This document shows positions 1 through 64,000 of a stretch of DNA of 64,000 bases, in pieces. The DNA lies in contig CAIXGR010000029.1 of the NCBI GenBank assembly GCA_903919075.1, positions 1 through 64,000 of the forward strand. Direction: 5' to 3'. A model generated the notes under the pieces. It saw nothing but the letters and a program-made list of their open reading frames with translations. It had not been told where the DNA came from and ran no database searches. The stretch is from an uncultured Bacteroidota bacterium (GTDB lineage: Bacteria; Bacteroidota; Bacteroidia; Chitinophagales; LD1). The position numbers and the translations under genes are program-made. Position 1 is the first letter of the stretch, and each line of letters starts with the position of its first letter.

Positions 1-2459
1 CCATATTGAGGTTCAAAACCGGCTTCGCCTAAATAATCTAAAGCATCGTCGGTTATTTCCAATTCAACATCTTTCTTTTTCAATAACTCGCGCAACTGGG
101 CTAATTGTAAGTCTACAATTTGGCGTATCTGCTTTTTCATTAGCGGGCGGAACATTACAATTTCATCTATCCGGTTCAAAAACTCGGGACGTATAGTTTC
201 GCGCAGTCTGTTCATTACTTCTACTTTGGTGGCATCGGTTACGGCTTCAACATTCTTTTCAGTTACCTTTTCAAAATTAGCTTGTATCAAATCGCTGCCA
301 ATGTTCGAGGTCATGATAATAATAGTGTTCTTAAAATTCACTGTTCTTCCTTTATTATCAGTTAAGCGTCCATCATCCAACACTTGTAATAGCACATTGA
401 AAACATCCGGATGCGCTTTTTCAATCTCATCAAACAAAATTACACAGTAAGGGTGCCTGCGCACTGCCTCGGTTAACTGCCCGCCTTCATCATAACCCAC
501 ATATCCCGGAGGCGAACCCACTAAGCGCGATACAGTATGTTTTTCCTGGTATTCGCTCATATCAATACGCACCATGGCGTGCTCGTCATTAAACAATACT
601 TCGCTTAAAGCTTTGCTCAATTCGGTTTTACCCACACCGGTTGTACCTAAAAACAGGAACGAACCAATGGGCTTGCGTTCATCCTGCAAGCCAGCCCTGC
701 TGCGGCGAATGGCATCGGCTACTGCTGTAATGGCTTCATCTTGTCCTTTAACGCGCTCGCGTAATTTATCTTCAAGATGTAACAGTTTCTCTTTTTCGCC
801 TTCCAGCATTTTAGTTACCGGTATACCGGTCCACTTGCTTACAATTTGTGCAATGTCTTCGCTGGTTACTTCTTCCTGCAATATTCTTTTTTCAGGAGAA
901 ATTTTAGCCAGCTCCTTTTCAAATTTCTTGATGTCGGTTTCGGCATCTTTAATTTTGCCGTAACGTATTTCGGCTACTTTGCCATAATCGCCTTCGCGTT
1001 CGGCTTTGTCGCCTTCTTGTTTTAAATTTTCAATGTCGCGCTTGCGGGCGGTAATCTTATCTACAATCTCTTTTTCTTTTTGCCATTTAGCTTTAAACTG
1101 GTTGCGCTCTTCTTTAAGGTTTGCAAGTTCTTCGTTCAACTCTTTTAATTTTCTTTCATCATTCTCGCGCTTAATGGCTGCTATTTCAATTTCAAGCTGC
1201 ATAATACGGCGCTCAATTTCATCCAGCTCTTCGGGCAGAGAATCCATTTCGAGGCGCAGTTTTGCTGCTGCTTCGTCAATTAAGTCAATGGCCTTATCGG
1301 GTAAAAACCTTTCTGTAATATACCGGTCGCTTAAAGTTACGGCACTTATAATGGCATCATCTTTAATACGCACTTTGTGGTGGTTTTCATACCGCTCTTT
1401 CAATCCGCGAAGAATGGAAACTGCATCTTCAATGGAAGGCTCCTCCACCATTACTTTCTGAAAACGTCTTTCAAGCGCCTTGTCTTTTTCAAAATATTTT
1501 TGGTATTCGTTTAGGGTGGTGGCACCAATGGCGCGTAACTCGCCACGGGCAAGTTCGGGCTTAATAATATTGGCTGCATCCATTGCTCCCTCAGTAGCGC
1601 CGGCGCCTATTATAGTATGTATCTCATCTATAAACAGAATAATTCTACCGGCACTTTCTTTTACTTCTTTTACTACGGCTTTTAAACGCTCTTCAAAATC
1701 GCCGCGGTATTTTGCACCGGCCATCATGGCGCCCATATCTAAAGCATAAATTACTTTGCTTTTTAAATTTTCGGGCACATCGCCTTTTACTATGCGATGT
1801 GCAATGCCTTCGGCAATAGCTGTTTTACCTACACCGGGTTCGCCCACCAATAAAGGGTTGTTTTTAGTTTTGCGCGATAGAATATGCATTACGCGGCGTA
1901 TTTCTTCATCGCGGCCAATCACCGGGTCCAGCTTTCCGCTTTTTGCCTGTGCGTTTAAGTTGTTCGCATATTTATCAAGCGAGTTGTAGGTAGCATCTGC
2001 ACCTTGTTCGGTTACTTTATTGCCGCGGCGTAAATCAAGTATGGCTTGGCGAAGTTTCTTTTCCTGCAGGCCGTTTTCTTTAAGCAGTTTGCTGGTGTCA
2101 TCGCCAATCATTAGCATGGCCAATAAAAGCGTTTCAACGCTTATGTAGCTGTCTTCAAAATCTTTAATCAGTTTATTGGCTTGCAAAATTAGTTTGCTAA
2201 AAGAAGAAGAGGGTGCTATGTCGGCCGTTTGGCCTGAAACTTTAGGCAGGGTTTTCAATTTCTCTTCAACCTTACCCAATAAAATATTGCGGTTCACGCC
2301 AGCTTTATCTAAAATAAAGGGAAGTGAATCCTCATCTACATTCAACATACCTTTTAGCATGTGAATAGTATCGAGCTGTGGGTGCCCGTTATTAAAAGCC
2401 TCTTGCTGTGCAGCACTTAAAGCCTCTAATGCTTTTGTTGTGAAATTATTTGCATTCAT
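1..2459 (-). CDS. clpB: ATP-dependent disaggregase ClpB (C-terminus cut by window edge)
   Basis: Hsp100 chaperone that, with DnaK, pulls polypeptides out of aggregates in the cytosol. The frame runs from an ATG at 2459 off the left edge, giving about 819 codons of the usual 860-870. In order: N-terminal Clp repeat domain (about 1-150), first AAA+ domain with Walker A GEPGVGKT and Walker B ILFIDEIH, a long charged coiled-coil middle domain (about 400-530, the ClpB hallmark absent from ClpA), and a second AAA+ domain with [20 protein letters not shown] and [13 protein letters not shown]. The C-terminal D2 small domain begins ([12 protein letters not shown]) but is not complete. Upstream, 2506-2514 is a near match to a Bacteroidota -7 box with one extra spacer base. 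I see no HrcA/CIRCE-type inverted repeat before it. Identification is certain. Confidence 0.97.
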
Positions 2460-2659
2460 ATATAATAGAATTTAGATTTTAGACATGAGATATCGACTAA
2501 AACATCGCAAAGTTTACAAAAAGCGCTCCATAAAGATATGAGGAAAGTTTGTCAGTTAGATAACAAAAATCACTGACAAAATGTTGGATAAAGGCTTGAA
2601 TTAGAGGAAATATTGGCGGGTATGGTGGTATTTAGTAACGTGTGGCCATGTAAAGAACG

Positions 2660-2714
2660 TGGAATAAATAAAAAAATACCGGTAAACGCTACATATAAAT
2701 AGGGTTTACCGGTA
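2660..2714 (-). terminator. Rho-independent terminator of the frameshifted lipoprotein gene
   Basis: Arms TACCGGTAAAC (2677-2687) and GTTTACCGGTA (2704-2714) form a perfect 11-bp stem with a 16-nt loop. Read on the minus strand the stem is followed by a T-rich tract (complement of the A run at 2669-2676). It lies 24 bp downstream of the stop at 2739. Both arms contain the palindrome ACCGGT that is over-represented throughout the window. Confidence 0.8.
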
Positions 2715-2738
2715 AGGTATTGTAAAAGCAGCTACCGC

Positions 2739-3531
2739 TTATTGCACGGTGGCAGATGCTGAAAATGGTGATTGTTTAGCAAAATAGTATTTCTTACCAC
2801 CAAGTGTTGTGCTACCCAAAGAACAAGGCATTACCTGAAAGTTAACCTGTTGTCCATTAGTTAAGCCCATATGGGCAACATCCGAAGCACTAAATGTTAC
2901 AGAGGTAGCATTGGTAGAGGAGGTATGAACTATTTTGATACCACCCTGGCAATACATCATGCAATAAAGAAAATCTACCGTACCCGCAGTTGAAAACGTA
3001 ATGGTTATAGCCGAATTTTTGCTCATAGTTGCAGGCACGTTCAAGCTTGTAACCACCGGCCAAGGTGTATTATCAGTATAGCTAAATCCGGCTATGCCAT
3101 TAGCGGCATTACCTTGCACATGCCAGTGTACTGCATTGCTGGTGGTATAATCGGGAAAGTCGAAGCTGTTCAGTATATCTAGCTGATACCAAGATACAAA
3201 ATAACCCGCAATGCTATCACTTAAGTCTACACTGTTGCTTGTAACGGTACCGGCATATTTGGTTTGTGTAATACTTGAAAACCATGCCATCGGATAGCCC
3301 ACTATAGTAGTATCGTATTCGCCGCCACCTACATCAGTTATCCCGCTAGCATTAATAGCATATAGGGCACCGGCGGCATCGTTAGGAACACCAGGGCCAC
3401 CACCGTATTGGTCTAATGGGGTATTATTTATTATTGTAACCACTGTTGTTGTTAGTGTCAGGCTTTTTACAAGCAGTAAAAAGCGTTAAAAACGTTAGTG
3501 CTAATAAGAAAGCGGGGGTTATTTTTTTCAT
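2739..3531 (-). pseudogene. Exported lipoprotein of unknown function, frameshifted after the signal peptide
   Basis: An ATG at 3531 opens a typical Bacteroidota lipoprotein signal: MKK, a hydrophobic stretch, lipobox FTAC, then KKPDTNNN. That frame stops after about 35 codons at TAA. The remaining 234 codons (3443-2739) lie in another frame, where the only nearby start is GTG and there is no signal peptide. The two frames meet in the short AACAACAACA tract near 3444-3456. The 234-aa part contains VHWHVQG and a Cys-containing LYCMMYCQGG segment; I recognise no family. A single-base indel, a sequencing error or a true pseudogene would all look like this. The gene is followed by a good terminator, so it was recently a working unit. 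Confidence 0.6.
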
Positions 3532-3845
3532 GGTTTTTTATGTTTAGGAAGTAAATATAAAATTCTTTATTTCATATTATGCATAGGCGTATATGAAAAA
3601 GAATAAGAAGCAACAGGTAGGGAAGCGGTTCGCCATTTAGGGAGGGAGTCAAAGGGAACGGGGAGCCGGAACTTCAACCTACCATCTTTTAGTTGTAATT
3701 GAAAGTTTGTTATAGTAAAAGATATAAGTTTTATACCGTTTATAGGGCTTCCTTTTTATAATCCAATAAAAGTAAAAGGCCAAAAAGGGAACCCATACAA
3801 TAAAGAGTATATCGAGCATATTGATTAAATGTAGTATGAATATTT
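3532..3845. other. Intergenic, nothing recognised
   Basis: 314 bp between the start of the frameshifted lipoprotein and the end of the 433-aa gene. It has a G-rich stretch around 3630-3670 and AT-rich remainder. I see no open frame with coding character, no strong hairpin followed by T, and no RNA gene. Confidence 0.5.
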
Positions 3846-5147
3846 CTACAACATCGGCGTATCAATAAAAATCCGAACATTGCCTTGTTCGTCTTTACTG
3901 TTCTCTTTCATATCTACAAACAATTCGGGTTTGTCGTATATAACAAAGTATACGAAAGGATCGTAGATGATGCTTTTCTTTACATCAAAATGCGGGTCGC
4001 CATCGCCGGCATTTAATACGGTAACTTGTACTTTGTGATCTTTGCGGTATTTATAGGCAGCACCTTTTAACAGCGTGCGTACATTTTTCGAATCGCCAAC
4101 TAATAAAGTAGGGTAAAGAATTTTATCGGTAATTTTTAACGAGTCGATAACCTTAAAAAAGCCTTTCGGGTTTTGCAGTTTCAGGTGCATGTAATCGCCC
4201 CAGTTAACAAAGAAACCGGCTGCGGCCATTTTACCGTTTTCATCGGTAATCATATATACCCTGCTGCTTGGCGAAGAAGTAAGGATACGCTTAACCATGC
4301 TGAAAAAGTTTTCTTCAGAATGCATTTGGTTGAAAACAAACTTGTCTCTAATTTCTTTAATCTTTAAATAATACTCTTTTAAAGCCTCGGTATTATTCGA
4401 AATATCTACTAATTTTTTCGAAGCACTGCTACTGCCAAAAAATAAGTTGATGTGTGTATTATTACGCATGGGGAAGGTTTCGAAAAGTTTTCCCTGGCGC
4501 TGTGTATTCATTTTTAATGCATCGTTAATAGCCTGGTTTTCGCGGCCCATTGATGCATACACAAAGTGCATATCTTTAACTGTAGTAATATCATGTAGAA
4601 TACTGAACACGGTAGTAAATATTCTCTTCCGGCGGTATATTGATTGCCTGCTGGCTGTTTGCTCAACTAAGCGGAGCACGTTGTAATAATAACTTTGGTG
4701 CAATTGCCCATCGGGTGATTTAAAGTTAATGCAGTTGCAATGGATATAACCAATCATGGTATAATCGCGGTAAGCTGCGCCATTTTCCAACGGTAGCGGA
4801 TGAAGTACCACCACCACCACAGCATCATCAAAAAAATGCTGAACCGAATCAGGGAACGTATGAAAATAACTTTGGAATGTAAGTTTGCCCTCGCCTTTTT
4901 CATTCACATGTTTTTCGGGTACCGATACCACCTCTTTACACTCGCTGTAAAAATATTCAGCGTCGTTACGCAGCTGAAATTGAGAAAGGACAGAAGAAAT
5001 TTCTTTCATCAGCCCGATAGGGAAGGCCAACATTACCAACTCATCTTCAAAAGTATCGTCGCAATCTATTTCGCGGCGTACATACTTTAACTGTGAAGGG
5101 TTAGCTGGGTCTTTGCCTTCAATGAAATAATACTGGCGTTTTTTCAT
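3846..5147 (-). CDS. Unrecognised 433-aa protein translationally coupled to serine palmitoyltransferase; possible N-acyltransferase
   Basis: Its ATG overlaps the stop of the serine palmitoyltransferase gene by 4 bp (ATGA arrangement), so the two are almost certainly co-translated. The protein is soluble, with no signal peptide or membrane segment. The N-terminal half (1-220) has strand-rich segments and a run of valines (DDAVVVVVLHP). The C-terminal half (about 270-400) contains VYMITDENGKMAAAGFFVNWGDYMHLKLQNP, which has the strand-turn-strand look of an acyl-CoA N-acyltransferase (GNAT) core, but I cannot confirm the fold. Known biology: the SPT product 3-ketosphinganine is reduced and N-acylated to ceramide, and bacterial ceramide synthases described in Proteobacteria are GNAT-like. 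Inference: this may be the N-acylating or another sphingolipid enzyme. The function call is weak; the operon call is strong. Confidence 0.6.
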   Translation of the reverse strand: MKKRQYYFIEGKDPANPSQLKYVRREIDCDDTFEDELVMLAFPIGLMKEISSVLSQFQLRNDAEYFYSECKEVVSVPEKHVNEKGEGKLTFQSYFHTFPDSVQHFFDDAVVVVVLHPLPLENGAAYRDYTMIGYIHCNCINFKSPDGQLHQSYYYNVLRLVEQTASRQSIYRRKRIFTTVFSILHDITTVKDMHFVYASMGRENQAINDALKMNTQRQGKLFETFPMRNNTHINLFFGSSSASKKLVDISNNTEALKEYYLKIKEIRDKFVFNQMHSEENFFSMVKRILTSSPSSRVYMITDENGKMAAAGFFVNWGDYMHLKLQNPKGFFKVIDSLKITDKILYPTLLVGDSKNVRTLLKGAAYKYRKDHKVQVTVLNAGDGDPHFDVKKSIIYDPFVYFVIYDKPELFVDMKENSKDEQGNVRIFIDTPML

Positions 5148-6406
5148 ACTTTAATTTTATCGGGCGGAGTTTTCGAAACTTTGTGGCCGGTACCCTTAGG
5201 GTGTTTACCATGGTGATGAAGCAGGTCTAACTGCTTTCCTATCTTAACAAACTTCTCGATAATGAAATCCAAATGTTGGTCTTCGTGCGTAGCCATGTAG
5301 CTGGTTCTTAGCATTTGCATACCCGGTGGGGTAGCAGGCGATATAAAAGCATTTACAAATACACCTTCATCATAAAGCATTTTCCAGATGGAGAAACACT
5401 TTTCATCGTCACCAATAATTATTGGCACAATGGCTGCCTGGCCATCAATTACATGAAAGCCTGATTCGCGAAGGCCTTTGCGTACCCGCTCAGCATTTCT
5501 GCGCACCCTAACAGCCAATTCGGGTTGTTCAATTAAAATATCTAAAGCGGCACTGGCGGCTGCAACTGCTGCCGGTGTTGGCGAAGCCGAGAAAATAAGC
5601 GCCGGTGATTTATGTCTTAAAAATTCAATTACTTTTTCAGGGCCTACTACAAAACCGCCCAATGAAGCAAGTGTTTTGCTAAAGGTACAAACAATAAGGT
5701 CTACGTCTTCTACTGCATTAAAATAATGAACTGTACCCTTGCCATTATCGGCCATTACACCAAAGCCGTGGGCATCATCCACCAAAAGTGTGGCATTATA
5801 CTTCTTGGCAATAACTTTCATTTCATCCAGCTTCACAATGCTGCCCATAGCACTAAAAACGCCATCAGTAACAATTAGTTTATTGGCTTTTTCCGGCGCA
5901 TGTGCAAGTTTCTTTTCAAGGTCTTGCATGTTGTTATGCTTAAAGCGCACAACATGGGCACCGGCAGCAGCAGAAAGCATGTTGCCGCTTACAATACTTG
6001 AATGATTGTCTTTGTCGGAAAAAATATATTCGCCTTTGCCTACCAGGGGAAATATAACGCCTTGGCCTGCCTGAAAACCGGTGCTAAATAAAAGCGCCGA
6101 TTCTTTGCCCATAAACTTGGCTATTTTTTCTTCCAGTTCAATATGCAAATCAATTGTACCGGTAAGAAAACGTGAACCTGAACAGCTGGTGCCGTATTTT
6201 TCAAGTGCTTTTATAGCAGCTTCCTTAACTTTAGGGTGTGTAGTTAATCCAAGATAGTTATTTGAACCAGCCATTACAACTTTGCGGCCTTCCATCAATA
6301 CCACCGGCCCTTCGCTTTCCTGTATAGGCCTAAAATAGGGGTATATGCCCTTCGCTTTTACAATTTCCGAAACTTTATAATCATAACATTTATCAAATAA
6401 TCCCAT
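5144..6406 (-). CDS. spt: Serine palmitoyltransferase (alpha-oxoamine synthase family)
   Basis: PLP enzyme condensing L-serine with a fatty acyl-CoA to 3-ketosphinganine, the first step of sphingolipid synthesis, in the cytosol. 420 aa, normal for the family. Visible landmarks: GSNNYLGLT (47-55), SGSRFLTGT (76-84), DNHSS with the PLP-stacking His135, DDAHGFG (210-216), and TFSKTLASLGG with the Schiff-base Lys244. The segment SPATPPGMQMLRTSYMATHE near the C-terminus is typical of SPT rather than of KBL or BioF, which share the fold. The protein ends in a His/Lys-rich tail. The downstream 433-aa gene overlaps it by 4 bp. KBL is the main alternative, but no threonine dehydrogenase gene is nearby. 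Confidence 0.88.
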   Translation of the reverse strand: MGLFDKCYDYKVSEIVKAKGIYPYFRPIQESEGPVVLMEGRKVVMAGSNNYLGLTTHPKVKEAAIKALEKYGTSCSGSRFLTGTIDLHIELEEKIAKFMGKESALLFSTGFQAGQGVIFPLVGKGEYIFSDKDNHSSIVSGNMLSAAAGAHVVRFKHNNMQDLEKKLAHAPEKANKLIVTDGVFSAMGSIVKLDEMKVIAKKYNATLLVDDAHGFGVMADNGKGTVHYFNAVEDVDLIVCTFSKTLASLGGFVVGPEKVIEFLRHKSPALIFSASPTPAAVAAASAALDILIEQPELAVRVRRNAERVRKGLRESGFHVIDGQAAIVPIIIGDDEKCFSIWKMLYDEGVFVNAFISPATPPGMQMLRTSYMATHEDQHLDFIIEKFVKIGKQLDLLHHHGKHPKGTGHKVSKTPPDKIKV

Positions 6407-6775
6407 TATGCACGGTTTAGTTAGTAAAACTGCTAATTCGAATCAACACAGGTTTTAATATTAAATTAAGTATCATTTTTTATTGAAATAATACCAAACC
6501 TTCTCGCTTATTCTTTGGCTCAAATTAAAGCCTGTTTGTTAATGGCAAATACCATTTTTTACAAGCCGCAAAGATGTAACAATTCTACGAAATTTTATTC
6601 ACCGTTTATAGCCTCAGTGCGGCATGTTAATAAATCATTAGTGTTAAAGTGTTAAAACTAATTTTATTAACTGAAAATCAATGATTTGTATGGTGTAGAT
6701 ATTTGTACGATAGGTAACGTAAATGTTTGAAAATCAGCAAAAAGGCTTTGGCTCGCTACCAATGAATTGCAAGGT
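6407..6775. other. Intergenic, probable spt promoter region
   Basis: 369 AT-rich bp between two minus-strand genes. It must hold the promoter for the spt operon, but I find no exact TAnnTTTG match on the minus strand. No coding frame, RNA gene or strong terminator was seen. Confidence 0.4.
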
Positions 6776-8614
6776 TTAGCTTACCGCTGACTTTGTTTTC
6801 GATTTTACTTTTTCAATCCATTTGTTCACCAAATCTTCAAGCGTAGTTAGCGATACTGCCCCGTTGGTAAGCACAACTTCATGAAATTGGCGGATGTCGA
6901 ATTTATCGCCAAGCTCGTTTATGGCCCGCTGCCTTAGCGATAGAATTTTAATCATGCCAATTTTATAACCGGTTGCCTGACCCGGCCAAATAAAATAGCG
7001 TTCAATTTCATTTTCGATGTCCTTTTGTGCGTTGGCCGTGTTTTTTACAAAATAATCAATTGCCTGCTCGCGGGTCCAATGTTTTGTATGTATGCCCACA
7101 TCAACTACTAGGCGTGCTGCGCGAAAAACCTCCATTGAAAGCCTTCCGAAATCCGAATACGGGTCTTTATACTTGCCCACGTCTTTAGCCAACTTCTCCG
7201 AATAAAGTGCCCAACCTTCAACGTATGAAGTAAAAAACTCATGTCTTCTAAATTTAGGAACCCCCTTTAATTCCTGCGCTACAGCAATTTGCATATGGTG
7301 TCCCGGTATGGCTTCGTGGTAAGTAAGGGCCTCCATTTGATATTTAGGCTCGGTTGACATATCGTAGGTATTTACATAATACCTGCCGGGCCGCGAACCA
7401 TCTTCGGCCGGATCTTCGTAAAAAGCACCACCGGCACTTTTTTCTCTAAATTTTTCTACTTCCTTAATCACCAAGGGTGCTTTGGGGAGTGTGGTAAATA
7501 ATTGAGGCATCATTATTTTCATGCTATCAATATAGTCGTGGGCATCTGTTACCAGTTGCTGACGCCCCTTTGCGTCATTGGCATATTTAAATTGCTGGTC
7601 GGTGCGTACAAATTTGAAAAAGTCGTGCAGCGAATCGCTTTTAAAATTCACCTTTTTCATAATGGCGCGCATTTCATTATGTATTCGTGCTACTTCATTA
7701 ATACCGGTTTGGTAAACTTCCTCCGGTGTCATTTTAGTGGTGGTGTGGTATTGCAACATGTATGTGTAATAAGCATCGCCATCAGGTAAATTCCAAACGC
7801 CGTTGCTGCCTTTTGCTTTTGCTTTTGGTTCTAGTTGGGCCCAGTAATCCAATAGTTTTTTGTATGATGATTTAACTGTAGTTTTTATTATTTCTGCAGC
7901 TTCAGCAATTAGCTTTTCTTTTTCAGCTTTATCAATATTCAGCTTTTCCACTTTCGAAGAAAAATCGGTAAGCAAAGTATTAGAGGCATCTTTTGCATCG
8001 CAGCCTTTTATAAAATTTTTTACATCGTCGGTTACATACTTAAAGGTAAAGTAGGGCGGAAAAATTCCTTTCGCCTCGCTCTTTTTTAAATTATCAATGG
8101 TTTGAGAAAACACCAAATCAAATTTTCTTAATCGCGAAAGGTAAGCCTCGGCATCTTTCACCGAATCAATCTTGTGAACGTTAACTAAAAACACCGGTAA
8201 ATCATTATGCGCACCCTGTAGCTGATTAATTTCAAAATCATAGTGCCGCCACTTTCGGCTTGCCTCAATTCTTTGAAGGTCCTCTTCATACATTCTTACG
8301 CTCAAAGCAGTTTGCTCATCAACGGAATTCAGATTGAATTTTTTAAGTGTATCAACATTTGCCCTAAATATGGCTAACTCTTTGTCACCTGTTTCATCAG
8401 TCCGGTCATTCCATGAATCGTAGCTAGTTTTTAAACCTAATGATGCCGCTATTTCCGGGTAACGGGCAACATACTCATCAAACTTGCGGTCTAAAAAGTC
8501 GTTTACTTTTTTCGATTCCGTGGTAACCTCCTCAGCGCTATACGTTTTCTTTTGGCCCATATTGCATGACGATAAAATAATACATAAAAAAATAATGGAA
8601 TATGATTTCCCCAT
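6776..8614 (-). CDS. DUF885-family zinc peptidase, lipoprotein
   Basis: 612 aa, matching the DUF885 family length of about 600. The start gives a lipoprotein signal: MGKSYS, a short hydrophobic core and lipobox LSSC with the lipidated Cys17, so the mature protein is membrane-anchored in the envelope. The body is helical. The family's zinc motif HEAIPGHH is at 433-440, with further conserved features SYVEGWALY and GQATGYKIG downstream. DUF885 proteins are predicted metallopeptidases; the substrate here is unknown. A single-gene unit with the divergent LamG-type gene starting 170 bp away. Confidence 0.88.
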   Translation of the reverse strand: MGKSYSIIFLCIILSSCNMGQKKTYSAEEVTTESKKVNDFLDRKFDEYVARYPEIAASLGLKTSYDSWNDRTDETGDKELAIFRANVDTLKKFNLNSVDEQTALSVRMYEEDLQRIEASRKWRHYDFEINQLQGAHNDLPVFLVNVHKIDSVKDAEAYLSRLRKFDLVFSQTIDNLKKSEAKGIFPPYFTFKYVTDDVKNFIKGCDAKDASNTLLTDFSSKVEKLNIDKAEKEKLIAEAAEIIKTTVKSSYKKLLDYWAQLEPKAKAKGSNGVWNLPDGDAYYTYMLQYHTTTKMTPEEVYQTGINEVARIHNEMRAIMKKVNFKSDSLHDFFKFVRTDQQFKYANDAKGRQQLVTDAHDYIDSMKIMMPQLFTTLPKAPLVIKEVEKFREKSAGGAFYEDPAEDGSRPGRYYVNTYDMSTEPKYQMEALTYHEAIPGHHMQIAVAQELKGVPKFRRHEFFTSYVEGWALYSEKLAKDVGKYKDPYSDFGRLSMEVFRAARLVVDVGIHTKHWTREQAIDYFVKNTANAQKDIENEIERYFIWPGQATGYKIGMIKILSLRQRAINELGDKFDIRQFHEVVLTNGAVSLTTLEDLVNKWIEKVKSKTKSAVS

Positions 8615-8723
8615 AGAAATTCTTTTTAGGAAAGCTAAAAATAAGAAATTACCATTAAGGACTTAGCCTGTATTGAGGGCCAAAAAATGCAGCATATTTA
8701 ACGCACTAAGTAAAAATTGACTT

Positions 8724-8731
8724 TATATTTG
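8724..8731 (+). promoter_or_regulatory. Bacteroidota-type -7 promoter element
   Basis: TATATTTG fits the TAnnTTTG -7 consensus, about 50 bp before the start of the LamG-type T9SS protein. No properly spaced -33 TTTG was seen. Confidence 0.4.
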
Positions 8732-8783
8732 CTCTAATTATTTCAAAATAAAATCAAAAATTACTACGAAAAGAAGTTTATTT

Positions 8784-10214
8784 ATGTTGTTCGGTGCTTT
8801 ACTGATTTGTAGTATTACATATCAGGCTAAGGCGCAAAAAGTTTTTGCGGGCAAAGTTAATTTTGTAAGCCGCGAGTATCATTCTTACCCTGGTACCTGG
8901 GCTGCTTCTCAGATATTAGGACAACCCAATGTTTACCCTGCTTATGGCGATATTGGAAATAACTGGACCCCTTTAAGTTATGGTGATCAGCGCGATACTA
9001 TCGATTTGCAGTTTGATAACACCGGTGCTATTGATAGCATTTTTATTTATCAAACAGACCAGCCGGGATTTATTGATTCTGTTTTTGTGAAAAATCCGGG
9101 TACCGGTGGATGGGTTTTAATATATGCCGCAATACCTGCCCTTTCGGCAGACTCTGCGCAGATATTAGCTATCGGTTTTCCAACCACTGCTTTTAATGTT
9201 TCGGAGGTTCGTATTATGCTAGCCACTGATTTAGCTTCCAGTTGGGTTGAATTGGATGCGGTGGCCATAAGCCCTTCTCATAATACCGGTTTTGTACAAA
9301 GCCATTCAGCTGGTTATGCTTTACATTTTGATGGCGACTCTGCTTATTATAGAACTTACGCCAACGACAATAATATGTTGACCGATTCAGCTTTTACTAT
9401 TGCCGCTTGGGTAAAAATAGGTGGAGCTGCTCCGGCTCCGCCAACCATTAACGAAGGTGCAGGAATAGTAAGTGATGGTGGCGATGGTGTGTTAGGAATT
9501 TACCAGGCTAATTTTGGTCAGGATGACAGTATCTTTTTTTATTCAAATCCTGATTATATAAATATGGCATATACCCAGGGTGAATGGATGCACCTGACCA
9601 TGACATACACTAACGATACTTTGAAAGCCTATAAAAACTGGGTGTTGGTAGGTAGTGTATATTCAGTAGCTTATTGGGATGGCATAGGGTACCCACTTGA
9701 ATTAGGACGTAATGACTATAACAACTCCTTTTTTAAAGGCGATATTGATGAGCTGGTAACTTTCAACCGGGCTATTAGCGCTGCCGAAGTTGTAACTGTA
9801 AAGAATTTGCAACTAACAGGCACAGAGCAAGGCTTAACCGGTTACTGGCCATTTAATGATTGCGATGGTTCATCGCATTTTAATGCCTTTACTCATTTAA
9901 GAGATTCATTGGTTAATGGCACAAGTTGCGTTACAGCTGATTATGTTGTGCCGACCGGTATATCCAATCTAGAAACCGCTACTGCGCAACTTAACGTGTA
10001 CCCGGTACCGGCTAACGATATTTTAAATGTAGTAAGCGCTGATGGTATTTCTTCTATCGAAATTTATGATATGTTGGGAAGAACCATTTACCAGGCAGAA
10101 GCGGAAAATAAAAACATGGTAAGCATTAATGTAAAAGATTTCGCAAAAAGTGTTTACCTGTTAAAAGTAATTACCGAAAATGGAATTGCTACTAAAAAGT
10201 TTAACGTAGAGTAA
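8784..10214 (+). CDS. T9SS-secreted protein with LamG/concanavalin-type domain and C-terminal sorting domain
   Basis: Secreted or surface-attached protein, 476 aa. Residues 1-18 are a signal peptide ending AKAQ. The ATG used gives no positive N-terminus. The frame is open upstream (codons for KITTKRSLF before the ATG), so the real start may be a non-ATG codon near 8748-8760. About 20-170 is a strand-rich domain resembling discoidin-type modules; about 180-345 is a LamG/concanavalin-like fold (HFDGDSAYYRTY, FTIAAWVKI, GDIDELVTFNRA). About 400-476 is a T9SS type A sorting domain (LNVYPVPANDILNV, IYDMLGRTIY, YLLKVITENG, KKFNVE). The ligand is unknown. A perfect terminator follows. Confidence 0.85.
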   Translation: MLFGALLICSITYQAKAQKVFAGKVNFVSREYHSYPGTWAASQILGQPNVYPAYGDIGNNWTPLSYGDQRDTIDLQFDNTGAIDSIFIYQTDQPGFIDSVFVKNPGTGGWVLIYAAIPALSADSAQILAIGFPTTAFNVSEVRIMLATDLASSWVELDAVAISPSHNTGFVQSHSAGYALHFDGDSAYYRTYANDNNMLTDSAFTIAAWVKIGGAAPAPPTINEGAGIVSDGGDGVLGIYQANFGQDDSIFFYSNPDYINMAYTQGEWMHLTMTYTNDTLKAYKNWVLVGSVYSVAYWDGIGYPLELGRNDYNNSFFKGDIDELVTFNRAISAAEVVTVKNLQLTGTEQGLTGYWPFNDCDGSSHFNAFTHLRDSLVNGTSCVTADYVVPTGISNLETATAQLNVYPVPANDILNVVSADGISSIEIYDMLGRTIYQAEAENKNMVSINVKDFAKSVYLLKVITENGIATKKFNVE

Positions 10215-10243
10215 ACCCCTTCCGTCCCCTAAAGGGGAAACCA
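10215..10243. repeat. Short C-rich intergenic hairpin, possible member of repeat family A
   Basis: CCCCT (10226-10230) and AGGGG (10233-10237) form a tight hairpin preceded by ACCCCTTCCG. It resembles the 3' half of the CACCCC...CCCCTCTCC elements at 46557, 55186, 59898 and 63464, but is much shorter. Confidence 0.35.
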
Positions 10244-10263
10244 AAGGCATAGGCTCTAAAAAT

Positions 10264-10298
10264 ATCCCACTTCTGAATAAGGAGTGGGATTTTTTTTA
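10264..10298 (+). terminator. Rho-independent terminator after the LamG-type gene
   Basis: Perfect 8-bp stem ATCCCACT (10264-10271) / AGTGGGAT (10283-10290), 11-nt loop, followed directly by a T run. Confidence 0.88.
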
Positions 10299-10310
10299 TT
10301 AAAAAATGAA

Positions 10311-10369
10311 GTCATCATTGCGAGGATAATTCGCGTAAAAAATAAATATGCATTGTCCGAGGCAATCTT
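10311..10369. repeat. Degenerate inverted repeat of a common bacterial intergenic type
   Basis: CATTGCGAGGA (10316-10326) and CCGAGGCAATCTTCCG near 10358-10373 resemble the widespread CATTGCGAG...GAGGCAATC intergenic repeats seen in many genomes. Only one copy is in the window, so this rests on general knowledge of such repeats. Confidence 0.35.
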
Positions 10370-10415
10370 CCGTTGTATCTTTTGCAAGAATTCGAACGAG
10401 GACGAAGCGCATGTA

Positions 10416-11093
10416 TTACTTGTTTTTATAACGGTTTATAACAATGCCTCCGGCATGGTAGCACCCCAAGGGTAAAGAATTAATAAACGAATTAAATGAA
10501 CTTCTCATGCTGAGGATAGTTTCAAGTTGATTTGCCAAACTATCGATCGTGAATGCCTCCGGTATTTTGTCTTTACAAACTTCGGGTGTCCAGTAAGTTT
10601 TAAAAGAATATTTTGAGGAATTCGAATACTCAATAAAGTAAGTTGTTCCATCAGTGCCTGAACACCATCCTTTAATATTCTCTTCAGTGGGAATAGCGAA
10701 AATTGATAGCTTTGTGAAAACGCTATAAATCTGTTTTGCCTTTGAATTGTCAAGATTGACTATGTGGCAATAAAGTTTTTCTGGCGCAGGTCTTTTTTTC
10801 CTAGATCTGTCGGGATTACAGCTTTTCGTAACGTTGGCAAAAGTTCCCGCAAAAGTTTTATAGTCCTCAGTCCAAATATCAATTGCCTGAATTTCGGTTG
10901 AAAACCTAAAGTGCAAACTATCACTTGATTTTGTTAAGTCCGGAAGCCCCATCTGTTTAAAATCTTTTTGCCTCCATCCAAACCAGGCTGATGTGTCGCC
11001 GTTTTTGTAGGTATATATTTCTGAAGTCTTTCCTTGCGCATAGCTTAATAAGCCAAAACTAAGGAACAGTAATACAGTTAAGAGTCGTTTCAT
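10416..11093 (-). CDS. Exported protein of unknown function
   Basis: A GTG at 11111 overlaps the gcvP stop by one base, but the ATG at 11093 gives a clean signal peptide (MKRLLTVLLFLSFGLLSYAQ), so I use that start; 225 aa. The mature protein is strand-rich with several Cys and motifs such as GWRQKDFKQMGLPDL and WCSGTDGTTYFIEYS. I recognise no family. It follows gcvP with no gap and is probably transcribed with it, although there is no functional link that I can see. The last 20 residues come from DNA close to the repeat-containing intergenic region. Confidence 0.65.
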   Translation of the reverse strand: MKRLLTVLLFLSFGLLSYAQGKTSEIYTYKNGDTSAWFGWRQKDFKQMGLPDLTKSSDSLHFRFSTEIQAIDIWTEDYKTFAGTFANVTKSCNPDRSRKKRPAPEKLYCHIVNLDNSKAKQIYSVFTKLSIFAIPTEENIKGWCSGTDGTTYFIEYSNSSKYSFKTYWTPEVCKDKIPEAFTIDSLANQLETILSMRSSFNSFINSLPLGCYHAGGIVINRYKNK

Positions 11094-11110
11094 AAGTTTA
11101 AAGTGCTTCA

Positions 11111-14011
11111 CTAAACTTTAGCCTCTTCCGCATAACTCTCCACCGGTGGGCAAGTGCAAATCAAATGCCTGTCGCCCTGGCTGTTGTTTACCCGGCCTAC
11201 ACTTGGCCAGAATTTGCGTTCGCTTACATAATGCAATGGGAAAGCGGCTTCCTCGCGGGTGTAGCCATGTTTCCATTCGTTAGCGGTAACCATGCTTAAA
11301 GTATGGGGTGCATTTTTTAGCGGGTTATCAGTAGCATCGCTTTCTTTTTTCTCGATAGCGTCAATTTCTTTTTTAATAGCAATCAACGCGTCGCAAAAAC
11401 GGTCTATCTCAGCTTTGTCTTCACTTTCGGTTGGTTCAATCATTAAAGTGCCTGCTACCGGAAACGAAACTGTTGGTGCGTGGAAACCATAATCCATTAA
11501 ACGCTTTGCTACATCTTCCACCTCAATACCTACGGTGTGTTTAAACGGACGGAAATCTAATATCAACTCGTGTGCTACACGGCCGTGTTCAAGGCCGGTG
11601 TATAGTACCTGGTAGTATTCTTCTAACCGGGCTTTCATATAATTCGCATTCAGTATGGCATATTTAGTAGCATCGGTAACGCCCTGTGCGCCCAGCATGC
11701 GGATGTAGCCGTACGAAATCAACAAAATACTTGCACTTCCATACGGCGCTGCTGAAATGGCATGAATAGATTTTTCGCCACCGGTTTTTACCAATGGGTT
11801 GCTTGGTAAGTACGGCGCAAGATGTTTAGCCACACAAATAGGCCCCATGCCGGGCCCGCCACCACCATGCGGAATGGCAAATGTTTTGTGAAGGTTAATA
11901 TGGTTTACATCGGCGCCAATTATTGCCGGCGAGGTAAGCCCCACTTGCGCATTTAAATTCGCGCCATCCATGTATACTTGTCCGCCATTGGCGTGTATTA
12001 AAGCGCATACATCTTTTATTTTATGCTCGAACACACCATGCGTTGATGGGTAGGTTGCCATCAGGCAGCACAAATCATTTTTATGCTCTTCCGCTTTTTT
12101 AAGCAAGTCATCAAAATCAATATTACCGTAACTATCGGTGCCTACTACTACCACTTTAAGGCCTGCCATTACTGCACTGGCGGGGTTAGTGCCGTGGGCA
12201 GATGCTGGTATTAAGGCAACATTTCTGTGGCCTTGTCCTATATCATTTTGGTAAGCCCTTATCACCATTAAGCCCGCATACTCGCCCTGGGCGCCGGAGT
12301 TGGGTTGCAGTGATGTTGAATCGAAACCGGTTATCTCGGCCAAATAATTTTCTAAGGCAGTAATAATTTCCAAATAACCTGCTGCCTGTGCTTTGGGCAC
12401 AAACGGGTGTATATTTCCAAACTCGGGCCAGCTAATGGGTTCCAGTTCTGCCGCCGCATTCAGTTTCATGGTGCATGAACCGAGCGCTATCATAGATTGA
12501 GTAAGCGATAAATCTTTATTCTCTAAACTTTTAATATAACGCATCAACTGGCTCTCGCTGCGATGGGTATTAAACACCGGATGAGTCATAAAAGAAGAAC
12601 TGCGGGTAAGGGTAGGTGGAAGACATAAAGTTTGTCCGTTGTACCGGTATATATCAAACGTATAATCATCCTTGCCCTGTGCAGTTGCAAATACGTTCAC
12701 AATATCTACCACGTCTTCGGGCTGTGTAGTTTCATCCAGCGAAATACTTATACCTTTTTCATCATAATGGAAATTGATTTCCTTATTTAAAGCCAGTTGG
12801 TGAATGAAATCATGCAACTGTGCCTTATCGGTAGTATCAATATACAGGGTATCGAAAAAATGTTCGTTCACTATTTTATAACCTAAGTGATGCAACTCCA
12901 TTTTTAAAACGCAGGCCAGGTTATGCACCCGCAGCGCTATGTTTTTCAATCCCTCAGCACCATGATATACACCGTACATGCCCGCCATAATAGCCAGCAA
13001 AGCCTGCGCAGTACAAATATTAGATGTAGCTTTTTCTCTTCTTATATGCTGCTCGCGGGTTTGCAAAGCCATACGTAGCGCGGATTTGCCTTGTGAATCA
13101 ACTGATACGCCTATGATTCTGCCCGGTAGTATTCTCTTATAATCATCTTTAGTGGCAAAGAAAGCAGCATGCGGGCCACCATAACCCATAGGCACACCCA
13201 ACCTTTGCGAATTGCCCACCACGCAATCGGCACCAAACTCACCGGGTGGGGTTAATAATGTAAGTGCAAGCAAATCCGAAGCCACACAAACGTAACATTC
13301 AACGCTGTGGCATTTTTCAATAAACGTGCGGTAATCGTTAACGCTACCATTTTTGGCAGGGTATTGTAGCAGAGCGCCAAAAAAATCTTTATCAATAACT
13401 GCGGTGTTGTAATCGCCAACAATTATTTCAATGCCCAAAAATCCGGCGCGGGTTTTTATTACATCAATAGTTTGCGGAAAGCACAGGCTTGAAATAAAAA
13501 ATTTATTGTGGTTCGAATCTTTCTTGTTCTTCAATCCCCAAAACATGTGCATGGCTTCGGCAGCCGCAGTGCCTTCGTCCAATAGCGAAGCATTGGCAAC
13601 GGGCATACCGGTAAGGTCGCTCACCATGGTTTGAAAATTCAGCAAAGCCTCTAAACGGCCCTGCGCAATTTCGGCCTGGTAAGGCGTGTATTGCGTGTAC
13701 CATCCGGGGTTTTCCAACACATTTCTGCGTATCGCTGCCGGCACAATAGTATTGTAATACCCCATGCCGATATAGGTTCTGAAAACTTTATTTTTAGAAG
13801 CCTTCTTTTTTAATTCTCTCAGGTAATTAAACTCGCTTTGTGCATCGGGCAAATTCAATTTTTCACGTCGGCGAATGTTGTGGGGGATAGTTTGGTCAAT
13901 CAGTTCGTCTACGCTTGCTGCTCCAATAACTCTTAACATGGCCTCAGTTTGGTCTGCGTCAGGACCAATATGACGGTTTACAAAATGGTCGGTGCTACGA
14001 AAATTCATCAT
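11111..14011 (-). CDS. gcvP: Glycine dehydrogenase (decarboxylating), P protein
   Basis: PLP-dependent P protein of the glycine cleavage system: decarboxylates glycine and passes the aminomethyl group to the lipoyl H protein. 966 aa, the normal full-length single-chain form (N and C halves fused). Visible: FVNRHIGPD at the start, [20 protein letters not shown] near 95, the glycine-rich loop [10 protein letters not shown], and the Schiff-base Lys709 in [12 protein letters not shown]. The other system genes (gcvT, gcvH, lpd) are not in the window, so it stands alone, as is common in Bacteroidota. Confidence 0.97.
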
Positions 14012-14247
14012 AATTCTGCTTTCTGTTTATAGAGATTTTAAGGGTGCAAAAATAACAATTGGAACGATTTAAAGTTGCTGAGTGTGGTCATCTTTAATGT
14101 AGGGTTAAACAGGCTTCCAAAAATGTGGGGCGCGGTTCTTCTGTAAAGGATGAAAGAGAGGCATATCCATTGCACATTGTTTCATTTTCCGGGCTTTAAT
14201 ATCTAAGAGGAAAATAAATGGCCCGGCAAAACCGTTTTTTAATAGCC

Positions 14248-14451
14248 ATGAAAAAAATGATTGGTTTTATAGTTTGGGCAATAGGCATTTTTACCTCAGG
14301 GTGCCAAAAACGCACCGTTTGCGAAACAAAAACCAGCAGCGGCAAAGCCTATTTAAGAATATACCAAAATACTTACAGCAGCCCCGCCGAATATCAGCAG
14401 GCCATAGATGCAATTAAAGCACAGGGCTATACCTGCGACGATTCTATTTAG
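14248..14451 (+). CDS. Small lipoprotein of unknown function
   Basis: 67 aa from the ATG at 14248; an ATG 30 bp upstream is possible but would put ten polar residues before the signal. The signal is MKKMIGFIVWAIGIFTSGC with lipobox TSGC. The short mature part contains two more Cys and a YSSPAEYQQAIDAIKAQGYTC segment. No family recognised. It precedes the two membrane-protein genes by about 80 bp and could share their transcript. Confidence 0.6.
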   Translation: MKKMIGFIVWAIGIFTSGCQKRTVCETKTSSGKAYLRIYQNTYSSPAEYQQAIDAIKAQGYTCDDSI

Positions 14452-14532
14452 TGCGTTTCCGCACTACACGTAAAAAAGTGATTTTCTTTAACCAATATTG
14501 CACTGCAAAGCAAAACACGCCTTTGCGCAATA

Positions 14533-15003
14533 ATGGAGATATTTAAAAACACATTCCTATTCAAGCTATTTAGGGCAGATAAAATACTGTTTGCAGTAAT
14601 AGCCTTCTATATTCTTGCTGTGTTGTATTATGTTTCGCGACAGCGCGAAGAATTTCCGTTTTTTCTTTACGGCATGTATTCGTTAAAAGAACCACCGCAA
14701 CAAAATTATTACACCTATTCCATCACCATCGGCGATCAGGAAATTAAATACTCAAAACTGCGCGATGCGCAACGCGAGTTGATTACTTCTACCATGGAGC
14801 ATGCCATACCATTAATTGATTCGGGTAAAATGAGTAAAGCAGATGAATTGAAAATAAAAAACTGGTGGATGGACTATTGCTCGGATTTGCGCCTTTTAGG
14901 AGAAAATAAAATGAACGTGTACAGATTGACCTGCCATTACGACGAGCAGGGTAAAATAAGCATTGTAAAAAAAGACCTCGTATATACCTATGCAACAGAG
15001 TAA
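14533..15003 (+). CDS. Single-pass membrane protein of unknown function
   Basis: 156 aa. One membrane helix at about 18-36 (ILFAVIAFYILAVLYYV), followed by a roughly 120-residue domain, probably periplasmic, with FPFFLYGMYSLKEPP, a likely beta-rich stretch and WWMDYCSDLRLL. Its last 14 bp overlap the start of the next gene in a different frame, which points to translational coupling. I recognise no family. Confidence 0.7.
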   Translation: MEIFKNTFLFKLFRADKILFAVIAFYILAVLYYVSRQREEFPFFLYGMYSLKEPPQQNYYTYSITIGDQEIKYSKLRDAQRELITSTMEHAIPLIDSGKMSKADELKIKNWWMDYCSDLRLLGENKMNVYRLTCHYDEQGKISIVKKDLVYTYATE

Positions 15004-15835
15004 CGATTTTGCGAGGAGTTATATGGTAAAAGCATATTTTGTTTTTGGTATTGCAATGTACATTTTTTTCTACCGCATGATTAGCAACTCCATGCTGTCG
15101 CAAATGAACCATCCCATTTTTTTATTTGGCGATAAGGAGTGGTTTTATCAAATTTTTATTTCATCAGGCATTGCGCAGTTCTTAACCGGTAACACATTGT
15201 ATGCGGCTGTGTTCGATGTTTCGTTGCTGGTTTTTACGGTAGGGTTTTTATTGAGCGGGTACAGAATTTACGCCATGTTGTTTTCGTTGCAGGTGTTAAT
15301 ATATTTTTTAACCTACAATGTTGTTACCGGTCATCATTATCACGGATTGATAGGTTTACTGGTTATAACTATTCCCTTTTGGTTTAAGAATGAAAAAAAG
15401 TTTGCGGTTATGTGGGAGGCCGCGCGATATTATTTTCTCTATCTTTTTGCATCGGCCGCTTTGTGGAAAATATTACGAGGTTCGGCTTTTTATCAAGAGC
15501 AGCTTTCAGATATTTTAAAATCGCAACAAATTAATTTGTTGTTGCAGAACCCACAGAATTACAGAGCGCACATTATTCAGTATATGATAAGCCACACGGC
15601 GGTTTCTCACGTTGTTCTTTTAATAGATGTGGTATTGCAGCTTGCTTTTGTGATAGGCTTTTTTACCAAAAAATTTGACACCATCCTTTTTGTATTAGCC
15701 ATTGTTTTTTGCATTGGCAATTACTTTGTGATGAGCATCCTCTCCGCCGAATTGCTGATTCTGAATCTTACCTTATTGGATTGGCAAAAAGTAGAGACCT
15801 ATTTGTTGAAGAAGGAAATTATTACGGCGCAGTAG
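14990..15835 (+). CDS. Multi-pass membrane protein, possibly HTTM/DoxX-like
   Basis: 281 aa with about seven hydrophobic segments. Motifs include NHPIFLFGDKEWFYQ, YNVVTGHHYHGLIGLL and YYFLYLFASAALWKILRG. The layout and the HHYH in a membrane segment recall HTTM (vitamin K-dependent carboxylase-like) or DoxX-type proteins, but I cannot assign it. Overlaps the preceding single-pass gene by 14 bp; the two likely form one membrane complex. Its 3' end also overlaps, head-on, the last 14 bp of the GNAT gene on the other strand. Confidence 0.6.
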   Translation: MQQSNDFARSYMVKAYFVFGIAMYIFFYRMISNSMLSQMNHPIFLFGDKEWFYQIFISSGIAQFLTGNTLYAAVFDVSLLVFTVGFLLSGYRIYAMLFSLQVLIYFLTYNVVTGHHYHGLIGLLVITIPFWFKNEKKFAVMWEAARYYFLYLFASAALWKILRGSAFYQEQLSDILKSQQINLLLQNPQNYRAHIIQYMISHTAVSHVVLLIDVVLQLAFVIGFFTKKFDTILFVLAIVFCIGNYFVMSILSAELLILNLTLLDWQKVETYLLKKEIITAQ

Positions 15836-16361
15836 ATATGCGACTATAAATAATAAAATCTTCATTTTCCTCATCCTTTCTATCCGGTTCAATTTTGAAA
15901 TTGTGCTTTTCAAGCAGTTTAATGGAGCTGATATTGTCTTTATGTGTAAAGGCTTCCAACTTATTAAAGCCAAGTGTTTCAAAACTATATTGAATAATAC
16001 ATTCTAAAGCCTCGCTCATAATAGCCTGCCGGTAAAAAGCCGGACTCAATTCATATCCTACCTCGGCAGTTTGAAGGTCTTTAGAAAAATTCCATAAACA
16101 AATTGCTCCAATAACCTCCGGGTTGTCTTTTATGCAAATAGCCCAGTAAGCTGTTATGTTTTGCCTTATGTTTTCGTTTATATTTTTAATAAACTCACCG
16201 GCAATATTTACACTGGTGTATTTAACTCTTTTAATATACCGGTTCACCCGCTCATTTGAACGTAAAATTGATAAAGCCAAAGCATCGGTAGCGTTTAGTT
16301 GCCGAAGAAGCAGACGATTAGTTGTAAAAACCGGAAAGGGGGAAAAAGAAATTCGCTTCAT
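15822..16361 (-). CDS. GNAT-family N-acetyltransferase (RimJ/RimL-like)
   Basis: 179 aa, the usual size of a RimJ/RimL-type acetyltransferase. Visible: TTNRLLLRQLNATDALAL at the start (typical TERLxLR opening), a strand AYWAICIKDNPEVIGAICLW, EVGYELSPAFYRQAIMSEAL (acetyl-CoA binding region), and the C-terminal FNKLEAFTHKDNISSIKLLEKHNFK. Family function is acetylation of a protein N-terminus, antibiotic or small amine; the substrate is unknown. The usual R/Q-x-x-G-x-G/A loop is degenerate (YRQAIM), so activity is not certain. Confidence 0.85.
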   Translation of the reverse strand: MKRISFSPFPVFTTNRLLLRQLNATDALALSILRSNERVNRYIKRVKYTSVNIAGEFIKNINENIRQNITAYWAICIKDNPEVIGAICLWNFSKDLQTAEVGYELSPAFYRQAIMSEALECIIQYSFETLGFNKLEAFTHKDNISSIKLLEKHNFKIEPDRKDEENEDFIIYSRISTAP

Positions 16362-16402
16362 GGGGTGTTATAGCTTTGAAATTCGGAGCTAATAAACTTG
16401 CG

Positions 16403-16822
16403 TTAACTGTTTTGGTGATATTTATTGTACAACGTTTCGGCTATTCCCCAGCCTATTTGTCCGAACCTTGCATTGTCAAATTCATTTTTATCTCCTAAAA
16501 AAATATTGTCGCCCTCAACTATTATTTTAGAATTGTCGGGAAGGGCAATTTCATTTTTACTTAGATTATTATTATCCATATCCGCTTTTATTGTAAGCAT
16601 AATACAGCCGTAACAATAACCTTCATTACCATCTTGGCAATTTAATCCCTTGCAGTATATTATGGCATCTAAAATGTTTTGAGTAGATAGATCATGGTCG
16701 GCGGAGTAAGATTCTAAGCCATCCATAAATACACCTGAAATAATATTGAAAACTATTAATCTAGTACTAGCTAAGGTTGGCTGACCACCACAAATTTCTT
16801 TATTTTTAATTATAGATGCCAT
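16403..16822 (-). CDS. DUF433-like protein with a C-terminal four-cysteine segment
   Basis: 139 aa. Residues 10-58 (CGGQPTLASTRLIVFNIISG, YSADHDLSTQNILDAIIYC) match the DUF433 pattern, a small helix-turn-helix domain often seen in antitoxins. Unusually, it continues with C57-x4-C62-x7-C70-x2-C73, which looks metal-binding, then a strand-rich tail (ALPDNSKIIVEGDNIFLGD). No PIN-domain toxin gene is adjacent. DUF433 is a family-level resemblance by eye; the cysteine segment is directly visible. Confidence 0.6.
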   Translation of the reverse strand: MASIIKNKEICGGQPTLASTRLIVFNIISGVFMDGLESYSADHDLSTQNILDAIIYCKGLNCQDGNEGYCYGCIMLTIKADMDNNNLSKNEIALPDNSKIIVEGDNIFLGDKNEFDNARFGQIGWGIAETLYNKYHQNS

Positions 16823-16866
16823 GTCAGTATGTTCTTACTATAAAGTTATTATCTAAAGCATAAATG

Positions 16867-17949
16867 CTATAACTTAGAAATTCTTAGTCTTAGCAAATGG
16901 TCGGCAATCACCAGCGCGGCCATGGCCTCAACAATGGGCACCGCGCGGGGCACTACGCATGGGTCGTGCCTTCCTTTACCTTGAATAGTTGCTTCATTTC
17001 CTTCTTTGTCAACGGTGGTTTGCTCCTGCATTAATGTAGCTACCGGTTTAAAGGCCACATTAAAATAAATATCCATGCCGTTGCTAATGCCACCTTGTAT
17101 ACCGCCTGATAAGTTTGTTTTGGTAATAACTTTTTTATCACCGGTAGTGGCAAATGCATCGTTGTTTTCGCTGCCGTATTTTTTTGTGCCCTCAAAGCCG
17201 CTGCCGTATTCAAAACCGTGAACTGCGTTAATAGATAACATGGCCTTACCCAAATCGGCATGTAGTTTATCGAACACCGGTTCGCCCAAACCTACGGGGC
17301 AGTTTTTAATAACGCAGGTTATAATTCCGCCAATGGTATCGCCTTTGGTGCGGGTATCCTGTATCAATTCAATCATTTTATTCGCCATCGCTTCATCGGG
17401 GCAGCGCACTATGTTCGAATCGGTTTTGGTTAAATCTAATTGCTCGTAATTTTTTTCAAGCCTCAAAGTTCCGACAGATGATACGTAGGCAGCAATATCA
17501 ATGCTACGTTTTTTTATAAGTTGTTTGGCAATGGCTCCGGCAAGCACACGGGCAGCAGTTTCGCGCGCGCTGGCTCTTCCACCGCCGCGGTGGTCGCGAA
17601 TGCCATATTTGGTTTCGTAAGTAAAATCGGCATGCGATGGGCGAAAGGCTTCTTTTAAATGAGCATAATCTTCGGGCTTATGGTCTTCGTTTTTAATCAT
17701 AGCCGCAATAGGGCTGCCGATTGTTTTGCCTTCAAAAATGCCTGAAAGAATTTCGAATGTATCGCTTTCTTTACGCTGGGTGGTAATGGCCGATTGACCG
17801 GGTTTCCGGCGGTCGAGTTCAAGCTGTATTTGCTCAATATTTATATCCAAACCCGCAGGGCAGCCATCAATAACAACGCCAATGGCTTTGCCGTGGCTTT
17901 CGCCAAATGTGGTGATTCGAAAAATTTCTCCAAAACTATTTCCCGCCAT
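16867..17949 (-). CDS. aroC: Chorismate synthase
   Basis: Last step of the shikimate pathway: EPSP to chorismate, with reduced FMN. 360 aa, standard length. Landmarks: [18 protein letters not shown] (16-33), [40 protein letters not shown], and the C-terminal [17 protein letters not shown]. All conserved stretches are present. Single gene, divergent from hutI. Confidence 0.97.
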
Positions 17950-18035
17950 ATTTGAATTACCTGCTATGAATTGCGAAATTCGATTTTTATATTGTGATTA
18001 CACAGTTTTTAGGATTATTATAAATACAATTTAAT

Positions 18036-19256
18036 ATGTCATCCATTCTTATTCGAAATATAAAATCTCTTTACGGAATACGTGATAGTGGTGCACGAAC
18101 GGTTAAGGGTGAAGAATTGAGGAAACTTCCTTCTATAGATAATGCGTATTTGTTGGTAGAGAACGGCTTGATAAAATCATTCGGGAAAAACGCCGAAGCG
18201 CCGGAAAATGCCGATGAAATAATTGATGCAACGGGCAAATTTGTTTTCCCCTGCTGGTGCGATTCGCATACCCATATTGTTTATGCCGGTTCGCGCGAAA
18301 CAGAGTTTGTAAATAGGATAGAGGGATTGAGTTATGAAGAGATTGCTAAGAAAGGCGGCGGTATATTGAATTCGGCAAAGCGACTGGCCGGTGCATCGGA
18401 AGAAGAATTGTTTGATGCTGCATGGTTGCGATTGGCCGAAATGCAAAACTTTGGCACGGGTGCCGTTGAAATAAAAAGCGGTTACGGTTTAAGTTACGAT
18501 GGCGAATTGAAAATGCTGCGGGTAATTAAAAAATTGAAAGAAAAATCGAAGCTCACTATCAAAGCAAATTTTTTGGGTGCACATGCTTACCCGGCGGAAT
18601 TTAAACAGAACCACAGAGGTTATCTGGATATTCTTATTCAACAACTGCTACCGAAAATTGCCGACGAAGGCTTGGCTGATTTTATTGACGTGTTTTGCGA
18701 CCGGGGCTTTTTTTCGCCGGAAGAAACGGATGAGATTTTACAAGCCGGGGCAAAATATAATTTGCAAGCGAAGATTCATGCTAACGAATTAGATTATAGC
18801 GGAGGTATTGAAGTTGGTGTAAAAAACAAAGCGCTTTCGGTAGATCATTTGGAGTTTACCGGTGATGCACAGGTAAATGCTTTAAAAGATTCCATTACCA
18901 TGCCTACGCTGCTTCCCTCAACCGCATTTTTTTTGGGCCTGCAATATGCACCGGCTCGAAAAATGATTGATTCGGGCTTACCGGTAGCCATTGCTACCGA
19001 TTATAATCCCGGCTCTTCGCCATCGGGTAATATGCCTTTTGTTATTGCACTGGCATGCATAAAAATGAAGATGTTGCCGGAAGAAGCCATCAACGCCGCC
19101 ACACTTAACCCGGCCTATGCTATGGGAGTGGAACAACAGCTGGGCTCAATAACAGTAGGAAAAAAAGCAAATATGTTTATTACTAAGCCTATGTCATCGC
19201 TTGCTTATTTGCCGTATTCTTTTGGGAGTAATTTGGTAGAGCGGGTATTTATATGA
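18036..19256 (+). CDS. hutI: Imidazolonepropionase
   Basis: Zinc/iron amidohydrolase of histidine degradation: opens 4-imidazolone-5-propionate to N-formimino-glutamate. 406 aa. Metal ligands are visible in CDSHTHIVYAG near 75 and in KIHANELDYSGG near 245, with SVDHLEFTG and ATDYNPGSSPS following, all standard. Its stop overlaps the start of a PLP-enzyme gene by 4 bp. The other hut genes are not nearby. Confidence 0.95.
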   Translation: MSSILIRNIKSLYGIRDSGARTVKGEELRKLPSIDNAYLLVENGLIKSFGKNAEAPENADEIIDATGKFVFPCWCDSHTHIVYAGSRETEFVNRIEGLSYEEIAKKGGGILNSAKRLAGASEEELFDAAWLRLAEMQNFGTGAVEIKSGYGLSYDGELKMLRVIKKLKEKSKLTIKANFLGAHAYPAEFKQNHRGYLDILIQQLLPKIADEGLADFIDVFCDRGFFSPEETDEILQAGAKYNLQAKIHANELDYSGGIEVGVKNKALSVDHLEFTGDAQVNALKDSITMPTLLPSTAFFLGLQYAPARKMIDSGLPVAIATDYNPGSSPSGNMPFVIALACIKMKMLPEEAINAATLNPAYAMGVEQQLGSITVGKKANMFITKPMSSLAYLPYSFGSNLVERVFI

Positions 19257-20203
19257 TTGGCACAAATAGCAATATGCAGTCAATAGTTGAAAAATCGCCC
19301 ATCCAAAAAATAGAAGATGATTTTCTAGTCATAAGAGGTATTCAACTATACATCAAGCGCGACGATTTAATACACCCCGAAATACAGGGCAACAAATGGA
19401 GGAAGCTAAAATATAATTTGCAGGAGGCGCAAGAAAAGCAATTCAAGACCTTACTCACTTTTGGCGGGGCATACTCCAATCATATTTATGCAACGGCTGC
19501 AGCTGCTGAATTTTTTAAATTTAAATCTATTGGTATTATAAGAGGGGAGGAGAGTGAAACTTTAAGCTCCACGCTGCAATTTGCCATTTCAAAAGGGATG
19601 GAATTGCATTACATGAATAGAGAAACCTACCGGCATAAAGATGAACATGCTACAATAAAAAAACTGCAAGAACAGTTTGGCGAATTTTATTTGGTGCCCG
19701 AAGGAGGCACAAATAATCTCGCCTTAAAAGGTGTTGCAGAAATTATTGACGAAATAGATATGGACTATGATTACATCTGCACTGCATGTGGTACCGGCGG
19801 CACGCTGGCGGGGCTGGTAGCGGGTTTAAGCGGAAATAAAAAAGCAATCGGTTTTTCATCATTGAAAGGCGAGGATATGCTTACACCAGCTGTAAATAAA
19901 TTGGTGCATGATTTTTCCGGTCAAACTTTTACAAATTTCAACATCAATTTTAATTACCACTTTGGTGGGTATGCAAAAGTAAAACCCGAACTGATTGATT
20001 TTATTAAGGAGTTTAAAAATGAATACGGCATACAATTAGAACCCGTTTACACCGGTAAAATGTTTTACGGCCTGTTCGACTTGATTAAAAAAGATTATTT
20101 CCCCACCTGTGCCAAAATAATTGCGGTGCATACCGGAGGTCTGCAAGGCCTAAAAGGTTTCAGTAATTATTTCTCTGAATCGGATTTAGGTGAGTCTGTT
20201 TGA
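19253..20203 (+). CDS. PLP enzyme of the ACC deaminase / D-cysteine desulfhydrase family
   Basis: 316 aa, tryptophan-synthase-beta fold. Visible: KRDDLIHPEIQGNKWRKLKYN with the likely Schiff-base Lys48, FGGAYSNHIYATAAAAE, VPEGGTNNLALKG, CGTGGTLAGLVAG (phosphate-binding glycine loop) and EPVYTGKMFYGL. The family covers 1-aminocyclopropane-1-carboxylate deaminase and D-cysteine desulfhydrase; sequence alone does not separate them, and Bacteroidota homologues are probably desulfhydrases. Overlaps hutI by 4 bp, so co-translated. An internal ATG at residue 8 could be the real start. The 3' end overlaps the convergent DUF5522 gene by 37 bp. Confidence 0.85.
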   Translation: MIGTNSNMQSIVEKSPIQKIEDDFLVIRGIQLYIKRDDLIHPEIQGNKWRKLKYNLQEAQEKQFKTLLTFGGAYSNHIYATAAAAEFFKFKSIGIIRGEESETLSSTLQFAISKGMELHYMNRETYRHKDEHATIKKLQEQFGEFYLVPEGGTNNLALKGVAEIIDEIDMDYDYICTACGTGGTLAGLVAGLSGNKKAIGFSSLKGEDMLTPAVNKLVHDFSGQTFTNFNINFNYHFGGYAKVKPELIDFIKEFKNEYGIQLEPVYTGKMFYGLFDLIKKDYFPTCAKIIAVHTGGLQGLKGFSNYFSESDLGESV

Positions 20204-20349
20204 TTTTCTTTCTCGCTTCCAGTTTTCTTTACACCATAGGGGCAATGCCTGCAACCATTGCCGCAGCAGTAGCCCCGTTTTAGATGATATTTTTCGGTAA
20301 AAACAAAAAGCCCGTTTTTATCTATGTAGTAGTCTTCGCCTTCTTTCAT
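20167..20349 (-). CDS. DUF5522 small cysteine-rich protein
   Basis: 60 aa. Core motif RGYCCGNGCRHCPYG with Cys28, 29, 33 and 36, the DUF5522 signature, probably binding a metal or Fe-S cluster. The polar tail (KKTGSEKENQTDSPKSDSEK) is encoded by the strand opposite the end of the PLP-enzyme gene. Function unknown. Small but real: the Cys cluster is a family hallmark. Confidence 0.75.
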   Translation of the reverse strand: MKEGEDYYIDKNGLFVFTEKYHLKRGYCCGNGCRHCPYGVKKTGSEKENQTDSPKSDSEK

Positions 20350-20364
20350 TTTGTGTAAATAATA

Positions 20365-20619
20365 TCATCTATTTTTCCATTCTGGATATAAGCCAACTGT
20401 GTTAGCATAGCTTATTAATTCTTCCACATCTTCGGCTATTTTGGAAAAAGCTTCAGGACGCTTTTCTTTCATTTCTAATAATTTACTACCAACAAACAAA
20501 ATTAATTCTCCTCCAAAGGATGCAGATCCTTCTGCAGTCTCTATTTCTCTTGACAGGTCAAGGTGTCCTGTTCTTTTTAAGGTGTCAATTATTTTGCTTA
20601 TGAGTTCAAGATAATTCAT
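20365..20619 (-). CDS. Small hypothetical protein
   Basis: 84 aa, mainly helical and charged (MNYLELISKIIDTLKRTGHLDL..., FSKIAEDVEELISYANTVGLYPEW). No signal or membrane segment. It starts 8 bp after the purB stop and ends 15 bp before the DUF5522 start, so it is probably in one transcript with both. No family recognised. Confidence 0.65.
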   Translation of the reverse strand: MNYLELISKIIDTLKRTGHLDLSREIETAEGSASFGGELILFVGSKLLEMKEKRPEAFSKIAEDVEELISYANTVGLYPEWKNR

Positions 20620-20627
20620 GAATTAAT

Positions 20628-21992
20628 TTATCTTTTATAAAGAGTATATGATTCACCTGTATAATTGTGCGGAGTAATTTTTTCCAATTCAGATTTTATG
20701 TTACCACTAATATCAAGTTCGGCTATAAAATCCTGAATGTTTTGTTTGGTAATGTGCTTGTTTCCGCGGGTTAGCTCTTTTAATTTTTCGTAGGGTTGCG
20801 GGTGGCCTTCTCGGCGCAAAATGGTTTGTATGGCTTCGGCCACTACGGCCCAGTTGTGTTCAAGGTCTTTATCAATCGTTTCTTTATTTAGTACCAATTT
20901 TGATAGGCCTTTTTCGATGGAAGAAAAACTAAGGATGGTATGTGCTATAGGCACGCCAATATTTCTCAGCACAGTAGAATCAGTTAGGTCACGCTGCAGG
21001 CGAGAGATGGGGAGCTTGGCAGAGAAGTGTTCGAACAGAGCATTGGCAATGCCCAGATTGCCCTCTGCATTTTCAAAATCGATGGGGTTTACTTTGTGTG
21101 GCATAGCCGATGAGCCTACTTCATCTTTACTAACTTGTTGCTTAAAATAATCAAGCGAAATATAAGCCCATATATCGCGACACAAATCAATTAAAATGGT
21201 ATTGATTCGTTTCATGGCATCGAAATGCGCAGCCAGATTATCGTAGTGTTCAATTTGCGTGGTGTAGTGGCTGCGTTTAAGATGTAGTTTGCGCGTTACA
21301 AAATCGTTGGCAAATTCAACCCAGTTAATATGCGGGTAGGCTACGTGGTGTGCATTAAAGTTTCCGGTAGCGCCGCCAAACTTGGCACTGTAAGGCACTT
21401 GTTCAAATAAATGCAACTGATTATTCAGGCGTTCAACAAACACCATAATTTCTTTCCCCAATTTTGTTGGCGAAGCTGGCTGCCCGTGCGTGTGGGCCAG
21501 CATGGGGATGTCTTTCCATTCTTCGGCACGCGATTCCAATTGTGCAGTTAATCTTTTAATGTGCGGCAGGTAAGTTTTTTCGAAGGCATCTTTTAATAAC
21601 AGAGGAATAGCGGTGTTATTAATATCCTGCGAGGTAAGCCCGAAATGGACAAACTCTTTCCATTGGCCCACTTCCAATTCTTCAAACTTCTCTTTCAAAA
21701 AATATTCTACTGCCTTTACATCATGATTGGTTGTCCTTTCCGTGTCTTTTATTTTCAGGGCATCTTTTTCAGTAAATTTCGCGGCGATATTTCTTAGTTC
21801 AGTAAATTTTTTGCTTGGAAAACCTGAAAGCTGGGGCAAGGGTATTTCGCACAGTGCAATAAAATAATCTACCTCAACATGTACCCTGTATTTAATCAAA
21901 GCGTATTCCGAAAAATATAATGCAAGCTCCTCAGTCTTATTTCTGTAGCGGCCATCAACAGGCGAAATAGCGGTAAGGGGATTTAATTGCAT
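20628..21992 (-). CDS. purB: Adenylosuccinate lyase
   Basis: Cleaves SAICAR and adenylosuccinate in purine synthesis. 454 aa, the longer enterobacterial-type form. Visible: LTAISPVDGRYRNKT at the start, TNHDVKAVEYFL, HFGLTSQDINNTA, the second catalytic region MLAHTHGQPASPT, and the superfamily signature SSAMPHKVNPIDFENAEGN. All catalytic regions intact. Confidence 0.97.
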   Translation of the reverse strand: MQLNPLTAISPVDGRYRNKTEELALYFSEYALIKYRVHVEVDYFIALCEIPLPQLSGFPSKKFTELRNIAAKFTEKDALKIKDTERTTNHDVKAVEYFLKEKFEELEVGQWKEFVHFGLTSQDINNTAIPLLLKDAFEKTYLPHIKRLTAQLESRAEEWKDIPMLAHTHGQPASPTKLGKEIMVFVERLNNQLHLFEQVPYSAKFGGATGNFNAHHVAYPHINWVEFANDFVTRKLHLKRSHYTTQIEHYDNLAAHFDAMKRINTILIDLCRDIWAYISLDYFKQQVSKDEVGSSAMPHKVNPIDFENAEGNLGIANALFEHFSAKLPISRLQRDLTDSTVLRNIGVPIAHTILSFSSIEKGLSKLVLNKETIDKDLEHNWAVVAEAIQTILRREGHPQPYEKLKELTRGNKHITKQNIQDFIAELDISGNIKSELEKITPHNYTGESYTLYKR

Positions 21993-22318
21993 TATCTTTA
22001 GTTTTCAGTTCAAAGATAAAAAAACGGAATAACCAACCTTAAACGATGAAATAGCTGTCTATATATAATGTATGAATTTCCATTTTTCCAATGTAACAGT
22101 TTTCACATTTACTCGGTATTGGTGGCTGCGGGAAGCCGTAAAAAATAATAGTTAGTGTTGAAACAGGAATTATTAAAGCCATGAAATATAGGCGTTTTTG
22201 AGAGTGCGGCAGCCAGTTCTAAACCTTTTTCCTAACATTTACGTTTAGGGTGTTAGTAGTTAAAATTTTTTGTTTTCGATTCTAAAAGTTTTATTTGCCC
22301 CCTAATCGAACGAACAAT
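21993..22318. other. Divergent intergenic region of purB and topA
   Basis: 326 bp that should carry both divergent promoters. No exact TAnnTTTG was found near topA. No coding frame or strong hairpin was seen. Confidence 0.4.
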
Positions 22319-24667
22319 ATGAGCAAAAATCTGATTATAGTCGAGTCACCCGCCAAGGCAAAAACCATTAATAAGTTTCTGGGCGATGACTATGTTGTTA
22401 CCTCGTGCTACGGGCATATCCGCGATTTGCCGGATAGTGGATTGAACATTGATGTTGCAAATAATTATGCCCCAAATTATGAGGTAAGTGAGGAAAAAAA
22501 GGACGTAATCAAAGAATTAAAGAAACTGGCGAAAGGGGCAAAAGACATCTATCTGGCAACGGATGAGGACCGCGAAGGTGAAGCCATCTCATGGCATTTG
22601 TGTGATGTATTGGGCCTAAACCCCAAAAACGCCAAGCGGATTACCTATACCGAAGTAACAGAATCGGCCATTAAAGAAGCAGTTGCCCACCCACGCACTA
22701 TTAATATGGACCTGGTTAATGCCCAACAGGCGCGCCGGGTTTTAGACAGGTTAGTGGGTTACGAAATTTCGCCGGTATTGTGGAAAAAGGTAAAGCCATC
22801 GCTTTCTGCGGGAAGGGTTCAATCGGTAGCTGTAAGATTAATAGTAGAGCGGGAACGTGAAATCAGAGGATTCAAAACAGCTTCTTCATATAAAATTGTT
22901 GCTTACTTTTTTGTAACCGATGCTAATGGTAAAAAAGTAGCTTTTAAAGCTGAAAGACCGGAGAATTTTAAGACCGAGGCTGAAGCGGAAAACTTTTTGA
23001 AAGAAGTTACTGGCGCAGAGTTTAAGGTAAAGGCTATTGAAAAGAAGCCGGGTAAAAGAACGCCCGCAGCACCATTTACTACTTCAACATTGCAGCAAGA
23101 GGCTTCACGCAAGCTTAGCTTTTCGGTTGCAAAAACCATGTTGGTGGCCCAGAAGCTGTACGAAAATGGATTCATAACCTATATGCGTACCGATTCTCCG
23201 AACCTTTCGGATTCAGCATTAACGGCATTGGAGAACGAAGTGAACAGTAAATACGGCGCTAAATTTTATAAGAGAAGAAATTTTGCCTCGAAAAATGCAA
23301 GTGCACAGGAAGCGCACGAAGCGATTCGTCCTTCATATATAGATAAGTCGACTGTAGAAGCAGAATATGATGAGCAGCGTTTATATGAATTGATTTGGAA
23401 GCGCACCATTGCCAGCCAAATGGCCGATGCGGAGATTGAGAAAACCGTTATTGATATTAGTAATAACAAGAACAAAGAAAACTTACGCGCACAGGCCGAA
23501 GTAATTTTGTTTGAAGGATTTTTGAAAGTATATAATGAAGCAACCGACGAGGAATCAGATAGCGATGAGGAAACAGAAGCACAGATTCCACCGGTTAAAG
23601 AAGGGCAGGTTTTGGAAATGAAAGACATTACTGCTACTGAAAGATTTAGTAAAGCATTGCCGAGATATACGGAAGCAAGCCTGGTTAAGAAATTGGAGGA
23701 GTTGGGTATAGGCCGTCCTTCAACCTACGCACCTACTATTAGCACGGTTCAAAAAAGAAATTATGTATTGAAAGAAACCCGCGAAGGTGTGGAGCGGAAA
23801 TACAATGTGCTGAAATTAACCGGTAGCAAAATTGAGAAAGAACAGAAAACAGAAATTACAGGTGCAGAAAAAATGAAACTTTTCCCTACCGATATTGGTT
23901 TGCTGGTAACAGATTTTTTAGTGGAGAATTTCAAGAATGTTCTTGACTATAATTTTACTGCTGATGTGGAGTTACAATTTGATAAGGTAGCCGATGGCAA
24001 AATGGTGTGGAGTAAAATGATTGATGAATTTTATGTGCCTTTTCATAAAACAGTGGAGACCACTACCAAAGAATCGGAACGTGTAAGTGGTGAGAAATTG
24101 TTGGGCACCGACCCAAAAAGTGGCGAACCGCTTATTGTACGCATGGGCCGCTATGGCCCAATGGCACAGATAGGCAAGGCAGATGAAGAAACCGGCAAGA
24201 AAGCGCGCTTTGCTAAACTAAGGGCCACGCAATCTATTGAAACCATTACGTTTGAAGAAGCGCTTGATTTATTCAAACTTCCGCGGGTCTTGGGGCAGTT
24301 GGAAGAGAAAGATGTAAAAGTAAGTATAGGCAGATTTGGCCCGTACGTGCAGTTAGACAAACTGTTTGTATCGTTAAAGAAAGATCAAGACCCTTATACG
24401 ATTACTTTTGAGGACGCTCTAACTTTAATTAGTGACAAACGCGCTGCCGATGCCAGCAAAACGATTCATAATTTCGAAAACGAAGGTATACAGGTGTTGA
24501 ACGGCAGGTATGGCCCTTATATTAAAAAGGGTAAAGACAATTATAAAATACCGAAAGATAAAACAGCCGAATTCCTGACGCTTGAAGATGTTATGCTGAT
24601 AATAGGAGAAACCGGCCCGACTAAAAAATCTTTCAGGGGCGGCTTTAAGGGTAAGAAGAAGACTTAA
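22319..24667 (+). CDS. topA: DNA topoisomerase I (type IA)
   Basis: Relaxes negative supercoils. A TTG 24 bp upstream is open, but the ATG at 22319 starts directly on the conserved MSKNLIIVESPAKAKTI, giving 782 aa. TOPRIM domain 1-120 with Glu9 and the acidic triad in LATDEDREGE; catalytic Tyr288 in FITYMRTDS; then QEAHEAIRPS. Instead of C-terminal zinc fingers there are three glycine-rich Topo_C repeat units, each with R-Y/F-GP (VRMGRYGPM, VSIGRFGPYV, LNGRYGPYI), the form common in Bacteroidota. A basic tail ends the protein. The SirB1-like gene starts 2 bp after the stop. Confidence 0.97.
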   Translation: MSKNLIIVESPAKAKTINKFLGDDYVVTSCYGHIRDLPDSGLNIDVANNYAPNYEVSEEKKDVIKELKKLAKGAKDIYLATDEDREGEAISWHLCDVLGLNPKNAKRITYTEVTESAIKEAVAHPRTINMDLVNAQQARRVLDRLVGYEISPVLWKKVKPSLSAGRVQSVAVRLIVEREREIRGFKTASSYKIVAYFFVTDANGKKVAFKAERPENFKTEAEAENFLKEVTGAEFKVKAIEKKPGKRTPAAPFTTSTLQQEASRKLSFSVAKTMLVAQKLYENGFITYMRTDSPNLSDSALTALENEVNSKYGAKFYKRRNFASKNASAQEAHEAIRPSYIDKSTVEAEYDEQRLYELIWKRTIASQMADAEIEKTVIDISNNKNKENLRAQAEVILFEGFLKVYNEATDEESDSDEETEAQIPPVKEGQVLEMKDITATERFSKALPRYTEASLVKKLEELGIGRPSTYAPTISTVQKRNYVLKETREGVERKYNVLKLTGSKIEKEQKTEITGAEKMKLFPTDIGLLVTDFLVENFKNVLDYNFTADVELQFDKVADGKMVWSKMIDEFYVPFHKTVETTTKESERVSGEKLLGTDPKSGEPLIVRMGRYGPMAQIGKADEETGKKARFAKLRATQSIETITFEEALDLFKLPRVLGQLEEKDVKVSIGRFGPYVQLDKLFVSLKKDQDPYTITFEDALTLISDKRAADASKTIHNFENEGIQVLNGRYGPYIKKGKDNYKIPKDKTAEFLTLEDVMLIIGETGPTKKSFRGGFKGKKKT

Positions 24668-24669
24668 AT

Positions 24670-25536
24670 ATGGCGAAAGAAAATGAGATACAGGCCCTCA
24701 TTCAACTTCTGGACGATGACGACAAAGAAGTTTTTAAACACGTTCACGACAAGCTGAAAAGTTTTGGCGCCGATGTGATACCTGCCCTTGAAGAAGTTTG
24801 GACCGCCGACCTTAACCCCGTTACCCACGAGCGGTTAATGGAAATTATCCATGAAATTCAATTTGAAAGCATAGTAAGCGACTGGCAGGAGTGGCGCAAT
24901 AGCGAGAGCCCTGATTTAATTACAGGTGCGTTCTTAATATCCAAATACCACTACCCGGAACTTCGTTTCGAAGAAATACAAAGAACTTTAGTAAGGCTGC
25001 GCCAAAGCATTTGGCTGGAATTGAATTATAACCAAACACCATTAGAGCAAGTTCAAATATTTAACCATGTGTTTTATGGTTACCACGAATTTAAGGGCTT
25101 GCAGAACTCAGAAGACTTTAAAGATTTTTGCCTTAATCATACCTTAGATATAAAAGAAGGTAACTGTATTATAGTAGCTATTATATATCAGGCCATCGCC
25201 AACGAATTGAACTTACCGGTGTATGGCGTTAATCTGCTTCGGCATTTTATTCTGGCTTTCAGCAAAAAAACAATCCTCGATTTTTCGCCGGAAGAAAATA
25301 ATGGTAAGAATGTAATGTTTTACATTAACCCGGTTAATAAAGGTTCGGTGTTTTCGCGCAACGAGATTAAAGACTACTTAGATAAACTACACGTAGAGCA
25401 CGACCCTAAATATTTCACCCCTTCCGATAATATCAATATCATTAAAGAATTGCTGGGTTATTTAATTGAATTATACGGCAGGCAAAATAATGATGTGAAG
25501 GTGCAGGAGTTGAATCAGTTATTGCAGTTACTTTGA
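24670..25536 (+). CDS. SirB1/transglutaminase-like superfamily protein
   Basis: 288 aa, cytosolic. The first 60 residues form a HEAT-like helical start (IQALIQLLDDDDKEVFKHVHDKL). The middle and end match the SirB1 (Transglut_core2) family: EGNC with Cys166, the following IIYQAIANELNLPVYGVN, then RHFILAF with His192. These are the expected Cys-His pair. Biological role unclear in this family. Starts 2 bp after topA and is surely in its operon. Its last 9 bp overlap the convergent Nudix gene. Confidence 0.8.
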   Translation: MAKENEIQALIQLLDDDDKEVFKHVHDKLKSFGADVIPALEEVWTADLNPVTHERLMEIIHEIQFESIVSDWQEWRNSESPDLITGAFLISKYHYPELRFEEIQRTLVRLRQSIWLELNYNQTPLEQVQIFNHVFYGYHEFKGLQNSEDFKDFCLNHTLDIKEGNCIIVAIIYQAIANELNLPVYGVNLLRHFILAFSKKTILDFSPEENNGKNVMFYINPVNKGSVFSRNEIKDYLDKLHVEHDPKYFTPSDNINIIKELLGYLIELYGRQNNDVKVQELNQLLQLL

Positions 25537-26046
25537 GAATTCTTCCAACAACATTTTCACCACCACCTTATCAATAGGTAAAACCAAATCAGTTTCATTA
25601 TCTAATTCCGAAACATTTACCCAGCGGAAGGATTCGCCCTCTTGTCCGCCCTTCATATCAAAATCAAATTTCTTTTCCGAAGTTTTTATCTTTTTCCAGT
25701 CGGCCGATTCGCATAAATAATAAATGCTTATTACCTGGCTTTCGTTATCAAAAAACGAAGGCTGGAAAAAATCGGTGGTATAAAAGTGTTTTGTAACGGT
25801 AATATCTATGCCGGTCTCTTCTTTGTATTCTCGTTTTAATCCGTCAATCAAGCCTTCGCCAAACTCCAATCCCCCACCGGGGAATTTAGTAGCCTTGTTG
25901 CCGTTTTTGAAAATTTCATCGGCTATTAATATTTGTGCGTTTCTGTTTTTTAGCGGCCCGTAATTGCGGTCGGTAGCTAAAACCTTCTTGTCATCATTAA
26001 TGAGTAAACCGTAAACCCGTATGTTAAAGCGCTTGATAGGATGCAT
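25528..26046 (-). CDS. Nudix hydrolase
   Basis: 172 aa. Complete Nudix box at 58-80: G58-x5-E64-x7-R72-E73-Y-x-E76-E77-x-G79-I80. Opening strands RFNIRVYGLLINDDKKVLATD are typical. The substrate (a nucleoside diphosphate linked to something) cannot be told. Single gene. Confidence 0.88.
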   Translation of the reverse strand: MHPIKRFNIRVYGLLINDDKKVLATDRNYGPLKNRNAQILIADEIFKNGNKATKFPGGGLEFGEGLIDGLKREYKEETGIDITVTKHFYTTDFFQPSFFDNESQVISIYYLCESADWKKIKTSEKKFDFDMKGGQEGESFRWVNVSELDNETDLVLPIDKVVVKMLLEEFSK

Positions 26047-26107
26047 GGAGTGAGTTTCTGGATTAAATTTAATAAAAAGTCTCGCGTTTAGGCTGATTTA
26101 GAAGGGG

Positions 26108-27499
26108 CTACTCTTTCACAAACCGCCCGACACCAATCCTTCCATTGCCGCTACTTATTTTTATCAAATACAATCCCGCCGGTAAAGCACCTACCGGTAT
26201 CCGGTATTCTGAATTGGATATAATGTATTTGGATATTTCGTCACCCATAAAGTCAAATACTTCTAATTCATCGCCTACTTCACTTACCTCTACGTTAACT
26301 TTTATATAATCAGCTGCAGGGTTGGGATAAATCTTAATTTGCCCTTTGACTGAGTTTACTTCATTAATTCCCGAAATAAGCGGACAGGCAGCCGCAGTGT
26401 TCGACGGGTAGATAGTTTCACCGCAAATACTAAAACAGGTAAGGGTGCCGAAATCGCAGCTCGGCGTGTTCCAGCCATTACCACAGATCCGGTCGACCCG
26501 ATGTACCGGAATAAGTCCACATAAACCGCCAATGCCTTCCACATACTGCAATCCAATGCTGTTGTTTGTCCACCTGGTTCTCCTTTGACCATTTACTAAA
26601 ATGGTATCTACAGAAGTGCAATTAATCCCATCTACTAATTGGTTAAAATTATAAGTAAAAAAAGGGGTGTTGGTTAAGGTATGATAAAAGAAAGTTTCCT
26701 TGTTTATGGTATCATTTCTAAAATAGCCAATCAGCGAATCGGGAGAATAAACATGAGTATAAAGATTATATGCGCTGTATAGCATTTCAACATAAGTATG
26801 ACCGTTGAATGGGATACTGTTGCCCGTTTTAATTTGCTCTTCAATAACGTCATTAATATCATTCCATACAGCGCAGGTTTCCGGTATTGGTGTAAAGTGA
26901 ATGTAAGATTGTCCATCAGCAAGGTAATAAGGCTTACCCCATTTTTCATTCCCTTTTGAATAGTATATTAAGGTGTCTGTCTCATATAAAAACATTTCAC
27001 TACCGTCACCGCCGAAGGTGTAGGTGTATGTTTCACCTAAACCTTCAGTGTAATATCCCCAATAACTATACACACCCAATCCACCACAAATCCAGTAGGC
27101 CTTATTTATAATTCTTTGATTATACCCGGTATTTATGCTAAATCCGCATAAATTATATTGGGGAGAAAATATTGCATAATTTCAAATACTGTCAATTATT
27201 AATGTAGTGCTGTCCTGAAAGGATAAGGTATCACCTTGTGAATTTTGATAAACTTGCTCAACAATAAACAAAGAATCTCCTGTTTGAGAAGATTGCACCT
27301 GCGTTACTACATAGCGTGAAAATGATATAGAATGGATGTAATTGATGGGATCATCCTGGCTTACTTGAATAGATTCAGTCTCATAATCAAAAGTATCTCC
27401 CACATTAAAGTTATAAACCTGCGCGCGGGTCAGGGTATCATTTGTAGCATTTGAAGTTAGACCGGTAAAAAGAATGATTAAAAGAAAGCTTTGTCGCAT
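26108..27499 (-). pseudogene. T9SS-secreted protein gene interrupted by one in-frame TGA
   Basis: Two frames on the minus strand, 27499-27182 (105 aa) and 27079-26108, lie in the same phase and are separated by a single TGA at 27184-27182. After the TGA the frame is open for 34 codons up to the TTG at 27079 and reads as normal protein (NYAIFSPQYNLCGFSIN). Together they encode about 463 residues: signal peptide (MRQSFLLIILFTGLTSNA), a secreted body of unknown fold, and a T9SS type A sorting domain (IKIYPNPAADYIKVNV, LEVFDFMGDEISKY, GLYLIKISSGNG, VGRFVKE). TGA is an ordinary stop elsewhere in the window, so recoding is unlikely. Either a nonsense mutation (one base from TGG or CGA) or an assembly error. 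Confidence 0.8.
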
Positions 27500-27764
27500 T
27501 GTCTAACTTTTGAATGTTACCTTTCCCCGAAGCTAAGTTCTTTATTTTATTAAATGTGATAATTAATTAATTTTACTTTTTTATGACAATTTCATTTATG
27601 CATGCCCTTAGCACATGAACAAGCGTTACAAAAATGAAACGTTTGCTGTGAGTTTTATTCTTTTTGTCTATCAAAAAATAAAATTTAACCAATTATTTTG
27701 AAATGTCGCCTACAAAATATATGTTCGTATTACTTAAATAATTATGAAATACAATAAAACATCT

Positions 27765-27803
27765 ATGCACCATCATTCAACACCGGTAAGGCCAGGTGAG
27801 TGA
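27765..27803 (+). CDS. hisL: his operon leader peptide
   Basis: Twelve codons, ATG CAC CAT CAT then Ser-Thr-Pro-Val-Arg-Pro-Gly-Glu and TGA: three His codons directly after the start. It lies 70 bp before hisG and ahead of a terminator hairpin. In classical attenuation, ribosome stalling on the His codons when charged tRNA-His is scarce prevents termination. Too short for standard gene finding. Confidence 0.8.
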   Translation: MHHHSTPVRPGE

Positions 27804-27861
27804 GTTGATTTGCATTGATGCGAAAATATAACGAAGCCCACCAGAATACGGTGGGTTTTTT
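27777..27861 (+). promoter_or_regulatory. Transcription attenuator of the his operon
   Basis: Four mutually exclusive arms can be drawn. Arm 1 is TCAAC/CACC (27777-27784), within and after the His codons. Arm 2 is GGTGAGT (27795-27801), followed by GTTGA (27804-27808). Arm 3 is GCCCACC (27836-27842). Arm 4 is GGTGGG (27850-27855), followed by a six-T run (27856-27861). Pairing 3:4 is a terminator ending 12 bp before the hisG ATG. Pairing 2:3 (six pairs with one mismatch) is an antiterminator. Pairing 1:2 would sequester arm 2 when translation runs to the stop at 27803. The logic matches proteobacterial his attenuators. Confidence 0.75.
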
Positions 27862-27872
27862 AATTTTAACCT

Positions 27873-28733
27873 ATGAATAAAAAACTGCGTATAGCTATTC
27901 AAAAATCGGGCAGGCTGAACGATGATTCGTTAAAGCTGATAAAAGACTGCGGCATTGCTATTGATAATGGCGACGACCGGCTTAAAGTTACGGCGCGTAA
28001 TTTTCCGCTGGAAGTTTTCTTTTTGCGAAATAGCGATATTCCGCAGTATGTGGAAGATGGCGTGGCAGATATTGCCATTATTGGCGAAAACCTGTTGATT
28101 GAAAAACCGCATGGGGTGGATGTGATTCAAAAACTGGGTTTCAGCAAATGCAAGGTTAGTTTGGCTATTCCTAAAAACGAAAGTTATGCAGGCTTGGAAT
28201 ATTTTAATGGTAAGAAAATTGCTACTTCGTACCCCAATACTTTACATCAATTTCTGAAAAAGAACAAACTGGAAGCAGAGATACACGAAATATCGGGCTC
28301 AGTAGAAATAGCGCCCAATATAGGTTTGGCCGATGCCATTTGCGATATTGTAAGCACCGGTTCAACCCTTTTTAAAAATGGATTGAAGGAAGTGGAGGTG
28401 ATGCAACAATCGGAAGCGGTATTGATTACCGGTAAAAAACTGGATGCGGAAACAAAAGCGCAGCTTGATAAATTATTGTTTCGCATTAACGCTGTTTTAT
28501 CAGCGCGAAACAATAAGTATATAGTATTGAATGCGCCAACAAATAGATTGAAAGAAATTATTGCATTGCTACCGGGTATGAAAAGCCCCACAGTATTGCC
28601 GCTTGCAGAAGAAGGATGGAGTTCGATACATTCAGTAATTAGTGAGAAGGAATTTTGGGATAAGATAGATGCCCTGAAAGCCGCGCAGGCGCAGGGGATA
28701 TTAGTAATGCCTATTGAGAAAATGGTCGTTTAA
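27873..28733 (+). CDS. hisG: ATP phosphoribosyltransferase (long form)
   Basis: First step of histidine synthesis: ATP plus PRPP to phosphoribosyl-ATP. 286 aa, the long HisG with a C-terminal regulatory (ACT-like) domain from about 210 where histidine normally feeds back. Visible: RIAIQKSGRLNDDS, DGVADIAIIGENLL, and the phosphoribosyl-binding loop DIVSTGSTL. First structural gene behind the attenuator. No hisZ is needed with this form. Confidence 0.97.
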   Translation: MNKKLRIAIQKSGRLNDDSLKLIKDCGIAIDNGDDRLKVTARNFPLEVFFLRNSDIPQYVEDGVADIAIIGENLLIEKPHGVDVIQKLGFSKCKVSLAIPKNESYAGLEYFNGKKIATSYPNTLHQFLKKNKLEAEIHEISGSVEIAPNIGLADAICDIVSTGSTLFKNGLKEVEVMQQSEAVLITGKKLDAETKAQLDKLLFRINAVLSARNNKYIVLNAPTNRLKEIIALLPGMKSPTVLPLAEEGWSSIHSVISEKEFWDKIDALKAAQAQGILVMPIEKMVV

Positions 28734-28753
28734 ATGTTTTTATACAGAAAGAA

Positions 28754-30034
28754 ATGCAAACTATAAAATACCCCAAACGCGAACAATTAAAAAATCTGCT
28801 TCAACGGCCAATGCATGATTTTGCAACGATTGAAATATCTGTTCAGCAAATAATTAATGAGGTAAAGAAAAACGGAGATGCGGCGTTAAAAAAATACACC
28901 CTGCAATTTGATAAAGTGAGTGTAAATAAATTGCGTGTAGATAATGATGAAATAAAGAAAGCGGAAAAATCGGTCGACAAAAAACCGAAAGCTGCTATTG
29001 AGACTGCTTATAAAAACATTTATAAATTTCATGCAGCTCAACAGCAAAGACCTGAAAAAATTGAAACCACCAAAGGCGTTATATGCTGGCGCGAAAGCAG
29101 GGCAATTGAGGAAGTGGGATTATATATACCTGGCGGTAGCGCTCCACTTTTTTCTACAGTATTAATGTTGGCTATACCGGCTAAAATTGGAGGCTGTAAA
29201 AGAGTGGTTTTATGCTCGCCTCCCGGCAAGGATGGTAATATTCACCCTGCTATATTATTTGCTGCGCAATTATGTGGCGTGCACGAAATTTATAAAGCCG
29301 GTGGGGCGCAGGCCATTGCGGCAATGGCGTATGGCACTAAAACAATAACACCGGTAAATAAAATATTCGCGCCGGGTAATCAATATGTAACGGTTGCCAA
29401 ACAATTGGTGCAAAGAAATGGAGTTGCTATTGATATGCCCGCAGGCCCTTCGGAGGTAATGGTTGTGGGAGATGAAACATGCGAAGCGGCTTTTGTAGCT
29501 GCTGATTTGTTATCGCAAGCTGAACACGGGCCGGATAGTCAGGTTATTTTTATTACTACCAAAGAAAAGATTGCTGGTAAGATTGTAGAAGAGGTTAAAA
29601 AGCAATTGGCGAAGTTGCCGCGCAAAGCAATTGCTGAAAAGGCACTTCAAAATTCAAAAATTATTATTGTTGAGAATAGAGAGCAGGCGGTTGAAATAAT
29701 TAATGAATATGCACCGGAGCATTTAATATTGGCAGTAAAGGATTCAAAATATTATATAAAGCATGTAAGCAATGCAGGCTCGGTTTTTATAGGCAATTAT
29801 ACTCCGGAGAGCGCCGGCGATTATGCCAGCGGAACCAACCACACGCTGCCAACTAATGGCTATGCGAAAGTATATAGCGGGGTATCTATAGATTCGTTTG
29901 TAAAGAAAATCACCTATCAGGAAATTTCGAAAACAGGGTTGAAAAAACTGCGGAACGTAATTGAGTTAATGGCGGAAGCAGAGCATTTGCATGCACATAA
30001 AAATGCAGTGAGTATCCGTTTGAAAAAAAGATAA
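28754..30034 (+). CDS. hisD: Histidinol dehydrogenase
   Basis: Zn- and NAD-dependent double oxidation of histidinol to histidine. 426 aa. Landmarks: YIPGGSAPLFSTVLM, AGGAQAIAAMAYGT, AGPSEVMVVGDE, LSQAEHGPDSQV (zinc ligands), EYAPEHLIL with the catalytic Glu-His, and SAGDYASGTNHTLPT. 20 bp after hisG. Confidence 0.97.
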   Translation: MQTIKYPKREQLKNLLQRPMHDFATIEISVQQIINEVKKNGDAALKKYTLQFDKVSVNKLRVDNDEIKKAEKSVDKKPKAAIETAYKNIYKFHAAQQQRPEKIETTKGVICWRESRAIEEVGLYIPGGSAPLFSTVLMLAIPAKIGGCKRVVLCSPPGKDGNIHPAILFAAQLCGVHEIYKAGGAQAIAAMAYGTKTITPVNKIFAPGNQYVTVAKQLVQRNGVAIDMPAGPSEVMVVGDETCEAAFVAADLLSQAEHGPDSQVIFITTKEKIAGKIVEEVKKQLAKLPRKAIAEKALQNSKIIIVENREQAVEIINEYAPEHLILAVKDSKYYIKHVSNAGSVFIGNYTPESAGDYASGTNHTLPTNGYAKVYSGVSIDSFVKKITYQEISKTGLKKLRNVIELMAEAEHLHAHKNAVSIRLKKR

Positions 30035-30044
30035 AATCATAATC

Positions 30045-31091
30045 ATGTTTGATGTTGAAAATATAGTGCGCGATAACATAAAAAGGCTGAAACCCTATTC
30101 CTCGGCACGCGATGAATTTCAGGGCGAGGCCAGTGTGTTTCTTGATGCTAATGAAAACGCGTTCGGTTCACCGTTGCCGGAATCGTACAACCGTTACCCA
30201 GACCCCTTGCAGAGAGAATTAAAAGCGAAAATAAGCGGTATTAAAGGTGTGCCTGCTAAAAATATTTTTTTGGGAAATGGAAGCGATGAAGCCATTGATA
30301 TTTTGTTCAGGATTTTCTGCGAGCCTAAACGGGATAATGTTATTATTTGTCCGCCCACGTACGGCATGTATGAGGTAAGTGCTAATATTAATGATGTAGC
30401 GATAAACAAAATTAATCTGCTGCCCAGTTTCGATTTAGACGTGCCCGGTATACTTGAAAATACGGATGCGCAGTCAAAGCTGCTTTTTATTTGTTCGCCT
30501 AATAACCCTACGGCTAACTCGGTACATCCGGATGATGTTGAGTTGTTGCTTCAAAAATTTGCAGGTATAGTGGTAATTGATGAGGCGTATATCAATTATT
30601 CTGCGCAGCCATCTTTTATAAAATTGCTTACTGAATATGCTAATCTTGTAGTGCTGCAAACCTTCTCGAAAGCTTGGGGCCTGGCAGGTTTGCGTTTGGG
30701 TATGGCATTCGCTTCCGAATCTATTATTAATTATATGAACCGGGTGAAACCCCCTTATAATGTGAACCAAAAAACGCAATTGCTGGCCATGGAAGCACTG
30801 GATAATATACAATGGGTGAATGAGCATATCAAACAAACTGTAATAGAAAGAAAGAAATTAGAAGAATCTTTGAAGGCGCTTACCATGGTGCAGAAAATTT
30901 ATCGGAGCGATGCCAATTTTATTTTAGTGCGGGTTGTTGACGCACGAGGAATTTACAATTATCTTATTTCGAAAGGGATTGTGGTACGCGACCGCTCGAA
31001 AGTAACTTTGTGCGAAGAATGTTTGCGTATTACTGTTGGAACAGAAAAAGAAAACCGAATTTTAATTGAAGCACTGAAACAATACAAATGA
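30045..31091 (+). CDS. hisC: Histidinol-phosphate aminotransferase
   Basis: PLP aminotransferase, imidazole-acetol phosphate to histidinol phosphate. 348 aa. Visible: LDANENAFGSPLP, YPDPLQRELK, FLGNGSDEAIDIL, CSPNNPTAN, the Schiff-base Lys209 in TFSKAWGLAGLRLG. Its stop overlaps the hisB start by 4 bp. Confidence 0.96.
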   Translation: MFDVENIVRDNIKRLKPYSSARDEFQGEASVFLDANENAFGSPLPESYNRYPDPLQRELKAKISGIKGVPAKNIFLGNGSDEAIDILFRIFCEPKRDNVIICPPTYGMYEVSANINDVAINKINLLPSFDLDVPGILENTDAQSKLLFICSPNNPTANSVHPDDVELLLQKFAGIVVIDEAYINYSAQPSFIKLLTEYANLVVLQTFSKAWGLAGLRLGMAFASESIINYMNRVKPPYNVNQKTQLLAMEALDNIQWVNEHIKQTVIERKKLEESLKALTMVQKIYRSDANFILVRVVDARGIYNYLISKGIVVRDRSKVTLCEECLRITVGTEKENRILIEALKQYK

Positions 31092-32053
31092 AAAAAGCAT
31101 TATTCATACAGCGCGAGGGGGCGTTATTGGCAAAGGTGAAAGGTAAAGAACAAATATTGTTTCTGCCAAACGTGTTTACCTTTTTGGGTAAAATTGCGAG
31201 AGAGCTTGATTTTGAATTGGTGCTGATTGTGAATGCGAATGAAAAGAAAAGCGAATTTGTAACGAAGCTGTTTGAAGGGGAAGGAATCAGATTTAAGACT
31301 TTTGTTGCGGGTAAAGCTGCGGGCTCGAATTACGATTTGAAGAATTCTTTTGTTATTGGTAATGATGCGGAAATAGCAACACAGTTAAAATGCCAATTTA
31401 TTGAATTGGGTGAAGGAAAAAGTAAAAAGCAGGCAAATGACTGGCAAGCGGCGTATCAATTTCTTAAAGGAGGAAGTAGAAAAGTGAAGCATCTGCGAAA
31501 AACAAAAGAAACGCAAATTGATATTGAACTGGATTTAGATGGCACCGGTAAGGCAAAAATTTCAACCGGGCTTCATTTTTTCGATCACATGTTGGAGCAG
31601 AGTGCCAGACATGGTGGTATTGATTTAAAAATTATTGCCAAAGGCGACCTGCATATTGATGAACATCATACAATTGAAGATACCGGTATTGCCCTAGGCG
31701 AAGCATTTTTGAAAGCGCTCGGCGATAAGCGGGGAATTGAGCGTTATGGTTTTTGCCTGCCTATGGATGATGCGCTGGCGCAGGTAGCCGTTGATTTTGG
31801 CGGAAGAAACTGGATTGAATGGAAAGTGAAATTCATTCGCGAAAAAATTGGTGATGTGCCTACTGAAATGTTTTTTCATTTCTTCAAGTCATTTACTGAT
31901 GCTGCTAGATGTAATTTGAATGTGAAGGCCGAGGGGCAAAACGAGCACCATAAAATAGAAGCGATTTTCAAAGCATTTGCAAAGGCCATTAAAATGTCGG
32001 TGAAGCGTGATTTTAATAATATGCAACTACCCAGTACCAAAGGAATATTATGA
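31088..32053 (+). CDS. hisB: HisB: imidazoleglycerol-phosphate dehydratase with a degenerate N-terminal phosphatase domain
   Basis: 321 aa. Residues 137-321 are an intact IGP dehydratase with its manganese-binding histidines: HFFDHMLEQSARHG, DEHHTIEDTGIALGE, the MDDALA loop, EMFFHFFKSF and EGQNEHHKIEAIFKAFA. Residues 1-130 occupy the place of the HAD histidinol-phosphatase domain of bifunctional HisB, but each catalytic motif is gone. The nucleophile motif FIDRDG reads FIQREG (Gln8, Glu10). The motif II Thr is Val48 (LIVNANE). The GDxxxD motif reads GNDAEIA (91-97). The zinc-binding Cys/His cluster is absent. So only the dehydratase activity is expected. Overlaps hisC and hisH by 4 bp each. 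Confidence 0.92.
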   Translation: MKKALFIQREGALLAKVKGKEQILFLPNVFTFLGKIARELDFELVLIVNANEKKSEFVTKLFEGEGIRFKTFVAGKAAGSNYDLKNSFVIGNDAEIATQLKCQFIELGEGKSKKQANDWQAAYQFLKGGSRKVKHLRKTKETQIDIELDLDGTGKAKISTGLHFFDHMLEQSARHGGIDLKIIAKGDLHIDEHHTIEDTGIALGEAFLKALGDKRGIERYGFCLPMDDALAQVAVDFGGRNWIEWKVKFIREKIGDVPTEMFFHFFKSFTDAARCNLNVKAEGQNEHHKIEAIFKAFAKAIKMSVKRDFNNMQLPSTKGIL

Positions 32054-32634
32054 AGCTGGTGATTATAGATTATGGTGCGGGTAATACGCAGTCGGTGAAA
32101 TTTGCTTTTCAGCGGTTGGGTATGGCACCGGTATTGAGTTCTGATAAGGATGAAATTCTTTCGGCTGATAAAATTATTTTTCTCGGTGTGGGCCATGCTA
32201 AAGCGGCTATGGAGGTGTTGAAAGAAAAGAAATTGGATGTGCTTATTCCCCAATTGAAGCAACCTGTGTTGGGTATTTGTTTGGGTATGCAATTGTTGTG
32301 CAAGCATAGTGAAGAGGGCGATACTGAATGCCTGAATGTTTTTGATGCGGATGTAAAATTATTTGAGCCGAAGCTAAAGGTGCCGCATATAGGTTGGAAT
32401 GACACAATGGGCCTCCATTCAAAAAATGGCAGCGTGTGGAATTTTAATAAGGATTACTTTTATTTTGTTCACAGCTATTATGTGCCGGTTAACGATTTTA
32501 CTTCGGCAATTTGTAATTACGTAACCGATTTTTCTGCAGCTATTCAAAAAAATAATTTTTATGCCGTTCAGTTTCACCCTGAAAAAAGTGGTGCGGCGGG
32601 CGAGCAATTACTAAAGCAATTTTTAAGTATCTGA
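32050..32634 (+). CDS. hisH: Imidazole glycerol phosphate synthase glutaminase subunit
   Basis: Class I glutamine amidotransferase that feeds ammonia to HisF. 194 aa. Catalytic Cys77 in LGICLGMQLL and His176/Glu178 in VQFHPEKSG. The oxyanion-strand motif usually read PGVG is LGVGHAKAAM here, a Pro-to-Leu change at a position usually kept as Pro. Overlaps hisA by one base. Confidence 0.95.
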   Translation: MKLVIIDYGAGNTQSVKFAFQRLGMAPVLSSDKDEILSADKIIFLGVGHAKAAMEVLKEKKLDVLIPQLKQPVLGICLGMQLLCKHSEEGDTECLNVFDADVKLFEPKLKVPHIGWNDTMGLHSKNGSVWNFNKDYFYFVHSYYVPVNDFTSAICNYVTDFSAAIQKNNFYAVQFHPEKSGAAGEQLLKQFLSI

Positions 32635-33359
32635 TGTATATTATTCCTGCCATAGATATTATAGATGGGAAGTGTGTAAGGCTTACCCAGGGCGATTATA
32701 GCCAAATGAAAGTATACAACGATGACCCGGTTGAAGTGGCCATACAATTTGAAGGTGTGGGTATAAAGCACCTGCATTTAGTTGATTTGGATGGTGCGAA
32801 AGCCAATCATATTGTGAATTATAATGTGCTGGAAAATATTTGTGCGAATACGGCTTTGCACATTGATTTTGGTGGGGGGATTAAAAGCGATGAAGATATC
32901 AGGTTAGCTTTTGAATGTGGTGCGAAGCAAATAACTGCCGGAAGTATTGCAGTAAAAAGCCCGGAAACTGTAATGAGATGGCTGCAAAAATACGGGTCAG
33001 AGAAAATTATTTTGGGTGCCGATGTGAAGGATAAAATTATTGCCGTAAACGGATGGAAAGAAGATACAGGTATTAATCTTTACGAGTTTTTGGAAGATTA
33101 TACCAGAAAGGGGATTCAATATGTTATTTGCACTGATATTTCGAAAGACGGGTTGTTGCAGGGGGCTGCTGTTTCATTGTATCAGGAAATCAGTAACCGG
33201 TTTCCGGAATTGAAACTGATTGCCAGCGGTGGAGTGAGCGATGCTGATGATTTGAAACAGCTGAGTGAAATAGGTTTGTACGGCGCTATTGTTGGCAAAG
33301 CTATTTACGAGGGCAAAATTAGTTTGGAACAATTGGCAAAATTAAACGCTACCCTGTAA
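32634..33359 (+). CDS. hisA: ProFAR isomerase
   Basis: (beta/alpha)8-barrel isomerase, ProFAR to PRFAR. 241 aa. Catalytic Asp8 in [14 protein letters not shown] and the second Asp in [12 protein letters not shown]; phosphate loops in DFGGGIKS and [11 protein letters not shown]. Both ends overlap the neighbours by a single base (TGATG and TAATG), so translation is coupled. Confidence 0.96.
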
Positions 33360-34114
33360 TGTTAACCAAACGTATTATACCTTGTTTAGATATTAAAGAC
33401 GGCCAGACCGTAAAGGGGGTAAATTTTGAAAACCTGCGCTATGCGGGTGACCCGGTAGAGCTGGCAATGATTTATGCCAATGAGGGCGCCGATGAATTGG
33501 TGTTTCTGGATATAACTGCTACGCACGAGAAAAGAAAAACGCTTGCTGCTTTGGTTGAAAAAATTGCAGCCAAAATAAATATTCCGTTTAGCGTGGGTGG
33601 GGGTATAAGCTCGGTAGAAGATGTGAATATATTGCTGAAAAGCGGGGCCGATAAGGTTTCGGTAAACTCCGCAGCGGTTAAAAACCCACAATTGATAAAT
33701 GATATTGCAGATAAATTTGGCAGCCAGTGTTTGATATTGGCTATTGATGCGAAGGAAACAACCGGTAACTGGAAAGTTTATTTGAATGGTGGGCGGTTGG
33801 AGACTGAGCTTGAGCTATTTACCTGGGCTAAAGAAGGAGAGCAGCGCGGGGCCGGTGAAATTCTTTTTACCTCTATGAATCATGATGGAACTAAGAATGG
33901 ATTTGCTAATGTTGCTTTGCGGCAGCTTTCGGAAACTGTGAATATTCCCATTATAGCATCGGGCGGTGCGGGAAATATGGAACATTTTTATGAAACGTTT
34001 ACAGCAGGTAAATGCGATGCCGCGCTTGCTGCCAGTATTTTCCATTTTGGTGAAATAAAAATTAAGGCGTTGAAAGAATATTTATATCAAAAACAAATAC
34101 CGGTACGATTATGA
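33359..34114 (+). CDS. hisF: Imidazole glycerol phosphate synthase cyclase subunit
   Basis: Barrel partner of HisH, producing IGP and AICAR. 251 aa. Catalytic Asp11 in [15 protein letters not shown] and the second Asp in [16 protein letters not shown] and [11 protein letters not shown] phosphate loops. Overlaps hisI by 4 bp. Confidence 0.97.
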
Positions 34115-34707
34115 AAGTAGATTTTGCGAAAGGAAACGGGCTGGTGCCTGCTGTAATACAAGATGCTGTAACCGGTAAAGCGCTGATGCTGGGTTATATG
34201 AACGAAGAAGCCCTGAAAAAAACACAGGCCGAAAAGCGGGTAACTTTTTTTAGCCGCAGCAAAAACCGGTTATGGACGAAAGGAGAGGAGAGCGGCAATT
34301 TTTTAGAAGTAATAGATGTGCTTATTGATTGCGATAACGATACACTTTTAATTAAGGCTAATCCTACGGGGCCTGTTTGCCACACCGGTGCCGATACCTG
34401 TTGGAGTGAGAAGAATGAAAAAACGTCTCTTTATTTTTTACAAGAGTTAGAGCAGGTAATTGATTCAAGAAAAAATGAGCCAAGCGCGGATTCTTATACT
34501 TCTAAGTTATTTGCGAAGGGCATTAATAAAGTGGCACAGAAGGTAGGCGAGGAGGCTGTTGAGTTGGTTATTGAGGCTAATGATAATAACAGAGACTTGT
34601 TTTTAAACGAAGCCGCTGACCTGCTGTATCATTATATGATTTTATTGAAAGCGAAAGAGGCTTCTTTAGATGATGTAATATCTATTTTAAAGAAGCGAAA
34701 TAAGTAA
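34111..34707 (+). CDS. hisI: Bifunctional phosphoribosyl-AMP cyclohydrolase / phosphoribosyl-ATP pyrophosphatase
   Basis: Steps two and three of the pathway on one chain (HisIE), 198 aa. HisI part 1-105: [34 protein letters not shown], the metal-binding DCDNDTLL and [12 protein letters not shown]. HisE part 110-198: [15 protein letters not shown] and [14 protein letters not shown]. Last gene of the operon, followed by a strong terminator. Confidence 0.96.
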
Positions 34708-34709
34708 TA

Positions 34710-34740
34710 AAAAAAAGCGCATCAGTGATGCGCTTTTTTT
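34710..34740. terminator. Bidirectional terminator between his operon and anti-sigma-like gene
   Basis: Near-perfect palindrome AGCGCATCA / TGATGCGCT (34716-34734) with an A run before and a T run after, so it serves both the his operon and the convergent gene ending at 34758. Confidence 0.92.
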
Positions 34741-34757
34741 ATGTGTATAGTAATTTG

Positions 34758-35492
34758 TTACAGCCTATTGGTTCTGGCGTAATGGAATTTAGCTTTTTTC
34801 TTAGGCCTGAATTTTATTTTCTGTTCATTGGAACCTGACCTTACTTTTTTATCGTTGTCGTCGTTATCGTCACCTATCTTTTTATTTTCTTTAGTTGTAT
34901 TCGAAGTAGTTGCTTTTTCAGAAGTAGACTTGTCGCTGGTATTTCTATCTACCGGAGGGAAATAATAAGCCTGGGCAGTTTCATCGTTGGTAATGCTGCT
35001 AACATATTGTATAGGGCAAGGAATTTCAGCATTCAGATTTGCGGCCAACACAGGTTGTGGTGCCAAAACTACAGAATTGCCGCTAGCTGTTTTTTTGCTT
35101 TTGGTAATTGGAGTGTTATAATGTTTTGCTTTTGCAATAACCGGTTGGGTAACGTTTTTGGTTTTTACAGTGTTGATTGGCGCGGGTGCTGGTGTAGCTA
35201 CTGTTAAGGTAGTTGGCTTTGTAGTAGTAACTGCTGTAGTTTTATCGTGGTTAAATGAAGTATTCACAAAGTAAGCAGTGCAAACCGATACACCCAAAAT
35301 AAGCACACCTGCAATAATTCCTGTTAAAGCGCGTTTAGGTATTAATGCTTTTGCAGGGGCAATTTCGCCAGCCGGTGCTATTGCATCCAATTCGGCAGCT
35401 ATTCTGTTCCATGCCCCGAAAGGAGGAGCAACCTCCTGTTCGTTGACCATTCGCTCAATGCTGCGGTCAAAATTTTTATTTTCCTGTTCCAT
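34758..35492 (-). CDS. Single-pass membrane protein, probable anti-sigma factor
   Basis: 244 aa. Cytosolic N-terminus with FGAWNRIAAELD (about 25-36), a pattern common in Bacteroidota proteins encoded beside ECF sigma factors; membrane helix 56-76; then a low-complexity, Thr/Lys-rich periplasmic part ending in a strongly basic tail (KIKFRPKKKAKF). It follows the ECF sigma gene by 40 bp. The role as anti-sigma factor is inferred from context; a plain envelope protein is possible. Confidence 0.6.
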   Translation of the reverse strand: MEQENKNFDRSIERMVNEQEVAPPFGAWNRIAAELDAIAPAGEIAPAKALIPKRALTGIIAGVLILGVSVCTAYFVNTSFNHDKTTAVTTTKPTTLTVATPAPAPINTVKTKNVTQPVIAKAKHYNTPITKSKKTASGNSVVLAPQPVLAANLNAEIPCPIQYVSSITNDETAQAYYFPPVDRNTSDKSTSEKATTSNTTKENKKIGDDNDDNDKKVRSGSNEQKIKFRPKKKAKFHYARTNRL

Positions 35493-35532
35493 ATATCTTG
35501 CTTGTTTAAAGCTAAAAGTTTAATAATGTTTT

Positions 35533-36105
35533 TTAATACGCCGTTGATGAACTTTTGTTCTCGCCGGTGTTTTCCATAATCATTTTTTGCAACAAATATC
35601 TGGCCCTTGCCAACTGCGATTTTGATGTTCCTTCGGATATTGTTAGCATATCGCCAATTTCTTTGTGCGAATATCCTTCAATAACATACAGGTTGAAAAC
35701 AGTTCTGTAGCCATCACTCAGTTTCTGTATCATTTTTATTATGTCCTGATGTTTCAAAGTTTCTAAAGCGGTTTCCTCATAATATTCGTAACCTCTAGCT
35801 TCAGAATCATGAAGTGCGTATAGCTTTACCTGTTTGCGGTAATACTCAATAGCTGTGTTTACAAAAATTCTGCGCACCCAACCTTCAAACGAACCTTCGC
35901 TTCTAAATTTTTCAATATTCTTAAACACTTTTACAAACCCTTCCTGTAATAAATCTTGTGCCGAATTATACTCATTTGCATAGCGCAGGCATACCGAAAA
36001 CATTTTAGCAGAAAACATATTATATAGCATCTGCTGAAACTTACGATCTCCCTTTATACAGCCTTGTATAATTTCTTGTTCGGAAAAATTCTGGCTTAAA
36101 TTCAT
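35533..36105 (-). CDS. ECF-type RNA polymerase sigma factor
   Basis: 190 aa. Region 2: DLLQEGFVKVFKNIEKFRSEGSFEGWVRRIFVNTAIEYYRK; region 4: LSDGYRTVFNLYVIEGYSHKEIGDMLTISEGTSKSQLARAR. Both complete. Directs RNA polymerase to an unknown regulon; the downstream membrane gene is the likely partner. No SusC/SusD genes are adjacent, so it is not a nutrient-uptake type by context. Confidence 0.92.
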   Translation of the reverse strand: MNLSQNFSEQEIIQGCIKGDRKFQQMLYNMFSAKMFSVCLRYANEYNSAQDLLQEGFVKVFKNIEKFRSEGSFEGWVRRIFVNTAIEYYRKQVKLYALHDSEARGYEYYEETALETLKHQDIIKMIQKLSDGYRTVFNLYVIEGYSHKEIGDMLTISEGTSKSQLARARYLLQKMIMENTGENKSSSTAY

Positions 36106-36159
36106 GATTTAATTTTCAGGGTTAACCAAATATAGTAAGAAAATCGGTCAGCCTAACAA

Positions 36160-36744
36160 TTATAAGACGGACAATGCCGCTAAATGGTTGGCAAACTTCT
36201 CAAAACTTTTTTTGCGATGGCTTAACCGATTTTTCTCATTCTGAGTCATTTCGGCATAGGTTTTGCCGGAATTGAGCGGGATAAAAATGCAATCGTAACC
36301 AAATCCGCCTTCTCCATGGCGTTCCAACGTAATTTCGCCCTCTGTAATGCCTTCAAATTGAACGTATTTGCCTTGGTTATAGTATGTAATAACAGTTTTG
36401 AATTGTGCTTTACGGTTTTTAATGCCTTCCATTTTTGTCAGCACCTTGGCTACATTATCAATAAACCCTTCTTTTTTACCTGCATACCTGGCCGAGTAAA
36501 CGCCGGGCTCGTTGTTCAATGCTTCAATTTCAAGGCCTGTATCTTCGGCAAAGCATGGTACGTTGAATTTTGAACTGATAAATTCGGCTTTTTGTAATGA
36601 GTTGCCCTCGATAGTTGTTTGGGTTTCTTCAAGCTCGCCCTCAAAGCCCAACTCTTTTAAGCCAACAATTTGAATATTGGGAGGTGCAATGGCAATAATT
36701 TCTTTAAGCTTATTGGGGTTGGAGGAAGCGAAGACTAATTTCAT
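36160..36744 (-). CDS. rdgB: XTP/dITP pyrophosphatase (RdgB/HAM1)
   Basis: Removes non-canonical purine NTPs from the pool. 194 aa. Visible: LVFASSNPNKLKEI, CFAEDTGLEIEALNNEPGVYSARYAG, GEGGFGYDCIFIP and LSHRKKSFEKF. All family motifs present. Confidence 0.96.
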   Translation of the reverse strand: MKLVFASSNPNKLKEIIAIAPPNIQIVGLKELGFEGELEETQTTIEGNSLQKAEFISSKFNVPCFAEDTGLEIEALNNEPGVYSARYAGKKEGFIDNVAKVLTKMEGIKNRKAQFKTVITYYNQGKYVQFEGITEGEITLERHGEGGFGYDCIFIPLNSGKTYAEMTQNEKNRLSHRKKSFEKFANHLAALSVL

Positions 36745-36829
36745 ATTATAGATTACACAGATTTGAAAGGATTACACAGATTATTTTGTGTCTTTGTCTA
36801 ACGTCTCATATCTAATATCTCACGTCTGC

Positions 36830-37273
36830 TTAAAGTCCCAGCATCTTTTTTAATGATAACCAGAGTGCTTGTTTTTCGGGCGGATTTTTTTCTAAATAAT
36901 CAAAGCTTTCGGCGCGCAGTAGTTTTAAATTACCGAAGGTGTATGGAATATTTTTTTTCAATGCTGCTATATTTCTGCTGGGGTTAATATTTCCAAAAAC
37001 CAATATTAATTCGGGGTTGTAGCGTTTTAATATAGCGCCGAGAGAAGTGTTTTTTTCGTGTTTAATATTTACAAAAACTGTTTCCTCGGGTTTAAACTGG
37101 CAGGCTTGTAATATTTTAACAGCCATAGTTTTTAACTGCTCTGGTAATTCTGGTTCGGCATATTCATAAAGTAATATTACCGAGGCCTTCAAAAATTTTT
37201 CATCGGTATATCCGTTTACATGAAATATCTTTTTATTTTGAAATAATGTACCCGGAGATGATAGTGTTAGCAT
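36830..37273 (-). CDS. Hypothetical protein
   Basis: 147 aa, soluble, with alternating strands and helices (ETVFVNIKHEKNTSLGAILKRYNPELILVFGN, SRNIAALKKNIPYTFGNLKLLRA). No signal peptide. It looks like a small alpha/beta domain, but I recognise no family. Single gene, divergent from ilvE. Confidence 0.6.
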   Translation of the reverse strand: MLTLSSPGTLFQNKKIFHVNGYTDEKFLKASVILLYEYAEPELPEQLKTMAVKILQACQFKPEETVFVNIKHEKNTSLGAILKRYNPELILVFGNINPSRNIAALKKNIPYTFGNLKLLRAESFDYLEKNPPEKQALWLSLKKMLGL

Positions 37274-37449
37274 TTATTTTTTTGATTAAAAAGATTTTTT
37301 ATTGATTCGCACCTGCTTTGAATAATTTAATAATTTAGTTAAATTGTATGGCAATTGATGATGTTCAAAAATAATGTTGCCTGATAAGAAAAAACGAAAA
37401 GTTATTCTAATTTTGTTAACACGGATACACGCTAAACACAGCATATAAT

Positions 37450-38535
37450 ATGGGATACAAAATAAGCATTGAAAAAACGAAGGCATCTCATATTAATGAG
37501 GTTGACTTTAATGATTTGCATTTCGGCAAGCATTTTTCCGACCATATGTTTATGGCTGATTATTCAGATGGTGACTGGCACGATTGCCGCATTATGCCTT
37601 TTGGTGAGTTTCTGATACACCCTGCATTAACTTCATTGCATTACGGGCAAAGTATTTTTGAAGGCTTGAAAGCCGAAAAGGATAGCGATGGCAACCCTGT
37701 AATTTTCAGGCCGGGTAAAAATGTAAACCGCTTTAATATTTCGGCTGATAGAATGGCTATGCCCGAAGTGCCCGAAGAGCTTTTTATGAATGCCCTGGAT
37801 AAGCTGATAACTATTGATAGAAACTGGGTGCCATCAACACCTGATTCTTCGTTATACATACGCCCATTTATGTTTGCCACCGAAAAGTTTGTGGGCATCC
37901 GTCCATCGGAACATTTCAGGTTTATGATTTTTACAGGACCGGTAGGCGCTTATTATCCTAAACCGGTAAAAGTTTTTATTCACGATAAATATGTTAGGGC
38001 TTTTCCGGGTGGTGTGGGGTATGCGAAATGCTCGGGCAACTACGGTGCGGTAATGATGCCTACCCGGGAAGTACAGAAAATGGGCTACGACCAGATTTTA
38101 TGGTTAGATGGTATACACCACCGCTATTTGCAGGAAATAGGCACTATGAATGTTTTTGTAATTATTGACGGCGTTATTATTACCCCTGCTTTAGACCAAG
38201 GCACTATACTTGACGGAATAACCCGCGATAGTATGATACGCCTGGCTGAAAACGAAGGCTATGTTGTACAGGAGCGCGATGTATCGATAGAAGAAGTAGT
38301 TAATGCTTACCATGAAGGTAAATTAGAAGATATGTTTGGCACCGGCACTGCTGCTGTGGTTTCGCATATTGCCGAGTTTCATTACAAAGGAGAGAACTAC
38401 GAACTACCGCCGGTAGAAGGCCGCGAAATTTCGAATAAACTAAAAGCAAGATTAACTGCCATTAAATCGGGTAAGGCCGAAGATGTTTTTGGCTGGCTGC
38501 ATACTGTTCCGGTTAATGTTTATGCTAACTTGTAA
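37450..38535 (+). CDS. ilvE: Branched-chain amino acid aminotransferase
   Basis: PLP class IV enzyme, last step of Leu/Ile/Val synthesis. 361 aa, the longer eukaryote-like BCAT type. Visible: LHYGQSIFEGLKAE, RFNISADRMAMP, Schiff-base Lys193 in GGVGYAKCSGNYGA, QILWLDG, QEIGTMNVF and MFGTGTAAVV. A strong terminator follows. Confidence 0.95.
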   Translation: MGYKISIEKTKASHINEVDFNDLHFGKHFSDHMFMADYSDGDWHDCRIMPFGEFLIHPALTSLHYGQSIFEGLKAEKDSDGNPVIFRPGKNVNRFNISADRMAMPEVPEELFMNALDKLITIDRNWVPSTPDSSLYIRPFMFATEKFVGIRPSEHFRFMIFTGPVGAYYPKPVKVFIHDKYVRAFPGGVGYAKCSGNYGAVMMPTREVQKMGYDQILWLDGIHHRYLQEIGTMNVFVIIDGVIITPALDQGTILDGITRDSMIRLAENEGYVVQERDVSIEEVVNAYHEGKLEDMFGTGTAAVVSHIAEFHYKGENYELPPVEGREISNKLKARLTAIKSGKAEDVFGWLHTVPVNVYANL

Positions 38536-38571
38536 GAAAAGTTGCACGAAGCAAACCAACTATAAAAAACA

Positions 38572-38602
38572 AAAGCCTTTCGTAACAACGAAAGGCTTTT
38601 TG
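38572..38602 (+). terminator. Rho-independent terminator after ilvE
   Basis: Stem AGCCTTTCGT (38574-38583) / ACGAAAGGCT (38588-38597), 4-nt loop, followed by TTTTT and preceded by an A-rich tract. Confidence 0.9.
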
Positions 38603-38754
38603 CTTAACCCTTTAAAACTAAACTGTTGGATATAGAACAGTTATTTTATTGAAAGGTTGCTTTAAAGTTTAAAATTATTTCCTTCAAATAAACTTACAGG
38701 CATTATTATTGTTGAAGATTAAGTAATTAAGTCACACTAAAAAATCAAATTATT

Positions 38755-39225
38755 ATGGCATTATCTGTTGGCACAAAGGCACCCGATTTTAAGTTGTTTA
38801 ATACTGAAAAAAAAGAAGTTTCGTTGGCCGATTTTAAAGGCAAAAATTTGGTGATACAATTTTTTCCGGCGGCTTTTACTGGTGTTTGTACCAAACAAAT
38901 GTGCGCCACCCGCGATGACGTGTCTTTTTTTGACAATATGAACGCATCTGCTATAGGCGTTTCGGTAGATTCTCCGTTTGCGCTCAAAGAATTTAAAGAA
39001 AAAAACAAGATTAATTTCGACCTTTTAGCTGATACCAATAAAGAGTTGATTAATGCCTATGATATGGTGCTTGAAAACTTTACACTTGGCATGAAAAATG
39101 TAGCTAATCGTGGCGTAATAGTGCTTGATAAAGAGGGTGTAGTAAGGTACACCGAAACCACAGCAAACCCTGGCGAACAGGTAAACTTTGAAGCGTTAAA
39201 TGCGGCCCTGGAGAAACTCAAATAG
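38755..39225 (+). CDS. Peroxiredoxin (AhpC/TSA, AhpE-like)
   Basis: 156 aa thiol peroxidase. Active-site P-x3-T-x2-C motif reads P38AAFT42GVC45, so Cys45 is the peroxidatic cysteine; a second Cys50 (TKQMC) sits five residues on. The conserved Arg may lie in TRDDVSFF. Cytosolic (no signal). Single gene. Confidence 0.92.
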   Translation: MALSVGTKAPDFKLFNTEKKEVSLADFKGKNLVIQFFPAAFTGVCTKQMCATRDDVSFFDNMNASAIGVSVDSPFALKEFKEKNKINFDLLADTNKELINAYDMVLENFTLGMKNVANRGVIVLDKEGVVRYTETTANPGEQVNFEALNAALEKLK

Positions 39226-39472
39226 CCACTGGCCTTTTCACATAAAACATTCAGTTTTAGCCCTTTTTTATTTTTTTACACAATTGTGACACTGTTTTGC
39301 TTCAATAGTGCGTCTATTTAAAGAAGCATGTGAATATTTTCCGATTGTAAAGCCTGTTTAGATTTCTATTTTGCACAAGTTCTGTATAACATAATACAGT
39401 AAATACCGTATATTCTAAAAGTTACCACTTGTATTTTTCCGAAAAATGGCATGATAAATGTTAATTAAATAA

Positions 39473-39480
39473 CGGAGGTA
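39473..39480 (+). promoter_or_regulatory. Strong Shine-Dalgarno sequence
   Basis: CGGAGGTA ends 3 bp before the ATG at 39484. A near-perfect anti-16S match is unusual here: most other starts in this window have no recognisable Shine-Dalgarno sequence. Confidence 0.6.
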
Positions 39481-39483
39481 AGT

Positions 39484-42072
39484 ATGGCATACAAAAACTA
39501 TAAATTCAAATCGCTTAGGGCATTCGCCTCAGACGAATGGCTGGCAAATCGCAGTCGCGAATACCGTTCGGTTTTCGATCGCAGTGAAACCACGTATATA
39601 TCTTCCGAAGTAGCTTTCTACAATAAACTATTTGATGAGCAGGATTGGGAAACCACCATTACGCTCAAAGCTTTTTCGCATGCCGATGGCAAAAAGAAGG
39701 AGTTATGCTCGCAAGACGAGAAAAGAAAAATACGCCTAGATGAAAACGTAGTGTACATTAATAAGGGCTGGGGTATGGCCACACCCGGCGCATTTTGGAC
39801 CCAGGGCGAATACAGCTGGGAAGCTTACATTGATAACGAACTAATAGGTACCCGCAGGTTTTATATTGAAGATGTGGGTAAAGTAGCTACCGATAGCAAT
39901 CCTTTCTTCGATATTGAATCGATTAAATTTTACACCGGTGATTATAATGCGGTAAATAATGAAAATAAAGTTTACCTAAAAAAAATAAGCCGCAACGAAA
40001 CCCAGTATTTATATGTTGAGCTGAAATTTAAAAACAAACTGGTTACCGAGTGGAACTGCGAAGTGTTTTTCAACTGGTATAATGCATCTGGTTTATTGAA
40101 AGCGCGTATTGAGCGATACAGGAAAATTGAAGCGAACAAGCTGGGCGAAACTTTTATGTTTAACGAAGGCTGGGGAAATGATATACCCGGCACCTGGAAA
40201 GACAGCGGTTACCGCCTTGAAATTGTTTTTATGGATACCGTTGTGGCCGTATTGCATTTAGATACTGCCGAAGATGATGAAGAAGGCGATGTTGAAATTG
40301 TAAATGTAACCGGCAACGTACCCGCGTTTAACTCGGGCCTGCCTGCAGCGCCCGATGAATCGCTGGATGGTAATATTAAAAAGCTGGACGAGTTAGTGGG
40401 CTTGGAAGAATTGAAGAAAGAGGTGAAGAATCACGTTGACTATCTTAACTTCCTTAAACTACGCCAGGAAAGAGGCTTTAAAGATTCGGAACGTATTAAC
40501 CTGCACTCGGTATTTACCGGTAACCCCGGTACCGGTAAAACAACAGTGGTAAAACTGTTGGGGCAAATATATAAGTCGATGGGCTTGTTAAGTAAAGGCC
40601 ATGTGAAGGAAGTTGACCGGTCGCAATTAATAGGTGAATACATTGGGCAAACTGCGCCGAAGGTGAAGAAGGCTATTGAAGAAGCAAAGGGCGGTATTCT
40701 GTTTATTGATGAAGCCTACTCGCTGGCGCGTGAAGCTGATGATTCGAAAGATTTTGGAAAAGAAGCTATTGAGGTTTTGATAAAAGAAATGAGCGATGGT
40801 TCGAAAGACCTTGCAGTAATGGTAGCCGGTTACCCGCACGAGATGGATGTGTTTTTAAAATCGAACCCCGGGCTTAAATCACGTTTTGCGAACTACTTCC
40901 ACTTTGAAGATTATTTGCCTGATGAATTGCATGCTATTGCCTTAAAATATTCGCTGCAAAAAAATGTAAAGCTTACCGATGCCGCTAATAATTATTTAGG
41001 CGAGCAGTTGATGGAAGGTTTTAGAAACCGTGATAAATCTTTTGGTAACGCACGTTACGCTATCTCAATAATTGATGAAGCCAAAATGAATTTGGGCTTG
41101 CGATTAATGAAACGCGCCGACCTGCGCGAACTGGATGGTGAAAAACTTTCGACTGTTGAACAGGAAGATATTGAAGTAGTGTTTCGCCAGCGCGGCAAAC
41201 GAAAATTCAACATTAATATTAATGAGCGCTTGCTGCAAAGTGCGCTCGATGATTTGAATGCACTGGTAGGTATTGATAATATTAAGAGCGAAGTAACCGA
41301 GTTAATAAAGCTGGTGCGTTTTTATCAGGATATTGGTAAAGATGTATTGAATAAATTTTCGCTGCATACCGTTTTTCTGGGTAACCCCGGCACCGGTAAA
41401 ACAACAGTGGCCCGTATTATGGGTAAAATTTTTAAAGCACTTGGTTTAATTGAGCGCGGACATATGGTTGAGCTGGACCGCCAGGGATTGGTTGCTGGCT
41501 TTGTTGGACAAACAGCCATTAAAACCGAAGAGCGTATAAAGGAAGCCAAAGGCGGAATTTTATTTATTGATGAGGCCTATGCACTTGGCGAAGGCAATGA
41601 TTTTGGCCGCGAAGCAATTGAAACTTTACTGAAACGTATGGAGGACAGCCGCGGTGAGTTTGCCGTAATTGTTGCCGGCTATACCGAACCGATGGTGCGC
41701 TTTTTAGAATCGAACCCCGGCTTGCGCTCGCGCTTTGACCGTACGTTTACTTTTAAAGATTATAGTGCCGAAGAACTTTTCAAAATTGCATTGGCATTGT
41801 TGAAACAGGAAAATATCAGGTTAGATAACGATGCGCATGACTATTTGGAAAAATATATTCAATCGCTATACACTTACCGCGATAAATACTTTGGCAATGC
41901 CCGCGAAGTGCGGAAATTAATTGTTGAAGCCGTGCAAAATCAAAACCTGCGCTTAGCCTCAATGCCTAAAGACCAACGCACCAAAGAAATGCTTGAAACT
42001 ATGACGATGGAGGACCTGCAAGAATTTAAAATTCAGGAAGGTAAGAGGGGTAATCTTGGGTTTAAGTATTAG
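39484..42072 (+). CDS. Tandem CbxX/CfqX-family AAA+ ATPase with duplicated N-terminal beta domain
   Basis: 862 aa, cytosolic. The N-terminal 270 residues hold two related beta-rich modules (about 40-130 and 165-265); each contains a GWG..xPGxxW motif ([21 protein letters not shown]) followed by strands and an acidic end. Then come two AAA+ domains of the CbbX/CfqX type. The first has Walker [10 protein letters not shown] near 346 and Walker [14 protein letters not shown] near 402. The second has the same Walker A near 632 and [13 protein letters not shown] near 689. Arg fingers in NPGLKSRF and NPGLRSRF. Such pairs remodel enzymes (Rubisco activase CbbX) or act in secretion (EccA); the partner here is unknown. 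Single gene. Confidence 0.85.
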
Positions 42073-42105
42073 AAACGAGAGGCTGTTCTTTCAAACTTCT
42101 GCAAT

Positions 42106-42170
42106 CTGCAATTGTTAATCATTGTTCTTAAATCTCTTTTTGATTTTCGATTGGAGATTAACGATTGCAG
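42106..42170. repeat. Long imperfect stem-loop between convergent genes
   Basis: CTGCAATTGTTAATC (42106-42120) pairs with GATTAACGATTGCAG (42156-42170), 15 bp with one G-T. An inner stem AATCTC/GAGATT lies within the 35-nt loop. It sits between the ends of the AAA+ gene and lepA, so it may end transcription from both sides, or be the remnant of a small transposable repeat. Confidence 0.45.
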
Positions 42171-42193
42171 TTTTGCGAATGAAAACAAGAAGC

Positions 42194-43984
42194 TTAATCA
42201 CTCAACTTCAACACGGCAATAAATGCTTCCTGCGGCACTTCTACTCTGCCGAACTGACGCATTTTCTTTTTACCCTTCTTTTGTTTTTCGAGTAGTTTGC
42301 GTTTACGTGAAATATCGCCGCCATAACATTTAGCGGTAACATCTTTACGCATGGCCGAAATACTTTCGCGGGCAATTATTTTTGAGCCGATGGCGGCTTG
42401 TATAGGAATCATGAACATTTGCCTTGGGATGATTTCTTTCAACTTCTCGCACATTCTCCGGCCAAATTCTTCGGCTTTACTACGGTGAATCATGGACGAG
42501 AAAGCATCTACCTGTTCGGCATTTAAAAGAATATCCAACTTAACTAAATCGCCGGGGCGATAGTCGATTGGGTGATAATCAAATGAAGCATAACCGCGCG
42601 AGATAGATTTTAACCGGTCGTAAAAATCGAAAACAATTTCGGCCAGCGGCATTTCGAATATTAATTCTATCCGGTCTTCGGTAAGGTAGCTTTGGTTAAT
42701 AAGTATACCGCGCTTATCCATACACAAAGTCATAATTGAGCCAATGTATTCCGGCTTGGTAATTACTTGTGCTTTAATGTATGGCTCTTCAATCCGCTCA
42801 ATGCGCGTTACATCGGGCATATCGGCGGGGTTGTGTATTACTATTTTATCACCATTGCTTAGGTAAGCATTATAACTTACCTGCGGAACGGTGGTAAGAA
42901 TATTCATATCATATTCTCTATCCAAACGTTCTTGCACAATTTCGAGATGCAGCAAACCGAGGAAGCCGCAACGGAAACCAAAGCCCAGCGCTATGGACGA
43001 TTCCGGTTCGAATACCAGCGAGGCATCATTCAACTGTAATTTTTCTAATGAATCTCTCAGGCCCGAGAAAGCGTCGTTATCCATCGGATAGATACCGGCG
43101 AACACCATGGGCTTTACATCTTCAAAACCATGAATGCCCTCTTTGCATTGATTATTGAAAAGAGTAATGGTATCGCCCACCTTAATTTCTTTGGCGTTTT
43201 TAATACCGGTTATCACATAACCCACATCACCGGTCTTAACGGCCTCGTGTGGTTCAAGGTCAAAACGAAGGCAACCAACTTCATCGGCTAAATAGCTGCC
43301 ACCGGTGTTTACAAATTTTATTTTGTCACCTTTTTTCAAAGCGCCGTCCATTACGCGGAAATACGCAATAACCCCGCGGAAGGAGTTGAACATAGAATCG
43401 AAAATAAGGGCGCGGAGAGGTGCATCGGGATTTCCTTTAGGGGCAGGAATACGATTGATAATAGCATCAAAAATTTTCTCAACCCCAATACCGGTGCGTC
43501 CACTGGCGTGGATAATGTCTTCGCGTTTGCAGCCTACTAACTGCATCATTTGTTCTTCTACCAATTCAGGATTGGCGCCTTCCATATCAATTTTGTTAAC
43601 GATAGGTATGATGGTTAGGCCCTGCTCAACGGCCAGGTATAGGTTGGAGATAGTTTGCGCCTGTATACCCTGCGATGCATCTACCAGCAACAAAGCGCCC
43701 TCGCAGGCAGCCAGCGAGCGAGAAACTTCGTAACTAAAATCAACGTGGCCGGGGGTATCAATCAGGTTTAACACAAAGGGTTTGCTTTCGTGTATAAAGT
43801 CCATTTGTATGGCGTGGCTTTTAATGGTAATGCCGCGTTCACGCTCTAAATCCATGTTATCCAACACAGTATCCATCATATTGCGCTGGCTGATGGCCTT
43901 AGTGCTTTCAATAAGCCTGTCGGCCAGGGTAGACTTACCGTGGTCGATATGCGCTATAATGCAAAAATTACGAATGTCTTTCAT
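42194..43984 (-). CDS. lepA: Elongation factor 4 (LepA)
   Basis: Ribosome-associated GTPase. 596 aa, normal. GTPase motifs: AHIDHGKST (P-loop), [17 protein letters not shown] and NKIDMEGA. Domain II/III and LepA-specific C-terminal domain follow (ECF-type [35 protein letters not shown]). Divergent from pyrG. Confidence 0.97.
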
Positions 43985-44118
43985 TGGGGCGCGAAGATAG
44001 CACGATTTTGCACACGATTTATATGATTATTAAGTTGATTAGCAAGATTATTGAATACAGATATATTTGATTACCAATACAATCTGTTTCTGATAACTGT
44101 ATTCCCTAAAATTATTGT

Positions 44119-44126
44119 TATCTTTG
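44119..44126 (+). promoter_or_regulatory. -7 promoter element of pyrG
   Basis: TATCTTTG matches TAnnTTTG exactly, 17 bp before the pyrG ATG. Transcription would begin only about 10-12 nt before the start codon, giving a very short leader. Confidence 0.5.
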
Positions 44127-44143
44127 TGAAACCCCTTTAAGTT

Positions 44144-45793
44144 ATGGCTAAGTATATTTTTGTTACCGGTGGTGTTACATCATCATTAGGCAAAGGCATT
44201 TTTGCAGCTTCTCTCGCCAAGTTACTACAGGCAAGGGGATACAGGGTAACTATCCAAAAATTTGACCCATATATAAACGTCGACCCCGGCACTTTGAACC
44301 CCTACGAGCACGGCGAATGCTATGTAACCGAAGACGGCGCCGAAACCGATTTGGACCTTGGGCACTACGAGCGTTTTTTAAATATTAATACCACACAGGC
44401 TAATAATGTTACTACCGGTAGGGTTTATCAAACCGTAATTAATAAGGAGCGCGAAGGTGCTTATTTGGGTAAAACAGTGCAGGTGATTCCGCACATTACT
44501 GATGAGATAAAAAGGCGAATGCTTTTGTTAGGCCAAACGCTGGAATACGATATTGTAATTACCGAAATTGGTGGAACAGTAGGTGATATTGAAGCGCTGC
44601 CATACATTGAAACACTGCGACAAATACGCTGGGAGCTGGAAGAGCACGATACTTTGGTGTGCCACCTTACCTTAATTCCTTTTTTAAAAGCGGCGAAGGA
44701 ACTTAAAACAAAACCTACTCAGCACTCGGTTAAAGAGTTGCAAACTATAGGTGTGCGCCCCGATATATTGGTGTGCCGCACCGAAATGCCGCTAACCGAT
44801 GACATGCGTAAAAAGCTGGCGCTGTTTTGCAACGTTGACCGCCGCTCGGTAATACAGGCGCTAGACGTTGACACTATTTACGCCGTGCCTTTGGAAATGC
44901 AGGACGAAAATTTGGATATAACTGTTTTAAAGAAGCTGCAACTATCGGCAGAGAAGCCGATTAACCTGGATAAATGGCGCGAGTTTTTAGATAAAATGCG
45001 CCATCCGAAAGGAGAGGTGCACATTGGTCTTGTAGGAAAGTACATAGAATTGCAGGATGCTTATAAATCCATTCACGAATCGTTTATACATGGCGGGGTG
45101 GCTAATAATTGTAAGGTAATAGTTGAGCCCATACACTCGGAATATATTGATGAGCATAATGTGGAAGAGAAGCTGGGGCACCTACACGCTGTTTTAGTAG
45201 CACCGGGTTTTGGTAACCGGGGTATTGAAGGAAAAATAACAGCGATAAAATATGTGCGCGAAAAAGGTATACCATTTTTAGGTATTTGCTTAGGCATGCA
45301 ATGCGCGGTAATAGAATACGCCCGCAATGTTTTAGGCATGAAAACAGCCCACTCCACCGAAATGGATGCTAAGACGGAGTATCCGGTGATTGATATGATG
45401 GAGGCCCAGAAAAAAGTAAGGAACAAGGGTGGCACCATGCGTTTAGGCTCTTACCGCTGCGATTTGCAAAAAGACAGCCTTGCCGAAAAGCTTTATGGTA
45501 AAGAACACATTAGCGAACGCCACCGGCACCGGTTTGAGTTTAATAATAAATACATTGCTGATTTTGAAAGAGCGGGTATGATAGCCACCGGTAAAAACCC
45601 TGAGAATAACCTGGTTGAAATAGTTGAAGTACCGGCAAATGATTTTTTTATTGGCGTTCAGTTTCACCCGGAATTAAAATCGACGGTTGATGCACCACAC
45701 CCTTTATTTACTGGCCTGGTAAAAGCGGCTATTGATTATAAAAGCGGTGTAAAAAAAGCGGCTGATGTGAAGAAGGCAGCCGTTAGGGTGTAA
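44144..45793 (+). CDS. pyrG: CTP synthase
   Basis: UTP to CTP with glutamine. 549 aa. Amidoligase domain 1-270: FVTGGVTSSLGKGI (ATP loop), NVDPGTLNPYEHGECYVTEDGAETDLDLGHYERF. Glutaminase domain about 295-540 with Cys382 in GICLGMQCAV and GVQFHPELKS. The C-terminal tail is basic and repetitive (KKAADVKKAAV), as often seen in Bacteroidota. Confidence 0.97.
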   Translation: MAKYIFVTGGVTSSLGKGIFAASLAKLLQARGYRVTIQKFDPYINVDPGTLNPYEHGECYVTEDGAETDLDLGHYERFLNINTTQANNVTTGRVYQTVINKEREGAYLGKTVQVIPHITDEIKRRMLLLGQTLEYDIVITEIGGTVGDIEALPYIETLRQIRWELEEHDTLVCHLTLIPFLKAAKELKTKPTQHSVKELQTIGVRPDILVCRTEMPLTDDMRKKLALFCNVDRRSVIQALDVDTIYAVPLEMQDENLDITVLKKLQLSAEKPINLDKWREFLDKMRHPKGEVHIGLVGKYIELQDAYKSIHESFIHGGVANNCKVIVEPIHSEYIDEHNVEEKLGHLHAVLVAPGFGNRGIEGKITAIKYVREKGIPFLGICLGMQCAVIEYARNVLGMKTAHSTEMDAKTEYPVIDMMEAQKKVRNKGGTMRLGSYRCDLQKDSLAEKLYGKEHISERHRHRFEFNNKYIADFERAGMIATGKNPENNLVEIVEVPANDFFIGVQFHPELKSTVDAPHPLFTGLVKAAIDYKSGVKKAADVKKAAVRV

Positions 45794-45825
45794 AGAAAAC
45801 TTTAGAGTAGAAGTTATATAAAAAC

Positions 45826-45857
45826 AAAAATCCCCCAGCCTGAGGGGGGGGGATTTT
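45826..45857. terminator. Bidirectional terminator between pyrG and the 166-aa gene
   Basis: AAAATCCCCC (from about 45826) and GGGGGATTTT (ending 45857) form a G-C-rich stem flanked by A and T runs. The right arm contains nine consecutive G (45844-45852), more than the left arm needs, so the run is prone to slippage or misreading. Confidence 0.8.
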
Positions 45858-45877
45858 GATTGAAATAACTAAAGCGT

Positions 45878-46378
45878 TTAGGCCCTTACTTCGGTTCTTA
45901 TATTTTCCCACCTCATTTCTAAATTGCTGAGTTTGGTAACCATGCGGTCGGCGTGATCTTTTATTTTTTTAAGGTCGTTGTTTAGTTTAACCAACTCAGG
46001 GGTTAGTTCTATAAAGTCAACGGCGTACTCTGAAATTATTCTGCCGCTGTTTTTTTCGCTCAGCTCCGATACTTTTTTAAGGTATTCTTTGCTACGGTCG
46101 TTATGCGATTTATGTTCGTTGAATAACTCCATGGTTTTACCGGTAAAGTCGTCTAACTGGTCAATAAAATCTACCACCGATTCGAACTGGCTTACACCAG
46201 TGGTGCTTTCGCCGAAAGAGTAGTTTTTAATAAAACGGTCTAAAACGGGCCCGGTATTATCAATAAATTTTTTTGGCAACAGATAAAGGTCGGCCACATA
46301 CTTGTTAACTATTTTGTAAGATTCGTTGAAATCGTGCTGCACACAGCGGTAGTATTCGTATTGTCCTTCGAGTGTCAT
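45878..46378 (-). CDS. Helical cytosolic protein of unknown function
   Basis: 166 aa, no signal or membrane helix. Strongly helical, with coiled-coil-like segments (TPELVKLNNDLKKIKDHADRMVTKLSNLEMRWENI). No family recognised. Single gene between two intergenic repeats and terminators. Confidence 0.65.
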   Translation of the reverse strand: MTLEGQYEYYRCVQHDFNESYKIVNKYVADLYLLPKKFIDNTGPVLDRFIKNYSFGESTTGVSQFESVVDFIDQLDDFTGKTMELFNEHKSHNDRSKEYLKKVSELSEKNSGRIISEYAVDFIELTPELVKLNNDLKKIKDHADRMVTKLSNLEMRWENIRTEVRA

Positions 46379-46556
46379 GTTTGTAGAGGTTTTATCTATA
46401 CCTCTGTTTTCGTAAAAGGGGCTTAAATGTTTCCTTTGTATAACTATTTATTATACATGGCGAACCTTGTATAAGAATGAATACGGGGTGTGGGATACTG
46501 AATATTGATGGAAAGTGAAAAGAGGAAAAGCGGGTAATTGTGTTTAGCCGCCTAAG

Positions 46557-46611
46557 CCTCACCCCGTCTCGCTACGCTCGCCACCCCTCTCCATTTCATG
46601 GAGAAGGGAAT
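46557..46611. repeat. Intergenic hairpin repeat family A, copy 1
   Basis: CCTCACCCCGTCTCGC, GCTCGCCACCCCTCTCCA, then hairpin TCTCCA/TGGAGA and GAAGGGAATA. Nearly identical to the copy at 59898 except for the hairpin tip. It lies just downstream of the nucleoside transporter gene. Confidence 0.75.
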
Positions 46612-46642
46612 ACAATTTTTTATAATTACGCCGGTCTGATAT

Positions 46643-47923
46643 TTACGAAAGTATACCCGCAATAGTTGCCGATAGATAAGAGGCCAGCGTTCCGCACATT
46701 AAGGCTTTAAAGCCCAGTTTGGCAAGATCTTTTCTTCTATCGGGCGCTAACTCGCCAATGCCGCCTACTTGTATGGCAATAGAACTGAAATTGGCAAAAC
46801 CACAAAGCGCAAAACTTACTATAACAATAGCTTTAGGCGAAAGAGTATGGTGCGCGATCATAGGTGCAAGATTGGCAAAGGCCACAAACTCGTTAATTAC
46901 CAATTTGGTTCCCAGCATTGAGCCTACTGTGTGAATATCGGCATGTGGAACGCCCATTGCCCAGGCAAATATTGAGAAGATAGAGCCAAAAACAGAATCA
47001 AGCGTAAAATGAGAGAGGTCAATGCCTATCATATTAAGACTCATACCGGTGGCGGCAAGCAGTGCGCCCAGTTTTACTAAAACTGCATTTATTAAAGCAA
47101 TAAGCGCTATAAAGCCAATTAGCATGGCAATAACGTTTAATGAAACTTTCAATCCATCGGCAGCGCCATGCGAAATGGCATCGAGCAAATTGGCGTGGGC
47201 CTTTTTTATTTCAAGCTTTACCGCACCCTTGGTGGCCGATTCTTCGGTTTCGGGCCACACAATTTTTGAAATTACCAGCGATGCCGGTGCCGCCATAATA
47301 CTGGCCGCAAGTAAATAAGGGGCGGGTACGCCCATAGATATATATACCGCCATCACACCTCCGGCTATACAGGCCATACTACCGCTCATTGAAGCAAGCA
47401 ACTCGCTCATAGTCATGGAAGAGATATAGGGTTTTATCATAATTTGTGCTTCAACTTGCCCAACAAAGGTAGATGCCACGTTGGAAAGAGCCTCGCTGCC
47501 CGAAACGTGCATTAAAAAATGCACCGCCCTTGCTATATATGAAACCACCAATTGCATTAAGCCTATTTGATAAGCAATACTTACCAGTACCGATACAAAT
47601 ATGATGGTAGGCATAATTCTAAACATAAAAAGAAAGCTGTACTTGTCGCCAAATATAGGATGCAACAGGTCGGGGCGCATTAAGCCGCCAAATACAAATT
47701 CGCCGCCCTGGTTAGCCATTTCCAACAAGCGCTGTATTTTTTGCCCTACCCAGTTAAATGATTCCTGGCCGGCGCCGGTTTTTAAAATAAAAAGAGCCAG
47801 TGCAAGTTGCAGGCCCATGCCGCTTAATACTGTTCTGTAGTTAATTGCTTTGCGGTTGTTCGACATTAAAAAAGCAATTCCTAAAATTAACGCTACGCCA
47901 ATAAGCCCTGTAAATCTTTCCAT
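46643..47923 (-). CDS. Concentrative nucleoside transporter (CNT/NupC family)
   Basis: Inner-membrane nucleoside:cation symporter, 426 aa with about ten hydrophobic segments. Visible: FVFGGLMRPD, FVSVLVSIAYQIGLM, SEALSNVASTFVGQVEAQIMIKPYI (substrate site), GSMACIAGGVMAVYI, LGTKLVINEFVAF and FALCGFANFSSIAIQVGGIGELAP. All are typical of CNT. Nucleoside specificity is unknown. Confidence 0.93.
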   Translation of the reverse strand: MERFTGLIGVALILGIAFLMSNNRKAINYRTVLSGMGLQLALALFILKTGAGQESFNWVGQKIQRLLEMANQGGEFVFGGLMRPDLLHPIFGDKYSFLFMFRIMPTIIFVSVLVSIAYQIGLMQLVVSYIARAVHFLMHVSGSEALSNVASTFVGQVEAQIMIKPYISSMTMSELLASMSGSMACIAGGVMAVYISMGVPAPYLLAASIMAAPASLVISKIVWPETEESATKGAVKLEIKKAHANLLDAISHGAADGLKVSLNVIAMLIGFIALIALINAVLVKLGALLAATGMSLNMIGIDLSHFTLDSVFGSIFSIFAWAMGVPHADIHTVGSMLGTKLVINEFVAFANLAPMIAHHTLSPKAIVIVSFALCGFANFSSIAIQVGGIGELAPDRRKDLAKLGFKALMCGTLASYLSATIAGILS

Positions 47924-48090
47924 GGTTAAAAGGTTAGTTTAAACGAACATAATAAAATTTAATACAAAATGTAAGAAAGTGGTTTGAAATAGGGGAATTT
48001 ATTTTACAGCGGTAAATTGTTGAAGGCTATCATTTTAGACTTAAAACAACGCTGTATTTGTGCTTATATAGGTGTCAAAATAATTTACCT

Positions 48091-48098
48091 TACTTTTG
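48091..48098 (+). promoter_or_regulatory. Bacteroidota-type -7 promoter element
   Basis: TACTTTTG fits TAnnTTTG, 44 bp before the ATG at 48142. Confidence 0.45.
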
Positions 48099-48141
48099 TA
48101 GCTCAGGACAGCAATCAATAATTCTTCAATACACAAATGAT

Positions 48142-49548
48142 ATGAGAAAATTATACTACTTCTTCATTGCGCTTATAGCTAATTCGCTTTATTCAAACTC
48201 GTTTATAAACGCGCAGGGAGTTGCGGTAAATGTATCGGGAACACCACCTGATAATTCGGCAATGATGGATATTAATGCCATAAACAAAGGTTTTCTAATA
48301 CCCCGGATGACAACTTTGCAACGTAACGCTATAGCTAACCCTGCACAGGGCTTGCAGGTTTACAACACCGATTGCAATGTGTTTAATTATAACGCCGGTA
48401 CACCCCAATCACCCAACTGGGCTACATTAACTTCTTCCACTTCATTAATAGCTTCGGTAAGTATCGCGGCAAACCCATCGGGTGCTATTTGCAGTGGAAC
48501 CAGTGTAACGTTTACCGCCACACCGGCAGCTGGTATTAATGCGCCAAACTATCAGTGGATGGTTAATGGTAGTAATGTGGGTACTAACGCTACCACTTAT
48601 ACTACTACCGCTTTAACTAACGGAGATGTTGTAAACTGTATTTTAACTTCGAATGCACCGTGTGTTACCGGTTCGCCAGCTACATCCAATTCAATTACCA
48701 TGATAGTAAACCCTATTCCATCTACACCGGGTGTAATTTCGGGCGATACGGCTATATGCGCTAACTCTACCGGTCATATTTTTTCTGTGGGCAGTGTTTC
48801 AGGGGCTACTTATTATAACTGGACCGTTCCCGGCGATGCCACTATTACATCAGGTGCCAGTACTGTATCTATAACCGTTACGTTCGGTTCAACTTCGGGT
48901 AATGTAAGTGTGGTTGCGGTTAATGGTTGCGGCACCAGCTCAATGGTATCGCAATATATTAATATATTACCAGTGCCCACCGCCAATGCAGGTCCCGATC
49001 AATCGAATGTTCCTGGCCTTAGTACTGTATATTTAAACGCTAACACGCCCCCTTCCGGTACAACCGGAACATGGAATGTTATTAGCGGATTAAACACTAG
49101 TTTTTCTGATGCGAATAGCCCTACCAGTACTTTTACCGGCACGGCTTCATGTGTATTGAGTTGGACCGTTTCATCGACATATTGCGGCACGGCTTCAGAC
49201 ACCGTAAATATTTCATTTACTTTGCCGGCGGGTTGTGCCCATGCTTCGGATAATACTGTTTGGTGTGTGGCTTCAGATAATACAACCTCCGGTGCTCAAT
49301 TATGCGGTTATCCTGCTGGATATTCGGGAACTTACTATCAAATTACAAATGCCGGAGCAGCTGCGCTTGGAAAAACAATTGCGGGCTATGGCGATTGTGC
49401 AACAAATTATACCGAATCGGGCAATCAGGCTTACATTCAGGGGTGGAGTGGCAGTAGCTGCTGGACAACCCATGATGAATGGGCGCGAAACGGCAACAAC
49501 ACCAGCCCTGGCGATTATCCGGTAGTACGCTGCACCGGTTATGAATAA
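48142..49548 (+). CDS. Secreted Ig/PKD-like repeat protein without a sorting domain
   Basis: Start taken at 48142 because it gives a signal peptide (MRKLYYFFIALIANSLYSNSFINAQG); an upstream ATG at 48058 would add 28 unlikely residues and span the promoter. 468 aa. After the signal, an N-terminal module (MMDINAINKGFLIPRMTT) common in Bacteroidota surface proteins, then Ser/Thr-rich Ig/PKD-like domains, each with a Cys pair (about 125-375). The last 95 residues are Cys- and Trp-rich (TVWCVASDNTT, YIQGWSGSSCWTTHDEWARN, VVRCTGYE). Unlike the other secreted proteins here, I see no T9SS type A domain at its end. Confidence 0.75.
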   Translation: MRKLYYFFIALIANSLYSNSFINAQGVAVNVSGTPPDNSAMMDINAINKGFLIPRMTTLQRNAIANPAQGLQVYNTDCNVFNYNAGTPQSPNWATLTSSTSLIASVSIAANPSGAICSGTSVTFTATPAAGINAPNYQWMVNGSNVGTNATTYTTTALTNGDVVNCILTSNAPCVTGSPATSNSITMIVNPIPSTPGVISGDTAICANSTGHIFSVGSVSGATYYNWTVPGDATITSGASTVSITVTFGSTSGNVSVVAVNGCGTSSMVSQYINILPVPTANAGPDQSNVPGLSTVYLNANTPPSGTTGTWNVISGLNTSFSDANSPTSTFTGTASCVLSWTVSSTYCGTASDTVNISFTLPAGCAHASDNTVWCVASDNTTSGAQLCGYPAGYSGTYYQITNAGAAALGKTIAGYGDCATNYTESGNQAYIQGWSGSSCWTTHDEWARNGNNTSPGDYPVVRCTGYE

Positions 49549-49569
49549 TAGGTTTAATTATTAGTTTAA

Positions 49570-50943
49570 CTATTTCGCACTCATTTCAGAAAAATACTGG
49601 TAGAAGTAAGGCAGGGTTTCGATGCCTTTGTAGTAATTAAACAAGCCATATTTTTCGTTTGGCGAGTGGATGGCATCGCTATCTAAACCAAAGCCAAAAA
49701 GCACTGATTTAACCCCAAGCACCTGCTCGAACATGGTTACTATAGGAATACTGCCACCGGTGCGCATAGGTATGGGTGTTTTGCCAAAAGTTTTTTCCAT
49801 AGCCTTTGCAGCGGCTTTATAAGCCACCGAGTCGGTAGGGGTAACAGCAGCTTCGCCGCCATGGTGGGGCATTACTTTTACTTTTACATAGGGTGGTGCA
49901 ATTTTTTTGAAGTGGTCTTCGAATAGCTTCATAATTTTATCGCTCTTTTGATTAGGCACCAAACGCATGGAAATTTTTGCAAACGCTTTTGACGGAAGAA
50001 CCGTTTTAGCGCCCTGGCCAACGTAACCGCCCCATATTCCGTTTACATCAAGTGTTGGGCGGATGGAAACTCTTTCTAATGTTGAATATCCTTTTTCGCC
50101 CAGTTCCTGATTGATGTCGAGATGTTTTTTGTAGTCGTTCAAATCAAAAGGGGCGCGGGCCATTTGTTCGCGTTCGGTTTTTGATACTTCCTGCACATCA
50201 TCATAAAAACCAGGGATGGTTACGCGCCTGTCTTTATCATGCAAGGAAGAAATCATATCGCAAAGAATGTTAATAGGATTAGCTACTGCACCGCCGTACA
50301 CGCCACTATGCAAATCGCGGTTAGGGCCGGTAACTTCAACTTCTAAATAAGTTAAGCCGCGCAGGCCGATGGTAATAGAAGGCACATCATTTGCAATCAT
50401 GGATGTATCGGAAATTAAAACTACATCCGATTTTAGTTTCTCTTTATTGGCTTCGGCAAAACTGCCCAGGTTAACCGAGCCTACTTCTTCTTCGCCTTCA
50501 ATCATAAACTTTACGTTGCAGGGCAGCGTATTGTTTTTCATCATCATTTCGAAAGCCTTAACGTGCATGTACATTTGTCCTTTATCATCGCAGGCACCGC
50601 GGGCGTATATGTTGCCATCTTTTACTACCGGTTCAAAAGGAGGGGAGTTCCACAATTCGTATGGGTCGGCGGGTTGCACATCGTAGTGGCCATAAACTAA
50701 AACAGTGGGCAGTTTGGTATCAATTATTTTTTCGCCGTATACTACCGGGTAGCCTTTGGTGGGGCATATTTCGGCTTTATCTACACCGGCGTTTATTAAT
50801 TGTTGTTTTACAAACTCGGCAGCGCGGTTTACATCGGGTGCAAATTTTTCATCGGCACTTACTGATGGAATGCGCAGCAGCTCTATCAATTCATTTAAAA
50901 ATCTTTCTTTATTGGCTTCGAGGTATGATTGTAGTTGTTCCAT
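49570..50943 (-). CDS. M20-family dipeptidase
   Basis: 457 aa di-zinc peptidase. Zinc ligands in LVYGHYDVQP, ARGACDDKGQ, IEGEEEVGS (catalytic Glu and bridging region) and near the end in GLDSDAIHSPNEKYG. The insert between is the usual lid domain (HSGVYGGAVANP). No signal peptide, so cytosolic. Family members cleave dipeptides or acylated amino acids. Confidence 0.93.
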   Translation of the reverse strand: MEQLQSYLEANKERFLNELIELLRIPSVSADEKFAPDVNRAAEFVKQQLINAGVDKAEICPTKGYPVVYGEKIIDTKLPTVLVYGHYDVQPADPYELWNSPPFEPVVKDGNIYARGACDDKGQMYMHVKAFEMMMKNNTLPCNVKFMIEGEEEVGSVNLGSFAEANKEKLKSDVVLISDTSMIANDVPSITIGLRGLTYLEVEVTGPNRDLHSGVYGGAVANPINILCDMISSLHDKDRRVTIPGFYDDVQEVSKTEREQMARAPFDLNDYKKHLDINQELGEKGYSTLERVSIRPTLDVNGIWGGYVGQGAKTVLPSKAFAKISMRLVPNQKSDKIMKLFEDHFKKIAPPYVKVKVMPHHGGEAAVTPTDSVAYKAAAKAMEKTFGKTPIPMRTGGSIPIVTMFEQVLGVKSVLFGFGLDSDAIHSPNEKYGLFNYYKGIETLPYFYQYFSEMSAK

Positions 50944-51021
50944 AGGGTTACAGGTTGCAAGTTACAGGTTGCAGGTTTATAGGTTCTTTTTTAAAGCGTG
51001 AAAATAATAATTTATCATTGG

Positions 51022-51048
51022 GTTGACGAGGACCAACCTTTATATGAA
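51022..51048. repeat. Direct repeat framing the AT-rich gene, copy 1
   Basis: GTTGACG (51022-51028) then ACCAACCTTTATATGAA (51032-51048). Lies two bases beyond the stop of the AT-rich gene. The other copy is at 51640-51667. Confidence 0.7.
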
Positions 51049-51050
51049 TC

Positions 51051-51596
51051 TTAGGTATGCAATATATTAATGTAGTTATTTAAGCCCTCGGTGTTAGATA
51101 AATCAATTAAGATGGATTCATTCCAATCAACTAATAATAAATCCCATTTTATTCCTAGTTTTTCTAAAACACTTTTAAAATGAACAGGATAAGTGTTTAG
51201 TGTGTCTGAAATTTTCTGATAAATAATCCAACATGATAAAATACAATTATTATTATAGTTATATAATATAACGTAGTTTTCGTAACCAAATCCCTCGCAA
51301 TTATTTATTTTTTCTGCATGCGAAGAATACCCCTTAAATATTTCATCAAAAAAAATAATAGATTCCTCTTTTAGAGCTAAATAAAAACCTTCCTTTGGTA
51401 TTTTCTTAACTTCTAAAGGTACGTAAGACGGTTCTCTGGAGTGCATTTCACTATATCCATTTTTACTAAAATTTTCCGAAGATTTTATGTCCAATTTGGA
51501 TAACTCTTTTTTTACTCTAAAGAAATTTTCTCGAGGTATAAGTTCTGTTTGCTTATAATCATCTTCATGGAAAGTCAGTTTATTTGTGCTGAACAT
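51051..51596 (-). CDS. AT-rich orphan gene in a repeat-framed cassette
   Basis: 181 aa, soluble, Asn/Tyr/Ile-rich (YENYVILYNYNNNCILSCWIIYQ). No family recognised. By hand count, 51241-51420 has 46 G/C in 180 bases (26%), against about 50% in the neighbouring peptidase gene (31 of 60 in 50641-50700). It is framed on both sides by a direct repeat. Composition and repeats suggest recent acquisition. Small soluble proteins like this sometimes are immunity proteins or cassette-borne accessory proteins, but nothing visible proves it. Confidence 0.6.
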   Translation of the reverse strand: MFSTNKLTFHEDDYKQTELIPRENFFRVKKELSKLDIKSSENFSKNGYSEMHSREPSYVPLEVKKIPKEGFYLALKEESIIFFDEIFKGYSSHAEKINNCEGFGYENYVILYNYNNNCILSCWIIYQKISDTLNTYPVHFKSVLEKLGIKWDLLLVDWNESILIDLSNTEGLNNYINILHT

Positions 51597-51639
51597 ATAA
51601 TCAAATACGAGTTTGGAAGTTGTTTCTATGTTGCTACTC

Positions 51640-51667
51640 GTTGACGTCTAACCAACCTCTATATGAA
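51640..51667. repeat. Direct repeat framing the AT-rich gene, copy 2
   Basis: GTTGACG (51640-51646), four bases, then ACCAACCTCTATATGAA (51651-51667). It differs by one base in the 17-bp core from the copy at 51032, and has a four- rather than three-base spacer. Confidence 0.7.
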
Positions 51668-51684
51668 GGACATCAAATTATTTA

Positions 51685-52590
51685 CTAATACTGAACATAC
51701 GGAATCATCCCCCGGATGCCCATGTTCACAATATCTTCGCCTTTGGCTGGTTCCCATTTACCATCCTGATTTACTTCAATCCATTCAAAACTTTTATTGG
51801 TGGAAAGTGAAACGGTAACCACAATATCTTTGGTTTCGTTACCGGTTATTGTTAGCGGGCCGCCATCAAATGCAGCAGTTACCACGCACGAACCGGCGGG
51901 GATAGGAGAGGTGGCAAACAAAGGATTAACAACAGTTGTTTGACCGGGAGGCGCCTGGCCACTGGTTAAGTAATTATACGGGTAACCATTTATACTACCG
52001 GTTGCTTCGAAACCCCAGTATCCCTGTGCGCGGTTGGCATTAACGGCAATGTTTTCGGTATTTACTTTGTATGAAGTGATATAGGTATTAACCCCTATAA
52101 AACTTGCCACCGTGCAGGGAATTTCCTGCTGTATGGGTATACTGCTAATGGTGGTGTCGATATATAGTTTTACGCCATAATTTTGGTAAGCCAGTGATAT
52201 GCGTAGATATGGGTAAGTGCCCGGTACTACATTGTTAAGTGCAGTTTGAAAAAATATGCCACTATCGGGTGTTAATATCTCGTGCTGAAAATCTATGGCG
52301 CTGCCGCCACCGGCGGTGGTGTTGGCAGTTTGGTATAATATGGGACCGCTGCCAAGCGGAGTAAGTGCGCTTGGTGATATTTCAATATAATGTGCGCTCA
52401 TAAAATTCATGGATGGGTCCTGCCCGGCGTGGTTGGATGGCATAGGGTCGGGTTGTCCGGTGCTGCCAAGCCTGGCCTGCGTAGGGTCGAACTTAAATTT
52501 GAATATAAGTTTGGGATATTGTTTTTGCTTGCACGCAGGCAGCAAGTAAATTGAAAAAGCAGCCAGTATAAATATTTTTATAAATCGCAT
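51685..52590 (-). CDS. Envelope lipoprotein of unknown function, MbnP-like by eye
   Basis: 301 aa with lipobox LPAC after MRFIKIFILAAFSIYL, so outer-membrane or periplasm-facing. Beta-rich body with KLIFKFKFDPTQARLGSTGQPDP, NVVPGTYPYLRISLAY and ITGNETKDIVVTVSLSTNKSFEWIE near the end. The layout recalls MbnP-like copper-related lipoproteins, but no His or Cys pattern makes that firm. Single gene. Confidence 0.6.
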   Translation of the reverse strand: MRFIKIFILAAFSIYLLPACKQKQYPKLIFKFKFDPTQARLGSTGQPDPMPSNHAGQDPSMNFMSAHYIEISPSALTPLGSGPILYQTANTTAGGGSAIDFQHEILTPDSGIFFQTALNNVVPGTYPYLRISLAYQNYGVKLYIDTTISSIPIQQEIPCTVASFIGVNTYITSYKVNTENIAVNANRAQGYWGFEATGSINGYPYNYLTSGQAPPGQTTVVNPLFATSPIPAGSCVVTAAFDGGPLTITGNETKDIVVTVSLSTNKSFEWIEVNQDGKWEPAKGEDIVNMGIRGMIPYVQY

Positions 52591-52643
52591 ATGTTTATTG
52601 TTTTTTTAGTTAATGATATTGTTAGACATCTCAAAATAAGCTG

Positions 52644-52728
52644 TGTCATATCGAACGATAGTGAGACATCTTAATATTTATTTACCGCTACATATAATAT
52701 TAAGATCTCTCCTAAAATCGATATGACA
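52644..52728. repeat. Long palindromic intergenic repeat, family B, copy 1
   Basis: Outer arms GTCATATCG (52645-52653) and CGATATGAC (52719-52727); inner arms ATCTTAATATT and AATATTAAGAT. The element contains TCGAACGATAGTGAGA, shared with the inverted copy at 61569-61654. Confidence 0.75.
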
Positions 52729-52748
52729 AAAAACATTCTATTTCCTCC

Positions 52749-53585
52749 TTATTTGCCAATCATCAATTTCTCATTCAGCATGGCGGTAAGCTCTGCGGCT
52801 TTTTTGCCTGGGTAAGTTTTTCGTTGAAATTCTTTAACCCATTGTATGCCCTTTACAGCGTTAACCAGTAAAATTTCTTCGGCATCCAGTAATTCGGCAA
52901 CATCTACTTCGCGCTCTTCGGTTTTGTCTTCCATCATCCAAAGTAAATAGCTGCGCATTACACCGTTTACGCAGCCACTATCTAAATCGGGTGTAATCAA
53001 TCTATCGCCTTTTACCAAAAAAATATTTGAAGTAAGCCCCTCGCAAACCTGCCCGTAATGGTTGGTAAGTATACATTCGTCCCACCCTTCGGCGCGGGCA
53101 AATTGTGTAGCCAATACGTACGCTAATGCGCTAGAGTTTTTAATATCGCTAATCATTGAAACTGCTTTGTAGCAATCATCGCGCATACCGGCGGTAAGCC
53201 CGTCGCCGGGTTCAAATTTCGAGTAGTCGATTTTATCAAGCGTTATGGCGTAGCCCAGCTCGTCTTCTTCGGGTAAAAACAGGCCGCTGCCTTTGCGGTA
53301 AAACTGCATACGTACGCGCGCGTTTTTAGCAACATCATTAACCGAAGCTAAATCAAGCAACATGCTTTCCAGCGAATCGGCATCGAGTTTAGAGGGCAAA
53401 AATGCCGATAGTACCTGCGCTGTAAATTCCATGCGGCTCCAATGGTAATGCATTAAAGGCACTTTTTTGTTGAACATGGCCATGCTTTCAAAAAAGCCAT
53501 CGCCATATTTAAAGGCGCGGTTGGAAACCGGTAAAAGTGCTTCGTGCTCGGGGTAAATGTTCCCGTTAAAGTTTATATACGGCAT
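52749..53585 (-). CDS. Class IV aminotransferase, probable 4-amino-4-deoxychorismate lyase
   Basis: 278 aa PLP class IV fold. Visible: NRAFKYGDGFFESMAMF (opening), Lys149 in SDIKNSSALAYVLA, the ECILTNHYGQVCEGLTSNIF signature and PDLDSGCVNGVMRSYLL. PabC (folate branch) is the usual assignment of a single short class IV protein in Bacteroidota, but a D-amino acid or branched-chain aminotransferase cannot be excluded. Overlaps the upstream membrane-protein gene by 20 bp. Confidence 0.8.
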   Translation of the reverse strand: MPYINFNGNIYPEHEALLPVSNRAFKYGDGFFESMAMFNKKVPLMHYHWSRMEFTAQVLSAFLPSKLDADSLESMLLDLASVNDVAKNARVRMQFYRKGSGLFLPEEDELGYAITLDKIDYSKFEPGDGLTAGMRDDCYKAVSMISDIKNSSALAYVLATQFARAEGWDECILTNHYGQVCEGLTSNIFLVKGDRLITPDLDSGCVNGVMRSYLLWMMEDKTEEREVDVAELLDAEEILLVNAVKGIQWVKEFQRKTYPGKKAAELTAMLNEKLMIGK

Positions 53586-55110
53586 AGCTGTTGTTAGATA
53601 AAATTAATGTGCCAAACGGCGGCTTATATTCTTTTTTTACAAGCATGTGTGTAATGCCATAACCACTGTGGTTATTAAACTTCCAAAGGTTTTCGGTGTA
53701 ATAATTGTCATCGGCTTTTTGTTGCAGGGCAAATCCTTTTGCTGCATCAACCGCCGAAATACCGTAAACCAATTGCATGCGCCGGTACCACTCGTTAACA
53801 TAACAGGTGTGGCGCACGTTGGCTTTAAACTCAACAAAGCTTGAACGCTGCGCATAAAATTTCAACTCGGTATTATCAAAGGGTTGAATAAATACCGCAT
53901 TGGCTGGTGTTGTTTCTTTAATTTGCTGGCAAATGGCAATCATATCATCTTTTTCTTTAAGGCCGAATATTTGAAACGGCACTTGGTATGGCAGCAGTTG
54001 GTTAAATTTAAAAATAATAATCCAGCATACTAATATTAATGCTAGTAAACCACCTTTTTCAATTTTCAGCATAGCCGGTAAGCTAATATTGGAAAGATAG
54101 AGCTCTTCGGCCAGGCCAACGGCGGCTATTACCCCTAAAAATTTTATCCAGATGGTGATTTTATAAAATTGAAAATTGCCAATAAAAATATTCTGAAAAT
54201 CATCAACCGCAAAGGCATAAATAATAAGCCCAATTGAACCGGCCAGTACAAACTCGAATGTTTTAGATGAGTGCTCGGCAAAAAATATAAGGGCGAATAA
54301 GGTAAGCATGAAATACACCCCCATTTTTATTTTGGGGAAACTTGAAAAAATAAAATGGTGCGGGTGGCGGAATGCAAAAAGTATTTTAAATAAATCAGCA
54401 TGGCTGGCTGGTGTGCAACCTGGCAAGGCCGCTGCAGATTTTTTGTACAGAACAAAAATTAAAAACACACCGGCGGTTAAAGCATAAATGCCCATAAAAC
54501 CCAGCACAGTTTTTAGCGGCACCTGCTTAACAATAAACATAAACAGCATAATGGCGCAAAGCACCATCATTACATCCAGCCCATCCAACACTTGTATAAA
54601 AGTGGCTATGGATATTAATGCAGAAGCCAGCATAAATTTTCTGTCGAGAAAAAAATTGATGGCCCATACTACAATGGCTACTGCCACGCCGCTGGCCTGT
54701 AAGCATTCGGAGTAAGCCTCTACATTGCCCAGCGCAAAATCGTTGAGGGGTATAAGTGCTATTAGTACTGCGAGCCACGCTAAATATTTGTTGTGTATAT
54801 ATCTTAAAGCCAATCGCTCTAATCCAAGTACCAAAAATATTGTAGCAAGAAACTGAAAAATGAAACAGAAAATTTCGAGGTGGTTAATAAAGGGCAGTAG
54901 CAAAGTAGCCATTACTGTGCGTTCGTTAGGTATGGCTGCATGCAGGCCTTGTATAAAAAAATCGTGCGGGTAAAGCGAGGGGTTGTGCAGGAAAAGTGTG
55001 TAGGGGAGCAGTTCAACCTGGTCGCCGGTGCCATACCGGTAACCGAAACGCAGAATAAGAAGGCTCCAAGCGCAGATAGCAAATAGTATTGATGGTTTAA
55101 TATTGCGCAT
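53566..55110 (-). CDS. Large polytopic membrane protein, GT-C-like
   Basis: 514 aa, about ten or more membrane helices from residue 9 to about 385, then a 130-residue soluble C-terminal domain (DDMIAICQQIKETTPANAVFIQPFDNTELKFYAQRSSFVEF...). The first extracytoplasmic loop carries polar residues (FGYRYGTGDQVELLPYTLFL). This layout is typical of GT-C glycosyltransferases or DUF6798-type proteins. The donor or acceptor is unknown. Overlaps the aminotransferase gene by 20 bp. Confidence 0.65.
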   Translation of the reverse strand: MRNIKPSILFAICAWSLLILRFGYRYGTGDQVELLPYTLFLHNPSLYPHDFFIQGLHAAIPNERTVMATLLLPFINHLEIFCFIFQFLATIFLVLGLERLALRYIHNKYLAWLAVLIALIPLNDFALGNVEAYSECLQASGVAVAIVVWAINFFLDRKFMLASALISIATFIQVLDGLDVMMVLCAIMLFMFIVKQVPLKTVLGFMGIYALTAGVFLIFVLYKKSAAALPGCTPASHADLFKILFAFRHPHHFIFSSFPKIKMGVYFMLTLFALIFFAEHSSKTFEFVLAGSIGLIIYAFAVDDFQNIFIGNFQFYKITIWIKFLGVIAAVGLAEELYLSNISLPAMLKIEKGGLLALILVCWIIIFKFNQLLPYQVPFQIFGLKEKDDMIAICQQIKETTPANAVFIQPFDNTELKFYAQRSSFVEFKANVRHTCYVNEWYRRMQLVYGISAVDAAKGFALQQKADDNYYTENLWKFNNHSGYGITHMLVKKEYKPPFGTLILSNNSYAVYKL

Positions 55111-55185
55111 TTGGTTTGTTTGGTGTGCCTGCTATGTTTTAAGTTGATTGTATAAGTTTAAACTTAGCGCTTTTATTTTAATGTG

Positions 55186-55240
55186 CCTCACCACCCCGTC
55201 CGCTGAAAAGGCGGACACCCCTTCTTATCAAGGAGGGGAA
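55186..55240. repeat. Intergenic hairpin repeat family A, copy 3 (variant)
   Basis: CCTCACCACCCCGTCCGC, hairpin GTCCGC/GCGGAC, then CACCCCTTC and hairpin CCCCTTCTT/AGGAGGGG. Same layout as the copies at 46557 and 59898, with different hairpin tips. Sits just downstream of scoB. Confidence 0.65.
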
Positions 55241-55242
55241 TA

Positions 55243-55899
55243 TTAACTTTCCATCACTTTCAAATTTTCGCTTACTACAAGTTTGCCTGCTGTTTTAGCC
55301 TTTATTTCATCAACGGTAACACCCGGTGCTATTTCAATTAAATGAAAAGCACCGTCTTTAATTTCGTAATATCCTAAATCGGTAACTACGCGGTTAATGC
55401 AATGCTTACCGGTAAGCGGCAGTGTGCAGGCCGGTAGCAATTTCGATTCGCCTTTGGGGTTGGTTTGCATCATGGCTACAATAATATTATCGGTAGAGGC
55501 TACCAGGTCCATAGCGCCGCCCATGCCTTTTACCATTTTGCCGGGTATTTTCCAGTTGGCTATATCGCCATTTTCGGCTACTTCCATAGCGCCCAGTACG
55601 GTAAGGTCAACATGGCCACCGCGAATCATGGCAAAGCTATCGGCTGAAGAAAACAGTGAGGCACCCTTCAACATGGTTACGGTTTGCTTACCGGCGTTTA
55701 TTAAATCGGGGTCTACTTCGCTTTCAACCGGAAAAGGGCCCATGCCCAACAAGCCGTTTTCGCTTTGCAATATTACATCCATACCGGCGGGTATATAATT
55801 AGCAACCAGCGTGGGTATACCAATGCCCAGGTTAACATAGTAACCATCGCGCAACTCTTTTGCAATACGTTTAGCTATTCCGAATTTATCTAGTGGCAT
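55243..55899 (-). CDS. scoB: 3-oxoacid CoA-transferase subunit B
   Basis: 218 aa. Transfers CoA between succinyl-CoA and acetoacetate (or a similar pair) with subunit A. The catalytic Glu47 is in LQSENGLLGMG; GIGIPTL and GGHVDLTVLGAMEV are further signatures. Encoded after scoA with one small gene between them. Confidence 0.94.
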   Translation of the reverse strand: MPLDKFGIAKRIAKELRDGYYVNLGIGIPTLVANYIPAGMDVILQSENGLLGMGPFPVESEVDPDLINAGKQTVTMLKGASLFSSADSFAMIRGGHVDLTVLGAMEVAENGDIANWKIPGKMVKGMGGAMDLVASTDNIIVAMMQTNPKGESKLLPACTLPLTGKHCINRVVTDLGYYEIKDGAFHLIEIAPGVTVDEIKAKTAGKLVVSENLKVMES

Positions 55900-55907
55900 A
55901 TTTTATT

Positions 55908-56252
55908 TTATGATTTTCCGAACATATCGTAATTAAAAACTTCCTTACCAAAATCGGGAGTTATCTCTTTTATCAAACTTAAAACTTTATCAGCATTAGG
56001 AAAATTAATGCCCACCTTGCAGGCCAGCATTATATCTTCAACTTCTTTTAAGTAAATTATTATTCTTTCGGTTTTTAGTTGCAGTATTTCGGCATCGCTA
56101 ATTTTTTCCATTTCGTTTAAAACTGCATACATTTTTTGAAGCGAAGCATATAAACGTTTTGCAAAATTCATTTGCCCTTTTTCAACCAGCTTTTCCATAG
56201 CAATTGCCAGTTGAATTTTTAGCATTAAAATGTTGTTGTTTATTTTTTCCAT
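55908..56252 (-). CDS. Small helical protein between scoA and scoB
   Basis: 114 aa, helical throughout (NILMLKIQLAIAMEKLVEKGQMNFAKRLYASLQKMYAVLNEM, then AEILQLKTERIIIYLKEVED). No Cys, signal or membrane helix. Gaps are 12 bp from scoA and 8 bp to scoB, so it is inside the transcript. No family recognised; unrelated to CoA transferase by eye. Confidence 0.65.
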   Translation of the reverse strand: MEKINNNILMLKIQLAIAMEKLVEKGQMNFAKRLYASLQKMYAVLNEMEKISDAEILQLKTERIIIYLKEVEDIMLACKVGINFPNADKVLSLIKEITPDFGKEVFNYDMFGKS

Positions 56253-56264
56253 TGCTGTAAAATA

Positions 56265-56960
56265 TTACACTTTGTTGGTGGTGCGCTGTTCAATACGCTT
56301 TTCGTAATTGGTGCCTTTAAAAATGCGGTTTACAAAAATACCAGGGGTGTGAATCATGTTTGGGTCAAGCTGCCCTGGTTCAACTAATTCTTCTACTTCG
56401 GCAATGGTTATTTTACCGGCGGTTGCCATCATGGGGTTAAAATTGCGGGCGGTGCCTTTAAAAACTAAATTGCCCAACGTATCGCCCTTCCATGCTTTTA
56501 CTATCGCAAAATCGGCCTTCAACCATTTTTCGAACACATACATTTTGCCACCAATCTCGCGGGTTTCTTTGCCCTCGGCAATTTCAGTTCCATAACCGGT
56601 GGGTGTGGCAAACAAGGGTATACCGGCACCACCGGCGCGAATCCTTTCGGCTAAGGTGCCCTGTGGCAGTAGTTCAACCTCTAACTCGCCCGAAAGCAAC
56701 TGGCGTTCAAACTCGGCGTTTTCGCCCACGTAGCTCGATATCATTTTTTTAACCTGCTTTGTTTTGAGCATTAGCCCAATTCCAAATTCATCTACACCGG
56801 CGTTGTTGGATATGCAGGTAAGGCCCTTTACACCTTTGCGTATTAGCGCAGCAATGCAGTTTTCGGGTATGCCGCATAAACCAAAACCACCTAACATTAA
56901 TACTGCATTATCGGGAATATCTTTTACTGCCTCATCGGCATTGGCTACTACTTTATTCAT
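56265..56960 (-). CDS. scoA: 3-oxoacid CoA-transferase subunit A
   Basis: 231 aa. CoA-binding glycine loop [13 protein letters not shown] near 24-36; [40 protein letters not shown]; and FVNRIFKG near the end. Standard length. Partner of subunit B. Confidence 0.94.
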
Positions 56961-57002
56961 ATGATTAGATTCACAGATTTAAAATTGCATTTTTTTTTCA
57001 AA

Positions 57003-57341
57003 TCATTTGCCCACTTCTCCTTCGCGCTTGCTCATTTCGCTTAATGTTTCTTCATACAATTTATTCAACAAGCCGGGATTATCTTCGTAAAACTTATAAC
57101 TTTTTTTAAAATCATCTTCGGTAATTCCGTGGTTTTTATAAATGGTGGCGTAATATTGAGAAGTAAAATCTTTTTCGCCAACGCCGGCAACTGCCCGGGT
57201 GTGCGAAATGGCATCGGCAATAAACATATCGCTTAAAACCATTTTCATTTTAATAGGCTGAATGTATTTAGAAGGAACACTTGGAACAGCAGGCCTGCAA
57301 GAGGCCAGAAAAATAAGAATGATGATAGTGAAATGCTTCAT
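57003..57341 (-). CDS. DUF4296 lipoprotein
   Basis: 112 aa from the ATG at 57341; an upstream ATG at 57356 would put five extra residues before the signal. Signal MKHFTIIILIFLASC with lipobox LASC. The rest matches DUF4296: KMKMVLSDMFIADAISH, YYATIYKNHGITEDDFKKSYKFYEDNP. Found only in Bacteroidota; function unknown. Divergent from the YggS gene. Confidence 0.8.
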   Translation of the reverse strand: MKHFTIIILIFLASCRPAVPSVPSKYIQPIKMKMVLSDMFIADAISHTRAVAGVGEKDFTSQYYATIYKNHGITEDDFKKSYKFYEDNPGLLNKLYEETLSEMSKREGEVGK

Positions 57342-57375
57342 GTAACTTACAGTCAAAAATAGGAGTTAAAAATAA

Positions 57376-58038
57376 ATGGACACTGGAAATTATAAAGCAA
57401 TTGTTGATGAAATAAAACCTTACGGGGCCAGGCTGGTTGCGATATCGAAAACCAAGCCTATTGAAGTTGTTTTGGAAATGTATAACCAAGGGCAAAGAAT
57501 TTTTGGCGAAAACCGTGTGCAGGAGCTATTGCCCAAGTATAACTCGCTACCCCAAGATATTGAGTGGCACCTGGTTGGGCATTTGCAAAGCAATAAAATA
57601 AAACAAATTGCGCCTTTTATTTCGATGATTGAGTCGGTGGATAGCGTGATGTTGCTGGAAGAAATAAACAAGCAGGCGCAAAGGAGCGACCGGGTTATAA
57701 ACTGCCTGCTGCAAATTTTTATTGCCGAGGAAAAAACAAAATTCGGGTTAAGCGAAAATGAATTGAACTCGCTGCTGGAAAGCAAGATTTTTACGGATTT
57801 GAAACACATTCGCATTTGCGGCTTAATGGGCATGGCCACCAACACACCCGACCAGCAAAAAATTGAAAATGAATTTAAGCATCTGCACCAGCTTTTTGCC
57901 CGTATAAAGAAGGACTACTTTGCGGATAAGCCCTACTTTAAGGAACTATCTATTGGTATGAGCTCGGACTATAAAATTGCGCTTAACTGCGGCGCCACTT
58001 TAATACGATTAGGGAGTTTGATTTTTGGGGAGAGGTAG
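57376..58038 (+). CDS. PLP homeostasis protein, YggS family
   Basis: 220 aa, alanine-racemase-like barrel that binds PLP without known catalysis. Lys26 in VAISKTKPIE; FGENRVQELLPKY; WHLVGHLQSNKIK; LLQIFIAEEKTKFGL; and LSIGMSSDYKIALNCGATLIRLGSLIFG at the end are all diagnostic. Confidence 0.95.
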   Translation: MDTGNYKAIVDEIKPYGARLVAISKTKPIEVVLEMYNQGQRIFGENRVQELLPKYNSLPQDIEWHLVGHLQSNKIKQIAPFISMIESVDSVMLLEEINKQAQRSDRVINCLLQIFIAEEKTKFGLSENELNSLLESKIFTDLKHIRICGLMGMATNTPDQQKIENEFKHLHQLFARIKKDYFADKPYFKELSIGMSSDYKIALNCGATLIRLGSLIFGER

Positions 58039-58051
58039 TACGGGTAGCTAA

Positions 58052-58384
58052 TCAAATTAATTTCTCCATTAAGTGTACTACTACTTTTTCTAACTGGCTG
58101 TGTGTGCCGGGTGTTTTTAGTAGTTCTTCAATGTCGCGCTTGGCTTTGTTTTTACTTTCCTGTGTGGGCAGGTGCATTTTTTTGTAGCTGTCTATTACCT
58201 CCATAGCTTCGGCATCGGAAATGCTTTCAACTTTAATTTTTATTTTTTCAATATCGGTAATACCGGTTCGTGCTTTTATAAAATCAAGCTCTTCGTTGGT
58301 TAGGGTATCGTTCATGCCGGCACCGTATACCATTACAAAGGCCAGAAACTCGTTATAAGTCCAATCGGTTTGGTCCATGTTCAT
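58052..58384 (-). CDS. Small cytosolic protein of unknown function
   Basis: 110 aa, helical (YNEFLAFVMVYGAGMNDTLTNEELDFIK, DAEAMEVIDSYKKMHLP). The layout is faintly like TerB-type domains, but this is only by eye. Single gene. Confidence 0.6.
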   Translation of the reverse strand: MNMDQTDWTYNEFLAFVMVYGAGMNDTLTNEELDFIKARTGITDIEKIKIKVESISDAEAMEVIDSYKKMHLPTQESKNKAKRDIEELLKTPGTHSQLEKVVVHLMEKLI

Positions 58385-58470
58385 AAAAGGATTTATTCTT
58401 TATCGCTATTGCAAAATACCCAAATTATATTCGGATTATAGTTAAACATAGGTTTTTTTACAAAAAAATA

Positions 58471-58495
58471 CCGCCATGCTTTTAAGGCATGGCGG
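58471..58495 (-). terminator. Rho-independent terminator after secG
   Basis: CCGCCATGC (58471-58479) / GCATGGCGG (58487-58495), 9-bp stem, 7-nt loop. On the minus strand it is followed by TATTTTTTTG. It ends the transcript of the 304-aa gene and secG. Confidence 0.9.
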
Positions 58496-58520
58496 CAAAT
58501 ATGTTTAGGTAAACTATTTT

Positions 58521-58880
58521 TTATTTAGCAGGTGCTGGTTGTTGAGCCGGAGCCTGAGGTGCAGGAGTAGTAGGGGCAGGGCCGTTAAAAGTTTTGCCAG
58601 CTACGTTCTTTTCAATTTCGGATTTAGGAGCTTGTTCTTTTTTAGTCATTGCTTTTTTATCGACAAAAAAGGTTGATGAAAGGCAAAGGAAAATTAAAGC
58701 GAAGGCAAGGCCCCAGGTTAATTTTTCAACTACATCGGTTGAGCGCCTTGCACCCAACAATTGCTGGCCTACACCGCCAAACGATGAGCTAAGCCCGCCG
58801 CCTTTTGGGTTTTGAATAAGCACTACAAAGCACATTAACACACAAACAACTACTATAAGAATGGTTATAAACGCGTACAT
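58521..58880 (-). CDS. secG: Protein translocase subunit SecG
   Basis: 119 aa, two membrane helices (about 2-21 and 53-73) with the conserved loop VLIQNPKGGGLSSSFGG between them. The C-terminal tail (about 80-119) is rich in Pro, Ala and Gln and is longer than in E. coli, as is usual in Bacteroidota. The 304-aa gene ends 5 bp upstream. Confidence 0.94.
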   Translation of the reverse strand: MYAFITILIVVVCVLMCFVVLIQNPKGGGLSSSFGGVGQQLLGARRSTDVVEKLTWGLAFALIFLCLSSTFFVDKKAMTKKEQAPKSEIEKNVAGKTFNGPAPTTPAPQAPAQQPAPAK

Positions 58881-58885
58881 AATTT

Positions 58886-59800
58886 TTAAATGATATTTTT
58901 AAGATAATTAATTCGGGCGGCAAAGAAACTACTTTTTTCCGGATATTTCAAGGTTAGTGTTTCGTAGGCTTTAATTGCGCGGGCGTATTTTTTTTGCATT
59001 TCGTAAACCTTGGCCATTGTTTCTGTAATTAGTTCAGAATCAAGGTCATTTTCGGCATTAGGGGGTGGTTCAACCGGAGCTGTTTCGTATTTATGCTTTT
59101 CTATTTGCTCTTCAATAAACTTATCCAAGCCCTTCGAATAGCGGGTTTCTTCCTCCATTTGCTCATGCAAATAACCTACTGAGGTATTTTGCATAATTAC
59201 CTTGTTTAGTTCCTCATCGGCTTCTTCGGGGGGAATTACCGGCGGGGTTTCAGCAGTTGCAGGGGCAAAGGTTGTAACCTGCATTTGCCCGAAAGCCTTT
59301 AGCCAGTCGCCGAAAGTATGTGGCTCGGCAGGCGAAAAAGTTTCGATAGCGGGTTCTTCTTCTTTAGCGGGCTCGGTTATTGGTGTTGGTGGTGTTTCTT
59401 CAACTAATTCTATAGCCGGGGCCTTTTCTGTTTCTTTTATTAGCTGCTCTATTTCAACAGCCTCTTCGGCATTAATTTTATTAAATTGTATGGAAACAGT
59501 TTCGGCCTGTGGTGGTTCAATATATTCTTCTTCCAATAGTTCCGGCTCGGCAGCTATATCGGTGGGCAGTATGTTTTTTTGATGGAATATGCTGTAAAGC
59601 AGTTCGCGGTCGTTAGTATAAAGTGCGGCTAATTGCAGTTGCTGGTCGAACTTAGGATTGTTTTCATCCTGATACTTTTTTGCCAGTAGTAAATACGCTT
59701 GTTGGAACGAGGGGAATTTTTCGACCAAATGCTCTAATTGTGCAGTGGTAAACCTGCCCAGCATTTGGTTGAAGTTTTGTTTGGTAATGGGTTGCAACAT
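58886..59800 (-). CDS. Acidic low-complexity protein with C-terminal TPR-like helices
   Basis: 304 aa, soluble. N-terminal helical part (TAQLEHLVEKFPSFQQAYLLLAKKY), a long Glu/Pro-rich disordered middle (about 85-205), and a TPR-like end (ITETMAKVYEMQKKYARAIKAYETLTLKYPEKSSFFAARINYL). Directly upstream of secG in the same transcript, an arrangement I believe is common in Chitinophagales. It may have a role near the translocon, but that is only context. Confidence 0.7.
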   Translation of the reverse strand: MLQPITKQNFNQMLGRFTTAQLEHLVEKFPSFQQAYLLLAKKYQDENNPKFDQQLQLAALYTNDRELLYSIFHQKNILPTDIAAEPELLEEEYIEPPQAETVSIQFNKINAEEAVEIEQLIKETEKAPAIELVEETPPTPITEPAKEEEPAIETFSPAEPHTFGDWLKAFGQMQVTTFAPATAETPPVIPPEEADEELNKVIMQNTSVGYLHEQMEEETRYSKGLDKFIEEQIEKHKYETAPVEPPPNAENDLDSELITETMAKVYEMQKKYARAIKAYETLTLKYPEKSSFFAARINYLKNII

Positions 59801-59897
59801 TGGTGCAAAGAAAATATTTTTTATGGAAAGAGGTTATCTGGTTTTTAAGTTGGTCGGATGGAAATGTAGAAGTTGTCATGTAGAGCAATTTCCCGCG

Positions 59898-59957
59898 CCT
59901 CACCCCGTCTCGCTTCGCTCGCCACCCCTCTCCACGCTTTGCGTAGAGAATGGAATA
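59898..59957. repeat. Intergenic hairpin repeat family A, copy 2
   Basis: CCTCACCCCGTCTCGC, then GCTCGCCACCCCTCTCC as at 46557, with a different hairpin tip (CACGC/GCGT, closed by CTCT/AGAG). Confidence 0.75.
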
Positions 59958-60117
59958 AAAAATGTTCGCTGCGCGATGCGTTCATATCCAAATTCAATTG
60001 GCTATTTTGAATATTGAAACGGTATAAGCTCTGTATTATAATTATCAAAAAAATAAATTTTATCTCAAATAAATAAATGTTATTTTTGTAGTATGAATTT
60101 AATTAATAAGCAATGAC

Positions 60118-60261
60118 GGTTGACAATGGTTGACACTTTCGTAATGTAAAACGTTGATTTTCAAACATGTAGTTTTTAGAGTGTCAACTGTCAACCATAT
60201 TGTTTTATAAGTTACTGAAAATGAATTTATTGGAAAAGAATGCGGGTTGACACGGTTGACA
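60118..60261. repeat. Six GGTTGACA motifs in three pairs
   Basis: Direct pair at 60118 and 60128 (10-bp spacing); inverted pair TGTCAAC at 60082+100 (60182-60188) and TGTCAACC 60189-60196; direct pair at 60245 and 60254 (9-bp spacing). The first and second pairs together form a long inverted repeat around a 43-bp centre. Confidence 0.75.
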
Positions 60262-60413
60262 GTATTGGGGGGATTGTTTTTTTAATTCTTCAATTGCCGT
60301 TTCATCTAATGCGGCGATTGTCACCCGAACGATAGTAAATTATGACGGAAATATTACATAATTTTTTCAAATGTATCAATAGTAAAGTTTAAGTTTATAC
60401 AAAAAATCGCTTT

Positions 60414-61559
60414 ATGGAAAAAAATATACATTTAATTGCAGCTATTGCTTTTTTCCTGTTTCAAACCATTGTGAGCGGCGTATATGCATCGCCTGAACTG
60501 ACCGTAAATGCTGGTATTGACACAGCTATTTGCCTACACGACAGTACCATCATTGGGGGTAGCCCTACTGCCACAGGCGGTGTAGGGCCATATATGTACC
60601 TTTGGCAACCTGCAAGTGGCTTAAACAGCGACACTATTCCAAACCCTCTTGCCTTTCCGGATACTACAACTACCTATCTGCTTATTGTTGCCGATTCCTT
60701 GGGGGCAATAGATTCATCGTATATTACTATTACCATTAATAATCTGCCGATCGTAACTTTCAACCTTCCGCAAGATACTTTTTGCAACCATGGAGGTATA
60801 ATTACTTTAAGCGGAGGCAGCCCGGCAGCAGGGGTTTATTCCGGAAACGGCGTAACCGGTAACCAATTTAACCCCGCCAATACCAGTGGAGGAACAAGTG
60901 CAATTACCTACACCTATACTGATTCAATAGGTTGCACCGGCATGGCTACCGCGCCGGTTGTGGTGAGTTTCTTCCCCGATTCTCTTTCACTTCTTTTAGT
61001 TCAGTTGCCACCTACTGGCTTTGTAACTTATAACATGATTTATGCTTATCCGGCAACTGCCGGTACTTATGTATGGCAATTAGATGGTTATTCGTATTAT
61101 CCATATTACAATTTCATTTCACCTGATGCCGATTCTATTGAAGTAAGTTGTGAAGTTATAGGAGAAATAGTAATTGATACAATTTTTACTTCTAACAATA
61201 GCATAAGGGTTATTGTTTCATTGGCAGGATGTGTTGATACTTCAGCATGGTTGCCGGTTGACGAAAATTGTTGGGGTTATGGCGGCATTAACGAAATTTC
61301 AGCGCTTTCAAATATTACCATTTATCCTAACCCGGCCAGCGAGGGTTTGAATATTAACTATACCTTAAATTCTACAATTAACCTTGGCATTAATGTATTA
61401 GATATACAAGGAAGAAAACTAAAGGCCATAGCTTATGATAAATCATCTACCGGAAATTACACACAACACATAGATGTAAGCCAACTGGAAGCTGGTATCT
61501 ACATATTAAATTTTGTATCGAAGGAGGGGAGTTTGAACCGGCGGTTTGTGAAGGAATAA
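60414..61559 (+). CDS. T9SS-secreted protein with PKD-like domains
   Basis: 381 aa. Signal peptide MEKNIHLIAAIAFFLFQTIVSGVYA; PKD-like module 30-110 (VNAGIDTAICLHDSTIIGG, YLWQPASGLNSD); second Ig-like module with Cys pair (about 115-190); Trp/Tyr-rich third part; T9SS type A domain 300-381 (ITIYPNPASEGLNINY, INVLDIQGRKLKAI, AGIYILNFVSKEG, RRFVKE). Function on the cell surface unknown. Confidence 0.85.
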   Translation: MEKNIHLIAAIAFFLFQTIVSGVYASPELTVNAGIDTAICLHDSTIIGGSPTATGGVGPYMYLWQPASGLNSDTIPNPLAFPDTTTTYLLIVADSLGAIDSSYITITINNLPIVTFNLPQDTFCNHGGIITLSGGSPAAGVYSGNGVTGNQFNPANTSGGTSAITYTYTDSIGCTGMATAPVVVSFFPDSLSLLLVQLPPTGFVTYNMIYAYPATAGTYVWQLDGYSYYPYYNFISPDADSIEVSCEVIGEIVIDTIFTSNNSIRVIVSLAGCVDTSAWLPVDENCWGYGGINEISALSNITIYPNPASEGLNINYTLNSTINLGINVLDIQGRKLKAIAYDKSSTGNYTQHIDVSQLEAGIYILNFVSKEGSLNRRFVKE

Positions 61560-61568
61560 AAAAGGGAT

Positions 61569-61654
61569 TGTCATTCCGACTTTTGGAGGAATCTTGATGG
61601 AACAGGTAGCGCTAAATATATATTAAGATATCTCACTATCGTTCGACATGACAA
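61569..61654. repeat. Long palindromic intergenic repeat, family B, copy 2 (inverted)
   Basis: TTGTCATTCCGAC (61568-61580) and GTTCGACATGACAA (61641-61654) are the arms. The right half, read on the minus strand, contains TCGAACGATAGTGAGA and ATCTTAATAT as in the copy at 52644. Confidence 0.75.
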
Positions 61655-61674
61655 AAGAAATTATGTCAAAAAAT

Positions 61675-62202
61675 CTACCATTTCACCAATGCCTTCTGAA
61701 AAATGTCATCCATTAGCTGATTGCTGATATCGTTTACCAGTTGGTCTTCAACCGTAATTACGTTTAACCCGGCCGAGTATTGGGCATTGCGCGAGAAGGT
61801 TTCGGTCCACTTGTCTTTTTCGTCTTTGGTGTTTACGTAATCAACCTGTATGGTGATGGTAAGTTTGTTGAGCGCGCTTGTGGCACCGGCTACGGGTGCC
61901 TCGCTGGTGTATGTAAAACCGGTGATGGAGCCTTTTATTTCTAAATCGCCATCGGTAGCTACCTGCTTTAAGTTGGCTTCGTTTTGAAACTTCTGCTTTA
62001 TTTTATCGGTAATGGTTTGCGGTAAAGATGCCGGGCCATTGTTCGACCGGTTTTGAAAAAGCTCAACTGAAAAGGTATGAATATCTAAAGGAATATTTGC
62101 ACCGGTAAAGGAATATACTTTGCAGCCCGAGTTGGAGAGGAGGAGGCATAGTGCCAGGAATATGGTAAAGGTGGTGGCTGGCTTTTTCAATTTGTTATTC
62201 AA
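61675..62202 (-). CDS. lptE: LptE-like LPS-assembly lipoprotein
   Basis: 175 aa. Lipobox NSGC after a hydrophobic signal; then VYSFTGANIPLDIHTFSVELFQNRS, VATDGDLEIKGSITGFTYTSEAPV and a C-terminal NDISNQLMDDIFQKALVKW. This matches the Bacteroidota LptE pattern, which plugs the LptD barrel in LPS export. Follows the sigma-54 activator gene by about 30 bp, an arrangement frequent in Bacteroidota. Confidence 0.82.
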   Translation of the reverse strand: MNNKLKKPATTFTIFLALCLLLSNSGCKVYSFTGANIPLDIHTFSVELFQNRSNNGPASLPQTITDKIKQKFQNEANLKQVATDGDLEIKGSITGFTYTSEAPVAGATSALNKLTITIQVDYVNTKDEKDKWTETFSRNAQYSAGLNVITVEDQLVNDISNQLMDDIFQKALVKW

Positions 62203-62231
62203 TTACACAGATCTATTTAATTTTCTTCTTC

Positions 62232-63461
62232 TCAAATCTCAACCCCATATTCTTTTATCTTCCGGTAAAGTGTGCGCTCGGAAATGCCGAGGTCTGTTGC
62301 TGCATCTTTACGTTTGTTGCGGTGTTTTCTTAATGCTCTTATAATCAACTCGCGTTCTTTATCGGCAATTGATAGCGATTCTTCCACTGTTTCCGATTCG
62401 TCGAACTCTTTTTTCTCCTGCAATACCACCGGGTGGTTGTTTTCCGGTTGGGTAATAATAAACGGTTTTTCGGTATTGGTATTGTTTGTAATCTGCTCGC
62501 GAAATACCGGTATTTGCTCGCCGTTTACCTGGTGTTTAGTAATATCGTAAACAAACTGTTTCAGGTCGTTCAAATCTTTTTTCAGGTCGAATATCAGTTT
62601 GTATAAAATTTCGCGCTCGGTAAATCCGCTTCCGCCGCTTTGGAATTTTGCTTCTGCCAGTGCCGGTAATCGGTTATCGGTTATGTCGGTAACTATCTGT
62701 TTTAGTTCTTTGGCGGAAACATCTTTTTCCATAGCCAGAATAGAAACCTGCTCGGCTACGTTTTTTAGCTGGCGAACGTTGCCCGGCCAGGGGTATTTTA
62801 AAATAAGTTCTTTGGCATCATCAGTAAGCTTTACGGGTTGTATTTTATTGCGCTCGGCAAAATCAATACAAAACTTGCGGAACAACTGATAGATATCCTC
62901 GCCCCGTTCGCGCAAAGGCGGTATGTAAATAGGCACGGTTGAAAGCCTATAATATAAATCCTCTCGAAATTTTCCGTTGCGTACTGCTTCTTGTAAATTA
63001 ATGTTGGTGGCAGCTATTACCCGCACATCGGTTTTTAAAGATTTTGATGAACCTACGCGGATATACTCGCCGGTTTCCAACACGCGCAGCAGGCGGGCCT
63101 GTGTGCCGTGGGGCAGTTCGGCTATTTCATCTAAAAATATTGTACCACCGGCTACGGTTTCAAAGTAACCTTTGCGGGCATCGTTGGCACCGGTAAACGA
63201 ACCTTTCTCGTGCCCGAACAATTCCGAATCGATAGTGCCTTCGGGTATGGCGCCGCAGTTAATGGCTATAAAAGGATTGTGCTTACGAAGGCTTAACTGA
63301 TGTATAATGTGCGAGAAAACCTCCTTACCTACCCCGCTTTCGCCGGTAATAAGTACGGTAAGGTTGGTATTGGCTACGCGCTCGGCTATACTAATGGCAT
63401 GGTTTAGCGCTGGCGCGTTGCCTATAATGCCGAAACGATTTTTTATTGATTGAATTTCCAT
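62232..63461 (-). CDS. Sigma-54-dependent transcriptional activator
   Basis: 409 aa, AAA+ central domain starting almost at the N-terminus; there is no receiver or sensor domain. Walker A GESGVGKE (40-47), the sigma-54 contact loop GSFTGA (87-92; consensus GAFTGA), Walker B GGTIFLDEIAELP, and KYPWPGNVRQLKN. A linker of about 100 residues leads to a Fis-type helix-turn-helix (IIRALRKHRNKRKDAATDLGISERTLYRKI). Family members of this short type respond to other proteins. Operon with lptE and perhaps miaB upstream. Confidence 0.93.
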   Translation of the reverse strand: MEIQSIKNRFGIIGNAPALNHAISIAERVANTNLTVLITGESGVGKEVFSHIIHQLSLRKHNPFIAINCGAIPEGTIDSELFGHEKGSFTGANDARKGYFETVAGGTIFLDEIAELPHGTQARLLRVLETGEYIRVGSSKSLKTDVRVIAATNINLQEAVRNGKFREDLYYRLSTVPIYIPPLRERGEDIYQLFRKFCIDFAERNKIQPVKLTDDAKELILKYPWPGNVRQLKNVAEQVSILAMEKDVSAKELKQIVTDITDNRLPALAEAKFQSGGSGFTEREILYKLIFDLKKDLNDLKQFVYDITKHQVNGEQIPVFREQITNNTNTEKPFIITQPENNHPVVLQEKKEFDESETVEESLSIADKERELIIRALRKHRNKRKDAATDLGISERTLYRKIKEYGVEI

Positions 63462-63463
63462 AA

Positions 63464-63500
63464 CCTCTCCCTAGCCCTCTCCGAAGGAGAGGGGATTTTA
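63464..63500. repeat. Intergenic hairpin, family A relative, copy 4 (partial)
   Basis: CCTCTCCCTAGCCCTCTCC, then GAAGGAGAGGGGA; hairpin CCCTCTCC/GGAGAGGG. It has only the 3' half of the family A layout. Confidence 0.55.
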
Positions 63501-63518
63501 ATTTCTTAAAGTGTGTTT

Positions 63519-63551
63519 AGTATTCGGGCGACTTGAAGTCGTCTGAATACT
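63519..63551. repeat. 16-bp stem-loop with one-base loop gap
   Basis: AGTATTCGGGCGACTT (63519-63534) and AAGTCGTCTGAATACT (63536-63551). In a plus-strand RNA all 16 positions pair (two as G-U). It is not followed by a T run, so it is not an obvious terminator. Confidence 0.6.
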
Positions 63552-63557
63552 TATCCT

Positions 63558-64000
63558 CTAAACCTGCTCGCCCAGCAAAGTTCCCGAAGTGCATGAAGTA
63601 ACTTTAACCATTGCATACATGCCGGGTTTTAAATCTCCTTTCGGAAATACGATGACTGTGTTTTGCGAATTACGGCCAAACAAATCATCCTCGCTGCGGT
63701 GCGAAATTCCTTCTATTAATACTTCGAATATTTTGCCTACGTCTTTTTTGTTTTGCAGCAGCGAGTGTTTGCGTTGCATATCTACTATTTCCTGCAGCCT
63801 GCGTTTTTTTACTTCTTCGGGCACATCGTCTTTATATTTTTTGGCGGCTACGGTTCCCGGGCGCTCGCTGTATGCAAACATGTAAGCCATTGAATATTCA
63901 ACGTGCTCCATCATGCTTAAAGTATCCTGGTGCTCTTCTTCGGTTTCCGAACAAAAGCCTGCAATAATATCAGTTGATATAGCCGCCTCGGGCACTATTT
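63558..64000 (-). CDS. miaB: tRNA-2-methylthio-N6-dimethylallyladenosine synthase MiaB (N-terminus cut by window edge)
   Basis: C-terminal 147 codons of a radical SAM methylthiotransferase that modifies A37 of tRNAs reading UNN codons. Visible: ISTDIIAGFCSETEEEHQDTLSMM (end of the radical SAM barrel), YMFAYSERPGTVAAKKY, the helical RRLQEIVDMQRKHSL and a C-terminal TRAM domain (KIFEVLIEGIS, LFGRNSQNTVIVFP, GMYAMVKVTSCTSGTLLG). The N-terminal half and the Fe-S Cys motif lie beyond the right edge. MiaB rather than RimO by motif. Confidence 0.92.
   Translation of the reverse strand, partial: IVPEAAISTDIIAGFCSETEEEHQDTLSMMEHVEYSMAYMFAYSERPGTVAAKKYKDDVPEEVKKRRLQEIVDMQRKHSLLQNKKDVGKIFEVLIEGISHRSEDDLFGRNSQNTVIVFPKGDLKPGMYAMVKVTSCTSGTLLGEQV

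Follow-up and report, generated by a model that had tools for sequence, protein, structure and literature searches.

A putative ribosome-mediated histidine attenuator preceding the his operon in Bacteroidota

The his operon of an uncultured Bacteroidota bacterium is very likely controlled by a ribosome-mediated, histidine-responsive transcription attenuator, as judged from the nucleotide sequence and its relatives. The feature lies in a stretch of 64,000 nucleotides, the whole of which is called the window here. It fits a ribosome-mediated his attenuator in that a leader with tandem His codons lies upstream and an intrinsic terminator stands between this leader and hisG. Sequence and comparison support the leader and its specificity for His, the terminator, the covarying pairings of arm 2 with arm 3 (2:3) and of arm 3 with arm 4 (3:4), and the operon. 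Leader-peptide attenuation of his operons is classical, and the enteric his leader carries seven His codons. The leader of the window has only three, which counts against the proposal. The antiterminator 2:3, which would exclude the terminator, is supported by covariation throughout the family, whereas in the window alone it is not significant as a plain duplex. The claim for the window copy thus rests on homology with the family, by which the copy is predicted to be an attenuator.

Leader, promoter and his operon of the window

The short ORF at 27765-27803 (ATG CAC CAT CAT TCA ACA CCG GTA AGG CCA GGT GAG TGA) comprises 12 sense codons with His at codons 2-4. The first-pass annotation had described this Met-His-His-His ORF, a terminator and a T run, and all three are present at the positions given for them (27765-27803 and 27836-27861). 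Its choice of start codon is less secure, since a second in-frame ATG at 27744 yields a longer leader of 19 codons and is probably the likelier start. This ATG is favoured because it follows the predicted promoter by 16 nt, and the leader ATG of relatives follows the equivalent box by 16-17 nt. Close relatives share the same promoter layout, TTTG-N19-TATCTTCG, at that distance on the 5' side of the leader ATG. With a promoter consensus taken from general knowledge, the mean score over 100 leaders was 9.3 of 10, compared with 6.9 in shuffles. The leader stop codon lies 69 nt from hisG, and 11 nt separate the T run from the hisG ATG (27873). Table 1 summarizes the features of the locus.

Table 1. 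Predicted features of the his leader region and operon in the window
Feature	Position	Strand	Basis
Bacteroidota-type promoter (predicted): TTTG 27697-27700, 19 nt, TATGTTCG 27720-27727	27697..27727	+	score 10/10
His leader peptide ORF, probable full length MKYNKTSMHHHSTPVRPGE, TGA 27801-27803	27744..27803	+	in frame; position homologous to relatives' leaders, e.g. MIRITHHHHSIIAQRGN
Arm 1:arm 2 hairpin (protector/pause), takes in the His codons and leader stop	27760..27820	+	minimum-energy fold
Putative sensing codons CAC CAT CAT (three consecutive His)	27768..27776	+	sequence; HHH in 95/110 hisG upstream regions
Arm 2 GGTGAGTGAGTTG, predicted antiterminator 5' side, overlaps the leader stop codon	27795..27807	+	pairs with 27829-27842, z -2.62
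Arm 3 region, common to antiterminator and (27836-27842) terminator	27829..27842	+	folding
Intrinsic terminator (3:4): GCCCACC 27836-27842, loop AGAATAC, GGTGGG 27850-27855, T6 27856-27861	27836..27861	+	sequence, fold; -14.5 kcal/mol for hairpin from 27833
hisG, first controlled gene	27873..28733	+	TIGR00070 and TIGR03455 above cut-off
hisD, hisC, hisB, hisH, hisA, hisF, hisIE (remaining operon genes)	28754..34707	+	ORF list and NCBIfam

Downstream of the leader the his operon is complete, with the order hisGDCBHAFIE according to NCBIfam profiles. The identification of the first gene as hisG of a his operon was borne out by its two profile matches; hisD, hisC, hisH, hisA, hisF and hisIE likewise score above the NCBIfam cut-offs, and a HisB-type imidazoleglycerol-phosphate dehydratase is encoded between hisC and hisH. 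The ORFs on the 5' side of the leader (27182-27499 and 26108-27079) are both on the minus strand, which makes this a divergent intergenic region; the plus-strand terminator therefore belongs to the his transcript and not to the end of an upstream gene. Judged by eye, ORF 26108-27079 encodes a C-terminal end similar to a type IX secretion sorting domain. A search of the source genome (G000) for ilvD gave no match, and its match to PF04715 (anthranilate-synthase-type) was weak (26 bits). The organism may have retained histidine synthesis and perhaps lacks branched-chain and tryptophan synthesis.

Survey of hisG upstream regions

Searches for hisG in the family, the order and the genome collection gave 110 distinct upstream regions, and a phylum sample was added later. 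Taking as a leader any ORF that begins with ATG and contains three or more His codons, leaders were present in 103/110 regions; shuffles gave 6.4 on average and never more than 12, and the reverse strand had His-rich ORFs in 9 regions. The HHH motif occurred in 95/110 regions against 0.2 in shuffles. In an enrichment test over the same regions, His was the only amino acid enriched. An automatic search, in which hairpin counts had no shuffled control, found a hairpin and T run on the 3' side of all 102 leaders listed (102/102); these terminators have a median of -18 kcal/mol and usually lie about 20-47 nt past the leader stop. The comparison of hisG upstream regions suggested by the first-pass annotation has thus yielded a recurrent His mini-ORF and covarying arms, with exceptions among congeners.

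The exceptions are L003 and L006, two congeners with readable hisG upstream regions and no His leader. Their hisG is 85-86% identical to that of the window. By eye, the leader and any obvious terminator are missing from L003; in L006 the hairpin is still present, and the His ORF seems degraded. No hisG match was obtained in 7/17 congeners (G001-G017), all seven being at least 93% complete. The his operon and the attenuator are patchy within the genus of the window. Two successive His-rich leader ORFs precede a single hisG at L113 (at -346 and -181 relative to hisG) and L193 (at -351 and -196), and these pairs are possibly tandem attenuators.

Alternative pairings, modelled ribosome positions and rival explanations

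Folding of 27740-27875 gave z -4.45, with 0/200 shuffles as good. The four alternately pairing arms of the first-pass annotation are largely retained, as 1:2, 2:3 and 3:4 all hold with compensatory changes; the exception is arm 1, where the minimum-energy fold has the larger hairpin 27760-27820 instead of a separate CACC arm. The antiterminator stretch of the window folds moderately well (z -2.62). In the window alone, the plain 2:3 duplex did not exceed shuffles (z +0.08), nor was the capture of arm 3 significant against a shuffled spacer (p 0.25).

Support for the pairing comes from the family. Arm 3 was paired with the segment that extends from the His run as far as the terminator, using either its own partner or a partner swapped between species; own duplexes averaged -13.5 kcal/mol and swapped ones -11.0 (p 2.8e-15, a value that overstates independence because the sequences are related by descent). 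Individually, 75% of the 2:3 duplexes reached p<0.05 against dinucleotide shuffles. Arm 2 overlaps or adjoins the codon that ends the leader (median -12 to 0); many Chitinophagales have this stop codon built into the arm (GG-TAG-GC). In the group with CTCARRYG, arms 2, 3 and 4 change together, as CTCAGGCG/CGTCTGAG/GCAGAC, CTCAGGTG/CATCTGAG/GTAGGC and CTCAAACG/CGTTTGAG/GCAAAC. Since sequences of different families align poorly except in the arms, these swapped-partner and group counts were used in place of a covariance model. The predicted 2:3 and 3:4 pairings are conserved and covarying.

Ribosome positions were modelled by position-dependent folding, in which pairing was restricted to ribosome-free RNA that would be transcribed ahead of arm 4. 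In the window, arm 3 was sequestered at 0.80 with the ribosome on the His codons, 0.23 with the ribosome at the stop codon and 0.06 without a ribosome. The corresponding values over 101 sequences were 0.84, 0.37 and 0.58, and sequestration was higher on His than at the stop in 98/101. The model is consistent with the earlier suggestion that stalling on His codons would free arm 2 for arm 3. Part of the drop at the stop codon comes from the shorter RNA that remains available for pairing, and a control with shuffled spacers was therefore run; the stalled value fell from 0.84 to 0.60 on average (p 3e-18). At equilibrium the terminator always prevails (above 0.9 on average), so that the switch must be kinetic, as in classic attenuators. 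Such a kinetic switch would also require transcription-translation coupling in the organism.

From these data we infer promoter use, leader translation, ribosome-polymerase coupling and a response to histidine. The promoter would give rise to a short leader mRNA, from which a peptide of 19 (possibly 12) codons with three tandem His codons would be translated. When charged tRNA-His is scarce, the ribosome would stall on the sensing codons and open the 1:2 hairpin; arm 2, freed at the leader stop, could then capture arm 3 before arm 4 is made, and RNA polymerase would enter hisGDCBHAFIE. When histidine is plentiful, a ribosome at the stop codon would cover arm 2, so that 3:4 pairs and transcription stops at the T run. 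The same outcome is expected if the leader is untranslated, in which case the 1:2 hairpin would hold arm 2.

The hairpin might instead be an ordinary constitutive terminator or processing site beside an incidental His ORF. Its stability on its own and its prevalence at equilibrium are in keeping with this. Nevertheless, the adjoining upstream genes run the opposite way and leave nothing on the plus strand to terminate, and an incidental ORF is very unlikely given a His-specific leader in 103/110 hisG upstream regions, which makes this explanation highly improbable. Control by a metabolite riboswitch or a T-box can be dismissed with still greater assurance. The leader is indeed structured and ends in a terminator, but no Rfam family reached the gathering score in the window or over the leaders of 14 related loci, the T-box covariance model had no match in the window, and strong conservation is limited to the His codon run and the alternative arms.

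Slightly more room, though very little, is left for a leader that acts without ribosome-dependent switching of a terminator, for example through translation re-initiation, Rho or a histidine-sensing protein. Several families have a His-rich leader without a recognisable terminator before hisG, and the leader must have another role in those families. Re-initiation has also been proposed for Bacteroidetes leaders 11-14 nt before the gene (Korolev 2016, PMC4833913), which counts for this alternative. In the window, however, the leader stop is beyond the re-initiation peak and a strong intrinsic terminator separates leader and gene; the covariation of arms 2 and 3 also speaks against a leader that does not switch. 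Ribosome-mediated attenuation is accordingly the preferred reading for the window.

Range in Bacteroidota and relation to known attenuators

Among 60 further regions, drawn from additional families at the level of order, class and phylum and in part sampled before, His leaders were found in 38. Two phylum-level families (f36 and f54) have His leaders with matching terminators. With a distant HisG type (26-33% identity; L242-L261, from phylum-level relatives), 19/20 genomes have no His leader, and the single leader among these 20 lies 310 nt upstream, in an orientation that was checked; the trait therefore follows one HisG type. In the families f23, f19 and f43, most members have His-rich leaders, mostly without a terminator (L141-L147 in f23; L211-L215 and L236-L239 in f19; L169-L173 and L221-L235 in f43), and some f19 members have no leader. 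The spacers of f43 resemble Rho-loading sites in being rich in C (0.24) and poor in G (0.09). Small hairpins in f23 and in several members of f19 are formed by the His codons together with the bases surrounding the leader stop. Both features are to be taken as leads only. One tentative account, which we consider somewhat less than even in probability, is that control by a His leader peptide was ancestral to the main Bacteroidota lineage with this HisG type, and that several families later lost the terminator and kept the leader, the terminator being replaced by Rho-dependent termination (f43) or by the His-codon hairpin (f23 and f19).

The Rfam His leader model (RF00514), which the first-pass annotation had put forward as a further check, did not match the window even at E 10. 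Sub-threshold matches to sroH (23.9, gathering 80) and to Phe_leader (20.8, gathering 55; the best leader-type match) were taken as chance or as generic attenuator shape. Like the Enterobacteria his leader represented by RF00514, the Bacteroidota leaders combine a run of His codons in a short ORF, alternative pairing, an intrinsic terminator and hisG as first gene. Unlike it, they are arranged in three stages (1:2, 2:3, 3:4) in which arm 2 falls at the leader stop, follow a Bacteroidota promoter and mostly carry three to six His codons rather than the seven generally known for enteric leaders.

Vitreschak and co-workers reportedly listed some attenuators in Bacteroidetes/Chlorobi in 2004. A 2013 Rfam-based survey suggested that amino-acid attenuators may have a gamma-proteobacterial origin and have rarely been transferred (PMC3766115); work from 2022 assigns his attenuators to Proteobacteria and to a small number of Firmicutes lineages (PMC9413887). 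Those of the Bacillus cereus group, Peptostreptococcaceae and Erysipelotrichales are missed by RF00514 (PMC9413887). The Bacteroidota leaders resemble these Firmicutes attenuators in having runs of three to five His codons, a terminator and an antiterminator, and in being invisible to RF00514, whereas the Firmicutes systems are confined to a few lineages and the putative attenuator is the rule in most sampled Bacteroidia. Amino-acid operons of Flavobacterium psychrophilum showed 'strong clues' for control by leader-peptide attenuation in the study of Guerin et al. (2021, PMC9723704), which also described a conserved structured 5' element before hisG that is common to Flavobacteriaceae and has no Rfam match. 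This is probably the same element; the description consulted sets out neither leader nor arms, and no range wider than the family.

On whether such a system had been described for the lineage, which the first-pass annotation left open, the flavobacterial clues show that it is not wholly undescribed. A his attenuator extending across the phylum Bacteroidota was not found in a literature search outside which Vitreschak 2004 and Lopatovskaya 2010 lay. The range is broader than the accessible literature states. What appears to be new is this breadth, the absence from Rfam and the terminator-less His-rich leaders of several families. Most sampled Bacteroidia have, ahead of hisG, a His-specific leader with a putatively switchable terminator that is invisible to Rfam. 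If functional, ribosome-polymerase coupling of the grade needed for attenuation must exist in Bacteroidota, and the his leader would be a ready reporter for testing it.
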